A stretch of DNA of 56,737 nucleotides from Gloeocapsa sp. DLM2.Bin57 (GTDB taxonomy: Bacteria; Cyanobacteriota; Cyanobacteriia; Cyanobacteriales; Gloeocapsaceae): NCBI GenBank assembly GCA_007693955.1, contig RECR01000078.1, positions 1 through 56,737 on the forward strand, given 5' to 3'. Positions 1 through 56,737 of this stretch are shown here, in pieces. Below the pieces are notes generated by a model, which was not told where the DNA came from, did no database searches, and saw only the letters and a program-made list of their open reading frames with translations. A program made the translations under genes and the position numbers. The stretch's first letter is position 1. Every line of letters starts with the position of its first letter.

Positions 1-59
1 AAGGTGAAAGACAAGAAGCCTACACCATAATCTTTGATTCGGTGTAGGAGTATGTCACC
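1..59 (+). repeat. Orphan left-end-like hairpin of a tnpB element
   Basis: Positions 19-59 match the minus strand of 54626-54586 at 39 of 41 bases, the hairpin next to the tnpB start codon near 54.6 kb. An 8-bp stem (CCTACACC 19-26, GGTGTAGG 41-48) encloses an inner AATC-TTT-GATT palindrome. As at tnpB, an ATG (52-54) follows, but here it opens only a 15-codon frame starting MSPEKLRALG that stops at 97-99. No transposase follows. Most likely a remnant or the start of a decayed element. The first 47 bases also read open in frame 3 to a TAG at 45-47, so a truncated gene end is an alternative. Confidence 0.55.
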
Positions 60-82
60 CGAAAAACTCAGAGCTTTAGGGA

Positions 83-1333
83 TTAATCCTGATGAATAGA
101 CTGGAAAAACCTAGTTAAAGATCGCCAATTGCTAAGGCGATCGCTCCGAGTTATCGGATAATTCCCCTGAATTAACCAAGAAGTTAAATAGGGTAATCCA
201 ATAACATCAGAGTCTTTATCACCTATCATTAGAGAATTAGCAAGGTCAATGTAATGTTGATCAGCGGAGGTTAAAATCATCCCTGGAGATGGTTTACGAA
301 ACAGACTAGAGCGTTGATATTCGGGTATAACAGCTTCAGGGTGATAGGGACAAAAATAGATATCTGTGAATTTAACCCCATGATCAGCGAACCATTGGCG
401 CAAATAATCATGGGTATAGTGCATATCGGTTTCTGAATATTTTCCCTTGGCTATTCCCGCTTGATTAGTAACAATAATCAGTTGATATCCCGCAGTTTGC
501 GCAGCTAGTAAAGTTGGTAAACAATCGGTCAAAATCGATACCTCGGCAACCTTACCAACATAACCAGTATCTTCAATCAAAATACCATCGCGATCGAGAA
601 AAAGTGCGGGTTGTTTAGGACGTTTAAACCACTCTGGTAGATGTTCTCCAGCATAGAAGAAATCATCAGGGATACCAATATCAATAAACTTATTACCAAA
701 AGGTAACCCATAGAGGGATTGTTTAGCTAATAATTGAGGGAACAAATCCTCTTCTAGGGAACAACGACGGACAGTTTCTCCACTAAATAAACGAGAATTT
801 CCTGCGTAAACACCACCATTAATATAACCCTCTTGTTTAGTTACGCCTTTTTCTGTAAAAGCTTGGATACACCAATGATTATCTACTTCAACAGTACCAT
901 ATCTAGCTAAATCTGTACGTAACTTTAAGCCTAGCCAGAGACTATCTGGTTGTTTTTGGGCTTGTTCAATCAAGATACTATAGGGAAAATCAAAATAAGT
1001 ATCCCCATTCAATAACAAAAACCACTCACTAGGATATTGTTGTAAAGCCTGTAAAAAAGCTCCCCCAGTACCTAATAAAGTCTCTTCAATAGCATAGCGA
1101 ATCTTAACCCCCCAGTGAGAACCATCGCCAAAGTAATCAATAATGACCTGACGACGATGACCAACTAAAAAGACAAAATCCCGCAAACCTTGACGACTTA
1201 AAAATAAGATTTGCCATTCCAAAAAAGGTAAATTACCAATTTGTACCATTGGTTTGGGGTTATCTCCCGCTAGATGAGCTAGACGAGTTCCCAAACCTCC
1301 TGCTAATATATATACTACTAGGTTATTCTCCAT
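83..1333 (-). CDS. hddC-gmhB: Heptose-1-phosphate guanylyltransferase / heptose bisphosphate phosphatase fusion
   Basis: Two enzymes are joined in one 416-aa protein. Residues 1 to about 235 are a sugar-nucleotidyltransferase with the signature ILAGGLGTRL and KPM motif, as in HddC, which makes GDP-heptose. Residues from about 240 to the end are a HAD phosphatase like GmhB: DRDG near residue 246, TNQAG, and MIGDKDSDV. In GmhB a zinc is held by CxH and CxC motifs; here CPYH is kept but the two later cysteines are absent. Last gene of a five-gene minus-strand operon; its start overlaps the gmhA end by 11 bp. The neighbours gmhA and hddA support heptose rather than mannose or glucose as substrate. 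The fusion puts pathway steps 3 and 4 in one chain. Confidence 0.85.
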   Translation of the reverse strand: MENNLVVYILAGGLGTRLAHLAGDNPKPMVQIGNLPFLEWQILFLSRQGLRDFVFLVGHRRQVIIDYFGDGSHWGVKIRYAIEETLLGTGGAFLQALQQYPSEWFLLLNGDTYFDFPYSILIEQAQKQPDSLWLGLKLRTDLARYGTVEVDNHWCIQAFTEKGVTKQEGYINGGVYAGNSRLFSGETVRRCSLEEDLFPQLLAKQSLYGLPFGNKFIDIGIPDDFFYAGEHLPEWFKRPKQPALFLDRDGILIEDTGYVGKVAEVSILTDCLPTLLAAQTAGYQLIIVTNQAGIAKGKYSETDMHYTHDYLRQWFADHGVKFTDIYFCPYHPEAVIPEYQRSSLFRKPSPGMILTSADQHYIDLANSLMIGDKDSDVIGLPYLTSWLIQGNYPITRSDRLSNWRSLTRFFQSIHQD

Positions 1334-1907
1334 CGGGAAATAATTGCCCCTCGATTAGTTGACAATAGATATGACCGAGCAGAATATGTACCTCTTGAAT
1401 GCGCGCTGTATCCCGAGAAGGTACAGTAAACAAATAATCCGCGTAAGCTTTTAGTTTACCTCCACCTTCACCCGTGAGAGCTACGGTGGTCATACCTAGA
1501 GATTTAGCAGTTTCTAAAGCTAAAACCACGTTGCGAGAATTTCCCGAAGTGGATAAACCTATGACAACATCTCCCTGACGTCCTACTCCCCGAATAAGAC
1601 GACTATATATTTCCTCATAGGCATAATCGTTAGCTACAGCAGTTAAATAAGAAGTATTACAATGGAGAGCTTCAGCAGGAAGGGGAGCACGATCCTTATA
1701 AAAACGTCCCGCTAATTCAGCCGAGAGATGTTGTGCATCAGCAGCACTCCCACCATTACCACAAAATAGTACTTTATTACCTTGTTTGAGAGCAGCTACC
1801 GTAGATTCTGCACATTCTTGCAGACGAGAAATTAATTCTTCATCTTCAAGAATACTTTTTTTAATATAGATTGAAGTCGTAATCGCCTCTTTAATTTGTT
1901 CTTTCAT
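1323..1907 (-). CDS. gmhA: Sedoheptulose-7-phosphate isomerase
   Basis: A SIS-domain isomerase of 194 aa, the usual GmhA length. It converts sedoheptulose 7-phosphate to D-glycero-D-manno-heptose 7-phosphate, the first step of nucleotide-heptose synthesis in the cytosol. Visible motifs are CGNGGSAADAQH, LSTSGNSRNV and the C-terminal EVHILLGHIYC helix that supplies active-site residues. The start codon overlaps the stop of hddA (ATGA), and the end overlaps the hddC-gmhB fusion by 11 bp, so the three genes are probably translationally coupled. The alternative, a DnaA-initiator-associating DiaA-type SIS protein, is unlikely in this context. Confidence 0.92.
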   Translation of the reverse strand: MKEQIKEAITTSIYIKKSILEDEELISRLQECAESTVAALKQGNKVLFCGNGGSAADAQHLSAELAGRFYKDRAPLPAEALHCNTSYLTAVANDYAYEEIYSRLIRGVGRQGDVVIGLSTSGNSRNVVLALETAKSLGMTTVALTGEGGGKLKAYADYLFTVPSRDTARIQEVHILLGHIYCQLIEGQLFPDGE

Positions 1908-2935
1908 CGTAAATTGCTTCTCCAGCTTAAAACACCATCTTCGACAAACTGAAAACGTCGGAACTCACCACCAAACCTTTGTAGGGTTTCGATTACCGCA
2001 TATCTAGTATTACCAGGACAGAATAACATCATAAAACCACCACCACCAGCTCCTGATACTTTTCCTCCACTACTACCCGCATCACGAGCAGCTTGATAAA
2101 TTTCATCAATCAGAGGATTAGAGACTTTACTAGAGGTTTGTTTTTTATAATTCCAGCCAAAATCGAGGATTTTACCTATAGATTCTAAATCACCTTTTAA
2201 TAATGATTCTTTCATAGCAAAAGCTTGCTCTTTTAATTGGTGCATTGCTTCTAGAGAGGCTTGATTTTCTGACTTAATTACAGCACTTTGAGCAGAAATA
2301 ATATCAGAAGAATAACGACTAATACCAGAAAAGTAAAGTACTAAACTAAGTTCTAACTCATTAACAATACTTTTTTTAACTCTTAAGGGGTTAACGATGA
2401 CACGATCTTCAGCGAAAAACTCGATAAAATTAAAGCCACCAAAAGTAGCCGCATACTGATCTTGTTTTCCACCCGCCATAGCTAAATCTACTCTCTCGAT
2501 TTCATAGGCTAAATGAGCCATATCATATTCACCTAGAGGTAATTTGAGCCATTCACTAAAAGCTGCTAAAATAGCTACTACTAGGGTAGAAGAAGAGCCT
2601 AAACCTGAGCCTGCAGGAGCATCTACATAGGTAGTCAGTTCAAAAGCTAGGGGTTTATCAATATAATCCTTAACAATTCGATTATAGACACCTTTTAATA
2701 AGGTTAATTCCCCATCTAAAGGTAAAACCTTACTACTAGTTAATTCTACTCGTTCTCCCCTATCTAGAGAATGAAAAACAATCTTATCATCATCTCTAGG
2801 TTGAATCGAGGCGTAAGCGTATAAACTAATCGTAGCGTTTAAAATAGCACCGCCAAACTTCTCAGAATAGGGGCTAACATCTGTTCCACCGCCACCTAAT
2901 CCTAATCTCAGGGGGGCTCTAGCTCGAAAATACAT
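1904..2935 (-). CDS. hddA: D-glycero-alpha-D-manno-heptose 7-phosphate kinase
   Basis: A GHMP-family kinase of 343 aa. The N-terminal RAPLRLGLGGGGTDV motif is typical of HddA and fucokinase-type enzymes. The ATP-binding loop PAGSGLGSSSTL lies near residue 110 and the C-terminal GHMP motif GAGGGGFMML near residue 300. HddA phosphorylates heptose 7-phosphate at C1 in the GDP-heptose branch, distinct from the ADP-heptose (HldE) branch of LPS. It overlaps gmhA by 4 bp and lies 66 bp after the dehydratase gene, a gap that contains a hairpin (2968-2992). Confidence 0.88.
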   Translation of the reverse strand: MYFRARAPLRLGLGGGGTDVSPYSEKFGGAILNATISLYAYASIQPRDDDKIVFHSLDRGERVELTSSKVLPLDGELTLLKGVYNRIVKDYIDKPLAFELTTYVDAPAGSGLGSSSTLVVAILAAFSEWLKLPLGEYDMAHLAYEIERVDLAMAGGKQDQYAATFGGFNFIEFFAEDRVIVNPLRVKKSIVNELELSLVLYFSGISRYSSDIISAQSAVIKSENQASLEAMHQLKEQAFAMKESLLKGDLESIGKILDFGWNYKKQTSSKVSNPLIDEIYQAARDAGSSGGKVSGAGGGGFMMLFCPGNTRYAVIETLQRFGGEFRRFQFVEDGVLSWRSNLR

Positions 2936-2967
2936 AAAATTTACTCCTATTTAGGATAATTAAGCAT

Positions 2968-2992
2968 GATTCAACCTAATTTAGGCTGAATC
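2968..2992. other. Intra-operon hairpin
   Basis: GATTCA pairs with TGAATC and inside it CCTAA pairs with TTAGG, separated by one mismatch, giving a nearly continuous stem in the 66-bp gap between the dehydratase gene and hddA. Read on the plus strand it is followed by a run of six T (about 2997-3002), the shape of a terminator for antisense transcription. On the operon strand no T tract follows, so it may instead be an mRNA processing or stability element. Confidence 0.4.
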
Positions 2993-3001
2993 CCTGGTTT
3001 T

Positions 3002-4030
3002 TTAGCGATTATTGAGAAATTCTCGACCTTGATTTACTTTAGTACGCCAATAATCGAGTAAATCTTTCATGGTTTGTTCAAAGCTAATCTCTGGTTTCCA
3101 ACCTGTGTGATTTTTAAATTTACTCGTGTCAGGTATCTGTAAATCAGCGTCAATGGGTCTTAATCTGGCTGGATCTACTTCTATTTTGATATCTTTTCTC
3201 GTAGAAGCTTTGAGGAGATAATCTAACATATCTTTTACACTACATGAGTAATCACCGCCAATGTTATAACATTCTCCACCCTGTGGATCTACGGTAACCA
3301 ACATATAATAAGCTTTGACAGCATCCCGCACATCAGCCCAAGTACGCATAGAGTCTAAATTACCAACTTTAACTACAGGAGGTATTCGACCTGCTTCAAT
3401 CATCGCTATCTGTTTAGCAAAGGTTGACTCAGCAAAAACATCACCCCGTCTTGGCCCTGTGTGGGTAAACATTCTGGTGGTCATGACGATCATGTTATAA
3501 GCTTCAGCGTAATAACGACCCACTAAATCAGTTCCCGCTTTAGAGATAGCGTAGGGGGATGCGGGGTGAAATGTTGTCTCTTCCTTAATGGGGACTTTCT
3601 CTTTAGGAACGCGTCCAAACACTTCAGAAGATGCACAAACATGTATGACTGGTATGTTACCACTAGCTTCTTGATAGTCTTTGAGACATTCTAATAAGCG
3701 CGCAGTTCCCAAAATATTGACATCCATAGTGTCTATGGGTGAGGTAAAAGAGGTTTGGGGATAACTTTGCGCAGCTAAATGAAAAACATAATCAGGTTGG
3801 GAAATCCCGACTATTTTACGTAAGGAGATTTCGTCTTTGAGATCACCGTATAATAATTGGATTCTTTCTTTAGCGTTTACTTTAGGTAATAAGTGCTCAA
3901 TATTATCGAGAGGACTACGCCATCTGCAAGTTCCATATATTTCCCAATCAGTATTTTCTAATAAGAAATCAGCTAAATGAGAACCAACCATCCCGGTGAT
4001 ACCAGTTATTAAGGCTCTTTTTGCGGTCAT
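3002..4030 (-). CDS. GDP-mannose 4,6-dehydratase-like protein (probable GDP-heptose dehydratase)
   Basis: An extended short-chain dehydrogenase of 342 aa. It has the nucleotide-binding motif TGITGMVGSH at the N-terminus, the catalytic YxxxK as SPYAISKAG, and the GMD-like segment TRMFTHTGPRRGD. GMD enzymes dehydrate GDP-mannose to GDP-4-keto-6-deoxymannose. Lying in an operon with hddA, gmhA and hddC, the substrate is more likely GDP-D-glycero-D-manno-heptose, as for DmhA in 6-deoxy-heptose synthesis; that is inference. Its start overlaps the end of the upstream epimerase gene by 4 bp. Confidence 0.8.
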   Translation of the reverse strand: MTAKRALITGITGMVGSHLADFLLENTDWEIYGTCRWRSPLDNIEHLLPKVNAKERIQLLYGDLKDEISLRKIVGISQPDYVFHLAAQSYPQTSFTSPIDTMDVNILGTARLLECLKDYQEASGNIPVIHVCASSEVFGRVPKEKVPIKEETTFHPASPYAISKAGTDLVGRYYAEAYNMIVMTTRMFTHTGPRRGDVFAESTFAKQIAMIEAGRIPPVVKVGNLDSMRTWADVRDAVKAYYMLVTVDPQGGECYNIGGDYSCSVKDMLDYLLKASTRKDIKIEVDPARLRPIDADLQIPDTSKFKNHTGWKPEISFEQTMKDLLDYWRTKVNQGREFLNNR

Positions 4031-4902
4031 ACTTGATCTTCTCCACTAAATTCTCTGGCGATCGCTTGTTCAACTGTTGTTGGTTGTCTTCCCAATAAAC
4101 GAGTTAGACGCTGTGTATCCATGGAGATTAAACGAGGTCTAGCTCGGAAGAAGTCTTCTTTTGGTTCAACTTTAGTTAACATTAGATTAGGATATACCAG
4201 ATTTTTGAACATTGTGGCAAATTGCCAACGAGAAACTGGTATCGAGCTACCAACATTGATAACTTTATCATAGATATCTGACCAAGCATCACAGTACCTT
4301 TCTACTGCCGCTTTAACGTCTTCTATATAAACGATACATCTATCAAAGGGATCAAATATTTCGGCTGCTTGATTAGTAAGAGCACATTGAGTTAAATATT
4401 TAGTAAATTTATCATCCCGCCAAAAGACATAAGATAGTCTGATTACTTTTACCTCGCCTAGGGGTAATAATAGCGCTTCTGCTTCTGCTTTCATTTGAGC
4501 GTATTCCCCTAAAGGTTGTAGAGTAACATCTTCGATAAATGGTGCTTCTCCAGGTTGACTAGGACCATATACCGTATCAGAGGAAAAGAATAAAACGCGA
4601 GCTCCTCTATCTAAACAGCGTTGGGCGAATTCTACTGTCCCCTCTACGTTAACCTGTCTAGCTAAAGTATATTCTTTTTGACATTTATCTGGAGACGATA
4701 TAGCCGCGGCTAAGACAATTAAATGATCATCAGTAATTAAATCATAATCAAACTCTGAGGGGTTGGTTAAATCTAATAACCAGTATTTATCTTGTTTACG
4801 TGAAGATATCCCCTCAAAGTCAATATTTTTTTGTCGAAAAGAGTCAGCGATTCGGGAGATGATTCCTCCCCCAATTCCCACGAGTACAGGTTTTAATAAC
4901 AT
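4027..4902 (-). CDS. NAD-dependent epimerase/reductase of the extended SDR family
   Basis: A protein of 291 aa with a divergent Rossmann start (VLVGIGGGIISRIADSF), a central SSDTVYGP motif and YAQMKAEAE as the YxxxK pair. The C-terminal half is substrate-binding and poorly conserved. As first gene of the heptose operon, coupled by a 4-bp overlap to the GMD-like dehydratase, it probably reduces or epimerises the 4-keto sugar that enzyme produces. The exact product stereochemistry cannot be read from sequence. Confidence 0.7.
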   Translation of the reverse strand: MLLKPVLVGIGGGIISRIADSFRQKNIDFEGISSRKQDKYWLLDLTNPSEFDYDLITDDHLIVLAAAISSPDKCQKEYTLARQVNVEGTVEFAQRCLDRGARVLFFSSDTVYGPSQPGEAPFIEDVTLQPLGEYAQMKAEAEALLLPLGEVKVIRLSYVFWRDDKFTKYLTQCALTNQAAEIFDPFDRCIVYIEDVKAAVERYCDAWSDIYDKVINVGSSIPVSRWQFATMFKNLVYPNLMLTKVEPKEDFFRARPRLISMDTQRLTRLLGRQPTTVEQAIAREFSGEDQV

Positions 4903-4922
4903 AGCGTGAAAGGTTCTTTTTT

Positions 4923-4960
4923 GAGCTAACCTAGTTTAGAATATTCTGCAGGGTAAGCTC
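4923..4960 (-). promoter_or_regulatory. Leader hairpin of the heptose operon
   Basis: GAGCTAACC (4923-4931) and GGTAAGCTC (4952-4960) pair with one A-A mismatch, enclosing 20 nt, about 20 bp upstream of the first start codon. On the operon strand this would sit in the 5' leader. No clear promoter boxes could be assigned. Confidence 0.3.
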
Positions 4961-5020
4961 ATCTAATTTGGGATAAATTGTACTTGACAAAAAAGACCCC
5001 AAAAATTTCTGAACACGAAC

Positions 5021-5061
5021 CACACTCCCCTATCTCTTGCTTAGTAAAGATTTTAAAGTGT
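5021..5061 (+). repeat. Dispersed intergenic repeat, copy 1
   Basis: Begins CACACTCCCCTATCTCTT and matches 29457-29497 in the same orientation at 37 of 41 positions; all four differences are transitions. Both copies are intergenic. No coding potential and no strong hairpin. Confidence 0.65.
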
Positions 5062-5077
5062 TTCTGGAGAGTTTAAC

Positions 5078-7660
5078 CTATTCCCTATTCCCTAACTCTA
5101 AATTTACACGATGAATATGTAAGAGAGAAAACTCTTGGTTACTCACTCGGTTTAACATATAGATTAGGTGTTGGGGAGTTAGGATAGTACCATCATGATG
5201 ACAACTACCACGATAACGAAGGGTAACTGATTCAGGGGTAGATTCTGTTAAACTTAGTTCAAATAGGCGATCGCGTAGATTGACGGTAACCTGTTTACCC
5301 GATTTGGTGCGTTTTTCCCAGAGAATCTCGGAACTATCTTTGATTGCTTGTAACCAATTTTCCCACTGACTAGGAGTAACAGAATTAGAAGTAGTTACCG
5401 TAACTAAATATTCAGCAGCTACTAATAAGACATTAGCCGCAGGAGATTTTAACTCCACCTCTTCGACGCGATAAACTGGTAATTCTGGGGGTAAATGGGT
5501 TGTTAAGCTGTTATGAAACTCTTCAGGTGAGATAAAGCTTTTTAACTCAAAATCAACAATTTCCCCACTACTAGTAGCCCCCAAAGCCAAAGCGTGGGCG
5601 ATGGAGATGCGAGGAGAAGGATGATAACCACCCGAAAAAGAGATAGGAAGACTCCCACGACGGATAACACGATCAAACAGACGCATTAAATCTAGATGAC
5701 TGATTAAAGCCATTTCACCAGTTTTAGCAAACCATACCCGTAAACGTTGAACACGCTTCGTATCTGGTTGAAAATGTCCCCCAAACTCAGGGATAGGAGG
5801 AGGTGTAATCACAATATTATGACCAAAATCTGTACCACAAACACCACAGAGAGAACAGCGATCGAAGGCGCAATCAGGTACAGTGGCTGCTTCTAAAGCC
5901 TTTTTCAGGTCATCTTTGAGCCATTTTTTATCTATACCTGTATCTAAATGATCCCAAGGTAAAGGCGCGTCTAATGCTGCGTCTCCTTGGGTTTCCATGA
6001 TATTCCATTCCCCTTCTTCTACTTGGCGATATTTCCAGGTTAACCCACCTTCGGCGATCGCCAATTCCCACGCGCCATAGGCTTTTTCGAGGTTTTCCCA
6101 CCAAGCATCCATACCCGCGCCCAATTCCCAAGCTCGTTTAATCACAGGGGCTAACCTTCTATCTCCTCTCCCAACAAAATCTTCCATCGCCGAGATGCGC
6201 ACATCGGTATAATTAGCTTTAACTCCCGAGATACCTTTAAAAGCTTGTTTGAGTAATTCTTGTTTACGTTTAAATTCAGATGTCGAGACGGAATGCCATT
6301 GAAAAGGGGTATGGGGTTTTGGGGTAAAATTAGAGATAGTCAGGTTAAATTGTACTTTACGTTTACCCTTGATTTTGCACTCTTGTTGTAACCAGGAGAC
6401 AGTTTCGGCGATTCCTAAAACGTCTAAATCTGTTTCTCCTGGTAACCCAATCATAAAATAGAGTTTAATTTTTTCCCAACCTTGTTCAACCGCGGTTTTA
6501 ATTCCTTGGAGTAACTCTGCGTTAGTTAAACCCTTATTAATCACATCCCGCATTCTTTGTGTTCCCGCTTCTGGTGCAAAAGTTAAACCAGATTGACGCG
6601 TTCCACCGATAATATTAGCAATATTTTCATCAAAGCGATCGACTCGTTGACTAGGTAGAGACAGAGAGATGTTCTCGTCTTTGAGACGGTTTTTGATTTC
6701 CATTCCCACCGCGGGGAGAGAAAGATAATCTGAACAACTCAAGGATAATAAAGAAAATTCATTATATCCCGTAGCGCGCATTCCCTTTTCAATCGCGTTA
6801 ATCACTTTTTCGGGTTCGACATCTCGCGCAGGACGTGTTAACATACCTGGTTGACAGAACCTGCAACCGCGAGTACAACCCCTTCTTATCTCTACTACTA
6901 GGCGATCGTGGATTGTTTCGATATAGGGGACTAAACCAATGGCGTATTCTGGGTCTGGTTGTGCTACTCTACGTAATATTTTAGCTGGTACATCTGAACG
7001 TAGGGGATATACCGAACCATCTTCAGACATTGCGTAGAATTGGGGTACATATACTCCCTTAACTTGGGCTAGGGATAGTAATAATTCTTCTCTGTTACTT
7101 TGTTTAGCTTTTTCTGTAGCGATTACTTCCCCTATTTCTGGTAAGACTTCTTCACCATCTCCTAAGACGATAAAATCAAAGAAATCCGCGTAGGGTTCCG
7201 GGTTAGAGGTAGCGGTTTGTCCACCTGCAAAGATTAAGGGATAATTAGTTGAATTTCTTTCTTTCCAGGTTAGGGGTATCTTAGCTAGAGAGAGCATTTC
7301 TAAGATATTAGTTGCTCCTAACTCATAGCTAAGACTAAAGCCTAGTATATCAAAATCTGTCAAAGGGCGACGAGATTCTAGGGCGAATAGAGGGGTATTA
7401 GTATCTTTAAGTTTTTGGGCAAAATCTAAAGCAGGTAGATAGGTGCGATCGCAGAGTTGTCCTGTTTGCTCATTAAGGATATTATAAAGAATGATATGAC
7501 CTAGATTAGATGCTCCCAACTCGTAGATTTCTGGATAAGTTAACACCCAGCGTACTTGAGAGTTTGACCAAGGTTTATGTTTAGCGCCTAATTCATTACC
7601 CAAATAGCGCGCGGGTTTGTTAATATCTGGGGTTAAAAGTTGCTCCAAGGCGATAGTCAT
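5078..7660 (-). CDS. B12-binding-like radical SAM protein fused to DUF2344
   Basis: An 860-aa protein of the TIGR03960 type. The N-terminal part, to about residue 230, is a degenerate B12-binding-like domain. The radical SAM core follows with the cluster motif RRGCTRGCRFC (CxxxCxxC) and the glycine-rich MIGLPGETD segment. A cysteine-rich patch (CAFDRCSLCGVCG) lies near residue 600 and may hold a second Fe-S cluster. The last about 230 residues are DUF2344 (TIGR03936), with SGGYHPSPRIS; in many bacteria this is a separate gene. The substrate is unknown. The start lies 2 bp after the stop of the ankyrin gene, so the two are cotranscribed. Confidence 0.88.
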   Translation of the reverse strand: MTIALEQLLTPDINKPARYLGNELGAKHKPWSNSQVRWVLTYPEIYELGASNLGHIILYNILNEQTGQLCDRTYLPALDFAQKLKDTNTPLFALESRRPLTDFDILGFSLSYELGATNILEMLSLAKIPLTWKERNSTNYPLIFAGGQTATSNPEPYADFFDFIVLGDGEEVLPEIGEVIATEKAKQSNREELLLSLAQVKGVYVPQFYAMSEDGSVYPLRSDVPAKILRRVAQPDPEYAIGLVPYIETIHDRLVVEIRRGCTRGCRFCQPGMLTRPARDVEPEKVINAIEKGMRATGYNEFSLLSLSCSDYLSLPAVGMEIKNRLKDENISLSLPSQRVDRFDENIANIIGGTRQSGLTFAPEAGTQRMRDVINKGLTNAELLQGIKTAVEQGWEKIKLYFMIGLPGETDLDVLGIAETVSWLQQECKIKGKRKVQFNLTISNFTPKPHTPFQWHSVSTSEFKRKQELLKQAFKGISGVKANYTDVRISAMEDFVGRGDRRLAPVIKRAWELGAGMDAWWENLEKAYGAWELAIAEGGLTWKYRQVEEGEWNIMETQGDAALDAPLPWDHLDTGIDKKWLKDDLKKALEAATVPDCAFDRCSLCGVCGTDFGHNIVITPPPIPEFGGHFQPDTKRVQRLRVWFAKTGEMALISHLDLMRLFDRVIRRGSLPISFSGGYHPSPRISIAHALALGATSSGEIVDFELKSFISPEEFHNSLTTHLPPELPVYRVEEVELKSPAANVLLVAAEYLVTVTTSNSVTPSQWENWLQAIKDSSEILWEKRTKSGKQVTVNLRDRLFELSLTESTPESVTLRYRGSCHHDGTILTPQHLIYMLNRVSNQEFSLLHIHRVNLELGNRE

Positions 7661-7662
7661 AT

Positions 7663-9099
7663 TTATTCCTTACTGTATTGTGTGATCATCGCAACCATTT
7701 CGGGATACCGATAGAATTCAGCCAACATCAGTGCTGTGTATCCCCCTAGGTTGCGTAGTTGCAGATTTATATCTGGTTGTGCTAATAATATTTTAACCCC
7801 ATCCACAGAACGTCTTACCACTGCGCGCATAATTGCGGTTGCACCGATTTGATCTTGTTGATTAATATCTATACCTTTTGCTAATAATAAATTGATTAAT
7901 TCGGGATTATTCTGCTCTACTGCCCACATTAACAAATTTTTACCCTCGTGATCAACAATATTAATATTTGCCCCTTTATTGATTAAATCAGCTACTATCT
8001 TTACTTGATTAGAGGCGATCGCTATTTTTAGAGCTAAATCTACATCTTCCTCATATTCTAATAATAAATTAATTATTTCTTGATAATCTTGAAGAATAGC
8101 TAAATCAAGAGCTTTATCTCCCAAATTATTCTTAATTTTACTATTTATTCCAGTTTCTAATAATAATTTAACTAGGTCTTGATAACCTTCAATTGTTGCT
8201 AAATGAAGAGCGGTTTCTCCTTCTTGATTTTGCTGATTAATATCTATTTCTTGTGCTAATAAAAGTCTAACTATTTCTAGCTCACCATTAGTAGCAGCAA
8301 TCATTAGGGGTGTCATTCCTTCAGGGGTAGTTAAATTAGGATTAGCCTTATTTTCTAATAATAAACTAAGCAACTCCTGATTACCAGTATCTATAGCTAA
8401 AGTTAGGGGAGTTTCTCCCTGAATATCTCGCTCATTAACTGCTGCACCTTTTTTAAGTAACCGTTCAATTAAAAGCAGATTTTCTTGATTTAAAGCTTGT
8501 AACAAAGGTGATAATTCTTCGGAAGAATAATAATTAACATCTATACCTTCATCGAGTAAAATATCAATAATAGCTAAATTACCAGTATTAATAGCTACTG
8601 TCAGAGCATTTTTACCTAAATAAGGATTAGCACCTTGGATTAATAAGAGTTTAATTATTGCTAATTGTTGATTAGCTATAGCTACTATTAAAGCGGTGTC
8701 TCCCTGTTTATCTACTAAATTAACTTTAGCTCCTGCGGCTAAGAAAGTTTGCACCATATCGCTATAACCTTTATAAGAAGAGATCATCAGAGCAGTACTG
8801 CCATCATCATTAGTCAGATTAACATCAGCACCATAAGCTAGTAAAGTCTTAACTACTGCTAAATGATTAGCAGCGGCGGCTAACATCAGAGGGGTAACTA
8901 AGGTCTGACTATGTTGATAGTTAACATCTATACCGTGATCTAGGAGTAATTGTACAATTTGAGGATTTCCCCCACTAGCTGCGTATAACAGGGAATAATG
9001 GAGACGATCAGGAATACCTTCAGCTAAAAGAATTTGTAAAGTAAGTAGATCCTGTTGTTGAATCGCCTCGATTAAGAGGTTGTCTCTCGGTGATTTCAT
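7663..9099 (-). CDS. Ankyrin-repeat protein
   Basis: A 478-aa protein made almost entirely of ankyrin repeats, about 13 units of some 33 residues. Recurring motifs are GxTALMxA, xIVxLLLxxGAxxN and DxQGxTxL. No signal peptide, membrane segment or catalytic domain is visible, so it is probably a cytosolic protein-protein interaction scaffold. It lies directly upstream of the radical SAM gene (2 bp gap), which makes that enzyme its most likely partner by context only. The gene is AT-rich and repetitive. Confidence 0.9.
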   Translation of the reverse strand: MKSPRDNLLIEAIQQQDLLTLQILLAEGIPDRLHYSLLYAASGGNPQIVQLLLDHGIDVNYQHSQTLVTPLMLAAAANHLAVVKTLLAYGADVNLTNDDGSTALMISSYKGYSDMVQTFLAAGAKVNLVDKQGDTALIVAIANQQLAIIKLLLIQGANPYLGKNALTVAINTGNLAIIDILLDEGIDVNYYSSEELSPLLQALNQENLLLIERLLKKGAAVNERDIQGETPLTLAIDTGNQELLSLLLENKANPNLTTPEGMTPLMIAATNGELEIVRLLLAQEIDINQQNQEGETALHLATIEGYQDLVKLLLETGINSKIKNNLGDKALDLAILQDYQEIINLLLEYEEDVDLALKIAIASNQVKIVADLINKGANINIVDHEGKNLLMWAVEQNNPELINLLLAKGIDINQQDQIGATAIMRAVVRRSVDGVKILLAQPDINLQLRNLGGYTALMLAEFYRYPEMVAMITQYSKE

Positions 9100-9137
9100 A
9101 TAATTAGAATAAGCTTAAACCCTATTTTAGCACTGCT

Positions 9138-10346
9138 ATGACTATTGCTCCTCTCTCTTGGCAAGAATTAGAATCTCTCTGTAGTAAGTATCAAGTAGAT
9201 ACAATTAATGGTCCTACCAATTCTCAAGGGCGTTTACGTCTCTTTGGTGGCTCAGAAAAAGATGTACGAGTAACCCTCTATAGAGATCATCACGCTTGGT
9301 GTCCCTATTGTCAAAAAATTTGGTTATGGTTAGAAGAAAAACGCATACCCTACCGCGTGCAAAAAGTGACCATGTTTTGTTATGGGAAAAAAGAAACTTG
9401 GTATAAACGGAAAGTTCCCTCGGGTATGTTACCTGCTTTAGAATTGGATGGTAAATTAATCACCGAAAGTGACCAGATTTTACTCGCCCTAGAGCGTGTT
9501 TTTGGTACTCTAGAATGGGGAATGTTAGACTCTAAAGTTTTACCCCTACGTCAATTAGAAAGATTATTATTTCGGGCTTGGTGTTTATGGTTATGTTATC
9601 CTACACGTTCCACTGCAGAAGAACAACGTAACCGTCAACAATTTATTGACACAGTAGGGATAATAGAATCAACCTTAGCAGAAACTCCAGGACCATATTT
9701 TTTACCTGAGTTTAGCACCGCAGATATTGTCTTTGTGCCCTATGTAGAGCGCATGAACGCTAGTCTTTACTACTATAAAGGTTATTCCCTCCGAGAAGAA
9801 AACCCTCGTCTAGGAGCTTGGTTTGACGCTTTAGAAACTCGTTGTACTTATCGTGGTACACAAAGTGACTTTCATACACACGCTCACGATTTACCTCCCC
9901 AAATGGGTGGTTGTTGGTCAAATAATGAAGCCCAAACTTTACTTAATCAGAATAGAGTAGATCGTGGACCTTGGTTCGGGTTACCTGATGTAGCTTATCC
10001 TGAGCCTGAAACCTCTCGTCAAGAGGCATTATATCGAGTGCTGAAACATCGTCCGAGCTTGATTCGGGTTAATCCTGCTCCCGATGAGTTGTCTGAGCAG
10101 GCTTTGCGTTGTGCCCTTACTTATTTAATCACAGATAAAGTCTGTATTCCTCCTGAAGGTTCAGATACAGCTTTACGTTATTTACGCGATCGCATTAGTG
10201 TTCCTCGGGATATGTCTATTTACGCAGCTAAACGACTCAGAGAAGCTTTAGAAACAACCGCGGCTTTAGTTGGAGATAAACAAGGAGTAGCTATCCCTTT
10301 TGAGCATCGACGAGATCAAGATCCTGCTAATTTTGTGACGGTTTGA
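9138..10346 (+). CDS. Glutathione S-transferase-like protein
   Basis: A 402-aa protein with a thioredoxin-fold GST N-terminal domain. Residues about 43-60 hold [17 protein letters not shown], with a CPYC pair as in glutaredoxin/omega-type GSTs, and TESDQIL is the glutathione-contacting ESxxI-like region. A helical GST C-domain follows to about residue 230. The last about 130 residues are an extension found in cyanobacterial and plastid homologues. Probably a cytosolic thiol transferase or reductase; the substrate is not known. Transcribed divergently from the ankyrin/radical SAM operon, with 38 bp between start codons. Confidence 0.8.
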
Positions 10347-10402
10347 GGTTTACCAGATAGTCGTTAAATCTAAGCCAACTGCATTAGTAATCATAAGATC
10401 AA

Positions 10403-10422
10403 GGCGCTTAAGTTTAAGCGCC
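10403..10422. terminator. Bidirectional terminator between GST-like gene and folE
   Basis: GGCGCTTAA and TTAAGCGCC form a perfect palindromic stem in the gap between convergent genes, followed on the plus strand by CAAAAATATTTT. The position suits termination in both directions, although the T tracts are weak. Confidence 0.55.
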
Positions 10423-10437
10423 CAAAAATATTTTAGA

Positions 10438-11142
10438 TTAGAAGTTGGGTTGATGACGAATGAGATTAAGGAATTCTTCCCTAGTTCTTTGGTCCTCTTG
10501 AAATGCTCCAATCATCGCACTAGTTACTGTCCAAGAGCCTGGTTTCTGGACGCCGCGCATCACCATACACATATGGCTAGCTTCCATTACTACGGCTACA
10601 CCTTGGGGTTCTAAAACTTCTTGGATTGCTTCGGCGATTTGACGGGTTAATCGTTCCTGTACTTGCAACCTTCTAGAGTACATTTCGACTATTCTGGCTA
10701 ATTTACTCAAGCCTACCACTTTTTGATTGGGGATATAGGCGACGTGTGCTTTACCCATAAAAGGTAACATATGGTGTTCACAAAGACTAAAGAAGTCGAT
10801 ATCTCTAACTAAGACCATTTCGTTATGACCTTCGTCAAAGATAGCTCCATTAACAAGGGTTTCTAGGGATTGGTCATAGCCTTGGGTAAGAAATAACATT
10901 GCTTCGGCTACTCGTTTGGGGGTTTTCAGTAGTCCTTCTCTCTGGGGATTTTCCCCTACACCTTCTAAGATTTTCTCTACTGCATTAGCGAGTTGCTCTT
11001 GAGCTTCTAAGGGGTTTAATTTAGGCTCTGTTAGAATAGTTTTACCTTGATCGGTGGTGCGATCTGGTCTGCTGTCGATTTTTTTAGCTAACTCTGATGC
11101 TGTAGGAGAATAGTTTGAACCGTTAGAAGAAGCTATGGTCAT
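10438..11142 (-). CDS. folE: GTP cyclohydrolase I
   Basis: A 234-aa protein that opens GTP to 7,8-dihydroneopterin triphosphate, the entry to folate and pterin synthesis. The core shows [13 protein letters not shown], the zinc-site motif [11 protein letters not shown], and [21 protein letters not shown]. The last catalytic cysteine is in [10 protein letters not shown]. The N-terminal about 45 residues are a low-complexity extension. Full length. It follows an SDR gene on the same strand (38 bp) and may share its transcript. Confidence 0.95.
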
Positions 11143-11180
11143 GATGTAATCTCAATAAGTAAATTTCTGCTGTGGGATGG

Positions 11181-11909
11181 TTAAAGAGCGCCTGCACTGG
11201 GCATCAGGGTGATTTCATCGATCACCGCACCTGGAGGCAATGTAGCTGCTTGAAGAATCGCTTGTGCGACTACTTCTGGGGTTAACATCAGTGAGCGATT
11301 AAAGTCTGCTTGCACTGTTTTTGTATCCCAAATAGGGGTATTGACTGCTCCAGGAGAGATAGTCATGACACGGATGCCGTGGGCTTTTTCTTCAGCTGCT
11401 AAAATTTTGGAGAAGGATACTAACCCTGCTTTACTCACTGAATAAGCTCCCCAATCTGGGAAATAGGCATGAGCTGCTACAGAAGCTACGTTAATGATGA
11501 TCCCTTGAGAGCGTGCCCGCATTAGGGGTAATACTGCTAAGGTTGATTGAAACACGCTAGTTAGATTGAGGTTTAAAACTTGTTGCCAGTCTTCAAGGGG
11601 GGTATCTGCTAGAGGTTTGGTGTAACCCATGCCTGCGTTATTAACCAAGATGTCAATGGGTTGAAAGTCGTCAGCGATCGCACTCATTTTGGTTTTAACT
11701 GTGGTTATTTCGGCTAAATCTAGACTATAGGCTTTTGCCTCTACTCCTATATCTTGGGCTTCTTGGACTATTTTTGCTAGTTTAGCTGGTGACCGACTGA
11801 CTAGAGCCATTGCTATTCCTGCTTTGGCGAAAGCTTGGGCTGTTGCTGCCCCTATTCCGCTACTTGATCCGGTAATAATTGCCCTAGGTTGCTCTAGATT
11901 AAAACTCAT
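11181..11909 (-). CDS. Short-chain dehydrogenase/reductase
   Basis: A 242-aa classical SDR. It has the cofactor motif TGSSSGIGAATA near residue 13, the NNAG motif near residue 90, catalytic Ser in NVASVAA and YSVSK (YxxxK) near residue 155. It resembles FabG-like 3-oxoacyl-ACP reductases and sepiapterin-reductase-like SDRs. Its position directly upstream of folE makes a role in pterin reduction conceivable, but only by context; the substrate is unassigned. Confidence 0.8.
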   Translation of the reverse strand: MSFNLEQPRAIITGSSSGIGAATAQAFAKAGIAMALVSRSPAKLAKIVQEAQDIGVEAKAYSLDLAEITTVKTKMSAIADDFQPIDILVNNAGMGYTKPLADTPLEDWQQVLNLNLTSVFQSTLAVLPLMRARSQGIIINVASVAAHAYFPDWGAYSVSKAGLVSFSKILAAEEKAHGIRVMTISPGAVNTPIWDTKTVQADFNRSLMLTPEVVAQAILQAATLPPGAVIDEITLMPSAGAL

Positions 11910-12102
11910 CTAAAACAATTCCTAGTAGCTTAATGTTGTTGTTGATTGTTCTGTTTAAAACCATAGAATGATTGCGAGTTTTTGGTCTTTGGTTATCTCT
12001 ATTTTAGGCTAGAAATTTTGATCCCTTGCCTGTTAACCTTTTGATAACCTTTTACTGGCAATATGTTTTTATGTTGCCTTAGTAATTATAACATTGTTAT
12101 TC

Positions 12103-13077
12103 TTATTCGTGAAAAACTCCTAATTTTCTAAATTTTTGGTAGCGGAGTTTTTTACGAGCTACTGGGGTTAATTGGTCGAGTTCTTCAAGATTTTTCTTAA
12201 GACTTTGTTTGAGTATGTTAGCAGCTGCAATAGGATCTGTGTGGGCACAGCCTTTGGGTTCGGGTAAAATTTCGTCTATAATACCTAGCTCTTGTAGATC
12301 TTTGGAGGTAATTTTCAGAGCATTACAGGCTTGTTCTGCTTTACCTGCGTCTTTCCAGAGTATTGCTGCACAGGCTTCTGGTGTTGCTACTGTATATACT
12401 GAATGTTCAAACATTAACAGGCGATCGCCTACTCCTATTCCGAGTGCTCCTCCTGAGCCTCCTTCCCCGATTACGGTGCAGATTATGGGTACATCGAAGC
12501 TAAACATTTCCCGTAGGTTATAGGCGATGGCTTCTCCTTGTCCAAGTTTTTCTGCTTCTACTCCTGCCCATGCTCCTGGCGTATCTATGAACGTAATAAT
12601 TGGTAGAGCGAATCTATGGGCGTGTTCCATTAAACGGATGGCTTTGCGATAACCTCCAGGAGAAGCCATCCCGAAGTTACGCACCACGTTATCTTTGGTA
12701 TCTCGTCCTTTTTGATGTCCAATAATAACTACTGGTCTGCCGTCTATACGTGCTATACCACTTACTATAGCGGGGTCGTCGTAGCCGCGGCGATCGCCGT
12801 GTAGTTCTATCCATTCATCGGTGATGGTTTGGATATAATCTAGGGTACTTGGGCGACGTGGATGTCTAGCGATTTGCAGCTTTTGTGATGGTGTCAGGGA
12901 GCTAAAGATATCTTCCCGCATTTTTTCTATTTGTTCGGTGAGATATTCTACTTGCTCGGCGACGCTAACGCTATTATTTTCTTCTGCTAGTTGACGAATT
13001 TCGTCGATTTGTGCTTCTAATTTAGACAGAGGTTTTTCAAATTCGAGAATAAAGGTTCTTTTGGTTTGTTTGGACAT
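12103..13077 (-). CDS. accA: Acetyl-CoA carboxylase carboxyltransferase subunit alpha
   Basis: A 324-aa protein, the normal AccA length. With AccD it transfers the carboxyl group from biotin to acetyl-CoA, the committed step of fatty acid synthesis. Conserved segments are [40 protein letters not shown] and the glycine-rich [16 protein letters not shown]. It lies 9 bp downstream of aar, so fatty-acid initiation is linked to alkane formation, an order conserved in many cyanobacteria. Confidence 0.96.
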
Positions 13078-13086
13078 TTTCTACTC

Positions 13087-14103
13087 CTATAACAGGGGTT
13101 TAAACCCGTGTTTTACAGAAAACTCACCGATTGTTGCCATTTTTTCTACGGTAATTTGATTACGTCCCCAAGAAAAGTTGGTATGATATTGTTCAAATTC
13201 TAATAAAATTGCTTCAGCGAAACAGGCGAACATCTGACGAGCAGGAGCATCCATATTAACTATTTCCATAATTTGCCAGTCAATATCGAGGGAATGTTCT
13301 ACTATTCCTCCTTTGAGTACGATTACATCGGGGTGTTGTACTTTACTATCTAGATTCTTGGGATAACCCCCATCAATCATCACACAGGGTTTTTTGAGGG
13401 TTTCTGGTTTAATTTCTACTCCTTTGGGCATACTTGCTACCCAAACTATGATATCTGCTTGTGGTAAAGCTGCTTCTAGGGGCATTATTTTGCCTCGCCC
13501 TAATTCTTCTTGCAAAGCTTGTAACCTTTCTTGATTACGAGCTACTAAGAGTAAGTCTGCAATTGGGGTTTGACTATCTAACCAGCGACAGACTGCACTA
13601 CCGATATCTCCTGTTGCTCCTACTACTGCTACGGTTGCTTTACTCAAGTCAATACCTAATTTATGGGATATTTGTTCAACTTGACGACAGATTACGTAGG
13701 CTGTATGGGTATTTCCCGTGGTGAAGCGTTCAAATTCTAACTCTACGTTGCGTATTTGTTTGTTGTCTTTAAGGTTAAATTCTTCAAAAATGATTGAGGA
13801 GAAACCACCTAATGCTGTAATATCTATATCTTCTTTTTGGGCTAAAGCCATGGCGTTGAGAATTTTACGTATTGCTGCTTTAAACCGCCGATTTGCTAGC
13901 ATTTCTGGCAAAAAGCAGGATTCAATATATTTTCCTTGGATAGTTTGACCTGTAATACTTTTAACCGTAAATTCTTCGATCAATGCAGGGGGTGCGGAGC
14001 ACCAAAAGTCTAACCCTTGTTCTGCGTATTCTGGATATCCTAATTGCTCAGCTACTGATTGAGCGTGTTCTAAACTGGTAAGATGACCAATAAGACCAAA
14101 CAT
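13087..14103 (-). CDS. aar: Long-chain acyl-ACP reductase
   Basis: A 338-aa NADPH-dependent enzyme that reduces fatty acyl-ACP to fatty aldehyde, the substrate of the neighbouring deformylating oxygenase. It opens with the characteristic [15 protein letters not shown] and has a Rossmann motif [16 protein letters not shown] near residue 165. The cysteine in [10 protein letters not shown] is the likely thioester nucleophile. Full length. It lies 72 bp after ado with a hairpin between, and 9 bp before accA. Confidence 0.95.
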
Positions 14104-14141
14104 CTATTACTCAAAAAAATTTAATACTTTTATCGATAATA

Positions 14142-14164
14142 CCCCGTTTTTTGTCGAAACGGGG
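14142..14164 (-). terminator. Hairpin between ado and aar
   Basis: CCCCGTTT (14142-14149) pairs with AAACGGGG (14157-14164) around a 7-nt loop, 11 bp past the ado stop. No T tract follows on the minus strand, so it may attenuate or process rather than fully stop transcription between the two alkane genes. Confidence 0.45.
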
Positions 14165-14175
14165 CAATTTAGCAA

Positions 14176-14871
14176 CTAGGCTGCTTTTAAACCGTGGGAA
14201 GACATACGCATGATGTCTCTAGTGGTAAAGCCAATATTGCCTAACGCTTCGCCATAGCTAATCATGAAGTCTTCGACGAGAGCGTCTTTTTCCATGGCTA
14301 AAACCGCAGCATCTGCTTCTACTTCGTTGAGCATTTGCCAAACTATGGGCAGATTTTGGCGGTTGGCTGCTTCTATTTCGCTTTTTACGCTGTCAAAGTT
14401 AGCTTTGAGCCAAGCTTCACCAAAGTTAAGATGGGTATATTCGTCTTTAACTACGTTTTCGGTAATTTTACGCGCGAAGGGATCAGCTACGGGTATATAG
14501 AGATGATAAGCGGCGATGGCAAATGCTTCAATAATTAAACCTTGAATTACAAAACAAGTAGCGATTTTATCTTCTTTTAGTGCTGTTTGAAAGTTATCAT
14601 GTAATCTAGAGAAGAATTTTTGAGCGTATTCCATATCAGGAGTCACCCCTAGATTTTTGCCACAAGATTGAAACCCTTTAGCGTGGCGAGTTTCCATTTT
14701 AGCTAAACGAATTAATTCTTCTTGATGTTCGCTTAATCTCTCACCTAAGCTAAGATAGTTTTGACAGGCTTCGTTTTCTCCTTCGATCACGATACCGTTG
14801 ATGCGACTATAAGCGTCTTTATATTCCTGACTTTGATAATCAAGCTCTTTAACTGTAGTAAGCTCTTGCAT
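14176..14871 (-). CDS. ado: Aldehyde deformylating oxygenase
   Basis: A 231-aa ferritin-like di-iron enzyme that converts fatty aldehydes to alkanes or alkenes plus formate, completing cyanobacterial hydrocarbon synthesis. The metal ligands are visible as E in GENEACQNY, the ExxH of [10 protein letters not shown] in [12 protein letters not shown], and the ExxH of [10 protein letters not shown]. Full length with no missing ligand. Upstream of aar on the same strand. Confidence 0.96.
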
Positions 14872-15035
14872 AATTTAAGTTTTGCTCCTGTTTTTGCTTA
14901 ACTGAGTAGGATAAACTGAATCGATCGCTCAATGGCTAGATTATTTTAACCACTTTTATAGTATAAGTTGTCTAACCCTTTAAGATATATTTTCTTAACC
15001 TAAGAATAACCTATCACAAGTATAAGTTCTGATCT

Positions 15036-15812
15036 ATGATTTTACACTCTTTGAGAAAAACACTAACTCTTGTTACTCTATGGTTAATTGCCTTATTGAT
15101 CTTATCACCTTTACTGGTTGTTTTGTGGCGTTCTCTTGAATCAGGGGTGGATAGTTATCAAGAAGCTTGGCTGAGGGGTAATTTTTTACTGGCTTTTGCT
15201 AATTCTACTATTGTAGCAATAGGGGTGACTTTTTTACAGTTGCTTACTTCAGCTTTAGCCGGATATGCGTTAGCGAGATTTAATTTTGTTGGTAAAAGGG
15301 CGATCGCCTTGTTAATCCTAACTACTTTGGTTATTCCTTTACAAATTTTGGTTATTCCTATTTTCTTAGTGCTTAAGTGGGTACATTTGCTAGATAGTTA
15401 CGCTGCGTTGATTTTACCTACTGCTGCTAATGGTTTCAGTATTTTATTGATGCGGCAGCATTTTGCTAGTATTCCTGTTGAATTAGAACAAGCTGCTAGT
15501 TTAGATGGGGCTAATCGTTGGCAAGTACTAACCAGAGTTATTTTACCTTTATCTGGTCCTGCTTTGGTGACGGTTTTTCTGTTTACTTTTATTGGTGAGT
15601 GGAATGATTTATTTAAACCTTTGGTTTTTTCCACTAGTCCTGACTTAGTTACGGTACAATTAGCTTTAGCTAGTTTCCAAGAACAGTTTACCAATCGTTG
15701 GTCTTTGCTGATGGCTGCGGTAGTTATTGCTACTTTACCAATTATGTTAATCTTTTTAATCGGACAAAGACAGTTAATACAGGGTATTGGCAATACTGGA
15801 CTTAAAAACTAG
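15036..15812 (+). CDS. Sugar-type ABC transporter permease (MalG/UgpE-like)
   Basis: A 258-aa inner-membrane permease with about six membrane helices. The EAA loop that contacts the ATPase is EQAASLDGANRWQVLTRVILP, near residue 150. It resembles the MalG/UgpE subunit of carbohydrate importers. No partner permease, ATPase or binding protein gene is adjacent, so the rest of the transporter must be encoded elsewhere. Transcribed divergently from ado, with 164 bp between. Confidence 0.85.
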   Translation: MILHSLRKTLTLVTLWLIALLILSPLLVVLWRSLESGVDSYQEAWLRGNFLLAFANSTIVAIGVTFLQLLTSALAGYALARFNFVGKRAIALLILTTLVIPLQILVIPIFLVLKWVHLLDSYAALILPTAANGFSILLMRQHFASIPVELEQAASLDGANRWQVLTRVILPLSGPALVTVFLFTFIGEWNDLFKPLVFSTSPDLVTVQLALASFQEQFTNRWSLLMAAVVIATLPIMLIFLIGQRQLIQGIGNTGLKN

Positions 15813-15821
15813 CTATTTTGA

Positions 15822-16589
15822 TTATTGATTTAACTGACGACGTAATTCTTCTAATTCTGCGTCTATGGGTGTTTGACTATCAGTGGGAGGTTGAGTAGTG
15901 GAAGAAGATGGTAAAGCTTGGGGAGCGGGTGCACTATTGAGAGCTGCTTTCATCGCTGCTAATTCGTCTTCTACTCCACTACCTGCTTCTAGCTCTCGGA
16001 ATTGATCGTCTAAACCTCCACCTGCTATCTCTCCAATAGCTTGAGATTTAGCTTCCTCAATCATAACTTTTTCTTCCATGCGCTCAAAAGCTGCCATAGC
16101 TGAGTTGGTATCTATACTAGATAGAGTACCCTGTAGTTGTTGGTTAGCTTTAGCGGCACTTGCTCTGGCTTTGAGCATATCTTTTTTGGTTTTAGCTTCA
16201 GAAATTTTACTTTCTAAACCTAGGAGGTTACGTCGTAATTCTTCTACTTGTTTACTTTGTACCTCTAGTTGTTGTTTTAAGACGTTGGCTGTTTCTGAGT
16301 AAGTTTTTTTTCTGGTTAGAGCTTCACGAGCGAGACTTTCTTCTCCTTTTTGTAAGGCTAGTTGGGCGCGCTGTTGCCATTTCTCGGCTTCGCTAATATT
16401 TTGTTTATATTGGGCTTCTGTGCGTTTTTCTCCCGCGATCGCTTGTGCTACTGCTTGACGTAGTTTGACTAAGTCTTGCTGCATATCAATCACTGCTTGC
16501 TCTAGTACTTTTTCTGGATCTTCTGCTTTACTGACTAAGTCATTTAAGTTGGAGCGAAATACTCTGCTGACGCGATCTAATAATCCCAT
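15822..16589 (-). CDS. vipp1: Vipp1/IM30, PspA-family membrane remodelling protein
   Basis: A 255-aa ESCRT-III-like protein needed for thylakoid maintenance. It starts with the amphipathic helix MGLLDRVSRVFRSNLNDLV and continues as long coiled-coil helices to about residue 215. After a proline/serine/threonine-rich linker it carries the extra C-terminal helix (DAELEELRRQLNQ) that separates Vipp1 from PspA. Convergent with the ABC permease gene, 9 bp between stops. Confidence 0.93.
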   Translation of the reverse strand: MGLLDRVSRVFRSNLNDLVSKAEDPEKVLEQAVIDMQQDLVKLRQAVAQAIAGEKRTEAQYKQNISEAEKWQQRAQLALQKGEESLAREALTRKKTYSETANVLKQQLEVQSKQVEELRRNLLGLESKISEAKTKKDMLKARASAAKANQQLQGTLSSIDTNSAMAAFERMEEKVMIEEAKSQAIGEIAGGGLDDQFRELEAGSGVEDELAAMKAALNSAPAPQALPSSSTTQPPTDSQTPIDAELEELRRQLNQ

Positions 16590-16667
16590 GACTAATCCAT
16601 CCTCATATTTGCTTGAAGGTATTTTTCCGTGTATTTAAACAATAATAACGATCTCTTCTTGATTATA

Positions 16668-17441
16668 TCACAAATCTTGCCGCTGTATCATTACCATATT
16701 TTTCCCTACTACTGGGTTGCGAGCTAAAGTAACCCCTTGATTGTCTCGTATTTCTAGTTTACGAAAGTTTAACACTTGAGAACGACTTAAAATCTGGTTA
16801 GCCATTTCTTGTTGTTGAATAGGGGTGAGTTGATACCAATCTTCGGTTACTTGGATAATCAACAGACTTTTGAGAAAATCCGCTTCTACTAAGTTTATGA
16901 GATTTTCGGTAAATTTGTCAGTAATCTCGCCAACTTCTGTTTGAATGGCTGCGATTAAACCTTGTTCGGGGATAATTTCTAATTGGGGTGAAGGTTGAGT
17001 TGGGATAATTACGGGTTCGGGTTTAATGGGGGTGATTATTTTCGGAAGGGGAGTTTCTACTATTTCGGTTGTGTCGGTTGTGTCGGTTGGTTCGATTGTT
17101 TCGGTAATTTCCGTTGTGTCTGTTATCTCTGTTACTATGACAGGACTATTGAGTTTAAGTATCCAAATACTAATAGCGATAATGGCGATCGCGGTAATCC
17201 CTCCTAGTAATAAAGGTAACCAAGATTTCTGCTGAGGTTGGGTTGATGATGTTAAAGAGATTCCTTGTGCTAAATTTTGACTAGAATTGTACAAACTTTC
17301 TAAATCTTGCAATTTAGGTAAGTTTTCTGGTGGGTTAGTTTTGATTTCTTCTAAGATTGTTTGCAGTTGGTTGATTGTTGTTTGTAACAATTCGATACTT
17401 TTAGCTTGAGAAGAATTGTCCACTTTCTTGTTGAACCTCAA
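16668..17441 (-). CDS. Hypothetical membrane-anchored protein with Thr/Glu-rich linker
   Basis: A 257-aa protein not assigned to a family. Residues 1-65 look helical or coiled-coil, about 74-96 form one membrane helix (LLLGGITAIAIIAISIWIL), and about 100-135 are a threonine/glutamate/isoleucine repeat built on TDTTEI units with matching near-repeats in the DNA (17060-17135). The C-terminal about 110 residues form a folded-looking domain with no recognised motif. Type II topology is likely. The gene starts 31 bp from the divergent YeeE-like gene. Confidence 0.7.
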   Translation of the reverse strand: MRFNKKVDNSSQAKSIELLQTTINQLQTILEEIKTNPPENLPKLQDLESLYNSSQNLAQGISLTSSTQPQQKSWLPLLLGGITAIAIIAISIWILKLNSPVIVTEITDTTEITETIEPTDTTDTTEIVETPLPKIITPIKPEPVIIPTQPSPQLEIIPEQGLIAAIQTEVGEITDKFTENLINLVEADFLKSLLIIQVTEDWYQLTPIQQQEMANQILSRSQVLNFRKLEIRDNQGVTLARNPVVGKNMVMIQRQDL

Positions 17442-17472
17442 AATATTAGTTAAATTTTATCTTAAGATAACT

Positions 17473-17898
17473 ATGAAACAAACAATAGCAACGTTAATCT
17501 CAGGAATATTATTTGGTTTTGGTTTAGGATTATCCCAAATGGTCGATCGCGATCGCGTTTTGGGTTTTCTTGACGTTACGGGGAATTGGGACCCTACTTT
17601 ATTATTTGTCCTAGGTGGGGCTGTTGGTGTAACTTTAATTAGTTTTCGCTTGATTTTACGTAGTTCTTACCCTTTATTTGCCTCTAGATTTGAGTTACCT
17701 ACTAAAAAAGATGTTGATTTACCCTTGATTCTAGGTGCTGCTATCTTTGGTATAGGTTGGGGTATATCGGGGTATTGTCCAGGTCCTGCTTTAACTGCTT
17801 TAGTACTTGGTATTCTTAACCCTATACTGTTTTTGATTTCATTTATTCTTGGTTCTTTGGGTTGTCAAGTTTATTTGTCAAGAAATGTAAATAGATAG
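17473..17898 (+). CDS. YeeE/YedE-family (DUF6691) membrane protein
   Basis: A 141-aa protein with four membrane helices. It begins MKQTIATLISGILFGFGLG; the ATG at 17473 is preferred over an in-frame upstream start at 17416, which would overlap the divergent gene. It has the half-family motifs GLSQMVDRDRVLGFLD and GWGISGYCPGPAL, the latter with the conserved cysteine implicated in thiosulfate or sulfur-compound transport in YeeE proteins. In many bacteria two such short proteins act together; a partner is not seen here. Confidence 0.82.
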   Translation: MKQTIATLISGILFGFGLGLSQMVDRDRVLGFLDVTGNWDPTLLFVLGGAVGVTLISFRLILRSSYPLFASRFELPTKKDVDLPLILGAAIFGIGWGISGYCPGPALTALVLGILNPILFLISFILGSLGCQVYLSRNVNR

Positions 17899-17973
17899 CC
17901 AAATTTTCCCAAAATCTTGTTTAAGGTAATGTAGTAGCTATAGGAAATTAGATTAAACCCCTAGGGAAATTTT

Positions 17974-19524
17974 ATGGCTAGTCAAAATAAAGGTTGTGGC
18001 TGTTTAACCGTAGTAGCAGGTTTGTTAATAGCTGGTGCTGGTGGAGCTTATTTATATCTTAGAGGTAATTTACCTTGGCAACAGTTTAATTTTCATCAAG
18101 CGAGTAGTGTTATTCCTTATAATACTTTGGCGGTTACTCATGTTACGACTAATCAGAAACAATGGTCAAAACTCTCGGATTTGGTTTCACCAGAAGCACA
18201 AAAAGTTATTGGCAGTAGTTTAAGTATAATTGCTCAAAATTTACCTCAAGAGAATCTAAATACAATCGAACAAGATATCTTACCTTGGGTAGAGGGTATT
18301 TCTTTAGCTTGGGTTGATGATAGTCGTTTATTGGTCGTAGCAGGAATTAAAGATAAAATCAAAGCTTTCCAATATCAAAAAAACCTTGGTCAAAAATACA
18401 CTATTGTCACTACTGATTATCGCAACGTTGACATTAATCAAATCGCTACCCAAGGGAACATTTTTTATTATGCTATTTTAAACAATTATCTGGTGATAGC
18501 AGAAGAAAAGGGAACAATTGAATTAGCGATTAATGCGCAATTATCTAATTCTTCTTATCAGGATAGACCGGGAATAAAAGCTTTAAGACAAGAGTTAAAG
18601 CTCAAAAATTTGTTAATAGAATCTTATGTCGATAATCCTAGTGATCTAGAGCCAGAATACCGAGAATATTTAGGACAAATTAGAGGTTTTGCTTCAGGAG
18701 TAGGATTAGTTGCAGATGGTTTACATATGCAAACTATAGTTAAACTAGATCCAAGTTTGGTTACTTCTCAACTATCTTCAGCAGATAGAAAATTTTTAGC
18801 TTCTTTACCTGAAAATACCTGGTTATTGATTAGTGGTCATAACTTAAAGCAAACCTGGAGTGATTTAGTTACCCATTCCGAAAACATACCAGAATTAGAG
18901 GAATTTGTCAGAGAAGTTCGTCAGGGTTTTGCGACAGTTTCTTTAAATGTGGATCAAGATGTCTTTGGTTGGATGAATCAAGAATACGCGATCGCCCTAA
19001 TTAATAGTGATCAAAGTACAGTTAGTTTTGGGATTGGTGGTTTAGTCTTATTTAAAACCAGTGATCCTCAAACTGCTAGCAATACTTTTGCTCAATTATC
19101 CCAACTAGCTAGTGAAAATTTTATCACTGTTCAAGATAGACAAATTAGGAGAGAAACGATTACGGAATGGTATCAAGACTCAGAATTATTGTTATCCCAA
19201 GGTTGGTTAAATAAACAGACATTAGGAGTAACTATTGTCACTCCTTGGGAAGCTTTAACCACAAGTAATCAATCTTTAGTTCAACAGGAAAGTTTTAAAA
19301 AAATTAATCGATATTTACCTCAAAAATATTCCCAATATTTCTATCTAGACATGAATCAATTGTTAGACATATTTAAGAATAATTTTGGTATTTATGCTAT
19401 GATCCTACCTCAAGAAGCTTTAGTAGTTCTCGAATCTATTGATAGCATAGCGGGAGTTAATACTATGAGTCGGGATAATTCTAGCATTACTGATATCATT
19501 ATCTATATGAATCCCCATAATTAG
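17974..19524 (+). CDS. DUF3352 protein
   Basis: A 516-aa protein with a short N-terminal membrane anchor (VVAGLLIAGAGGAYLYL) after a cysteine pair GCGC; the rest is predicted outside the cytoplasm. It matches the cyanobacterial DUF3352 family, recognised from ASSVIPYNTLAVTHVTTN and the VYITPMNPH-like ending IIIYMNPHN. Function unknown. It is monocistronic, lying between the YeeE-like gene and convergent cobO. Confidence 0.75.
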   Translation: MASQNKGCGCLTVVAGLLIAGAGGAYLYLRGNLPWQQFNFHQASSVIPYNTLAVTHVTTNQKQWSKLSDLVSPEAQKVIGSSLSIIAQNLPQENLNTIEQDILPWVEGISLAWVDDSRLLVVAGIKDKIKAFQYQKNLGQKYTIVTTDYRNVDINQIATQGNIFYYAILNNYLVIAEEKGTIELAINAQLSNSSYQDRPGIKALRQELKLKNLLIESYVDNPSDLEPEYREYLGQIRGFASGVGLVADGLHMQTIVKLDPSLVTSQLSSADRKFLASLPENTWLLISGHNLKQTWSDLVTHSENIPELEEFVREVRQGFATVSLNVDQDVFGWMNQEYAIALINSDQSTVSFGIGGLVLFKTSDPQTASNTFAQLSQLASENFITVQDRQIRRETITEWYQDSELLLSQGWLNKQTLGVTIVTPWEALTTSNQSLVQQESFKKINRYLPQKYSQYFYLDMNQLLDIFKNNFGIYAMILPQEALVVLESIDSIAGVNTMSRDNSSITDIIIYMNPHN

Positions 19525-19531
19525 ATTTAAG

Positions 19532-20125
19532 CTAAAATTCAATACCAGGTTGTGCTTTAACTCCTTGTTCATGAAAGGGGTGTTTAATCAACTTCATCTC
19601 CGTAACTAAATCAGCGATCGCGATTAAATCTTGAGGAGCACCTCTACCAGTTAAAATAACGTGGGAGTCTTCAGGTTTATTAGCGAGGGTTGTAATTACC
19701 TCTTCTAGGGGAAGATAACCCAATTTCAGAGCGATATTAATCTCATCGAGAAGGACTAATTTATATTCAGGATTATTCATAAATGCTTGTGCTTTTTGCC
19801 AAGCTTCAGTAGCCTTAAGGATATCTCGATCGCGATCTTGAGTTTCCCAGGTAAACCCTTCTCCCATAGCGTAGAATTCTAATTGTGATTCCCATTGACT
19901 TAAAACGGCTTTTTCAGCCGGTTCCCAAGCTCCTTTGATAAACTGAATAATAGCGACGCGATAACCATGACCTAGGGATCTGACTACCATTCCTAAAGCT
20001 GCGGTAGTTTTTCCTTTCCCGTTACCTGTATGAACGATAATTAGACCTTTTTCTTGATTACGAGTAGCGAGACGTTGTGCTTGTACTTCTTTACGTCTCT
20101 GCATTTTTTGTTGATATTCTGTCAT
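19532..20125 (-). CDS. cobO: Cob(I)yrinic acid a,c-diamide adenosyltransferase
   Basis: A 197-aa CobA/CobO/BtuR-type enzyme that attaches the adenosyl group to the cobalt of corrinoids. The P-loop GNGKGKTTAALGM lies near residue 34, followed by VAIIQFIKG and LLDEINIALKLGYL. Full length. The start codon is 2 bp from the start of the divergent glycosylase pseudogene, so their promoters would have to overlap the opposite coding regions. Confidence 0.93.
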   Translation of the reverse strand: MTEYQQKMQRRKEVQAQRLATRNQEKGLIIVHTGNGKGKTTAALGMVVRSLGHGYRVAIIQFIKGAWEPAEKAVLSQWESQLEFYAMGEGFTWETQDRDRDILKATEAWQKAQAFMNNPEYKLVLLDEINIALKLGYLPLEEVITTLANKPEDSHVILTGRGAPQDLIAIADLVTEMKLIKHPFHEQGVKAQPGIEF

Positions 20126-20127
20126 AA

Positions 20128-20629
20128 ATGATTAGTTCTCCGATTTATTGGCAACAAGCGATCGCCTATTTAGGTTCTCAAGATAGAATTATGGGTAGGC
20201 TAATACAGAGTTATCCTAGTGAAAACTTACAAAACTATCATAATGCTTTTTACACTTTAGCTAGGGCGATCGTTGGTCAACAAATCTCGGTTAAATCTGC
20301 TGACGCGATTTGGTCGGGATTTGCTGCACTTTTACCCTCTATTTCTGCTGATGCTTACTTACAACTAACAGAGTCACAATTACGCGCTTGTGGGTTATCC
20401 CGTCAAAAGATAGCTTATTTGTCTAATATGGCGATTGCTTTAGAAGAGAAGTTGCTAACTCCCTTTAGGGGATATTGGCTTAATTAATGCTATCCAATTA
20501 CACTATAGCGAGCAAGAGAAACTCAGTTTAGAGGAAATTAAACAAATCAGTCAAACTTGGCGACCCTATCGTACTGTAGTAACATAGTATCTTTGGCGTA
20601 GCTTAGATCCTGTAGTTGTGCAATATTAG
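20128..20629 (+). pseudogene. Broken DNA-3-methyladenine glycosylase (AlkA family)
   Basis: Residues 1 to about 112 are intact AlkA-like sequence (LARAIVGQQISVKSADAIW). The frame then shifts near 20470 and stops at 20485-20487. The C-terminal end continues in another frame as GLINAIQLHYSEQEKL and ends in TWRPYRTVVT followed by TAG in place of the expected Trp, then YLWRSLDP. About 45 codons expected between the halves are missing; they would hold the helix-hairpin-helix and the catalytic Asp. A deletion plus an in-frame stop make this a decayed gene. Confidence 0.85.
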
Positions 20630-20686
20630 GTAAAAGGCAGGAGGGGATAGGGGTGTAGGGCGTGGTGAACAGGGGAAAGTCTAACA

Positions 20687-20720
20687 CCGTTCCACCGTTC
20701 CACCGTTCCACCGTTCCACC
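20687..20720. repeat. Short tandem repeat, 8-bp unit
   Basis: Four and a quarter copies of CCGTTCCA, directly beside the stop of prs. Short tandem repeats are common in cyanobacterial genomes and vary between strains. No function is evident. Confidence 0.9.
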
Positions 20721-20723
20721 TAA

Positions 20724-21716
20724 CTAACGAAACATACTACTTACCGAGCTATCTTCATGAATACGCCAGATCGCTTCACCAATGAGATTAGCCACCGAAA
20801 GAAGGGTTAATTGTTTAAACTGTTTAGATTCAGGTACAGGAATAGTATTAGTAACAATTACTTCTTCGAGGACACCACTAGAGAGTCTTTCTACTGCCGG
20901 ATTAGAAAAAACAGCATGAGTAGCACAGGCATAAACCCTTTCAGCGCCTTCTTTTTGTAGTAATCTAGCACCTTCAACGATTGTCCCTGCGGTATCAATC
21001 ATATCATCTACTAGTATAGCTGTTTTACCTTTAACATCACCAATTACATTAAGAACTTCAGCGACGTTATGACTTTGACGACGTTTATCAATAATTGCTA
21101 GGGGAGCGTCATCAAGTTTCTTGGCGAAAGCTCTAGCTCTAGCTACTCCTCCGACGTCAGGAGAAACGACGACTAGATCAGAGAGATTCTTACTAGCTAT
21201 ATAGTCGAGTATAACTGGAGAACCATAGACGTGGTCAAAGGGGATATCAAAATAACCTTGGATTTGAGCCGAGTGTAAATCCATAGCTAAAACACGATGT
21301 GCCCCCGCTTGAGTGATTAAATTAGCCACTAATTTAGCGGTAATTGACTCTCTCCCTGCGGTTTTGCGGTCAGCTCTAGCGTAACAATAATAGGGGATAA
21401 CCGCGGTAATTTGTCTTGCTGATGCTCTTCGACAAGCATCAATCATAATTAACAGTTCCATCAAATTATCATTGACGGGGTAACAACAGGGTTGAATCAG
21501 ATAAACATCACAACCTCTGATTGATTCTTGGATTTGAATATATAGTTCTCCATCAGCAAAACATTTGCGGAGCATTGGTCCGATATCCATACCTAGATAG
21601 CGAGCTACTTCTTGGGCTAAGGTTAAATTAGCCGAGCCAGAAAATAGACGCAAACGATTAGTCTCTGAAGGAATAGGGGACATAAGCTCAAGGGAGAGAG
21701 TAGGGGAATAGGTCAC
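20724..21716 (-). CDS. prs: Ribose-phosphate pyrophosphokinase
   Basis: A 330-aa enzyme making PRPP for nucleotide, His and Trp synthesis. It shows RLFSGSANLTLAQEVA, the substrate motif DLHSAQIQGYFDIPFDH, the flexible-loop VVSPDVGGVARARAFAKKL and the PRPP-binding ILVDDMIDTAGTI. Full length; the first about 20 residues are a nonconserved extension, so a downstream Met (MSPIPSETN) could be the true start. Confidence 0.95.
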   Translation of the reverse strand: MTYSPTLSLELMSPIPSETNRLRLFSGSANLTLAQEVARYLGMDIGPMLRKCFADGELYIQIQESIRGCDVYLIQPCCYPVNDNLMELLIMIDACRRASARQITAVIPYYCYARADRKTAGRESITAKLVANLITQAGAHRVLAMDLHSAQIQGYFDIPFDHVYGSPVILDYIASKNLSDLVVVSPDVGGVARARAFAKKLDDAPLAIIDKRRQSHNVAEVLNVIGDVKGKTAILVDDMIDTAGTIVEGARLLQKEGAERVYACATHAVFSNPAVERLSSGVLEEVIVTNTIPVPESKQFKQLTLLSVANLIGEAIWRIHEDSSVSSMFR

Positions 21717-21854
21717 AGCAAATTTTAAACCTCTTTCTTGACACCTTTTCTATTATTATCTCAGTTTTTACAAATCGGTTGTGAATTTTTTCTTTGTTTA
21801 ATAGTTGTTTCTCGGTAAAATTAACTAAGGATTATTCATAAAAAAACTAAATTA

Positions 21855-22514
21855 ATGACCAAACTACTCATTACAGGAACAGATACTAATGTTGGTAAAA
21901 CTGTTTTAACTATTTCTCTGGTTGCTTCATGGTTGCAAAATTACCCTAAAGCAACTATAGGTTTAATGAAGTTAATGCAAACAGGTTATGGCGATCGCCA
22001 ACTTTATCAAAAGTTATTTAGTGACTATTCCCAAGTAGAGATAGTTACCCCTTTAGAGTTTAGCACTCCTATTGCTCCTCCTCTAGCTGCTGACTTAGAA
22101 GGAAAAGAAATTGATTTAGCCTTAGTTTGGCAAAGTTTATCTAAATTAGTAGAAACTAAAGACTTAGTGGTAGTAGAGGGTATCGGCGGTTTAGGAACAC
22201 CGATTACCCATGAGTTAACCGTTGCTGATTTAGCTAGAGATTGGCGGTTACCTACTATTTTAGTCGTTCCCGTGCAATTAGGAGCGATCGCCCAAACCGT
22301 AGCTAATGTCATGTTTGCTCGTTATAGTAAAATTCAACTTCAAGGTATAGTACTCAGTTGTGTTACTCCCGATGCTGTGACACAAATAGAAAATTTAGCA
22401 CCAATTGCTTTAATAGAATCTTTAACCCAGACTCGGGTTTTAGGAGTCATCCCCTATGTCAATGATTCTGAAGATTTGAAGGTATTAGCACAATTTGCCG
22501 ATACGTTAACATAA
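21855..22514 (+). CDS. bioD: Dethiobiotin synthetase
   Basis: A 219-aa ATP-dependent carboxylase closing the ureido ring in biotin synthesis. The P-loop ITGTDTNVGKT sits at the N-terminus, the conserved Lys follows in MKLMQTGYG, and VVEGIGGLGTPI corresponds to the family's VEGAGG motif. Full length. No other bio gene is adjacent. A DUF4126 gene follows after 41 bp on the same strand. Confidence 0.92.
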   Translation: MTKLLITGTDTNVGKTVLTISLVASWLQNYPKATIGLMKLMQTGYGDRQLYQKLFSDYSQVEIVTPLEFSTPIAPPLAADLEGKEIDLALVWQSLSKLVETKDLVVVEGIGGLGTPITHELTVADLARDWRLPTILVVPVQLGAIAQTVANVMFARYSKIQLQGIVLSCVTPDAVTQIENLAPIALIESLTQTRVLGVIPYVNDSEDLKVLAQFADTLT

Positions 22515-22555
22515 AAGCTGATACAGAAAATTTAAATAAGAAACTTTAATCTGTT

Positions 22556-23131
22556 ATGATAGAAGTATTAGCTTCACTGTCGATATCAGCAGCGGTAGGA
22601 ATGAGAATAGCTCTACCATTGCTGATTGTCGGCTTAATTAGAACCCAAGAACTTTGGTCAGACATTCCTATACTTAATTATTTTCATCCGCAAGTATTGT
22701 TATCCATTCTAGTTGTTTGGTCTTTGTGTGAACTAATTTTATCCAAAAAATTCAGAGGACAACGTTTGTTACAGATAGTCCAATTACTATTTACTCCAAT
22801 CATCGGCGCTTTATTACCTGTGGTGGTGATTAAAAATTATAGTATTGCCACTAGTAAGGAAGTTTTAATAGTATTATCAATCACAGGAGCAGCCTTAGCA
22901 CTAGCGATAAAATTAGTAGAGGTTGGTTGGTTTTTTCGCTTAAGAGGACTACCCATAGCAGTAATTATCTTTGAAGATATTCTCTCGATTTTAATGGTCT
23001 TATTTGCTTTGAGAGCACCAGAACAAGGAGGATTAATCGCTATGTTGCTATTGTGGATAGCCATACGTAGTGCAGGGGAATGGCGGCAGTGGTATATAGA
23101 AAGTCGTCCTGTAGAAGATGAGGCTAATTAA
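22556..23131 (+). CDS. DUF4126 membrane protein
   Basis: A 191-aa protein with about five hydrophobic segments, matching the DUF4126 family of small integral membrane proteins of unknown function. It opens with IEVLASLSISAAVGMRIALP, where the glycine-rich start is conserved. It lies between bioD and ilvD on the same strand with short gaps (41 and 42 bp), so the three are probably cotranscribed. Confidence 0.75.
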   Translation: MIEVLASLSISAAVGMRIALPLLIVGLIRTQELWSDIPILNYFHPQVLLSILVVWSLCELILSKKFRGQRLLQIVQLLFTPIIGALLPVVVIKNYSIATSKEVLIVLSITGAALALAIKLVEVGWFFRLRGLPIAVIIFEDILSILMVLFALRAPEQGGLIAMLLLWIAIRSAGEWRQWYIESRPVEDEAN

Positions 23132-23173
23132 AGATAGGGTATGCTGGTAATAAGGTATTGAACAAAAAAAGCA

Positions 23174-24862
23174 ATGACAGATAACCGCAGAAGTAAAATA
23201 GTTACTCAAGGACAACAGCGATCGCCGAATCGTTCCATGTTGAGAGCAGTGGGATTTGGAGATGAAGACTTTAATAAACCCATAGTGGGATTAGCCAATG
23301 GTTACAGTACCATTACCCCCTGCAACGTAGGCTTAAACGACTTAACCTTAACAGCAGAAGCAGCCCTAAAAAAAGCAGGTGCAATGCCTCAAATCTTTGG
23401 GACAATTACCATTAGTGATGGTATCGCTATGGGTACAGAAGGAATGAAATACTCTCTAGTATCCCGAGACGTGATCGCCGATTCCATCGAAACCGTCTGT
23501 AATGGACAAAGTCTCGATGGCGTACTAGCTATTGGTGGTTGTGATAAAAATATGCCAGGTGCACTAATCGCTATGGCTAGAATGAATATTCCCTCTATCT
23601 TTGTCTATGGTGGCACAATCAAACCAGGACACTATAACGGTAAAGACATTAACATCGTTAGCGCCTTTGAAGCAGTAGGAGAATATAGCGCAGGGAAAAT
23701 CGACGAAGCAGAATTACTAGAAATAGAACGTAACGCTTGTCCGGGGAAAGGTTCTTGTGGAGGTATGTACACAGCTAACACCATGTCCTCAGCTTTTGAA
23801 GCCATGGGAATGAGTTTACCCTACTCCTCTACTATGGCAGCTGAAGACGAGGAAAAAGCCGATAGTACCGCTAAATCAGCCTTTGTGCTAGTAGAAGCGA
23901 TACGTAAACAAATCCTCCCTAGAGACATCCTCACTCGTAAAGCCTTTGAAAACGCTATTTCGGTAATTATGGCGGTTGGGGGTTCGACTAACTCCGTTCT
24001 CCATTTATTGGCGATCGCCAATACCATTGGTGTTAAACTAACTATAGACGATTTTGAAACCATTCGTCGTCGTGTTCCCGTATTTTGTGACCTTAAACCC
24101 TCTGGTCAATACCTAACCGTTAATCTACATCAAGCAGGTGGTATCCCCCAGGTCATGAAAATGCTCCTAGAACAGGACTTACTTCACGGGGACGCTTTAA
24201 CTATCACAGGTCAAACCATCGCTGAAGTCTTAGCCGATGTACCCTCTGAACCTTCTACAGACCAAGAAGTAATTCATCAGTGGTCAAACCCTCTCTATAA
24301 TCAAGGACATTTGGCTATCCTCAAAGGTAACCTCGCTACAGAAGGTGCAGTAGCCAAAATAACGGGTATAAAAAAACGTCAAATCACAGGACCTGCCAGG
24401 GTTTTTGAATCAGAAGAAGATTGTTTAGCGGCTATTTTAGCAGGTAAAATCAAACCAGGAGATATCTTAGTTATCCGTTATGAAGGTCCAAAAGGTGGAC
24501 CTGGAATGCGAGAAATGCTCGCCCCCACCTCTGCAATTATCGGCGCGGGTTTAGGTGATTCCGTTGGCTTAATCACCGATGGTCGCTTCTCTGGTGGTAC
24601 TTATGGTTTTGTAGTAGGTCACGTAGCTCCAGAAGCAGCAGTAGGAGGAGCGATCGCCTTAGTCAAAGAAGGAGATAGCATCACTATCGATGCAGACACA
24701 AATCTATTGCAACTCAATATCAGTGATACTGAATTAGATACCAGAAGAAAAAATTGGCAACCTCCCCAACCTCGTTACCAAAGAGGAGTACTCGCTAAAT
24801 ACGCTAAACTAGTTTCATCTAGTAGTTTAGGTGCTGTTACCGATCTTAATTTATCACCCTAA
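23174..24862 (+). CDS. ilvD: Dihydroxy-acid dehydratase
   Basis: A 562-aa Fe-S dehydratase for the third step of valine and isoleucine synthesis. The cluster cysteines are in [14 protein letters not shown] and [18 protein letters not shown]. The C-terminal swivelling domain contains [12 protein letters not shown] and [21 protein letters not shown]. Full length and close to the family average. Confidence 0.97.
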
Positions 24863-24925
24863 AAAGGTACAATATTAATAGTTGTGCTAAAAAGGTAAAA
24901 AAGTTCTTTTCCCGGTATTAATTAA

Positions 24926-24950
24926 CTAACTCTGTTCAATACAGGGTTAG
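24926..24950 (+). terminator. Hairpin downstream of ilvD
   Basis: CTAACTCTGT and ACAGGGTTAG pair over 10 bp with one G-T wobble and a 5-nt loop, 64 bp past the ilvD stop and 40 bp before the next start. It is not followed by a T run, so it could equally be a leader structure of the FHA/GGDEF/EAL gene. Confidence 0.4.
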
Positions 24951-24990
24951 TCTCAAAACCAAATATGAGTAAAATTTACAGGTCACTCCC

Positions 24991-27486
24991 ATGGCTAATA
25001 ACTCCGATCAAGTTCGCCATATTCTAGTTATAGAAGATCGCAAAGCTCGACGTATCGTTACTCTAGAAGATAGTACTTATTCTATTGGACGTGATACTAA
25101 AAATGATATTGTCCTCTATGACAATCAAGTCTCTCGCTATCATGCTACCCTTTTACGCATAATTGATTATAAGACTAATCAGTTTCTCTATCGCATCATC
25201 GATGGAGATTTACAAGGTAAAAGAAGTACAAATGGTATAATAGTCAACAGAAAACCCTGTTTATCTCATGAATTAAAACACGGAGATATAGTTAGATTCG
25301 CAGGCAGAGCTAAAGCGATTTATCATGTTATCGCAGCTAATACCAGTACAGATTTTAACCTATTAGTCGAAGAAGAAATAAACGAAAAAACCTTTATTGA
25401 AGATAGTAAAAGTAAAACAGAAATTATCGAAGCAGCTAAACAAACTATATCTTTTAATGAACCAGAATTAGAAAAACTAAACCAAGAAGAGTTAGTCAGA
25501 TTAGCATCTTTTCCCGAATTAAGTCCTAATCCAATCATAGAAATAAATTGGGAAGGAAAGATAACTTATATTAATGATGCAGCTAGTTTAAAATTTAAAA
25601 CGATTCACCAAAACGAAACAGAACACCCTATTCTCACAGGTTTAATTAATCAAAAAAATAGCAGACCTGGAGGATTCTTTGTCAGAGAAGTAAAAATAGG
25701 TAACGAAGTTTTTGAACAATACGTTCATTATTTAGCAGATGCACAACTAATCAGAAGCTATATTTTTGATTATACAAAACGCAAACAAAGCGAACTAGCA
25801 CTCAAAGAAACTGAAGAATTCTATCACATAGTGATGGAACAAATTAGAGAAGGTATCTTGATTATAGACTCCTTAACTCAAAAAATAGTCCAAGTCAACG
25901 AAAGCTATAGTAATTTATTAGGCTACAGCCAAAAAGAAATGATTGACTTAAATTTAGCAAATATCGTCGCTTTAGATCAAGATGTAATCGAAAAAGGACT
26001 AGACAATAACGCTCAATTAGTAACCCAATTAATCGGAAAATCTCTACACCGTCATAAAAATGGTTCATTAATCAATGTAAACGTAAAAATCAATAGTCTT
26101 AAATACCAAGAAAAAGCTATTTTATGTTTTGTGATCAATTCCGATAATCTCTCCCATACACCAGAATTGAATAATCAATATAACCCCATATATGATCCCC
26201 TGACGGGATTACCTAGTAGAACGATGTTTCAGGAATATCTATCTACAGCTATAGCTAACGCGAAAAGACATCACGACTTAATCTCAGTGATGTTTGTAGA
26301 AATTGATAATCAAACCGAAATTAATACCCCCCAACAGCAAGAACAACAAGAACAAATTATCAAACAAACGGGTAAACTGATTAGAGGATGTTTACGAGCA
26401 GGAGATACTGTAGCTCGGTGGGATAGTCAAGAGTTTAGTATTCTCTTACCTAGAGTTTTTCAAGTAAAAGATATAGCTAAAATAGCCCAAAGATTGCAGA
26501 AAATTTTACAATTAGCAGCAGAAAAAAACTCTAATTCTGTAGAAGTGAATCTAGGGATAACGATTTATCCAATTGATGCAGAAGAACCCTCAACCTTGCT
26601 CAAAAATGCAGCAGTAGCCCTAGAACAAACTAAAAAACAAAAACCCAATAGTTATAGCTTTTACAGTACAAAAATTAACCAGAAAACTCCTACTTTATTA
26701 AAACTAGAAAAGTTATTACAAGTAGCTCTAGAAAAAGAAGAATTAGAGGTATATTATCAACCTATTATCCAAATTAATGACCAAACCTTAACAGGGTTAG
26801 AAGCAAGTTTGTACTGGCAACATCCTGAATTGGGGTTAATTTCCCCAACAAAATTTATACACCTAGCAGAGCAAACAGATTTCATTATACCTATTAGTGA
26901 ATGGTTGCTAGAAAAGATTTGTCAACAAAATCAAATTTGGCAAGCTCAAGCAATGACAGCTATTCCTATTAGTATTGATTTATTATCTCGACAGTTACAA
27001 GCTCCTAACTTTGTCGATAAAATAGCTAATATTCTCGACAAGAGTAAATTAGATCATTATTTTTTGGAACTAGAAATCAGTAGTCAATGTCTTAGCGAAA
27101 ACGAAGATTTAGCTAAACAAAAAATCCCAGAGTTAGTGCATTTAGGAGTGGGTATATCTCTAGATAATTTTGGCGCAGGAACATCTCAGCTAGACTATTT
27201 ACAAAAATTTAATTTTCGTCGTCTGAAATTAGCTCCCTCCCTAGTAGAAGCAGGGAAAGATCAAGCCAGTGCAAATGCAATTATTGCCGCAGCGATCGCT
27301 CTTGGTAACGGTTTTAAACTCAAAGTAGTAGCACAAAACGTAACCACAGAAGAACAAGTCCAAAAACTAAGACAACTCAATTGTGATGAAATTCAAGGAG
27401 ATTGGTTTAGTCAACCCTTGAATGGAGAAGATATGACAAAATTACTACAAAGTCTCGCCACAGGTAGCACTAGCTTAACGCTATGA
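24991..27486 (+). CDS. FHA-PAS-PAS-GGDEF-EAL protein with degenerate catalytic motifs
   Basis: An 831-aa soluble signalling protein. Residues about 10-115 are an FHA phosphothreonine-binding domain (YSIGRDTKND, VSRYHATLL, STNG). Two PAS-like domains follow, about 165-260 and 270-385. The GGDEF domain starts at DPLTGLPSRTMF near 400, but its signature reads RWDSQEF at 476-482. The EAL domain (about 570-825) keeps EAS and a Lys, but the metal ligands are altered: Asn to Asp in ISIDLLSRQ, DDFG to DNFG, and AEGVE to AQNVT. Neither cyclase nor phosphodiesterase activity is expected; it may bind c-di-GMP or act by protein contact. A kinase-like gene follows after 24 bp. Confidence 0.88.
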   Translation: MANNSDQVRHILVIEDRKARRIVTLEDSTYSIGRDTKNDIVLYDNQVSRYHATLLRIIDYKTNQFLYRIIDGDLQGKRSTNGIIVNRKPCLSHELKHGDIVRFAGRAKAIYHVIAANTSTDFNLLVEEEINEKTFIEDSKSKTEIIEAAKQTISFNEPELEKLNQEELVRLASFPELSPNPIIEINWEGKITYINDAASLKFKTIHQNETEHPILTGLINQKNSRPGGFFVREVKIGNEVFEQYVHYLADAQLIRSYIFDYTKRKQSELALKETEEFYHIVMEQIREGILIIDSLTQKIVQVNESYSNLLGYSQKEMIDLNLANIVALDQDVIEKGLDNNAQLVTQLIGKSLHRHKNGSLINVNVKINSLKYQEKAILCFVINSDNLSHTPELNNQYNPIYDPLTGLPSRTMFQEYLSTAIANAKRHHDLISVMFVEIDNQTEINTPQQQEQQEQIIKQTGKLIRGCLRAGDTVARWDSQEFSILLPRVFQVKDIAKIAQRLQKILQLAAEKNSNSVEVNLGITIYPIDAEEPSTLLKNAAVALEQTKKQKPNSYSFYSTKINQKTPTLLKLEKLLQVALEKEELEVYYQPIIQINDQTLTGLEASLYWQHPELGLISPTKFIHLAEQTDFIIPISEWLLEKICQQNQIWQAQAMTAIPISIDLLSRQLQAPNFVDKIANILDKSKLDHYFLELEISSQCLSENEDLAKQKIPELVHLGVGISLDNFGAGTSQLDYLQKFNFRRLKLAPSLVEAGKDQASANAIIAAAIALGNGFKLKVVAQNVTTEEQVQKLRQLNCDEIQGDWFSQPLNGEDMTKLLQSLATGSTSLTL

Positions 27487-27510
27487 TAATTAAAAGTTGA
27501 GCTAAGTAAA

Positions 27511-29394
27511 ATGGAATTCGTGACGCAATCAGAAGTATTTGAAGATGAATTGCTCGAAATACTAACTACTGAGTTAAATCCAGACAAGTTATTATCTAAC
27601 CTAGCGCTGAAAATAGCTGCTAGTTTCCTGACCGATGCTTGTTTAATTGCAACTTGTAACAATAGTTATGGTATTAAAACTGGTTATTGGTCAAAATCTC
27701 CAGAGTTATTAACACCAAATATATCCTTATACCTTAAAAATATTCCTGCAACCAAACAAGTGATCTCCTTTCATCTTAACTCAGAAGCAGCAGAAGATTT
27801 AGGGATAGAAAGTTTAGCACAACAATTAGGTTGTAACTCCCTACTTTATCTTCATACCTATTATCAAGAGCAAGTCAATGGTTTTATCGCTTTAGGTTTT
27901 TTCCAATCCCACTCCTGGAGTTTATTAACTCAAGAAAAAATCAGAAAAATAGGACTATTATTGAGTTTAACTTTTGCTTATCAACAAGTACAACAACAAC
28001 AAAAAAAACAAGCTCAATATCAATCTTTTTTAATCAATTTAAATAGGGAAATAGAGAGAACATCTCAAATGAGTACCCTATGGAGGTTATGTTTAACAGG
28101 GTTAGGAGCTTGTTTAAAAATAGATCAAGGAATGATCGTTAAATTAAAGTATTTAGACCCTTTTTTTACTTTATCAGAACAAGTTAAAATTCCTGAAGCA
28201 GAAGTAGAAATTATTGCTCAATGGTCTCCAGAATATCCTCGTAAAGCAATTCCCAAGATGTTTATACTTGATAGTTCTCTGCTTTTAAAAAAAGCTTGGT
28301 TAAATAGTCCTAACCCCTTAATTCTTGAAAATGTAACCAAACTAATTCAACAAGAAACTAATTTATTTAGAACACATATTTTCCCGAATACTATAATTAT
28401 TCCCTTACTAACTAGTAAAATTAAATCAACAGCCAAAGAAGTAATTTTAGGCTTTATTATCTTACAACAAAGAGAATCACGCTCTTGGCAAAATGAAGAT
28501 ATTCGACTAGTACAAACAGTAGCTATGCAGATAAGTATGGCTATGATTCAAAGTCAAAGTTTACGTCAAGTAGAAACCCTAGTACAAGAGCGCACAGTGC
28601 AATTAAAATGGAGCTTAGATATGCAAGGAAAGCTCTTTACTAAAACTAGACAACAATTAGAACAACTAAAACGTTTAGATAAAGTAAAAGACGAATTTAT
28701 CGCTAGATTAAGTGATGAATTAAGACTACCTCTAGCCAACATGAAAATGGCGATATCTATGCTCAAACTAACTAAAAACAACGAAAAAAATCAACACTAT
28801 CTAACAATCTTAGAAAGAGAATGTAATAAGGAAACGCAGTTAATTAATGACTTATTGACTTTTGAGCAAATTAAAACTTCACAACTAGAATTTCATTATG
28901 AATTAATCTCAATTAATCAGATAGTAGAGCAAGCAAGTCATATTTTTACCCAGAATTGGCAAGAAAAAAACCTAACTTTAGCTATACAACTAGATCCTCA
29001 ATTACAAATTTATTCAGATCGGGAAAGTTTATTAAGAATCTTAAATGAGTTATTACACAATTCTGGTAAATTTTCTGTACCGAATAGTACGGTATCTTTA
29101 GAAATTCAAGCAATCTTGGCATCTTCACAATCCCTAATCGTGATTAAAGTCAGTAACTTAGGGAGAGAAATTACCCCAACAGAAAAACCTCAGATATTTG
29201 ATCCCTTTTATCGAGGAGAAGATCTCCATCAGGGTAGCTCCCAAGGAACTGGTTTAGGATTATTTTTGGTTAAATCTCTCGTTGAATTGCTTAATGGTAC
29301 AATTGTACTTGATAGTAAAAAAACTAGAGATAAATCAGTTTTCGTGACCTTATTTAAAATCACCCTACCTCGACTAAAAGAAGCTTCTTCTTAG
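27511..29394 (+). CDS. GAF-GAF histidine-kinase-like protein lacking the phospho-acceptor His
   Basis: A 627-aa protein with two GAF-like domains (about 10-165 and 170-350), a coiled coil and a kinase core. The dimerisation helix should read SHELRxPL, but the codon at 28714-28716 is GAT, giving LSDELRLPL with Asp402 in place of His. The ATPase domain keeps the N box (LNELLHNSGKF) and the G2 box (GTGLGLFLVKSLVELL); the G1 Asp is Asn in VSNLGREI, a change also common in active cyanobacterial kinases. Autophosphorylation on His is not possible, so a pseudokinase or allosteric partner is likely. Probably cotranscribed with the FHA/GGDEF/EAL gene 24 bp upstream. Confidence 0.88.
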   Translation: MEFVTQSEVFEDELLEILTTELNPDKLLSNLALKIAASFLTDACLIATCNNSYGIKTGYWSKSPELLTPNISLYLKNIPATKQVISFHLNSEAAEDLGIESLAQQLGCNSLLYLHTYYQEQVNGFIALGFFQSHSWSLLTQEKIRKIGLLLSLTFAYQQVQQQQKKQAQYQSFLINLNREIERTSQMSTLWRLCLTGLGACLKIDQGMIVKLKYLDPFFTLSEQVKIPEAEVEIIAQWSPEYPRKAIPKMFILDSSLLLKKAWLNSPNPLILENVTKLIQQETNLFRTHIFPNTIIIPLLTSKIKSTAKEVILGFIILQQRESRSWQNEDIRLVQTVAMQISMAMIQSQSLRQVETLVQERTVQLKWSLDMQGKLFTKTRQQLEQLKRLDKVKDEFIARLSDELRLPLANMKMAISMLKLTKNNEKNQHYLTILERECNKETQLINDLLTFEQIKTSQLEFHYELISINQIVEQASHIFTQNWQEKNLTLAIQLDPQLQIYSDRESLLRILNELLHNSGKFSVPNSTVSLEIQAILASSQSLIVIKVSNLGREITPTEKPQIFDPFYRGEDLHQGSSQGTGLGLFLVKSLVELLNGTIVLDSKKTRDKSVFVTLFKITLPRLKEASS

Positions 29395-29456
29395 ATATTG
29401 TATCTGAAGACAAAAGTTACTGGTTGAGGCACTCTGAGTGCATGAGTACCTTTTCC

Positions 29457-29497
29457 CACACTCCCCTATCTCTTATTTAGTAAGGATTTTAAAATGT
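29457..29497 (+). repeat. Dispersed intergenic repeat, copy 2
   Basis: Matches 5021-5061 in the same orientation at 37 of 41 bases. It lies in the 198-bp gap between the kinase-like gene and the ABC1 kinase gene. Confidence 0.65.
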
Positions 29498-29592
29498 GCA
29501 ACTTGAGAGTCTCCTCAATAAATGGAACAGTTATGGTAAAATCAATCATCAATCTTCTTAAGCTTAAGTAGCTCACCTGAAACATCTCAATA

Positions 29593-31257
29593 ATGATTAC
29601 TGAGAGTAATTCACCTCTTCTGTCTTGGCAATCCACAACAAGTTCATCTGTCATTAGACGTCAGTTTAACATTTTCAGGGTAGCTTTTCAATTTCTGGCT
29701 TATCTGTGGTGGGATAAACTAACGGGTAACCAGAAAAGCTCAACCAGACAGCAACGCGCACAATGGCTAGTCACTCAGTTATTATATCTAGGTCCAACTT
29801 TTATTAAAATTGGACAAGCTTTATCTACTCGCGCTGATTTAATACCCCTTGAATATATACAAGCTTTTGGTAAACTACAAGATAACGTCCCTCCCTTTAG
29901 TCATCTAGAAGCGATCGCCATTATTGAAACCGAGTTAGGAAATCAACTCGAACATCTTTTTTTAGATTTTGAACAACAACCTCTAGCATCTGCTAGTCTA
30001 GGACAAGTACACCGAGCAATTCTCCATGATGGTGAGAAAGTAGTAGTTAAAGTCCAAAGACCAGGATTAGAAGAGTTATTTAACCTAGACTTTGAAATCA
30101 TACACGGTTTAGTTCGCTTTGTGAATCGTTGGTTACCGAGTTTACGTCAATACGAATTAGAAGAGATATATCAAGAATTTTTCCAACTGCTTTATCTAGA
30201 AATCGATTATATTCATGAAGGTAAAAACGCCGAAAGATTTAGCGAAAATTTTACTAACTATGCTCAAGTAAAAGTCCCTAAAATCTATTGGGATTATACC
30301 ACCAAAAAAGTTTTAACCCTAGAATATCTACCAGGAATAAAAATTAATGATCTAACAACTTTACAAGCTAAGGGTATTAATACTAATAAAATTATTGAAT
30401 TAGGTATTTGTAGTTATCTCAAACAACTGTTAGAAGATGGCTTTTTTCAATCAGATCCCCATCCTGGTAATATGGCAGTTAATGAAGAAGGAGCGATAAT
30501 TTTCTATGATTTTGGGACAATGATTGAGATTAAATCTATGGCGAAAGAGCAAATGGTGGGTACTTTTTTTGCTGTTCTACGTAAAGATACAGATGAAGTG
30601 CTACAGATGCTTATCTATATGGGTTTAATTAAACCAGTAGGAGATTTAGCCCCAGTTAAAAGAATTGTCGCTTTTTTACTAGAAAGATTTCGAGATAAAC
30701 CAGTAGATATCAAAGCTTTTGAAGAAGTCAGTCAAGAGATTTACTTAATGTTTGAAGAGCAACCTTTTCGCTTACCCGCGCAAATGACCTTTGTTTTAAA
30801 ATCTCTGACTACTTTAGATGGTATTGCTAGAGGGTTAAATCCAGAATATAATTTATTAGCTGCTAGTAAACCTTTTGTACAAAATATTGCTCTTTCTCAA
30901 CGGGGTGAAATCAATTTAAATATGTTAGTTAGACAAGCTAAAGATTTTTGGAAAAATCGGATTTCTAATTCAGGAAGCGTTCAAGATTCAATTAGTAGAT
31001 TAGAATCTCGGCTAGAAAGTGGCGAGTTACAGGTTAGAGTACGTTCTTTAGAAACCGAATTATTATTAAAACGTATTAACTTAGGCATAAAAACTCTGGT
31101 ATATGTGTGTTTATTGGGCTTCTCCATTGTCACAGCTATTCTCTTATTATCTACTCCCTATAGTTCTTGGGCAATTATTCCTTTTGGATTAAGTGGGTTA
31201 TGGTGTTTATTTTTCCTACGTTGTTTTATTACTCTACTGATTCAAGAAAGGTTCTGA
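29593..31257 (+). CDS. ABC1/UbiB-family atypical kinase
   Basis: A 554-aa protein of the ADCK/UbiB/ABC1K group that supports quinone and isoprenoid-lipid metabolism in plastids and cyanobacteria. It shows GPTFIKIGQALSTRADLIP (the KxGQ motif near residue 75), the alanine-rich loop ASASLGQVHRA in place of a glycine-rich loop, VVVKVQRPG with the catalytic Lys, and SDPHPGNMAV with YDFGTM for the catalytic and metal-binding Asp. Two hydrophobic segments at the C-terminus (about 500-550) anchor it in the membrane. No quinone biosynthesis gene is adjacent. Confidence 0.9.
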   Translation: MITESNSPLLSWQSTTSSSVIRRQFNIFRVAFQFLAYLWWDKLTGNQKSSTRQQRAQWLVTQLLYLGPTFIKIGQALSTRADLIPLEYIQAFGKLQDNVPPFSHLEAIAIIETELGNQLEHLFLDFEQQPLASASLGQVHRAILHDGEKVVVKVQRPGLEELFNLDFEIIHGLVRFVNRWLPSLRQYELEEIYQEFFQLLYLEIDYIHEGKNAERFSENFTNYAQVKVPKIYWDYTTKKVLTLEYLPGIKINDLTTLQAKGINTNKIIELGICSYLKQLLEDGFFQSDPHPGNMAVNEEGAIIFYDFGTMIEIKSMAKEQMVGTFFAVLRKDTDEVLQMLIYMGLIKPVGDLAPVKRIVAFLLERFRDKPVDIKAFEEVSQEIYLMFEEQPFRLPAQMTFVLKSLTTLDGIARGLNPEYNLLAASKPFVQNIALSQRGEINLNMLVRQAKDFWKNRISNSGSVQDSISRLESRLESGELQVRVRSLETELLLKRINLGIKTLVYVCLLGFSIVTAILLLSTPYSSWAIIPFGLSGLWCLFFLRCFITLLIQERF

Positions 31258-31494
31258 CATTAAGTATTAACACGTAGAAGTTGAGACTAAGAAAAATTAA
31301 AAATAGTGAAAATGCTTAAAGATTAGTTGAAAAAAATATCTTTTAAAAAACAATTAAATCAGTGAATGTTAACTAAATTGTGCTTTTATTAAAAAATAAG
31401 AAAAATTAGTAATCAACGGAAAATAAGATGTTAAAAATAAATTAGGTCAAATAAATACATCCAGTCTGAAATTTTATCATTGGGCATCAAAAAT

Positions 31495-32046
31495 ATGTTA
31501 GATCCACAAGAATTTATGCACAAAATGGAGGCTAGAATGGTCTTCAGTGCTGAGGATAAAGGCGTGTTAAAAGCTAACGCAGATTGGGGAAAATCCATAG
31601 CAACAGAAATGTCTGATCATTTCTACGCATATTTAGGTCGTGATGCTGAAATGAATGCTATTCTCAACGAAACAGAAGGTCGTATTCACCGTCTGCGGGA
31701 CACATTTATAGAGTGGTTTGGCGAAATGTTTACAGGAATAGATGACTGGGGTAATGCTTATGCAGAGCGTCGCTGGAGAATTGGCTTAATTCACGTACGT
31801 ATAGGGATTGGTCCTCAGCACGTCGTGCCAGCTATGGCAACAGTGGTACGAGCATTAGGTAAAAAACTTAAAACAGAAGGTAAAGATAATGGTTTACAAG
31901 AATCATTGAGCAAAATCTGCATGATTGACCTAGCCTTCATTGAACAAGCCTATATAGAGGTTGCATCACAAGCAGTCTTGCGAGAGACGGGATGGTCAGA
32001 AGGACTGTTTAAACGACTGATCACCACTGGTGCAGGCTCAATGTAA
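31495..32046 (+). CDS. Protoglobin-domain (globin-coupled-sensor type) protein
   Basis: A 183-aa protein consisting of a protoglobin/sensor-globin fold alone. The proximal heme His is probably that in the segment RIGLIHVRIGIGP near residue 100, matching the family pattern GxxHxRIG; upstream IHRLRDTFIEWFGEMF is helix E-like. The ATG at 31495 is preferred over a TTG at 31480; neither has a clear ribosome site. No output domain is fused, so any signal must pass to a partner. The next gene is a roadblock protein 32 bp downstream, followed by a GTPase and a DUF4388 protein. Confidence 0.8.
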   Translation: MLDPQEFMHKMEARMVFSAEDKGVLKANADWGKSIATEMSDHFYAYLGRDAEMNAILNETEGRIHRLRDTFIEWFGEMFTGIDDWGNAYAERRWRIGLIHVRIGIGPQHVVPAMATVVRALGKKLKTEGKDNGLQESLSKICMIDLAFIEQAYIEVASQAVLRETGWSEGLFKRLITTGAGSM

Positions 32047-32078
32047 TCAAATTTGTAACTCAGTAAAAAGGAACGATT

Positions 32079-32450
32079 ATGGCAATTAACACTCAAAAAC
32101 TAACCAGTATTCTTCAAAACTTCGTGTCTAGTACTAGCGATGTTCAAGGAGCAGCAGTAGTTACACCAGACGGTCTCAGTCTAGCCTCTAGTTTACCAAG
32201 TGGGATGGATGAAGAGAGGGTTTCAGCTATGTCAGCTGCTATGCTTTCTCTAGGTGAACGTATCGGTAGCGAACTCAATAGAGGTGGAATTGACCGAATT
32301 TATGTAGAAGGAGATGAAGGTTACGGTATTTTAACTAGTTGTGGTGAAGATGCGGTTTTCCTCGTTCTTGCTAGTAAAGCAGCTAAACAAGGTGTTCTAA
32401 TGCTGGAAATCAAACGATCCCTTAGCGAGTTGAAGCTAATTTTAAGTTAA
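32079..32450 (+). CDS. Roadblock/LC7-domain protein (MglB-like)
   Basis: A 123-aa single-domain protein of the roadblock/LC7 family: VQGAAVVTPDGLSLASSLP at residues about 22-40, then MSAAMLSLGERIGSEL and VFLVLASKAAKQGVLMLEIKRS. Homologues such as MglB form dimers that regulate Ras-like GTPases. A small-GTPase gene lies 80 bp downstream, its presumed partner. A ribosome site AAGGA precedes the ATG. The 32450-32531 gap holds a 7-bp hairpin (GAGAGTG 32462-32468, CACTCTC 32492-32498). Confidence 0.88.
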   Translation: MAINTQKLTSILQNFVSSTSDVQGAAVVTPDGLSLASSLPSGMDEERVSAMSAAMLSLGERIGSELNRGGIDRIYVEGDEGYGILTSCGEDAVFLVLASKAAKQGVLMLEIKRSLSELKLILS

Positions 32451-32530
32451 ATCAAGATTAAGAGAGTGTAATTAGAATAACTGTTTAATTTCACTCTCAG
32501 GAATAGCTTAATTTATTGGAGTTAATAGTT

Positions 32531-33070
32531 ATGGAAATTATGCGCCTCGTCATTACCGGACCTGTTGGCGCAGGTAAATCGACTTTTATTCGTTCTATCA
32601 GTGAAATTACCCCTGTAGATACCGATCGCCGAGCTACAGACGAAACCATGGAATTAAAAGCTAAAACTACTGTTGCTTTTGATTTTGGTCGTTTACAATT
32701 TAGTCCCAATATGGCGTTACATCTCTATGGAACGCCAGGACAATCTCGTTTTGATTTTATGTGGGATATATTGATACGTAAAGCTCACGCCTATATGTTA
32801 CTTATCCCTGCTAATCAACCAGGTCAATTTCTTAACGCTAGACGCATCATCAATTTTATGAACCAAAGAGCAGAAATACCCATGGTGATTGGCTTAACTC
32901 ATTTAGATTGTCCCGGAGCTTGGCCGGCTGATAATATTGCCTTAGCTTTAGGATTTACCGACGAAGCGACTCGACCTCAGATAGTGATGGTTAACGCTAC
33001 TAAAAAAGGCTCAGTAGCTCAAGCAGTCATCGTACTGGTTAAACAATTGTTACAAAATTGCGCCGTCTAG
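32531..33070 (+). CDS. MglA/Arf-like small GTPase
   Basis: A 179-aa Ras-superfamily GTPase. The P-loop is TGPVGAGKST near residue 10, the switch II motif YGTPGQSRFDFMWD lacks the usual DxxG Asp as in MglA-type proteins, and the base-recognition motif is THLD in place of NKxD. No lipidation motif is seen. The ATG at 32531 follows a GGAG ribosome site at 32518-32521, so the TTG at 32516 is rejected. With the roadblock gene upstream it forms an MglA-MglB-like pair; the downstream DUF4388 gene starts 11 bp after its stop. Confidence 0.88.
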   Translation: MEIMRLVITGPVGAGKSTFIRSISEITPVDTDRRATDETMELKAKTTVAFDFGRLQFSPNMALHLYGTPGQSRFDFMWDILIRKAHAYMLLIPANQPGQFLNARRIINFMNQRAEIPMVIGLTHLDCPGAWPADNIALALGFTDEATRPQIVMVNATKKGSVAQAVIVLVKQLLQNCAV

Positions 33071-33080
33071 GGAGGAAATT

Positions 33081-33878
33081 ATGACTATTACTGGCTATTT
33101 ATCAGAATTTTCCCTAGCTGAATTGTTTCGGTTTTTAGATCAAGGATTGAAAACAGGTTTACTCACTCTTAAACCTCAAACCAATTCTCCCTATTATATC
33201 TGGTGTCATCAAGGTCGCGTAGTCGCCGCAGCAAAAAGTCTGACTGGTGATAGCTTGCTTTCGTTAATGCGCGATCGCAAAATGTTAAAAACCGTTCCCG
33301 AAGAAGAAATAATCAATGACAATAATCCCCTAGGGTTAACTCTTAAAGCTCACAATTTCTTAGACTCAGAACAACTGAAGATGCTGTTTGCGATCCAAGT
33401 AATGCGCAGTGTCTGTACCTTGTTTACTTGGCAAAATGCTTGGTTTGAATTTGATTCTGACGCGGAAATACCCCGATCAGAAATGACAGGTTTAAGCGCA
33501 CCCGCGACAGAAATTACCCTAGCAGGTTTACGCACTCTCAAGGATTGGTCTGCTTTACAAGAAAAATTACCTATTGGTACTTCTTCTCTGATTAGTATTT
33601 TAGAAGGACAAAGCAAATTCCGTCTTAATCAAATAGAGTCTCAAGTGTGGGAATTTACCGATGGTGTGACCCCCCTTAATTCTATCGCTAAACAGCTAGA
33701 TTTACCTCTAGAAACCATACAAAAAGCGGCTTTTGGCTTAATCGTCATTGGTTTAGCCGAAGAAATACCCATGGTAGAATTGACCAATGAAAATAATAAT
33801 CTGGCTACAGATGATATCTCTAGTAGTTTAAGTCAATCTTTCTTAGAAAACTTGGTTCATTTTCTCGATCACGTTTAA
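33081..33878 (+). CDS. DUF4388 (PATAN-like) protein
   Basis: A 265-aa protein. Residues 1 to about 160 match DUF4388, the domain found at the N-terminus of PatA-type response regulators (ITGYLSEFSLAELFRFLDQG, TGLLTL, YYIWCHQGRVVAA). The C-terminal about 80 residues (FRLNQIESQVWEFTDGVTPL) resemble a winged-helix extension. In PATAN proteins this domain carries regulation to type IV pilus motors; applying that here is inference. A strong ribosome site (GGGAGG) precedes the ATG and overlaps the end of the GTPase gene. Its stop overlaps that of the convergent ABC transporter by 4 bp. Confidence 0.82.
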   Translation: MTITGYLSEFSLAELFRFLDQGLKTGLLTLKPQTNSPYYIWCHQGRVVAAAKSLTGDSLLSLMRDRKMLKTVPEEEIINDNNPLGLTLKAHNFLDSEQLKMLFAIQVMRSVCTLFTWQNAWFEFDSDAEIPRSEMTGLSAPATEITLAGLRTLKDWSALQEKLPIGTSSLISILEGQSKFRLNQIESQVWEFTDGVTPLNSIAKQLDLPLETIQKAAFGLIVIGLAEEIPMVELTNENNNLATDDISSSLSQSFLENLVHFLDHV

Positions 33879-35680
33879 AAACTCTGGTGACTGTGTAAGA
33901 GAGAATATAAACCATCTTGTTGTAGCAACTGTTCATGAGTTCCCACCTCCACAATACGTCCACCATCGAGGACAACAATTTTATCAGCTTCACGAATAGT
34001 ACTGAGACGGTGGGCGATAATTAAGGTGGTTCGAGTTCCTAAAATTGAGCGCATCGCTAATTGGATCAACCTTTCTGACTCATAATCTAAACTAGAAGTT
34101 GCTTCATCGAAGATTAACACATCAGGATTAACAATTAACGCGCGCGCGATACCTAATCTTTGTCGTTGTCCCCCTGAAAGACGCATCCCTTTTTCACCTA
34201 CAATGGTTTGATAACCTTCGGGTAAATCAGGGATAAATTCCTCCACGCGAGCGATCGCACAAGCTTTTTTAACTTCAGCAAAATTCGCCCCAGGATTACC
34301 ATAAGTCAAATTATCCAACAAAGTCCCGTTAAAAACATCTACCTCTTGATGAACGATCGCCAAGCGTTTACGATAACCGGTGATATCTAGGGTACGAATA
34401 TCTTGACCATCAATGAGAATTTTACCCATCAGAGGTTCAAAATATCTAAATAGTAGCTTAATCAGGGTTGATTTTCCCGAACCAGATCTACCTACTAAAG
34501 CGATGGTTTGACAGGGTTCAATCAATAGATTAACATCTGTGAGTACTAAGCGATTAGCATCATAACCAAAACCAACCTTACTGAACTCAATTTTACCCGT
34601 AAAGCGATAAGATGACTCTCTACCTTCAGGAATGACTAGATTACCACTATCTGTACCTGGGGGAAGTTTCATAAACTTATGAAAACGTACCATTGAAGCG
34701 TAACGACGCGCAAAAACTTCCGCTAATTGAGTTAAAGGATCTAATTCAGAATAAGCCATTAAAGAGATAGTAAAGGTAGTCACAAAATGACCTAGAGATA
34801 TTTTACCTTGGGCTGTAGGAATAAGAGTAAATAGGAAAATTACAAAGATACAAGATTGTACCATTGTTCTGTGTACAGTACCCAATTTTACATAGCCCAA
34901 ATGGATATTATAGACAACAAATTTTAACTCTCTCGTCAGACGTTCTTTTTGACGTTTTAATTCTCTTGCTTCTGTCGCAAAAGCTTTGACAGTTTTAATA
35001 TTAGCGATAATTTCTGAAGTTCTACTCTCGGTATTTTCTATATGATTATCTAACAACTCTTCTTGTTTAATCAGAGTATTTAAATGAATCATATTAAAAT
35101 AAAGAATAAAAACAAAAGAAAGTAAAAAAGCGATCGCTATTTGCCATTGTATGAGTAAAATAATCAGAAAAATTGCTATAACTCTAATCAATTTCGGTAT
35201 AAATTGTCCGGCTATTTCAGGATAAGTCCAAGTATGATTAGATAATCCTTTGGCTAACCTTCCTGCTATTCTGCCAGGGTTATTTTCTTCATAAAAACTT
35301 AAAGGTAAAGTTAACACTTTCTCTACTGCTTTTTCTGAATAATCCCTGCGTGTATCTAGAGCAATTTTCCAATGAAACCAAGAACTAATCCAGGGTTGAA
35401 TCGGTGCTCTTACCACACTAATGACAAAAATTAGCCCCGATAAAACAACTAAATTAGCTAACCTTAAATCACCGTTCACAAAGACACTGACTTGTTTTCC
35501 TAAAGCATTAATAGGTGTATCAACCACTTCGTTAGATAAAACATTAAGAATTTGTCCAATGGCATAATAAGTTCCCAAATCAATAATCTCAAAAACACTA
35601 GAAGCACCTATACTCAATAAAGCAGTATAGCGATAATTTTGATAATATGTTAACAAGTCTCGAAAGGAAGCCATAACCAT
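33875..35680 (-). CDS. ABC exporter, fused membrane and ATPase domains
   Basis: A 601-aa half-transporter. Residues about 1-330 hold six membrane helices and 355-600 the ATPase, with Walker A VGRSGSGKSTLI, signature LSGGQRQRLGIARAL, Walker B VLIFDEATSSLD and the H-loop AHRLSTI. It resembles lipid, peptide or multidrug exporters of the MsbA/HlyB type, which act as dimers. Transported substrate unknown. It is monocistronic, and shares overlapping stop codons with the DUF4388 gene. Confidence 0.9.
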   Translation of the reverse strand: MVMASFRDLLTYYQNYRYTALLSIGASSVFEIIDLGTYYAIGQILNVLSNEVVDTPINALGKQVSVFVNGDLRLANLVVLSGLIFVISVVRAPIQPWISSWFHWKIALDTRRDYSEKAVEKVLTLPLSFYEENNPGRIAGRLAKGLSNHTWTYPEIAGQFIPKLIRVIAIFLIILLIQWQIAIAFLLSFVFILYFNMIHLNTLIKQEELLDNHIENTESRTSEIIANIKTVKAFATEARELKRQKERLTRELKFVVYNIHLGYVKLGTVHRTMVQSCIFVIFLFTLIPTAQGKISLGHFVTTFTISLMAYSELDPLTQLAEVFARRYASMVRFHKFMKLPPGTDSGNLVIPEGRESSYRFTGKIEFSKVGFGYDANRLVLTDVNLLIEPCQTIALVGRSGSGKSTLIKLLFRYFEPLMGKILIDGQDIRTLDITGYRKRLAIVHQEVDVFNGTLLDNLTYGNPGANFAEVKKACAIARVEEFIPDLPEGYQTIVGEKGMRLSGGQRQRLGIARALIVNPDVLIFDEATSSLDYESERLIQLAMRSILGTRTTLIIAHRLSTIREADKIVVLDGGRIVEVGTHEQLLQQDGLYSLLHSHQSF

Positions 35681-35733
35681 TGCTTTTCTTAACTTTGATT
35701 AGTTATAATATAACAAATTTTAATTATTATTAA

Positions 35734-36231
35734 ATGCTTAGACCAAAACCAATTAAACCAGAACCAGGACAAGAATCAGTCTGGGATTATCCACGACCAC
35801 CACGTTTAGAAGCATCTGAACAAAAAATTCAGATAATTTGCCATCAAATCATTATAGCAGATACCCAAAAAAGTCAGCGGGTACTAGAAACTAGTCACCC
35901 TCCCGTTTATTATCTTCCACCTGAAGATATTCAAATGCAATATTTAGTCTCATCTCCAGGTCAATCTTTTTGCGAATGGAAAGGAACAGCCCAATACTAT
36001 AGTATCGTTTTTCCAGATCAACAGATACCAAACTGTGCTTGGTATTATCCTAATCCAACTCCAGCATTTACCGCAATCAAAGACTATATCGCTTTTTATC
36101 CTAGTCTTATGGACGCTTGTTACGTTGATGGAGAAAAAGTCACACCTCAACCAGGAGGTTTCTATGGAGGCTGGATCACTAAAAATATTGTTGGACCATT
36201 CAAAGGAGGTCCAGGTACTTGGGGATATTAA
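35734..36231 (+). CDS. DUF427 protein
   Basis: A 165-aa protein matching the DUF427 family of small beta-rich enzymes or binding proteins: ETSHPPVYYLPPEDI near 50-65, FCEWKGTAQYYSI near 83, and YIAFYPSLMDACYVDGEKV near 118. The family's function is not established. The end is glycine-rich. The aldo/keto reductase gene follows after 4 bp, so they are cotranscribed. Confidence 0.85.
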   Translation: MLRPKPIKPEPGQESVWDYPRPPRLEASEQKIQIICHQIIIADTQKSQRVLETSHPPVYYLPPEDIQMQYLVSSPGQSFCEWKGTAQYYSIVFPDQQIPNCAWYYPNPTPAFTAIKDYIAFYPSLMDACYVDGEKVTPQPGGFYGGWITKNIVGPFKGGPGTWGY

Positions 36232-36235
36232 CATT

Positions 36236-37189
36236 ATGCTTAATCAAACATCAAGACGCAACTTTTTACTAGCAGGACTAACTCTAGCAGGTACGATCGC
36301 TTGGAAAACTCAGCTTAAATCAGATAATCAACCCATCACCCCTATTCCTGAAAGAATCCTGGGGAAAACAGGAGTATCTGTCCCCATTTTTGGACTCGGA
36401 GGAGCAGGAAGAACACCCTTATCTCAAGCTAATAAAGAAACAGAAGCTAGAAAAATTATTGAAGCAGCTTTAGAAGGAGGTATCCGTTATTTTGATACAG
36501 CAGCTAGTTATGGGCCATCAGAAGATTATTTAGGTCAGGTTTTACCATCTTATCGTCAACAAGTCTTTCTCGCTAGTAAAACGGGAGCAAGGGATAGAGA
36601 AGGAGCATGGCGCAATTTAGAGCGATCGCTACAACGTCTCAACACCGATTATCTCGATTTATGGCAATTACACCACGTCTCCTTTAATCAGGAATTAGAG
36701 CAAATTTTTGGGCAAAATGGCGCAATCAAAGCCTTAGAAGAAGCTATAGACCAAAAAATCGTGCGTTTTTCGGGAATAACAGGACATCACGAACCCGCAG
36801 TCATTGCCGAAGCTTTAAGACTTTATCCTTTTGATACTACCTTAATTACCCTCAACGCAGCCGATATCCATCATCCCCGCCCCTTTAGTACAGGTGTTCT
36901 TCCTTTAGCTCAAACTCAAAATGTGGGGGTAATCGCTATGAAAGTACCCGCTTATGGTCGTTTATTCAAACCAGGATTACTCAAGGGAATGAGTGAAGCT
37001 ATGGGATACTCATTATCCCTAAGAGGGGTTCATTGCTGTATCATTGCAGTAGAAAACGTTAAACAATTGCAAGCTAATCTAGAAGTAGCTAGAAATTATC
37101 AACCCCTAACTCAAGCTCAAATGGGAGAAATAGAGCAAAAAACAGCTCACGCTTGGGAAGATAGTAACTTTTTCCGCGCTTGGACATAA
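36236..37189 (+). CDS. Aldo/keto reductase with twin-arginine signal
   Basis: A 317-aa protein. The start at 36236 gives TSRRNFLLAGLTLAG, a twin-arginine signal suggesting export in folded form; an upstream in-frame start would overlap DUF427 and is rejected. The barrel shows DTAASYGPSEDYLG (catalytic Asp and Tyr), FLASKTG (Lys) and WQLHHV (His). It resembles the cyanobacterial Tsr4/YdhF-type reductases, with an unknown carbonyl substrate. An export signal is unusual for a NAD(P)H-dependent enzyme and raises the question of its cofactor supply. Confidence 0.85.
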   Translation: MLNQTSRRNFLLAGLTLAGTIAWKTQLKSDNQPITPIPERILGKTGVSVPIFGLGGAGRTPLSQANKETEARKIIEAALEGGIRYFDTAASYGPSEDYLGQVLPSYRQQVFLASKTGARDREGAWRNLERSLQRLNTDYLDLWQLHHVSFNQELEQIFGQNGAIKALEEAIDQKIVRFSGITGHHEPAVIAEALRLYPFDTTLITLNAADIHHPRPFSTGVLPLAQTQNVGVIAMKVPAYGRLFKPGLLKGMSEAMGYSLSLRGVHCCIIAVENVKQLQANLEVARNYQPLTQAQMGEIEQKTAHAWEDSNFFRAWT

Positions 37190-37197
37190 ATATAACT

Positions 37198-37581
37198 ATG
37201 CAACCACCAGTAGAAAGAATCAGATTATCACAAACAGCTAGAGACCAATTAGTTAAACTCAAAAGATATACTAAAATAGAGCAATGGAATATCTTATGTA
37301 GATGGGGATTTTGTCGCTCTTTAGCGGAGGAGACTATCCCCTCCCCTGTACCACTTCCTGCTGATAGCAACGTAGAATTAACTTGGCGAGTATTTGCAGG
37401 TGACTTATCAGACGCTTTAATTATCGCTTTAAAACAACGTTGTTATCAGGATGGTTTGGGTATAGACTCAGATACCCTCGCTCAACAATTTCGCCTCCAC
37501 CTCCATCGGGGTATTGGTTACTTAGCAGGGGATATTAACCTCAAAAGTATCGAAGGGCTAATAACTGTTATGGATTCATAA
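37198..37581 (+). CDS. dndE: Orphan DndE-family protein
   Basis: A 127-aa protein with the DndE pattern: RIRLSQTARDQLVKLKRYT, then WNILCRWGFCRSL, and the C-terminal LHLHRGIGYLAG. In Dnd systems DndE forms a tetramer, binds nicked double-stranded DNA and takes part in phosphorothioate modification with DndA, C and D. None of those genes, nor restriction genes, are in the window. The ATG at 37198 is preferred over a TTG at 37180 that overlaps the reductase gene. It ends 3 bp from the convergent tRNA-Asn. Its role without partners is unknown. Confidence 0.8.
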   Translation: MQPPVERIRLSQTARDQLVKLKRYTKIEQWNILCRWGFCRSLAEETIPSPVPLPADSNVELTWRVFAGDLSDALIIALKQRCYQDGLGIDSDTLAQQFRLHLHRGIGYLAGDINLKSIEGLITVMDS

Positions 37582-37584
37582 TAA

Positions 37585-37656
37585 CTCCCCAGGCAGGATT
37601 CGAACCTGCGACCAATCGATTAACAGTCGACCGCTCTACCGCTGAGCTACTGAGGA
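37585..37656 (-). tRNA. tRNA-Asn (GTT)
   Basis: A 72-nt cloverleaf on the minus strand. The acceptor pair is TCCTCAG with CTGGGGA, the D arm has GCTCAGCGGTAGAGC, the anticodon loop reads CTGTTAA with anticodon GTT, and the T arm is GCAGGTTCGAATCCTGC. The CCA end is not encoded. Confidence 0.97.
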
Positions 37657-37749
37657 ACGTTGCTTTCTCAACCTTAACTATTATAACCACAAACACAGAA
37701 ATTTAGCAAGAGTTTTGCCAATTTTTTTTGTAAGAAGGATTTCGCCTCT

Positions 37750-38439
37750 ATGGAACTAGATATTATCACCCTGTTTCCTGATTTTTTTACCTCACCCTTG
37801 CATTCTGGATTATTAGGAAAAGCCTTAGCTCAAGCGATCGCCACAGTGAAGCTGATTAATCCGAGAGACTTTACCACCGATAAACATCATCGCGTAGATG
37901 ATGAACCCTACGGAGGAGGAGTAGGAATGTTACTTAAACCTGAGCCGATTTTTGCTGCAGTAGAATCTGTAGAAATTATCGGTAAAAAACAGGTTATCTT
38001 AATGAGTCCCATGGGTCAACCCCTTAATCAACCATTACTCAAAGATTTAGCTAATAATTATCAGCAATTGATTATCATTTGTGGTCATTATGAGGGAGTT
38101 GATGAAAGAGTCAGTAATTTATTAGACTTAGAGGTATCCTTGGGGGATTTTGTACTCACTTGTGGAGAAATACCCGCTTTAGCTTTAATTAATGGGGTAG
38201 TCAGATTGTTACCAGGAACAGTAGGTAAAGAAGCATCTCTCAAGACAGAAAGTTTTGAAGAAGGTTTATTAGATTATCCCCAATATACACGTCCCGCTGT
38301 CTTCCGAGGTTGGGAAGTTCCCGCAGTTTTACGATCAGGTAATCATCAAGCGATCGCTAACTGGAGAAAAGAACAACAAATGGAAAGAACTCGCTCGAGA
38401 CGTCCTGATTTATGGAAAAATTATCAAGAAAATGCTTAA
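37750..38439 (+). CDS. trmD: tRNA (guanine-N1-)-methyltransferase
   Basis: A 229-aa SPOUT-class enzyme that makes m1G37 in tRNAs to prevent frameshifting. It begins MELDIITLFPDFF, carries DDEPYGGGVGMLLKPEPIF, and has the trefoil-knot SAM site CGHYEGVDERV and SLGDFVLTCGEIPAL. Full length. Its last codons overlap the start of the degraded DUF4253-like gene by 8 bp. Confidence 0.96.
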   Translation: MELDIITLFPDFFTSPLHSGLLGKALAQAIATVKLINPRDFTTDKHHRVDDEPYGGGVGMLLKPEPIFAAVESVEIIGKKQVILMSPMGQPLNQPLLKDLANNYQQLIIICGHYEGVDERVSNLLDLEVSLGDFVLTCGEIPALALINGVVRLLPGTVGKEASLKTESFEEGLLDYPQYTRPAVFRGWEVPAVLRSGNHQAIANWRKEQQMERTRSRRPDLWKNYQENA

Positions 38440-39334
38440 TCATCCTCAAGATATCTCTAGTTTCCTCGCCGGAAGTTTTCTCGAAAATAGAGTCATCAGA
38501 TCTCTAATTATTTCCGAATCTTCACAAGTTGCTTTAGCTATTAATATTACTCAAGCAGAAAGTTTACCAGCTTGGGAACTTTTACGTTCTTTTCTTCCCC
38601 AAACTCAACCTTATCCTCTTATTACCCTAAGTTGGTCTGATGAAGACTATTTCTCTCGTTTTTATTATCAAGAAGAATCTGCGGATTAATAGTCATTACT
38701 AGCCCAGAAGCAATTATTAAACAACTAACAGAGGTAGATTTAGAAGCTTTTTTAGAACAACAAAGTCAAATATTATTTGACGATTATTTAGAAAATGGTC
38801 TGGATTATTCCCTAGAATTAATCAGATAAACTAAGGGAATTAGTCCAGAAAAAGCAGAAATAAACAAACTAATTAAAGCTAAGATTATTCAATCAGAACT
38901 AGAATTAGAAAAGTGGTTAGAACAATGGGAATTAAACAACTTTTTTGAATTAAAAAAAGCACAACTATTAACACAACTTATCTCAATTGGTTTGAAGAAA
39001 ATAACCCAGATCCGTTAGATTTACTCCTCTTACCTACCCCCAATAGTTGGGAATCCCTAGGGTATCTACATTGGTACGGAGCAGGTACAGTAGGAACACC
39101 AATAGTCATGAAATTGTTACAAAAATGGCCTGAACAATATCAAGCACAGTTAGTTTGTCATTATGGCACAATGTTGCAACTATCATTAACTGAATCTCCC
39201 TCTAATCTAGATGAAGCTTTTACTTTAGCTTGGGTACAAATAGCGATCGCTCCTTGTACAGTTTTACTACCTGGAGTTAGCCTCAGAGAACACGATTCTA
39301 GCTTGATTAGGGCTAAAACGTTGGTTTTTGCATG
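38432..39334 (+). pseudogene. Degraded DUF4253-like gene
   Basis: A coding sequence recoverable only in pieces. Frame one runs from ATG 38432 to a stop at 38687-38689 (LNHPQDISSFLAGSFLENR). It continues in a second frame as LIVITSPEAIIKQL, is cut by an in-frame TAA near 38827, resumes as TKGISPEKAEINKL, shifts again near 38975, and ends as LLLPTPNSWESLGYLHWYG to a stop at 39332-39334. The C-terminal part resembles DUF4253. Two frameshifts and one stop make function unlikely. The start overlaps trmD by 8 bp, so it was once coupled to it. Confidence 0.75.
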
Positions 39335-39382
39335 AGAAACCTTAGAATGGTAAAATAAACATTAATAGTTTAATCGATAAAA

Positions 39383-40255
39383 GTGCCTAAATTTAATTGG
39401 ATATTATCACTAATAGCTTGTACCAGTATAACTATGACTGTATCTCCAGTCCTAGGACAAGCTTTAATACCCTATAATCCCGAAGTCAACCCCGAACAAG
39501 CCGAAGACTTAGGAATAAGATTAACACAAGATGTTATCGAATTATTGCGTTTTGGCAGACCAGAATTAGCTCTCCCCAGAGCAGAATTAGCCACACAATT
39601 AGCACCAGAAAGGTTTGAACCCTGGTTAGTCTTGGGAACTATATATATAGAAGCAGGAGAAGTCGAAAAAGGGATAAACGCCTTAGAAACAGCCCAAAAA
39701 TTAGCACCACAAGAAGGAAGTATCTTATTAGCTGTCGGCAGTGCTTATTTTCAAAAAGGGGATTATCGACAAGCAGTTAAAAATCTAGAAGCAGGTTTAG
39801 TATTAGAGCCAAATTCTATCCAGGGGTTATTTGAACTAGGTAACTCCCATTTAATGTTAAGAGAATTTGAACAAGCTATTAAAAGTTATGAACGATCCCT
39901 AGAAGTAGAGCCAGACTTTTGGCCCTCGATCAATAATATTGGCTTAGTAAAATACGAACAAGGAGAGGTAGAAACAGCGATCAGACTCTGGGAAGAAACC
40001 TTAGAATTAGACGATCAACAAGCAGAACCAATGTTAGCGATCGCTGTAGCGCAATATACCCAAGGAAAACAAGCAGAAGGCTTAGACTTAGGCAAACAAG
40101 CTCTATCCCTAGACAGCAGCTATGCAGACTTAGACTACCTAAGAAAAAATCTCTGGGGAGATATCTTAATCAAAGATACCATCGTTTTCCTAGAAGACCC
40201 AACTATGCAAGCTTTAATCAGTCGTTTACAACAAACATCAACACCACAGGAGTAA
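39383..40255 (+). CDS. Exported TPR protein
   Basis: A 290-aa protein starting at GTG 39383. Residues 1-25 form a signal peptide ([20 protein letters not shown], then QALIP). From about residue 50 to 250 there are about six TPR units, recognisable by [19 protein letters not shown], ALxPNSxxxLFELG and [17 protein letters not shown]-like spacing. Likely periplasmic or thylakoid-lumen scaffold. lysC follows after 13 bp, so they may share a transcript. Confidence 0.85.
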
Positions 40256-40268
40256 AAAACAAGAGTCA

Positions 40269-42074
40269 ATGGCGCTAATTGTGCAAAAATACGGTGGTAC
40301 ATCAGTAGGCTCTATAGAACGCATCAAAAAAGTAGCCGAAAGAGTACAAAAAACCGTCAATCAAGGCAATCAAGTTGTAGTAGTAGTGTCCGCGATGGGC
40401 AAAACCACCGACGGGTTAGTTAGTCTAGCCAGAGAAATCTCAGATAATCCCTGTCGCCGAGAAATGGATATGCTCTTATCCACAGGAGAACAAGTCTCTA
40501 TAGCCCTATTAAGTATGGCACTACAGAGTCAGGGACAACCAGCAATATCCCTCACAGGAGCACAAGTAGGGATAGTGACAGAAGGAGAACATAGTAAAGC
40601 TCGTATTCTCGAAATTAGAAGAGAAAGAATACAACGTCATCTCAATCAAGGAGAAGTAGTAGTCGTAGCAGGATTTCAAGGAATCAGTCAAAGCAACGAT
40701 TTAGAAATAACCACCCTAGGAAGAGGAGGATCAGACACCTCAGCAGTAGCTTTAGCAGCATCACTACAAGCCGACTTATGCGAAATATATACAGATGTAC
40801 CAGGAATACTCACCACCGATCCTCGTATCGTACCAGAAGCACAATTACTCAGAGAAATCACCAGCGATGAAATGCTAGAATTGGCTAGTCTAGGTGCAAA
40901 AGTACTCCACCCCAGAGCAGTAGAAATAGCTCGTAACTATGGAGTACCCCTAGTAGTAAGATCTAGTTGGACCGATGATCCAGGTACAAAAGTAATCTCA
41001 CCCTTACCTCACTCGGTATCTCTACAAAACCTAGAACTCAATCGCTCAGTCAACGCGGTAGAATTCGACCGAGATCAAGTCCAGATAGCTATATTACAGA
41101 TACCAGATAAACCTGGAATAGCAGCTAGTCTCTTTGGGGAAATCGCTAGACAAGGATTAGACGTAGATTTAATCATTCAATCTATCCACGCCGAACAAAC
41201 TAATGATATCGCTTTTACCGTGGCGGCAAAAATGAGTGAGCAAGCAGAAGCAGTAGCTAAAGGAATCACCCCTATCCTACGCAGTGCACCAGAAAATAAC
41301 CAAGAAGCAGAAGTAGTCGTAGAAGAAAAAATCGCTAAAGTAGCCATTACAGGAGCAGGAATTATTGGACGTCCCGGAATAGCAGCCAAAATGTTCCAAA
41401 CCCTAGCTAGTCAAGGTATTAATATTAAACTGATCTCCACCTCAGAAGTAAAAATGAGTTGTGTTATCGCAGCAGCAGAACTAGATAAGGCGATCGCCAG
41501 TTTATGTCAAGCTTTTGAGGTAGAATCTTCCCAAGTGAAAACACCTGAGTTGGCAACTTCTCCTAATACTATAGTACGAGGCGTGGCTTTAGACCTGAAA
41601 CAAGTTCGTTTAGCTATTCGTCAAATTCCCGATCAACCAGGAATGGCGGCTAATCTTTTTAACCTTCTGGCTCAAAACAATATTAGCGTCTATATGATTA
41701 TTCAATCTCAACGGGATGACTTTAAAGAATCAAAACGAACCCGAGATATAGCCTTTACCATCGCTGAAGATGACCTAGAATTAGCTAGTCAAATTTTAGC
41801 TGAATTTATTAACCAGATGGGTTGTCCACCCTTAGCAATTGATAGAGAAATAGCTAAAGTCAGTATAGTTGGTTCAGGCATGATTGGAAATCCTGGAGTA
41901 GCAGCTAAATTTTTTACAGCTTTAGCTCAAGCTAATATTAATATCGAGATGATCGCTACCTCAGAGATAAAAGTTAGTTGTGTAGTGCCTAAACAAGACG
42001 CTGAAAAAGCCTTACGAGTAACCCATAGCGCTTTTGGTTTAGGAGGAGAAACTAGAATTAATATTCCCGCTTAG
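40269..42074 (+). CDS. lysC: Aspartate kinase with four ACT domains
   Basis: A 601-aa enzyme that phosphorylates aspartate, opening lysine, threonine and methionine synthesis. The kinase domain has [15 protein letters not shown] at the start and [15 protein letters not shown] near 155. Four ACT domains follow from about 265, in two pairs ([60 protein letters not shown]), showing internal duplication of the regulatory half. This long form is typical of cyanobacteria and implies feedback by lysine or threonine. Its 3' end overlaps the convergent acyltransferase gene by 17 bp. Confidence 0.95.
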
Positions 42075-42975
42075 TTTTCTCCTCTCTAACTAACTGATCA
42101 AGCTGTTGTTGCATCAGTTGACAAACCAAATCATAACATTGATTAACATATTGCTGATCACGAGCAGCTTGTTCACCATATTTAGCAAACACAATCGGTG
42201 GACAAACCCTAGTATGTAACTGTATGGGTAAAGGAATATTCGGTAATGGACCAATACCAATCCCCCAAGGTAAACCCAAATAAATAGGAAAAACTTCTAA
42301 ATCTAGATTAGTTAAATTCAGTAATCCCCATTGCTCTAATTGCTGCAGTTGAGGGTAAATATCACCTAACACCAATAAAGTGGCATGAGCACCATAACAG
42401 ATAAAGGGAATAATAGGCAACTCATATCGTAAAGCTAATTTGATAAAAGCACGATTACCAGCAAAATAAATAGAATTTCTTAAAGCATAAGGACGAAAAA
42501 CATCTCGAATACCACCAGGATAAATTAACAAACTAGCACCACGATTTAAAGCAGCGATCGCCATACGGGGATGAGCTTGAATTGCGCCAACTTGAGTAGC
42601 CAGACGAGCAGATCCAGGTAAAAACTTCCAGACACGAGCATCCATGAGACCATAGGTGAGTTTTTCTGTCCCAAAACGTCGAAACCAATCATAAATCATC
42701 ATCGACATATCAGGAGCAGCTAACCCACCATTATGAGAGCCAATCAATAATACTTGTTGATCTTTAGGTATGTTTTCCCAACCATCAGTTTTAACCCGAA
42801 AGTAATAACGATAAAACCAACCGTATAAGCGTAATAATTCGGCAATCACCCGAGGATCGCGCTCATCTAGAGACCAACCCGTAAGGGTATTAGGGGTAGC
42901 TAAACTAGCTTTGAGATATAAATTAGCACAGGTGCTAATAACCTTACTTAGTTCTTGAATCGCTTTAATATCCAT
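42058..42975 (-). CDS. PlsC-like glycerolipid acyltransferase
   Basis: A 305-aa protein of the lysophospholipid/DGAT2-like acyltransferase group. The catalytic motif is a variant Hxxxx[15 protein letters not shown] near residue 80, with longer spacing than the classical HxxxxD of PlsC. Downstream blocks are [16 protein letters not shown] and [15 protein letters not shown], typical of the family. A membrane-associated lipid acyltransferase is likely; acceptor unknown (lysophosphatidate, diacylglycerol or a quinol are possible). Confidence 0.75.
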
Positions 42976-43041
42976 AACTAAAATTAGAGACTAAGCTATG
43001 CTAGTAATTAGACTCGAAAATAGCAATTAAAGTAGGTGTCT

Positions 43042-44808
43042 ATGCGTAAACTACTAATCCTAGTATTGTTTTTAGTTGGCTTAGGATTTGCTCTAGCTAA
43101 CTTTCCCGGACTAGCTAAACAGGGAGAATTTGACTCTATTGTACTCAATTTCCGTGAAGATTTGCCCAAAACCGAAATTAGAGACAAAATTCAACTTCTC
43201 TCAACCAGATATAACCAAGAGATTAATCTCAACAGTGTTTTTAGCATCGAAGATAATATTTACATTCTTCCAGGGGATAAACAATTAATTAAAGCCTTGC
43301 GTAACTCTCCCCTGAAACAACTTACCGAATATATCGAGCCTAATTATGTTTATCATACTTTAGAAGTGCCAAACGACCCCGATTATAGTAAACAGTGGAA
43401 TTTGCGTAGCATCAACGTTGAACAAGCTTGGGATGAAACCAAAGGAGAAGGAGTCGTAGTCGCTGTCATCGATACAGGAGTAACCAGAGTACCAGATCTC
43501 CAACAAACCGAATTTGTAACAGGTTATGACTTTATTAATAATCATACACGAGCTACTGATGACGTAGGACATGGTACACACGTAGCAGGAACGATCGCCC
43601 AATCCACCAATAATAACTATGGAGTAGCAGGAATAGCCTACCAAGCCAAAATCATGCCCATTAAAGTACTTGGTATAGGTGGTGGGACAGTGGCTGACAT
43701 CGCTGAAGGTATTCGCTTCGCTGCTGATAACGGCGCACAAGTCATTAACATGAGTTTAGGTGGCGGTGGTGAAAGTAAACTGATGGAAGAAGCGATTAAC
43801 TATGCTTATGACAAAGGAGTGGTCATAATCGCTGCCGCAGGTAATGCTAATCAAAATGCCTCTTCTTATCCCGCGCGTTATCCTAAAGTCATTGGTGTTT
43901 CTGCTTTAGACGCCGCTGGTAATAAAGCCGAATACTCTAACTTTGGTGCAGGAGTAGATATAGCAGCACCAGGAGGAGGAAAAGAAGATAAAATCCTGCA
44001 AAATACCATAGATCCTCAGACAGGTAAATCTGTGTTTATAGGTTATCAAGGTACAAGTATGGCAGCACCTCACGTCGCAGGGGTAGCAGCAATGCTCAAA
44101 AGTGTAGGAATTGAAGATCCCGGCGAAATACTCAGTATCTTAAAACAATCTGCTCGCAAAATTGACCCTGATCCTCTCAATGAATATGGTGCAGGACAAT
44201 TAGACGCAGGAGCAGCGGTAAGATTAGCCTTACGAGGACAATTGAATTTCCGTGACTTCTTCCGTTGGGTAAGAGATAATGGCTATCTCAATCCTCGTTT
44301 TTGGATTGATGGTGGCGCAGTTGCTTTACTACCTAAAATCGCGATGATGCTAGGTTCTTATCTTTTAGCTTGGCTATTGCGTTACTATTTTCCCTTTGGT
44401 TGGAGTTGGTCTCTCAGTAATGGCTTGATTTTTGGTAGTTCTGGTTTATTCTTGTTAAGAGGTTTCTATATCTTTGATTTACCTCAATGGCCATTTCGAG
44501 TCATGGGTAGTTCTCTAGCTGAGTTGGGGAATGCGATTCAGGGTACACCTGAGTTAAATCCCCTCTTTGCTAGTGTTTTGATTCCCTTTTTATTGATTGG
44601 CTTATTATCAGGTAATCCCTCAGGTAAATTGTTTGCTATTGGCTCTAGTCTAGGTATGACCGTAGCTTTAGGTGTAATGGCTTTCAGCTCCCCCCATCTC
44701 TGGTTACTTGGTTCAGGTGCGATCGCTTCTATTTTCCTAGGAGTTAACGCTTTACTCTGTTTTGGCTTAGCTTATCTCGCTAGTCAAGGAGAACAACAAA
44801 CCTTATGA
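43042..44808 (+). CDS. Subtilisin-like serine protease with C-terminal membrane domain
   Basis: A 588-aa S8 peptidase. The ATG at 43042 gives a signal sequence (RKLLILVLFLVGLGFALAN). A propeptide-like region runs to about 110; the catalytic triad is Asp in VVAVIDTGV, His in GHGTHVAGTIAQ and Ser in GTSMAAPHVAGVAAML. From about 430 there are four or five hydrophobic helices, so the protease is membrane-tethered with its catalytic domain likely outside the cytoplasm. A 73-aa gene overlaps its end by 4 bp (ATGA). Confidence 0.92.
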   Translation: MRKLLILVLFLVGLGFALANFPGLAKQGEFDSIVLNFREDLPKTEIRDKIQLLSTRYNQEINLNSVFSIEDNIYILPGDKQLIKALRNSPLKQLTEYIEPNYVYHTLEVPNDPDYSKQWNLRSINVEQAWDETKGEGVVVAVIDTGVTRVPDLQQTEFVTGYDFINNHTRATDDVGHGTHVAGTIAQSTNNNYGVAGIAYQAKIMPIKVLGIGGGTVADIAEGIRFAADNGAQVINMSLGGGGESKLMEEAINYAYDKGVVIIAAAGNANQNASSYPARYPKVIGVSALDAAGNKAEYSNFGAGVDIAAPGGGKEDKILQNTIDPQTGKSVFIGYQGTSMAAPHVAGVAAMLKSVGIEDPGEILSILKQSARKIDPDPLNEYGAGQLDAGAAVRLALRGQLNFRDFFRWVRDNGYLNPRFWIDGGAVALLPKIAMMLGSYLLAWLLRYYFPFGWSWSLSNGLIFGSSGLFLLRGFYIFDLPQWPFRVMGSSLAELGNAIQGTPELNPLFASVLIPFLLIGLLSGNPSGKLFAIGSSLGMTVALGVMAFSSPHLWLLGSGAIASIFLGVNALLCFGLAYLASQGEQQTL

Positions 44809-45026
44809 CTATCAAAGTAACTGGAACAGTAATGTATCAAGATTTAGGGGTAGGAACTTGGGCTGTAATTACCCCTAATCAACAAACCTATGAACTTAAA
44901 GATCCTCCCACTCCTTTACGTCAATCAGGATTAAAAGTAGAGATAGAAGGAGTAATCAGAGAGGATATCATGACTATAGCCATGATTGGTCCTGTCTTAG
45001 AGGTAAAATCTTTTCTAGTTCTCTAG
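44805..45026 (+). CDS. Small hypothetical protein
   Basis: A 73-aa beta-rich protein (KVTGTVMYQDLGVGTWAVI, LKVEIEGVIREDIMTI), possibly an OB-like small barrel as in DUF5818-type proteins; the family assignment is uncertain. No signal peptide. Its ATG overlaps the stop of the subtilase gene, implying translational coupling. A role as partner or inhibitor of the protease is a guess from position alone. Confidence 0.65.
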   Translation: MTIKVTGTVMYQDLGVGTWAVITPNQQTYELKDPPTPLRQSGLKVEIEGVIREDIMTIAMIGPVLEVKSFLVL

Positions 45027-45118
45027 CGCTACTTGACAAGGGAGAAGGGAGACGGGAGACTTCCGAGTATGATATATAGGAATAATAACCCCTTAAACCT
45101 AACTCCAAACTCCTTTCC

Positions 45119-46219
45119 CTACCTTAATAATTGGGCAAAATTTTCTAAAGTTCGATTATTTTCTGCGGGAGTACCAATAGTAATCCTTAAGCCACCTTGT
45201 GTATGACGGATAAGAGTACCCTTGCTTTTGAGATCTTGACTAAATTGTTGTAAATCTAGTTGGGGTGCACGCAAATAAATAAAATTAGCGGCACTTGGGA
45301 AAATGTGAAAATGGGGGTATTCTGCCAGATTTTGGGCTAATCTCTCTCTTTCTCTGATAGTTTCGGGAATAGTCCCTAATAACTCTTGACGGTGGTTGAG
45401 AGCAAGATTAGCTGCGGTTTGAGAAAAGGTGGGTAGATTATAGGGTAAACGAACTTTTTCTAAAATACTGGTAAATTCAGGTGAGGCGATCGCATAACCA
45501 AGGCGATGAGCAGCTAAACGAAAAGCTTTAGAAAAGGTGCGCAAAATCACCCAATTAGGATACTGGTTGATTTTAGTTACTAAACTGGTTTGACTATACT
45601 CAAAATAAGCCTCATCAATAACCAGCAAAACCTCTGGAGGTAAACTTTCTAACCAATCTATCTCAGCAGGAGTTACCAGGTTACCCGTAGGAGAGTTAGG
45701 ATGAACCAGAAATATAACGCGAATGGGTGGAGTTGAATGAGTCTCTAAAGCTTGTTGGGCTGCACCGAGATTGAGAGTAAAATCATCTTGTCTAGGAATG
45801 GTGGTGACAGGAATAGCTAAAGTTTTAGCGATAATCTCATACATAGAGAAGGTAGGATTAGCCACTAAAATTCCCCCTGCTCCTCCTACACAGGTAGCGA
45901 TTAACAAGGAGCGAATTAATTCATCAGAGCCATTACCTAAAGAAATCTGAGCAGGTGTAATCTCTCTTAACAGGGGTGAGGCTGATTCATTGACGTAATC
46001 GGCGATCGCCTGTTTTAACTGATGATGACTCCCATCGGGATAACGATTATTTTCTATTTGTTGCTGATATAACCAAGACAGTTTAGCTATCAATTCTGGT
46101 GGTAAATCATAGGCACTTTCATTGGTATCTAATCTATCTACTGGTTGAGAGGAAATTCCTCCAGGATGGGGAGTATAACTGCTAAAGGTAGCCAAATCGG
46201 CACGAATGAAGCCCACCAT
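45119..46219 (-). CDS. hisC: Histidinol-phosphate aminotransferase
   Basis: A 366-aa fold-type I PLP enzyme for histidine synthesis. It shows [14 protein letters not shown] at the N-terminus, [13 protein letters not shown], the Asp-loop [13 protein letters not shown], and the PLP lysine in [17 protein letters not shown]. Full length. Aromatic or other acidic-substrate aminotransferase activity cannot be excluded, since HisC paralogues share these motifs. A phosphoesterase gene lies 25 bp upstream on the same strand. Confidence 0.88.
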
Positions 46220-46244
46220 ATTTTACTTGATTTGTAAACTGTAC

Positions 46245-47075
46245 TTATTCATTTTGACTGATTAAGGTAATTACCGTCAATTCTGGTGGACAAAATAACC
46301 TCCCTGGAAAGTAAGTACCTAAACCTCTATTCACGTATAATTGATTACGCTGGATTTGATGCCATCCTTGAGCCCATTGCCAATTTTTGAGCACATTTTT
46401 ACATTCTTGTAAGAAGGGTATCCAGGGATGTACATAACTTGGGGTTTTGCTTTGCAATTTTTGAATCACTAAAGGTGCTGGTCCTAAGCCTGGTAATACT
46501 ATTTGTCCACCATGTGTATGACCAGATAATTGTAGGTCAACTCGCCAAGGTTTAAGTATTTCTGCTGTATCAGGATTGTGTGAGAGTACTAAACGAGGAA
46601 CATTATGATCTAATTGTGTTAATACTTTAGCTGGGTTAAATTCTGTTGACCAATAATCAGCTAAACCGACAATGGGGAAGTTATCACCAAAGGGGTAAGC
46701 AATTTCATTCCAAAGTACCCTAATTCCTATCTTGGTTAATGCTTGGGTGATCATCTCCGAAGATTCCCTATAGTGGATATCATGATTACCCAAAGACGCG
46801 TAAATTCCCCATTTACTATCTAGGGTTTTCAGTCTTGCAGCTAAATCATGAATAGGAGTAGGATCGTCGGTGACATAATCTCCTGTTAAGAAGATGATAT
46901 CTGGTTTTTCTTGATTGGTTAAATAGATAACTTCTGATAATTCTGACTCAGAGAGACGTAACCCGTCATAGTGAAAGTCTGATAGTTGTACTAATTTAAT
47001 TCCTGAGAGGGAAACAGGTAAATTAGCGATCGCCAGAGTTAATCTTTCTATCTTTAATGCTTCACTCCACACCAC
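46245..47075 (-). CDS. Calcineurin-like metallophosphoesterase
   Basis: A 276-aa phosphoesterase with all metal motifs: QLSDFHYDG, FLTGDYVTDD, ASLGNHDIHYR, LVLSHNPD and LSGHTHGGQI. It resembles the YkuE/YaeI group, which in some bacteria acts on UDP-diacylglucosamine or phosphodiesters. No strong signal peptide. It lies 15 bp downstream of a DppB-type permease, all on the minus strand with apt and hisC. Confidence 0.88.
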   Translation of the reverse strand: MVWSEALKIERLTLAIANLPVSLSGIKLVQLSDFHYDGLRLSESELSEVIYLTNQEKPDIIFLTGDYVTDDPTPIHDLAARLKTLDSKWGIYASLGNHDIHYRESSEMITQALTKIGIRVLWNEIAYPFGDNFPIVGLADYWSTEFNPAKVLTQLDHNVPRLVLSHNPDTAEILKPWRVDLQLSGHTHGGQIVLPGLGPAPLVIQKLQSKTPSYVHPWIPFLQECKNVLKNWQWAQGWHQIQRNQLYVNRGLGTYFPGRLFCPPELTVITLISQNE

Positions 47076-47090
47076 GATTGACTCCTAAAA

Positions 47091-48128
47091 TTATTGTAGG
47101 TTATCTAGACGAATACGAGGATCTACAAATTTTAACAACAAATCCGCTAAGAGGTTGCCAATAATCAACATAGTTGCACCCATCATTAAACTAGCCATCA
47201 CCAGATACCAATCTTTAGCTTGCACCGCTTGTAAAATTAAGCGTCCGGTCCCGGGCCAATTAAAGAAATACTCAGCGATAAAAGAACCACTTAGCAAACT
47301 AGCAAATTCAAAACCTAACAGGGTAATCAACGGGTTAATAGCGTTGCGCAAAGCGTGAACATAGATTACTTTATTTTCTGGTAAACCTTTAGCGCGGGCT
47401 GTTTGGATATAATCTTGTCGCAAAACATCTAGTAATTGTCCCCGAGTCAGACGTTGTAATCCCGCAAAACTAGTTAAACTCAAGGCTAAAGTAGGTAAAA
47501 ACATATGCCAAAGTAGGTCAACAATTTTACCTATGGGGGTTAATTGGTCATGATTAATACTAGTCATTCCTCCTACGGGTAATAAAGGGGAGGTAATTTG
47601 GGCTACGAATAATAATAGTAAAGCGGTAATAAAGCTAGGAAATCCTTGACCGAGATAACTAATCACTCTGAGTAGTTTATCAATGATCGTGTTTTGTTTA
47701 ACCGCACTCACGATACCTAAAGGAATAGCGATCGCCCAGGTAACAAAAATTGAAGCTACTGCTAATAATAGGGTAGCTTGCAACCTTTCTCTAATTAGTT
47801 CTGATACAGGTCTAAAGTAAACGAAACTCTCACCAAAGTCAAATCGCGTCACTACTCGCCATAACCAATAGAAATATTGTTCTACAGGGGATTTATCTAA
47901 GCCAAATTGAACTTTAAATCTTTCTAGAGTTTCAGGTGAAATTTGTAAATTTTGTTCTACTAGAACATCTAGATAATTACCTGGTGCTAGTTGAATAATG
48001 CTAAAACAAAGAATTGAGGCTAAAAATAAGCTCAACAATCCTTGTAATAGTCTTTGTACTACATAAAGGAAGTTTTCGTTAGTTAAGATTGAGTGAGTAG
48101 TGCGAGTCAGAGTCACGTTAATATTCAA
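47091..48128 (-). CDS. Peptide/nickel-type ABC transporter permease (DppB/OppB-like)
   Basis: A 345-aa permease with about six membrane helices. The N-terminal helix ([19 protein letters not shown]) and loop [19 protein letters not shown] are typical of DppB/OppB, and the EAA loop is [26 protein letters not shown]-like, given here in part as [14 protein letters not shown]. No partner DppC, ATPase or binding-protein gene is nearby. Its start overlaps the end of apt by 11 bp. Confidence 0.88.
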
Positions 48129-48636
48129 CCAGAGTCATTACGGGAACATTGGGTAATTTATTACGCCCTTGTAAATCCGTTAACTCAATGATAAAACTAA
48201 AGCCTAACAATTCACAACCTAGGTGTTGTAGTAAATCTGCTGTAGCTTTAGCTGTTCCTCCTGTAGCTATTAAATCATCAACAATCAAAACTTTTTGAGC
48301 AGGGGCGATCGCGTCTTGGTGAATCTCTAACTTATCGCTACCATATTCTAAATCATATTCAATTTTATGTACTGCTGCTGGTAACTTTCCTGGTTTACGT
48401 ACGGGAACAAAACCGGCATTAAGATGATAAGCTAAGGCAGGACCAAAGAGAAATCCTCTTGATTCCATACCTACGACATAATCAGGATTTTGCCCTAAAG
48501 ATTGGACTTTTTCGGCTAAAGCATCAATGGTATAGCGCAAAGCATCAGCATTATTGAGTAAGGTAGTTATATCACGGAAGACTATCCCTGGTTTGGGGAA
48601 GTCAGGAATATCTCTGATTAAGGATTTTAGGTTCAT
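48118..48636 (-). CDS. apt: Adenine phosphoribosyltransferase
   Basis: A 172-aa salvage enzyme making AMP from adenine and PRPP. It shows [36 protein letters not shown] and the PRPP-binding [16 protein letters not shown]. Normal length. It is first in a minus-strand row with the DppB-like permease (11-bp overlap). Confidence 0.95.
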
Positions 48637-48674
48637 TCTTTAACTAGTTTGTTTTTTAGTCACTATTTTAGACC

Positions 48675-48707
48675 AAAAAAATGATACCCTTCTCTGATTG
48701 AGAGGGG
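48675..48707 (-). terminator. Terminator of the small-protein pair
   Basis: CCCTTCTC (48687-48694) pairs with GAGAGGGG (48700-48707), one wobble, 5-nt loop. On the minus strand the stem is followed by a run of seven T (48681-48675). It lies 50 bp past the stop of the second small gene and ahead of apt. Confidence 0.75.
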
Positions 48708-48757
48708 CATATTTTTGATGCACATTTTTCTTTTAATTATATATTATTTAATTGTAA

Positions 48758-48958
48758 TTAGCTTAAAGAAGCATGAGAGCGATCGTAACTTTGACGGAAA
48801 CTAGAATTAGGTTTACCTTGGATATTGCTCCAGTAATCGTTTCCTTCTAAATCTAAACCAATCTCACTAGCTGCACGATTGAGCATAGATTGTTGACGGT
48901 TTTTGATATTGTGATGGTGACGCATCATTAAGATTCTGGCTTTATTTTCACTAGACAT
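48758..48958 (-). CDS. Small His/Arg-rich protein, tandem copy 2
   Basis: A 66-aa protein that differs from its upstream neighbour only near the N-terminus (SSENKARIL against STENQARVL). Conserved features are the MMRHHHNIKNRQQSM patch, ASEIGLDLEGNDYW and the end DRSHASLS. No signal peptide or membrane segment. A good ribosome site (AAGGAG) precedes the ATG. No family was recognised. A terminator follows. Confidence 0.75.
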   Translation of the reverse strand: MSSENKARILMMRHHHNIKNRQQSMLNRAASEIGLDLEGNDYWSNIQGKPNSSFRQSYDRSHASLS

Positions 48959-48988
48959 GATTTGTTTCTCCTTAAATTTGTGGTTTGA

Positions 48989-49189
48989 TTAGCTTAAAGA
49001 AGCATGAGAGCGATCGTAACTTTGACGGAAACTAGAATTAGGTTTACCTTGGATATTGCTCCAGTAATCGTTTCCTTCTAAATCTAAACCAATCTCACTA
49101 GCTGCACGATTGAGCATAGATTGTTGACGGTTTTTGATATTGTGATGGTGACGCATCATTAAAACTCTGGCTTGATTTTCGGTGGACAT
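48989..49189 (-). CDS. Small His/Arg-rich protein, tandem copy 1
   Basis: A 66-aa protein, first of the tandem pair. The ATG at 49189 is chosen because GGAG lies at the right distance upstream and because it matches the other copy; an in-frame start at 49237 is rejected. Bases 48989-49162 are identical to 48758-48931. The basic RHHH patch could bind metal or nucleic acid; that is only a suggestion. An AT-rich leader of over 100 bp lies upstream. Confidence 0.75.
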   Translation of the reverse strand: MSTENQARVLMMRHHHNIKNRQQSMLNRAASEIGLDLEGNDYWSNIQGKPNSSFRQSYDRSHASLS

Positions 49190-49370
49190 GATTTTTTTCT
49201 CCGTATTGTTTTTTATCTCTACTACTATATATATCATAAAAAACTGTAAAAATTGATACAGAAAACAAAACTTAATGTTTTAATTGCTTGACATTGTTCC
49301 CCAAAAAGTAGTGTTAGTCAGTAAGGAGTTTTGGGCATACTGAGATCAGAGATTCCTATCTTTAGCAATC

Positions 49371-51647
49371 ATGACTAGCAGTACAATCAAAAAAATTCCC
49401 GCATTTAAACAACTGTGGGAGAGACTAGAAAGTCTTCCCCAACCCAAAACAGAAGAATCCATAACCCTACGGATTTTAGTCCAAACCTTAGTAATTGTAG
49501 GAATCATCGCCACTGATGTCGCTTCAGGAAGACAGATGAGTATCTGGGCAATTCCTTTAAGTATTATTGGGGCTATCTGGAGTTGGCGTCAGCGTCGTAA
49601 ACGCAATATCATGGTTAAGTTTCTTCTAGCTGTGGGGATGATTCTAGTTTTGTTCCTCTTTTTCGGTAATCTCGTAGAAAGTTTAAACGATACTAGACTA
49701 GTCCTAGCCGAACTCTTAATTCAGTTACAAGTATTACATAGTTTTGACTTACCTAGACGGAAAGATTTAGGTTATTCTATGGTGATTGGGTTAATTTTAT
49801 TAGGAGTAGCCGGTACTGTCTCTCAAACCTTGAGTTTTGCACCACTATTATTTATCTTCCTAGTGATTGCTTTACCCACCCTGAGTTTAGACTACCATTC
49901 TCGCTTAGGGATTAAACCAGAAAAAACAGGTAATAGTAAATCTAAACAAGCTAAACTACCCTTAAAAGGCAAAGATTATCGCAAATTTGGCTACTTAACC
50001 CTAACTATCTGCACGTTAGGCTTAATTATCTTCGCTATAATGCCTCGATTTTCAGGTTATCAGTTGCGTACTTTTCCTGTAGATAGTCCTGAAGGTTTCC
50101 AAAACAGACAATTTGAGTTAGAAAACTCTGTAGTAATTAATCCAGGATTAGACACAAATGGACTAGGTAGAAATGGACTAGGTAGTAGTCAATCACCAGA
50201 AAGAGGTCCAGGAGAGGTAGATGTAGAATTTTATTACGGATTTAGTAATAGGATGAATCAAAATCTTCGCGGGAATATGACACCTAAATTGTTGATGCGT
50301 ATTCGCTCACAAGCGCGGGGTTTTTGGAGAATGCTAGCATTTGACCAGTATAATGGACAAGGGTGGGAAATATCCCGAGAAGACAACACAGTTAATATTA
50401 CACGTCCTCATTGGTCTTATCGTTTTTCCCTACCCATTAATACCAGTTTAGGTGATACCAAGTCAATTGTACAGACTTACAGTATAGTATCGGATTTACC
50501 TAATATTATTCCGGCTTTGTCTTATCCCCTTCATTTATTTTTCCCTACCCGAGAAATCGCTATGGATAGTGAGGGAGGATTACGATCGCCTTTTTATCTG
50601 ATGAAGGGTTTAACCTATACAGTCATTTCTGAAGTTCCTTATCGCAATCGTACTGTACTCAGAGAAACTTCCCAAGAGTATCCACCACAAATAAGCAAAT
50701 ATTATCTACAAATACCACCAGAGATTAAACCAAGAGTCAGAGAAAAAGCCGAAGCTTTATTAGCTAAATCACCCAATCCTCTGACTTCACCCTATGAAAT
50801 AGCTTTATATTTAGCCCAAAGCTTAAAACAAGAATATAGTATTCAACCTGATTTACCCTTTTTTGAGGAAGGAGAAGATTTAGTTGAATCCTTTTTATTC
50901 CGTTATGAGGGAGGATATCCCGACCATTTCGCTACAGTTTTAACCATGATGTTACGTTCTTTAGATATACCCGCGCGGTTAACTGTAGGTTTTGCACCAG
51001 GCAATTTTAACCCTTTTACTGGTTATTTTCTAGTATATAATACTGATGCTCAAGCTATGACAGAGGTTTATTTTCCACAATATGGTTGGTTTACCTTCGA
51101 TCCTATTCCTGGTCATGAAATTGTCCCTCCATCCTTTGAAGAGGATAACACTTTTGGGGTTTTACGAGATATCTGGGATTGGGTAGCGGGTTGGTTACCT
51201 TCTCCTGTTACCGCTTTTATCAAAAACTTCTTTGAAGCTGTTTTCGGTGGACTCTATAAATTCTTTACCTGGATTTGGGGTTGGTTTTCTAGTACTATCA
51301 TTGGGTTTTTAGTTGGGGTATTGTCTTTGATTTTATTGAGTTTCATCGCGTGGTTAGGTATAGATCAATGGCGCAATTGGCGTAAACGTCGTTATCTAGC
51401 TAAACTAGCACCTATGGAGAGATTATACCGACAAATGCTCAATTTACTACAAGAGAGAGGTTATCCTAAACATCCGGCTCAAACAGCCCTAGAATACGTC
51501 AAAATAGCTAAAGAATCCCAAAAACCCCAAATGGCTAAAATTGTTGAAGAAATTTCTCTAGCTTATGTACAATGGCTTTATGGAGGCTATACTCAAGATT
51601 TAGCTTATCTTCATCAGCAATTTAAGCTACTCAAAACCATCAAATGA
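49371..51647 (+). CDS. TgpA-like membrane protein with inactive transglutaminase domain
   Basis: A 758-aa protein of the DUF3488/transglutaminase-like family. The N-terminal about 210 residues hold six or so membrane helices; the transglutaminase-like domain spans about 460-585; a further membrane helix and a DUF4129-like tail follow from about 640. The catalytic Cys of the family motif GYCxHFA is Pro517 (GYPDHFA) and the His of DAHAWVEV is Gln561 (DAQAMTEV); the third Asp (577, FDPIP) is kept. Peptide cross-linking activity is therefore unlikely, suggesting a binding or structural role. Its stop overlaps the start of the mscS-like gene by 4 bp. Confidence 0.88.
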   Translation: MTSSTIKKIPAFKQLWERLESLPQPKTEESITLRILVQTLVIVGIIATDVASGRQMSIWAIPLSIIGAIWSWRQRRKRNIMVKFLLAVGMILVLFLFFGNLVESLNDTRLVLAELLIQLQVLHSFDLPRRKDLGYSMVIGLILLGVAGTVSQTLSFAPLLFIFLVIALPTLSLDYHSRLGIKPEKTGNSKSKQAKLPLKGKDYRKFGYLTLTICTLGLIIFAIMPRFSGYQLRTFPVDSPEGFQNRQFELENSVVINPGLDTNGLGRNGLGSSQSPERGPGEVDVEFYYGFSNRMNQNLRGNMTPKLLMRIRSQARGFWRMLAFDQYNGQGWEISREDNTVNITRPHWSYRFSLPINTSLGDTKSIVQTYSIVSDLPNIIPALSYPLHLFFPTREIAMDSEGGLRSPFYLMKGLTYTVISEVPYRNRTVLRETSQEYPPQISKYYLQIPPEIKPRVREKAEALLAKSPNPLTSPYEIALYLAQSLKQEYSIQPDLPFFEEGEDLVESFLFRYEGGYPDHFATVLTMMLRSLDIPARLTVGFAPGNFNPFTGYFLVYNTDAQAMTEVYFPQYGWFTFDPIPGHEIVPPSFEEDNTFGVLRDIWDWVAGWLPSPVTAFIKNFFEAVFGGLYKFFTWIWGWFSSTIIGFLVGVLSLILLSFIAWLGIDQWRNWRKRRYLAKLAPMERLYRQMLNLLQERGYPKHPAQTALEYVKIAKESQKPQMAKIVEEISLAYVQWLYGGYTQDLAYLHQQFKLLKTIK

Positions 51648-53404
51648 AAAGATTTCTGACTCTGTTTTGTTTAGTACTTTCTCTCCTAGTGATTGGGGGA
51701 AGTTTGAAGTTAGCTAATCAAACCACAGAGTTAGCTTCTGTAGTAGTGGATGGAGAAGTAATCTTTAACCTTAGAGGTGGGGATCAAGCTTTAGTAAGAG
51801 CAAAAATTGCTAATCAACTGATTCAAGAGACTATAAAGGAAAAAAAACCCCCTAATTTTCGGGTTATTCCTCTAGAAAATCAAGCTATTCTGCAAATTAT
51901 ACCAACTAACCAGAATTTATTAATCGTTACTCCTGAAGACGTGGTTAACGAGATAGACGCTGTTAGTCAAGCTAAATTGTGGGGCGATCGCCTACAAATC
52001 TCTCTCGAAAAAGCGATCGCCCAGCGTAGTAGTAAAGAAATCTGGCGTCAACTAACTTGGACTAGCGGATTAATCATCCTGACTCTGTTATTGAGTTTAG
52101 GATTGTTAAAGGTTTTTATGCTTATTTCCCCAAAATATCATTGTTGGATCTATTTAGCTTTAGGGAGTTTATGGACGGTTATACTTATCTATAGCAGTAG
52201 TTTATTTCCCCAATTACGTAGTTGGCGTTATCAATTGTTACAGTTTTTACAACGTACAACCATATCAGGGTTTTCTCTGTGGGAAATACTGTTATTATTA
52301 GCTACTTTGTATATCTATAGTTTACTGTTACATCAGATTCTTAAAGTCTATCAACCTAAGTTAATCAAATCTTTGGGTATTTTATTGGAGTTAAGTACTC
52401 ATCTAATTGGTTGGGCGATTATAGCCCAATTTTGGGGACTAGAATTGGGTTTAATTATCTTAGGGTTGGGGTTACTAGTTTTAGTCATAGCTAATCAATA
52501 TTCTAGTAGTTTGATTATTAATCTTGAACAACCTTTTCAAGTGGGAGATTTAATCCAAATAGATGATTTAATTGGTACAGTGGTAGCTATTGGTTTAACC
52601 AATACTGAAATAGCTACTTCAGAGCAAACCCAAGTAATTATACCTAATCAAAGATTTATCTCCGAAACTTTTACCAATTGGACAAAAAGAGAAAATACAC
52701 CTCTGAGATTAACTATTCCTATTGCTGTTAGTTATGGTACAGATATTAAGAAATTAAAATCTGCGTTACTAGAAGCGGTTAAAAATCATCCCGATGTTTT
52801 AAATTCACCGCGTCCTGTGGTTTTTTTTGAGAAATTAGAAGCAGAGTCTTTACAATTTCAGTTATTACTCTGGATTGAAGCTAAAGAGAAACAATTACAA
52901 ATAAAAAGTGAGTTGCGTTTTCGCATTGAAGCGAGTTTACGTCGTTATCAGATTGAATTAACTAAATACCAACAAGATATTTATCTCAAATCCCTTCAAA
53001 TCGAACAATGGTTTAAAGCTTGGTTAATACAGCAAGGTTTTAAGGCTTCTCATCTAGACATAGATGAAGATGCTCAGGTAGAATTAACTGATACCCCAAT
53101 AGCGGTTAACTCCTGGTTAGAAACAATTACTCTCGAAGAGATCAAAACCATAGCCCAAGCTATGCGTAACTCAGGAGGATTACTAATTAAAGAACATCAG
53201 GAAAAGATGAATATCTACCCCTATTCTTTTAAAGGATCTCAAGGGGTGGATTGGTTGGTTAAAAATTATCACTGTAACCGCAACGAAGCGATCGCCCTCG
53301 GACAAATTTTAGTGGAAAAAGGTATCATTCATCATGTTTTAGATCAATATACCTTTCTTGATAGTCCATATTTATATCGTTTTTATAGTGATGAAAAACT
53401 TTGA
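51644..53404 (+). CDS. MscS-type mechanosensitive channel with C-terminal DEP domain
   Basis: A 586-aa protein. Residues 1-25 form a signal-like segment, about 40-125 a periplasmic domain (VVVDGEVIFNLRGGDQALV), then several membrane helices to about 290. The MscS pore and beta domain follow: LIINLEQPFQVGDLIQID and VVAIGLTNTEI, with IIPNQRFISETFTNW. The last about 85 residues are a DEP domain (GGLLIKEHQEKMNIYPYSF, GSQGVDWLVKN). DEP domains bind membranes or signalling proteins, an unusual gating module. Coupled to the TgpA-like gene by a 4-bp overlap. The TGA stop lies at the right end of the tnpB element, so the last residues may be altered by the insertion. Confidence 0.88.
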   Translation: MKRFLTLFCLVLSLLVIGGSLKLANQTTELASVVVDGEVIFNLRGGDQALVRAKIANQLIQETIKEKKPPNFRVIPLENQAILQIIPTNQNLLIVTPEDVVNEIDAVSQAKLWGDRLQISLEKAIAQRSSKEIWRQLTWTSGLIILTLLLSLGLLKVFMLISPKYHCWIYLALGSLWTVILIYSSSLFPQLRSWRYQLLQFLQRTTISGFSLWEILLLLATLYIYSLLLHQILKVYQPKLIKSLGILLELSTHLIGWAIIAQFWGLELGLIILGLGLLVLVIANQYSSSLIINLEQPFQVGDLIQIDDLIGTVVAIGLTNTEIATSEQTQVIIPNQRFISETFTNWTKRENTPLRLTIPIAVSYGTDIKKLKSALLEAVKNHPDVLNSPRPVVFFEKLEAESLQFQLLLWIEAKEKQLQIKSELRFRIEASLRRYQIELTKYQQDIYLKSLQIEQWFKAWLIQQGFKASHLDIDEDAQVELTDTPIAVNSWLETITLEEIKTIAQAMRNSGGLLIKEHQEKMNIYPYSFKGSQGVDWLVKNYHCNRNEAIALGQILVEKGIIHHVLDQYTFLDSPYLYRFYSDEKL

Positions 53405-54640
53405 CGCTCACCACCCTAAAAGTGCGGTGATTCTTGGTTCATTGTAGATACTTGCTCTGACAGAATTGCTTCAATCAAAGTAGAGGTTTCTACTCCCCAA
53501 GCTTGATTTAAAGATTCCCTGCGCCGGTACTTAATCCCTTCTTGAAAATGTTGATTGCTGCGTTGACATCTCTATCTGCTATATAGCTACAATGTGGACA
53601 TTTATGGGTTCTAGTGGATAGAGACTTTTGAACCTTTTTCCCACAATTAGAACAGTTTTGACTAGTGTTATAAGGAGGTACAGCTATTACGGCTTTTCCA
53701 TATTTATAAGCAAAATATTCTAACCAATGTCTGAAGGTTGTCCAAGCAACATCATTTATACTTTTGGCTAGTTTAGATTTAAACATGTTCTTCACTTTTA
53801 AGTCTTCATAGGCTATCAAGTCGTTAGACTGAACAACACGGAGCGCTACTCTCTTAGCAAACTCTTCTCGCTGTCTATTTACTCTTAAATGTTTACGAGC
53901 ATATCTATTTCTAGCTTTTAAGTAGTTTTGGGATTGTGGTTTTCCTTTACGATATTTTTTTGATTTCTTTCTATTTAGTCTGTTGAGCTTCCTCTCAGCT
54001 TGACGAGAGAATCTAGGATTTTCTACTATATCCCCATTAGCATCAGCATAAAAGTACTTTAAACCAACATCTAGACCAATAGTCTTTTTAGTAGGTTCAA
54101 GTTGTTTTACTGTATCCCTAGGGTCTAATTTAAGGCAGAATTGAATATAATAACCATCACTTCTTTTTACGATACGGACTCGTTTTATTTGCTCTGGTTG
54201 ATAATAGTTTAAATCAGGTGAGCATATTAATTTAAGAGTACCAATACCTTTTTTATCGGTGAATGTTATACGCTTCCTATCTTCTGATAGCTTCCAACCA
54301 GACTGTTTATACTCAACAGAGCGATTGTTCTTTTGGAATTTAGGATATCCCTTTTTACCTTTAACTTTGTTTTTGCAGTTATCAAAGAACTTATTTACGG
54401 CGATGAGTACCCTTTCTACTGCTACCTGACAAGCTGTAGAGTTAAGCTGTTCGACAAACTCGAACTCTTTTCTTAATGCTGTTGAGTAGCGGAATAAAGC
54501 TGCTTTACCATTATCCTTATTATCTATCCAATAGCGTAGTGTTTTGTTTCGGACAAATTGCAGTGTCCGAATTGCTCCGTTGATAGGTGACATACTCCTA
54601 CACCGAATCAAAGATTACGCTGTAGGAGTATGTCACATCA
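53401..54640 (-). mobile_element. Solo tnpB insertion element (IS605/IS1341 type)
   Basis: The element consists of tnpB with no tnpA. Its left-end hairpin (54587-54602 with 54621-54636, a perfect 16-bp stem and 18-nt loop) lies beside the start codon. The right end (53401-53507) carries the stem TCACC/GGTGA at 53408-53430 and closes with GCGTCAA, a form typical of IS605 right ends. This region would template the 3' part of an omega RNA. The right end abuts the mscS-like stop codon. Exact borders are inferred from the hairpins. Confidence 0.75.
53508..54593 (-). CDS. tnpB: RNA-guided TnpB nuclease
   Basis: A 361-aa protein counted from the ATG at 54593 (MSPINGAIRT). The RuvC-like catalytic residues are present: Asp near 175 (GLDVGLKYF), Glu near 263 (AYEDLKVK) and Asp near 340 (ADRDVNAAIN), with the zinc ribbon CSNCG and CPHC between. 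The N-terminus joins directly to the AIRTLQFVRNKTLRYW segment, so about 20 residues usual at the start of this subfamily are missing, replaced by sequence from the hairpin. It may be truncated, or may start at a TTG upstream (54611). Confidence 0.88.
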   Translation of the reverse strand: MSPINGAIRTLQFVRNKTLRYWIDNKDNGKAALFRYSTALRKEFEFVEQLNSTACQVAVERVLIAVNKFFDNCKNKVKGKKGYPKFQKNNRSVEYKQSGWKLSEDRKRITFTDKKGIGTLKLICSPDLNYYQPEQIKRVRIVKRSDGYYIQFCLKLDPRDTVKQLEPTKKTIGLDVGLKYFYADANGDIVENPRFSRQAERKLNRLNRKKSKKYRKGKPQSQNYLKARNRYARKHLRVNRQREEFAKRVALRVVQSNDLIAYEDLKVKNMFKSKLAKSINDVAWTTFRHWLEYFAYKYGKAVIAVPPYNTSQNCSNCGKKVQKSLSTRTHKCPHCSYIADRDVNAAINIFKKGLSTGAGNL

Positions 54641-54789
54641 TGTTCGATTAATTAATGATTTTAAACTTTTTCCTTGACACCTTCTTCTTTTTCTTTTGCA
54701 AGAGTGCGCCTTACCTCACCTTTATGATTTGCCAGAACCGAAAAATTGTTAACTTTTGTTACGAAAGTGTCGCCATAACTCTGGTCTCT

Positions 54790-55060
54790 GTTATATTAAA
54801 AGTAGGCACAAAGGAAGTGAGAAACAAAGCTTCCTACTAAGTTAGAAGGTTAAAGCAAGTGCCAACTGCTGTTAACCAACACAATAACAATCCAAGCCTG
54901 AGTAATGTAATGGTGCTCTCTATCTGAGCTGACCAGGAAGGAGCAAGGGTAGAAACACAATCAACGCCTGAATCGGCTGAGTGGTTTGTTAAATGTATCG
55001 TTGAGTTATTGTGTGTTCAATGTAAACCTTAGTAAGTTAAAGTCAATCTAGGAGTCAAGT
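54790..55060 (+). ncRNA. Candidate structured RNA in a gene-free interval
   Basis: The 480 bp from 54641 to 55118 hold no convincing gene. ACACAATAAC (54879-54888) pairs perfectly with GTTATTGTGT (55005-55014), enclosing 116 nt. Just inside, CCAAGCC (54892-54898) can pair with GGCTgagTGG (54975-54984), and TGCTC (54914-54918) with GAGCA (54941-54945). A local GCC/GGC hairpin (54966-54977) competes with one of these. TATATT near 54791 could be a -10 box. The long rod-like fold recalls 6S-type RNAs, but no family is assigned. Strand is a guess from the -10 box and the downstream terminator. Confidence 0.4.
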
Positions 55061-55087
55061 ATCATATTGTTTGTACAACATTCATAA

Positions 55088-55115
55088 GCCCACCTTTAAG
55101 GACAAAAGGTGGGTT
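55088..55115. terminator. Strong hairpin terminator
   Basis: CCCACCTTT (55089-55097) pairs perfectly with AAAGGTGGG (55105-55113) around a 7-nt loop, followed on the plus strand by TTAAATTATT. It lies 4 bp past the DUF2062 stop (minus) and after the candidate RNA (plus), so it may serve both. Confidence 0.7.
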
Positions 55116-55118
55116 AAA

Positions 55119-55622
55119 TTATTGGAATTTTTCTTGTCTGCGAGTTAAAATATTCAAAGTAATAAAGTAAGTAGCAATAGAAGCAACTAAACCCACAGTA
55201 AAACTACCAATAGAAAGACTGAGCAGAATATCTGAGCCTAAATCGATTAATTTAGACCAATCATCGGTTAACTGAAATTCAGGACCACCAAGAGAATAAC
55301 GTCCTTGGATAAATTGACCTATTTTAAAATTAAAGAAGAAAAGGGGGCCATAGGTTAGGGGATTGCTAACCCATGTTCCCAAAGCCGCAGCTAGCTTATT
55401 TCCACGTAGTAGAAAAGCTAAAACAATCCCGACAATCGTCTGAAAACCAAACCAAGGAAAACAACCAGCAAATACTCCACAAGCAAACCCACGAGCAATT
55501 ACTTTAGGATTACCTTCAAGACGAAGCAAGCGTAAATAGTAATAACGGAAGGTACGTAAACATTTAAGTCGTTTCTGTCTAGAGTTAAAAACCCTGGATT
55601 GTTTTCTGGTTTTGTTATACAT
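55119..55622 (-). CDS. DUF2062 membrane protein
   Basis: A 167-aa protein with two or three membrane helices, matching DUF2062. Conserved segments are GNPKVIARGFACGVFAGCFP near residue 38 and NPLTYGPLFFFNFKIGQ near 87. The basic N-terminus is cytoplasmic. Function is not established; some longer homologues carry a glycosyltransferase. Last gene of a three-gene row, 6 bp after the DUF2973 gene. Confidence 0.85.
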   Translation of the reverse strand: MYNKTRKQSRVFNSRQKRLKCLRTFRYYYLRLLRLEGNPKVIARGFACGVFAGCFPWFGFQTIVGIVLAFLLRGNKLAAALGTWVSNPLTYGPLFFFNFKIGQFIQGRYSLGGPEFQLTDDWSKLIDLGSDILLSLSIGSFTVGLVASIATYFITLNILTRRQEKFQ

Positions 55623-55628
55623 TGAGTC

Positions 55629-55919
55629 TTATTCTTCGGTTTGTTCTTGATTAGGTTGACCTGGAGAAGAATCATAGAGAGCATCTAGTTTTTGTCTTGC
55701 ATCTTCTACAGATACTGAACGCATAACTAACAAGGGTTCTTTGATTACTCTTCCTTGATCATCGATTAACTCAGGATGACTCACTACTGTTTCTTTAGTT
55801 TTAGCCCGAGGGTATTTACGGGTAGAGTCATAGCTAACATTAATCAAACTGCGGATTAAATTGCTAATAGCGAGAAAAGCAATGACGGTAAAAGCCATAA
55901 TATATAAAATATGCAACAT
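55629..55919 (-). CDS. DUF2973 protein
   Basis: A 96-aa cyanobacterial protein with one N-terminal membrane helix (LHILYIMAFTVIAFLAISNL) and a hydrophilic tail with HPELIDDQGRVIKEPLLVMR, the conserved part of the family. Function unknown. It lies between DUF2605 and DUF2062 genes with gaps of 25 and 6 bp. Confidence 0.85.
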   Translation of the reverse strand: MLHILYIMAFTVIAFLAISNLIRSLINVSYDSTRKYPRAKTKETVVSHPELIDDQGRVIKEPLLVMRSVSVEDARQKLDALYDSSPGQPNQEQTEE

Positions 55920-55944
55920 TTGTCTATTCTCCGTTGGTTTAATT

Positions 55945-56262
55945 TTACTGATTTTTTAAAGAACGCCATTTCATGGCTACTTGCCAACATTCTGTAACTA
56001 ACTGATGCCATGGTACTAACATTGATGCTTCAATACCTACCTGAGCATTAGTGGCTTTTAGTAACATTTGTGCGGTACTAACCTCTTGTTGACTTTGTTT
56101 AACTCTTTCTAGTAGTTCTGCTTGTTCTCGGGCTGATAAAAAGGTAATTTGTTCGGTTTCTAAAAAAGAACGCGATCGAGAAAACCAGTACTGGAAATCT
56201 TCCAAGAGTGGTTCTAAAATTTCCTTAAGCAATTTGTTTTCAGTGGGTTGGGAAGAAGACAT
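55945..56262 (-). CDS. DUF2605 protein
   Basis: A 105-aa cyanobacterial protein of DUF2605, mostly helical: LLKEILEPLLEDFQYWFSRS, LSAREQAELLERV and MLVPWHQLVTECW. No membrane segment. It commonly neighbours DUF2973, as here, so the pair probably works together. First gene of the operon; divergent from the RnfD-like gene. Confidence 0.85.
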   Translation of the reverse strand: MSSSQPTENKLLKEILEPLLEDFQYWFSRSRSFLETEQITFLSAREQAELLERVKQSQQEVSTAQMLLKATNAQVGIEASMLVPWHQLVTECWQVAMKWRSLKNQ

Positions 56263-56345
56263 CTTTATTTAAAATAGTTTACTATCTTTATCTTTATCTT
56301 AGCGCCTTTTACAAAACTTTACATAAATTCATAATATCTTAATAA

Positions 56346-56737
56346 ATGTTGACTCACGACCCTCGTAATCCTCAAATTATTTTACTGACTACCTTTTTGC
56401 TGTTAGGAGTAATCACCAGAGATTGGAGTCTGAAGCTAGATTTAATCGCAGTATTAGTGGTAAGTACTCTAAGTACACAAGTTATTTGTGCGTGGGTGAC
56501 TAAATCAGAAAAACTCAATTGGCGTAGTGCCTTAATTACTAGTTTAAGCCTAATTTTACTATTACGTGCTAATCATTATACAACCATGGCGATCGCCGGA
56601 TGCCTAGGGATTAGTAGTAAATTTTTGTTACGCTTTAACCAGAAACATATCTTCAATCCCGCCAATTTTGGCATAATAAGTACTTTAGCTTAACCGCGAG
56701 AAGCCTCAAGCTTTATTTTCTCAAATAAGCGTGAGAT
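56346..56737 (+). pseudogene. RnfD/NqrB-like membrane protein, interrupted at window end
   Basis: The first 115 residues match a cyanobacterial RnfD/NqrB-like protein with several membrane helices (LLLGVITRDWSLKLDLIAVL, GCLGISSKFLLRFNQKHIFN). The family normally continues past NPANFGIISTL for over 100 residues, but here a TAA at 56691-56693 follows Ala. The next 44 bases do not restore it; another frame reads NREKPQALFSQISVR, unlike the family, and the segment folds into a 12-bp imperfect hairpin (56705-56735). Either an insertion lies here or the window edge is a misjoin. Confidence 0.6.

Follow-up and report, generated by a model that had tools for sequence, protein, structure and literature searches.

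Results

Organization of the locus

The window analyzed here is the whole stretch of 56,737 nucleotides of contig RECR01000078.1 (assembly GCA_007693955.1) from the cyanobacterium Gloeocapsa sp. DLM2.Bin57. On its forward strand, a gene for an FHA-PAS-PAS-GGDEF-EAL protein is followed by a gene for a histidine-kinase homologue. The two are flanked by ilvD and by a gene for an ABC1 atypical kinase. The relevant features are given below, with the basis of each assignment in brackets.

23174..24862, + strand: ilvD, upstream neighbour of the FHA gene (Pfam, neighbourhood)
24991..27486, + strand: FHA-PAS-PAS-GGDEF-EAL gene, 831 residues, ATG to TGA, both catalytic sites degraded (ORF, Pfam, AlphaFold2)
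25078..25299, + strand: FHA domain, residues 30-103, phosphothreonine-binding motif GR..SRxH..N intact (Pfam, E 4.8e-15)
25534..25770, + strand: first PAS-like domain, residues ~182-260, no Pfam match (AlphaFold2 model)
25816..26142, + strand: second PAS domain, residues 276-384 (three overlapping Pfam models, 276-382, and AlphaFold2)
26191..26649, + strand: degenerate GGDEF domain, residues 401-553 (Pfam)
26395..26406, + strand: I-site RxxD, kept as RAGD, residues 469-472 (motif reading)
26422..26436, + strand: lost A-site, DSQEF instead of GGDEF, residues 478-482 (motif reading)
26716..27417, + strand: degenerate EAL domain, residues 576-809 (Pfam, motif reading)
27511..29394, + strand: histidine-kinase homologue, GAF-HisKA-HATPase_c, 627 residues, without phospho-acceptor His (ORF, Pfam)
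28714..28716, + strand: codon of Asp402 at the phospho-acceptor position, LSDELR (family alignment)
29155..29157, + strand: G1-box codon of Asn549, a residue shared across the family (family alignment)
29593..31257, + strand: ABC1 atypical kinase gene, likely an ancient neighbour of the kinase homologue (Pfam ABC1, E 1.5e-86)

For the 831-residue protein, the Pfam scores of the FHA, PAS, GGDEF and EAL domains all exceed the gathering score, and the nearest solved sequence to its FHA domain is Slr1951 (3hx1). An AlphaFold2 model built from 38 family sequences (mean pLDDT 80.7, pTM 0.47) places FHA strands at residues 8-115 and a low-confidence linker at 118-163, followed by the PAS-like domain (182-260), PAS, GGDEF and EAL. 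Since the pTM is low, the arrangement of the domains relative to each other is not reliable in this model. Its best matches among solved folds are the PAS/GGDEF/EAL proteins DosP and MorA and the GGDEF-EAL hybrid PA0575, with LapD scoring lower. Scans around both genes yielded no excess of promoters (14 versus 17.1 in shuffled sequence) or terminators (1 versus 2.5).

Both catalytic sites of the 831-residue protein are degraded

The initial annotation had described a GGDEF-EAL protein with both enzymatic sites degraded and with an N-terminal FHA domain for phosphothreonine input. Our motif reading agrees with it in each of these points. The GG[D/E]EF active site of diguanylate cyclases is replaced by DSQEF. 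At the eight positions that characterize an active EAL phosphodiesterase (E, N, E, D, D, K, E, Q) the protein reads EDEDNKQQ and thus keeps five. The changes already listed in that annotation, namely Asn to Asp (the motif is now SIDL), DDFG to DNFG and AEGVE to AQNVT, are all correct as written; in addition, the Arg after the EAL motif is exchanged for Tyr. The protein still has its EAL-motif Glu, the Lys and the final Gln. The FHA domain has all five residues of the phosphothreonine motif (R, S, R, H, N) and is among the best conserved parts of the protein.

A cyanobacterial family with intact and degenerate copies

The 831-residue protein can be classed by its sequence as a member ('type 1') of a cyanobacterial FHA-PAS-PAS-GGDEF-EAL family that has multiplied into tandem arrays. 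It is homologous over its full length, with the same domain order, to the 37 other rows of our alignment (32-86% identity), including the proteins of two sister species of the genus, G001 (74%) and G002 (86%). A contig scan of nine loci gave one close relative, an 86% identical match on contig CALGKL010000112.1 of an uncultured Gloeocapsa MAG. Searches covered 60 relatives and 388 genomes of the class. The FHA-PAS front end was found in 106 of the 388 genomes at E 1e-30 and in 38 of the 60 relatives at E 1e-20, several of the latter matching over FHA alone.

In the source genome (G000) there are five matches: the gene described here, three consecutive genes on contig C75, the first of them cut by the contig end, and one gene on contig C50. 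The C50 paralogue has intact GGDEF and EAL motifs and no I-site. Three-gene arrays were fetched from four genomes of family f14 (G015, G384, G393, G419). Their order is constant in all four: gene 1 has lost both sites, gene 2 has lost GGDEF only and gene 3 is intact at both.

From 105 family matches, at loci that we chose, 71 distinct full-length rows were scored; families f33, f45, f55 and f58, which are rich in FHA-PAS genes, contribute few or no rows. All 66 rows that align over the FHA motif have its five phosphothreonine residues. The other five are gapped there, and in the one of these that was scanned with Pfam the FHA domain is present. GGDEF is intact in 31 of the 71 rows and the complete set of eight EAL residues in 50; 19 rows have lost both sites, 21 GGDEF alone and two EAL alone. 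A tree calculated without the motif columns requires at least seven changes of the GGDEF state and at least 11 of the EAL state, with a poorly resolved backbone on which loss and gain are indistinguishable.

Purifying selection and a shift of constraint towards the FHA-PAS half

Substitution rates indicate that the FHA gene and the kinase gene are under purifying selection and are not pseudogenes. Whole-gene dN/dS is 0.11 for the former and 0.16 for the latter. Within the FHA gene, the comparison with G002 (dS ~0.6-0.8) gives 0.03 for FHA, 0.09 for the linker and first PAS, 0.13 for PAS, 0.13 for GGDEF and 0.11 for EAL; with G001, where dS is near saturation, the values are 0.03, 0.09, 0.10, 0.14 and 0.14. 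For intact-motif paralogues used as a control (C50 versus C76 of G001), dN/dS is 0.11 in GGDEF and 0.07 in EAL. The kinase homologue compared with that of G001 shows 0.16 overall and 0.30 in the ATPase domain.

Two decaying relics might be suspected here, since active-site residues are still changing within the genus, where the A-site reads DSQEF, DSHQF or DNHQF. The dN/dS values of both genes contradict this, as do the reading frames, which are open in three species for the FHA gene and in two for the kinase gene (a contig end truncates the third copy). We regard decay as hardly credible. Degraded catalytic sites in a gene that is nevertheless under purifying selection support the initial reading of a protein with lost catalysis.

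Mean identities between families were calculated for five sets of copies. The sets were drawn by us, so that differences between them are descriptive and carry no significance figure.

Window-type copies (13 rows, 53 pairs): FHA 64%, first PAS 67%, second PAS 40%, GGDEF 33%, EAL 40%
Array gene 2 (10 rows, 29 pairs; in one row, G028, EAL is lost too): FHA 57%, first PAS 51%, second PAS 35%, GGDEF 42%, EAL 45%
Array gene 3 (5 rows, 4 pairs): FHA 43%, first PAS 41%, GGDEF 47%, EAL 50%
C50-like intact copies (6 rows, 13 pairs): FHA 50%, first PAS 32%, second PAS 49%, GGDEF 52%, EAL 51%
Other (solo) intact copies (14 rows, 88 pairs; one row, G004, without I-site): FHA 51%, first PAS 51%, second PAS 28%, GGDEF 54%, EAL 51%

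The most conserved domain of the window-type copies is therefore the first PAS. The ratio of FHA to EAL identity is 1.61 for window-type copies, 1.28 for array gene 2 and 0.85 to 1.00 for intact copies. The window-type set was picked after the searches, its branching is unresolved in the tree, and it includes one intact copy (G028) and one that has lost GGDEF only (G020). Consequently, the shift belongs to the lineage as a whole more than to the individual dead copies. No other evidence here points as strongly to the phosphothreonine reader, together with its PAS domain, as the selected part of these proteins.

Possible binding of c-di-GMP

PopA binds c-di-GMP through its I-site, and LapD and FimX do so through the EAL pocket. 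The 831-residue protein may likewise be a dead enzyme that still acts as a c-di-GMP receptor, by way of the I-site or the EAL pocket, and relays the signal to a partner; we consider this conceivable, but doubtful. The I-site RxxD is retained in the protein and in both sister species, as well as in 32 of the 40 family rows with a lost GGDEF site. Of the 19 rows without either intact site, 16 lack the second Asp of DDFG and 13 the AEGVE Glu; every one of the 19 keeps the EAL Glu, the Lys and both Gln, and 15 have the Arg. This is the pattern expected for binding without turnover, and it fits receptors in other lineages. However, the I-site columns are about as conserved as nearby structural columns, and intact copies retain the motif at a similar rate (23 of 31); retention of the I-site was therefore rejected as proof of c-di-GMP binding. 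Furthermore, the exchanges of Arg to Tyr and Leu to Ser at the EAL motif occur, among the 19, only in the three proteins of the window's genus, in which the Asn is likewise gone. Judged by these residues, they seem to have a poor EAL pocket.

The neighbouring histidine-kinase homologue

The initial annotation had noted a kinase-like protein without its His, encoded 24 bp further on, and this is confirmed: the phospho-acceptor position of the HisKA domain is occupied by Asp402 where most of the family has His. The homologue is 60% identical to its counterpart in G001 over the whole protein and 74% identical to that in G002 over 214 residues, after which the contig ends. The G1 box of the ATP lid contains Asn549 in place of the Asp. 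As Asn is found here in 120 and Ser in two of the 122 family members scored, this exchange is family-wide, and we rejected it as a sign of lost ATP binding in the 627-residue homologue. In the related cyanobacterial kinase superfamily, Asn is present in the G1 box of 30 of 30 proteins, with His as the acceptor in 29 and Gln in one.

The core family was delimited by a score above 370 bits with a model built from 29 members. The 123 genes read here come from 97 of 118 genomes matched in one search and from 26 found only in another; G002, where the contig ends inside the gene, is outside the counts, and the split ORF of G012 is outside the trees and counted as Asp. The phospho-acceptor position is His in 89 members, Asp in 34 and no other residue. 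In 29 Asp-type proteins, the acceptor Asp and the neighbouring Ser and Leu are kept throughout, the Glu after the site in three and the H-box Thr in four. Grouping all Asp-type proteins into one clade is rejected (p-AU 2.8e-7, quick tree, 50 rows). Trees calculated without ten H-box columns need four to six changes between His and Asp, of which well-supported branches enforce four. By a single-base change, a His codon can become a codon for any of seven residues, and Asp is one of these; by this reasoning, rather than by a formal test, it is unlikely that all changes of the His went to Asp by chance. Among solved folds, the homologue matches RetS and DivL.

A probable junction of two older gene neighbourhoods

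The initial annotation regarded the two genes as a pair, proposed that their products form a non-enzymatic signalling complex and suggested checking the conservation of the pair. Within the genus it is conserved: the genes adjoin on the same strand in all three genomes, with gaps of 24 bp (G000), 55 bp (G001) and 24 bp (G002), a spacing that fits co-transcription in this genus. All three have ilvD upstream of the FHA gene; ABC1 follows the kinase gene in both genomes with contigs long enough to show it. Outside the genus the pairing does not hold, as far as the loci reach: no FHA-family gene occurs in the fetched loci of 121 other genomes with the kinase family, some of which have short flanks. 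For the kinase loci of the 123 genomes, at least 1.4 kb on both sides is available in 79 and at least 4 kb in 53. The initial annotation had named a lack of the pair in every relative as refuting its view; within the reach of these loci, that lack is seen outside the genus and not inside it.

The kinase family is found instead with ABC1. In 65 of 122 genomes and 24 of 36 families, the kinase gene is followed on its own strand by an ABC1 kinase homologue no further than 1.5 kb away; genomes with at least 600 bases downstream were counted, so that the negatives include loci with less than 1.5 kb. The gap, extrapolated from tblastn, is below 300 bp in 57 genomes, and in five of six f14 genomes the genes overlap. 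Both His- and Asp-types show this adjacency. ABC1 was not found downstream of the kinase gene in 12 families (f56, 0/17) and is rare in f33 (2/18). As a control, none of 52 other loci around FHA-PAS genes has an ABC1 match above 45% identity. The kinase homologue thus seems to belong by ancestry with ABC1, a different gene than the FHA gene. The window-type FHA gene, in turn, adjoins ilvD in five genomes (G000, G001, G002, G028, G020), and the fetched FHA loci of G028 and G020 contain no kinase gene of the 627-residue homologue's family. Since the kinase gene pairs with ABC1 and the FHA gene with ilvD, their adjacency is most simply explained, by parsimony, as a junction of two older neighbourhoods. 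An ancestral order of FHA and kinase genes that was lost elsewhere is formally compatible with these data too.

Other links between FHA-PAS proteins and kinases do exist. At f58 loci, 14 genomes encode the FHA-PAS front end and a GAF-histidine kinase as one fused protein (domains confirmed with Pfam for one). Family f12 has separate genes in three genomes (G013, G437, G465), where a kinase gene from the wider superfamily precedes an FHA-PAS-GGDEF-EAL gene by ~386 bp. A hybrid kinase of a different kind follows an FHA gene in two f14 genomes. The fused kinases initially looked like a sister group of the 627-residue homologue's family; with wider sampling they do not form one group and other superfamily kinases score alike, and the fusion was rejected as a specific link to that family. 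On this comparison, the FHA-PAS front end occurs with either output and has no specific tie to this kinase family. A correlation of Asp-type kinases with the presence of FHA-PAS genes (27/33 versus 12/89 for the His-type) was likewise discarded, as it comprises four to five independent comparisons and the sign test is not significant.

The catalytic losses on which the proposal of a two-protein non-enzymatic complex was built are correct, and the close spacing in three of three genomes and the kinase links in f58 and f12 speak for it. The lack of comparative support outside the genus, the pairing of the kinase family with ABC1, the wider-superfamily origin of the fused and upstream kinases and the non-significant co-occurrence speak against it. 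A physical complex is possible, though we consider it unlikely.

Discussion

Because both enzyme sites of the 831-residue protein are damaged while its FHA front end is almost unchanged, the protein is probably an adaptor and not an enzyme. Its architecture is a known cyanobacterial one, and a pseudo-enzyme that reads phosphothreonine is the best reading of it. On balance we lean towards a dead 'type 1' protein that would act as a phosphothreonine-reading adaptor, next to a kinase homologue that forms a separate unit with ABC1, with the adjacency arising from the joining of two blocks.

In the mechanism that we propose, the FHA domain would bind a Thr-phosphorylated partner, and the PAS domains may relay the signal or dimerise. 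The dead GGDEF-EAL half could provide a surface for docking or hetero-oligomer formation, for which the most simply assumed partner would be the intact-motif paralogue encoded on contig C50 of the same genome. The kinase homologue would be a separate unit belonging with the downstream ABC1 kinase, and the adjacency of the genes would result from a block of ilvD and the FHA gene having been joined, in this genus, to a block of the kinase and ABC1 genes.

A phosphothreonine circuit is a more speculative arrangement of the same components. Here the ABC1 kinase would be governed by the histidine-kinase homologue, in which the repeated exchange of His to Asp may act as a permanent phospho-mimic or lock, and the FHA domain of the dead c-di-GMP enzyme, added to the two in this genus, would read the Thr phosphorylation. 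We consider such a circuit improbable. If it is true, pairs of kinase and ABC1 genes across the wider clade would represent a general cyanobacterial module, with the two-component sensor acting directly on an ABC1 kinase and not on a response regulator.

The measured constraint shift points to c-di-GMP enzymes that have turned into non-catalytic proteins whose conserved part is the phosphothreonine reader. As the tandem arrays also keep live copies, they offer a natural experiment on pseudo-enzymes regulating active relatives. The kinase-ABC1 neighbourhood suggests what regulates an ABC1 kinase, and the recurrent independent changes of His to Asp in one kinase family are a testable by-product. 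In the available text of the open-access literature, no report was found of dead FHA-GGDEF-EAL copies, of a recurrent His-to-Asp change in a kinase family or of the kinase-ABC1 gene pair.

Comparison with known systems

LapD, FimX and PopA are likewise degenerate GGDEF/EAL proteins, which are used as receptors. They are not known to have an FHA input, and the 831-residue protein lacks, in its EAL domain, the Arg that follows the EAL motif. RetS and DivL share the histidine-kinase fold with the 627-residue homologue. DivL also lacks the phospho-acceptor His, with Tyr in its place, whereas the homologue has Asp. Unlike RetS and DivL, the homologue belongs to a gene family that is often found beside ABC1 kinases.

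The following comparisons refer to the available parts of the cited papers. RavS is a histidine kinase whose catalytic region is described as binding c-di-GMP (PMC6707612). For the ABC1 kinases, a Nostoc member is co-transcribed with a different gene (PMC7660261), and of the Synechocystis kinases SpkH-L activity is shown for SpkH only (PMC11863333).

Anabaena has 16 c-di-GMP enzymes, with FHA among their domains (PMC13075795). One Anabaena protein, CdgSH (All1175) of strain PCC 7120, contains FHA, PAS, GGDEF and EAL in that order and is by measurement a bifunctional enzyme with dominant phosphodiesterase activity (PMC8682488). Compared by description, it differs from the 831-residue protein in having an extra GAF domain and all catalytic residues. 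In Microcystis aeruginosa, an FHA-GGDEF-EAL hybrid is present in 23 of 24 genomes, one in each. By its description it has three domain types in common with our protein; its EAL residues are highly conserved, so that catalysis is possible, and its RxxD and GGDEF motifs are less conserved than those of the stand-alone cyclase (PMC7063779). For an FHA-containing histidine kinase of Thermosynechococcus, the FHA row of a table shows one FHA-kinase in each of five strains (PMC9953108), with which the f58 fusion is consistent. This histidine kinase shares the FHA input with the 831-residue protein, and the f58 loci share the same FHA-PAS front end; its output, in contrast to the GGDEF-EAL output here, is a kinase with its His, fused in one protein.

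Phospho-acceptor residue of the kinase-homologue family

Only two residues, His (89 members) and Asp (34 members), occupy the phospho-acceptor position in the 123 family members that were read. The switch from His to Asp occurred in at least four independent events. The corresponding codon of the kinase homologue in the window, together with other genes of the window, is located as follows.

27511-29394 (+), kinase homologue
28714-28716, its phospho-acceptor codon (Asp402)
29593-31257 (+), ABC1 atypical kinase
31480-33878, consecutive genes for Protoglobin, Roadblock/LC7, a small GTPase-like protein and DUF4388 (Pfam)
20128-20487, short HhH-GPD DNA glycosylase ORF (119 aa), apparently truncated

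In a large cyanobacterial histidine-kinase superfamily (loci L244-L275), Asn takes the place of the G1-box Asp, and in the N box the first Asn is replaced by Glu; the phospho-acceptor His is retained in 29 of 30 rows.

Association with the ABC1 kinase gene

The order of kinase homologue and ABC1 gene found in the window recurs in other genomes: in the gene-neighbourhood count, the ABC1 gene lies a short way 3' of the family gene in 65 of 122 genomes, and the two genes overlap in five of the six genomes of family f14. The two genes look like a conserved functional unit. The f14 kinase homologues have a shorter N-terminus and comprise 436-451 aa (L216, L223, L234, L235, L278, L279).

Tandem FHA-GGDEF-EAL arrays

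Paralogues of the FHA-GGDEF-EAL protein form three-gene tandem arrays with constant gene order at four loci (L144, L145, L146 and L082). Judged from their sequences, both catalytic sites are dead in paralogue 1 and the cyclase alone in paralogue 2, followed by paralogue 3 with both sites intact.
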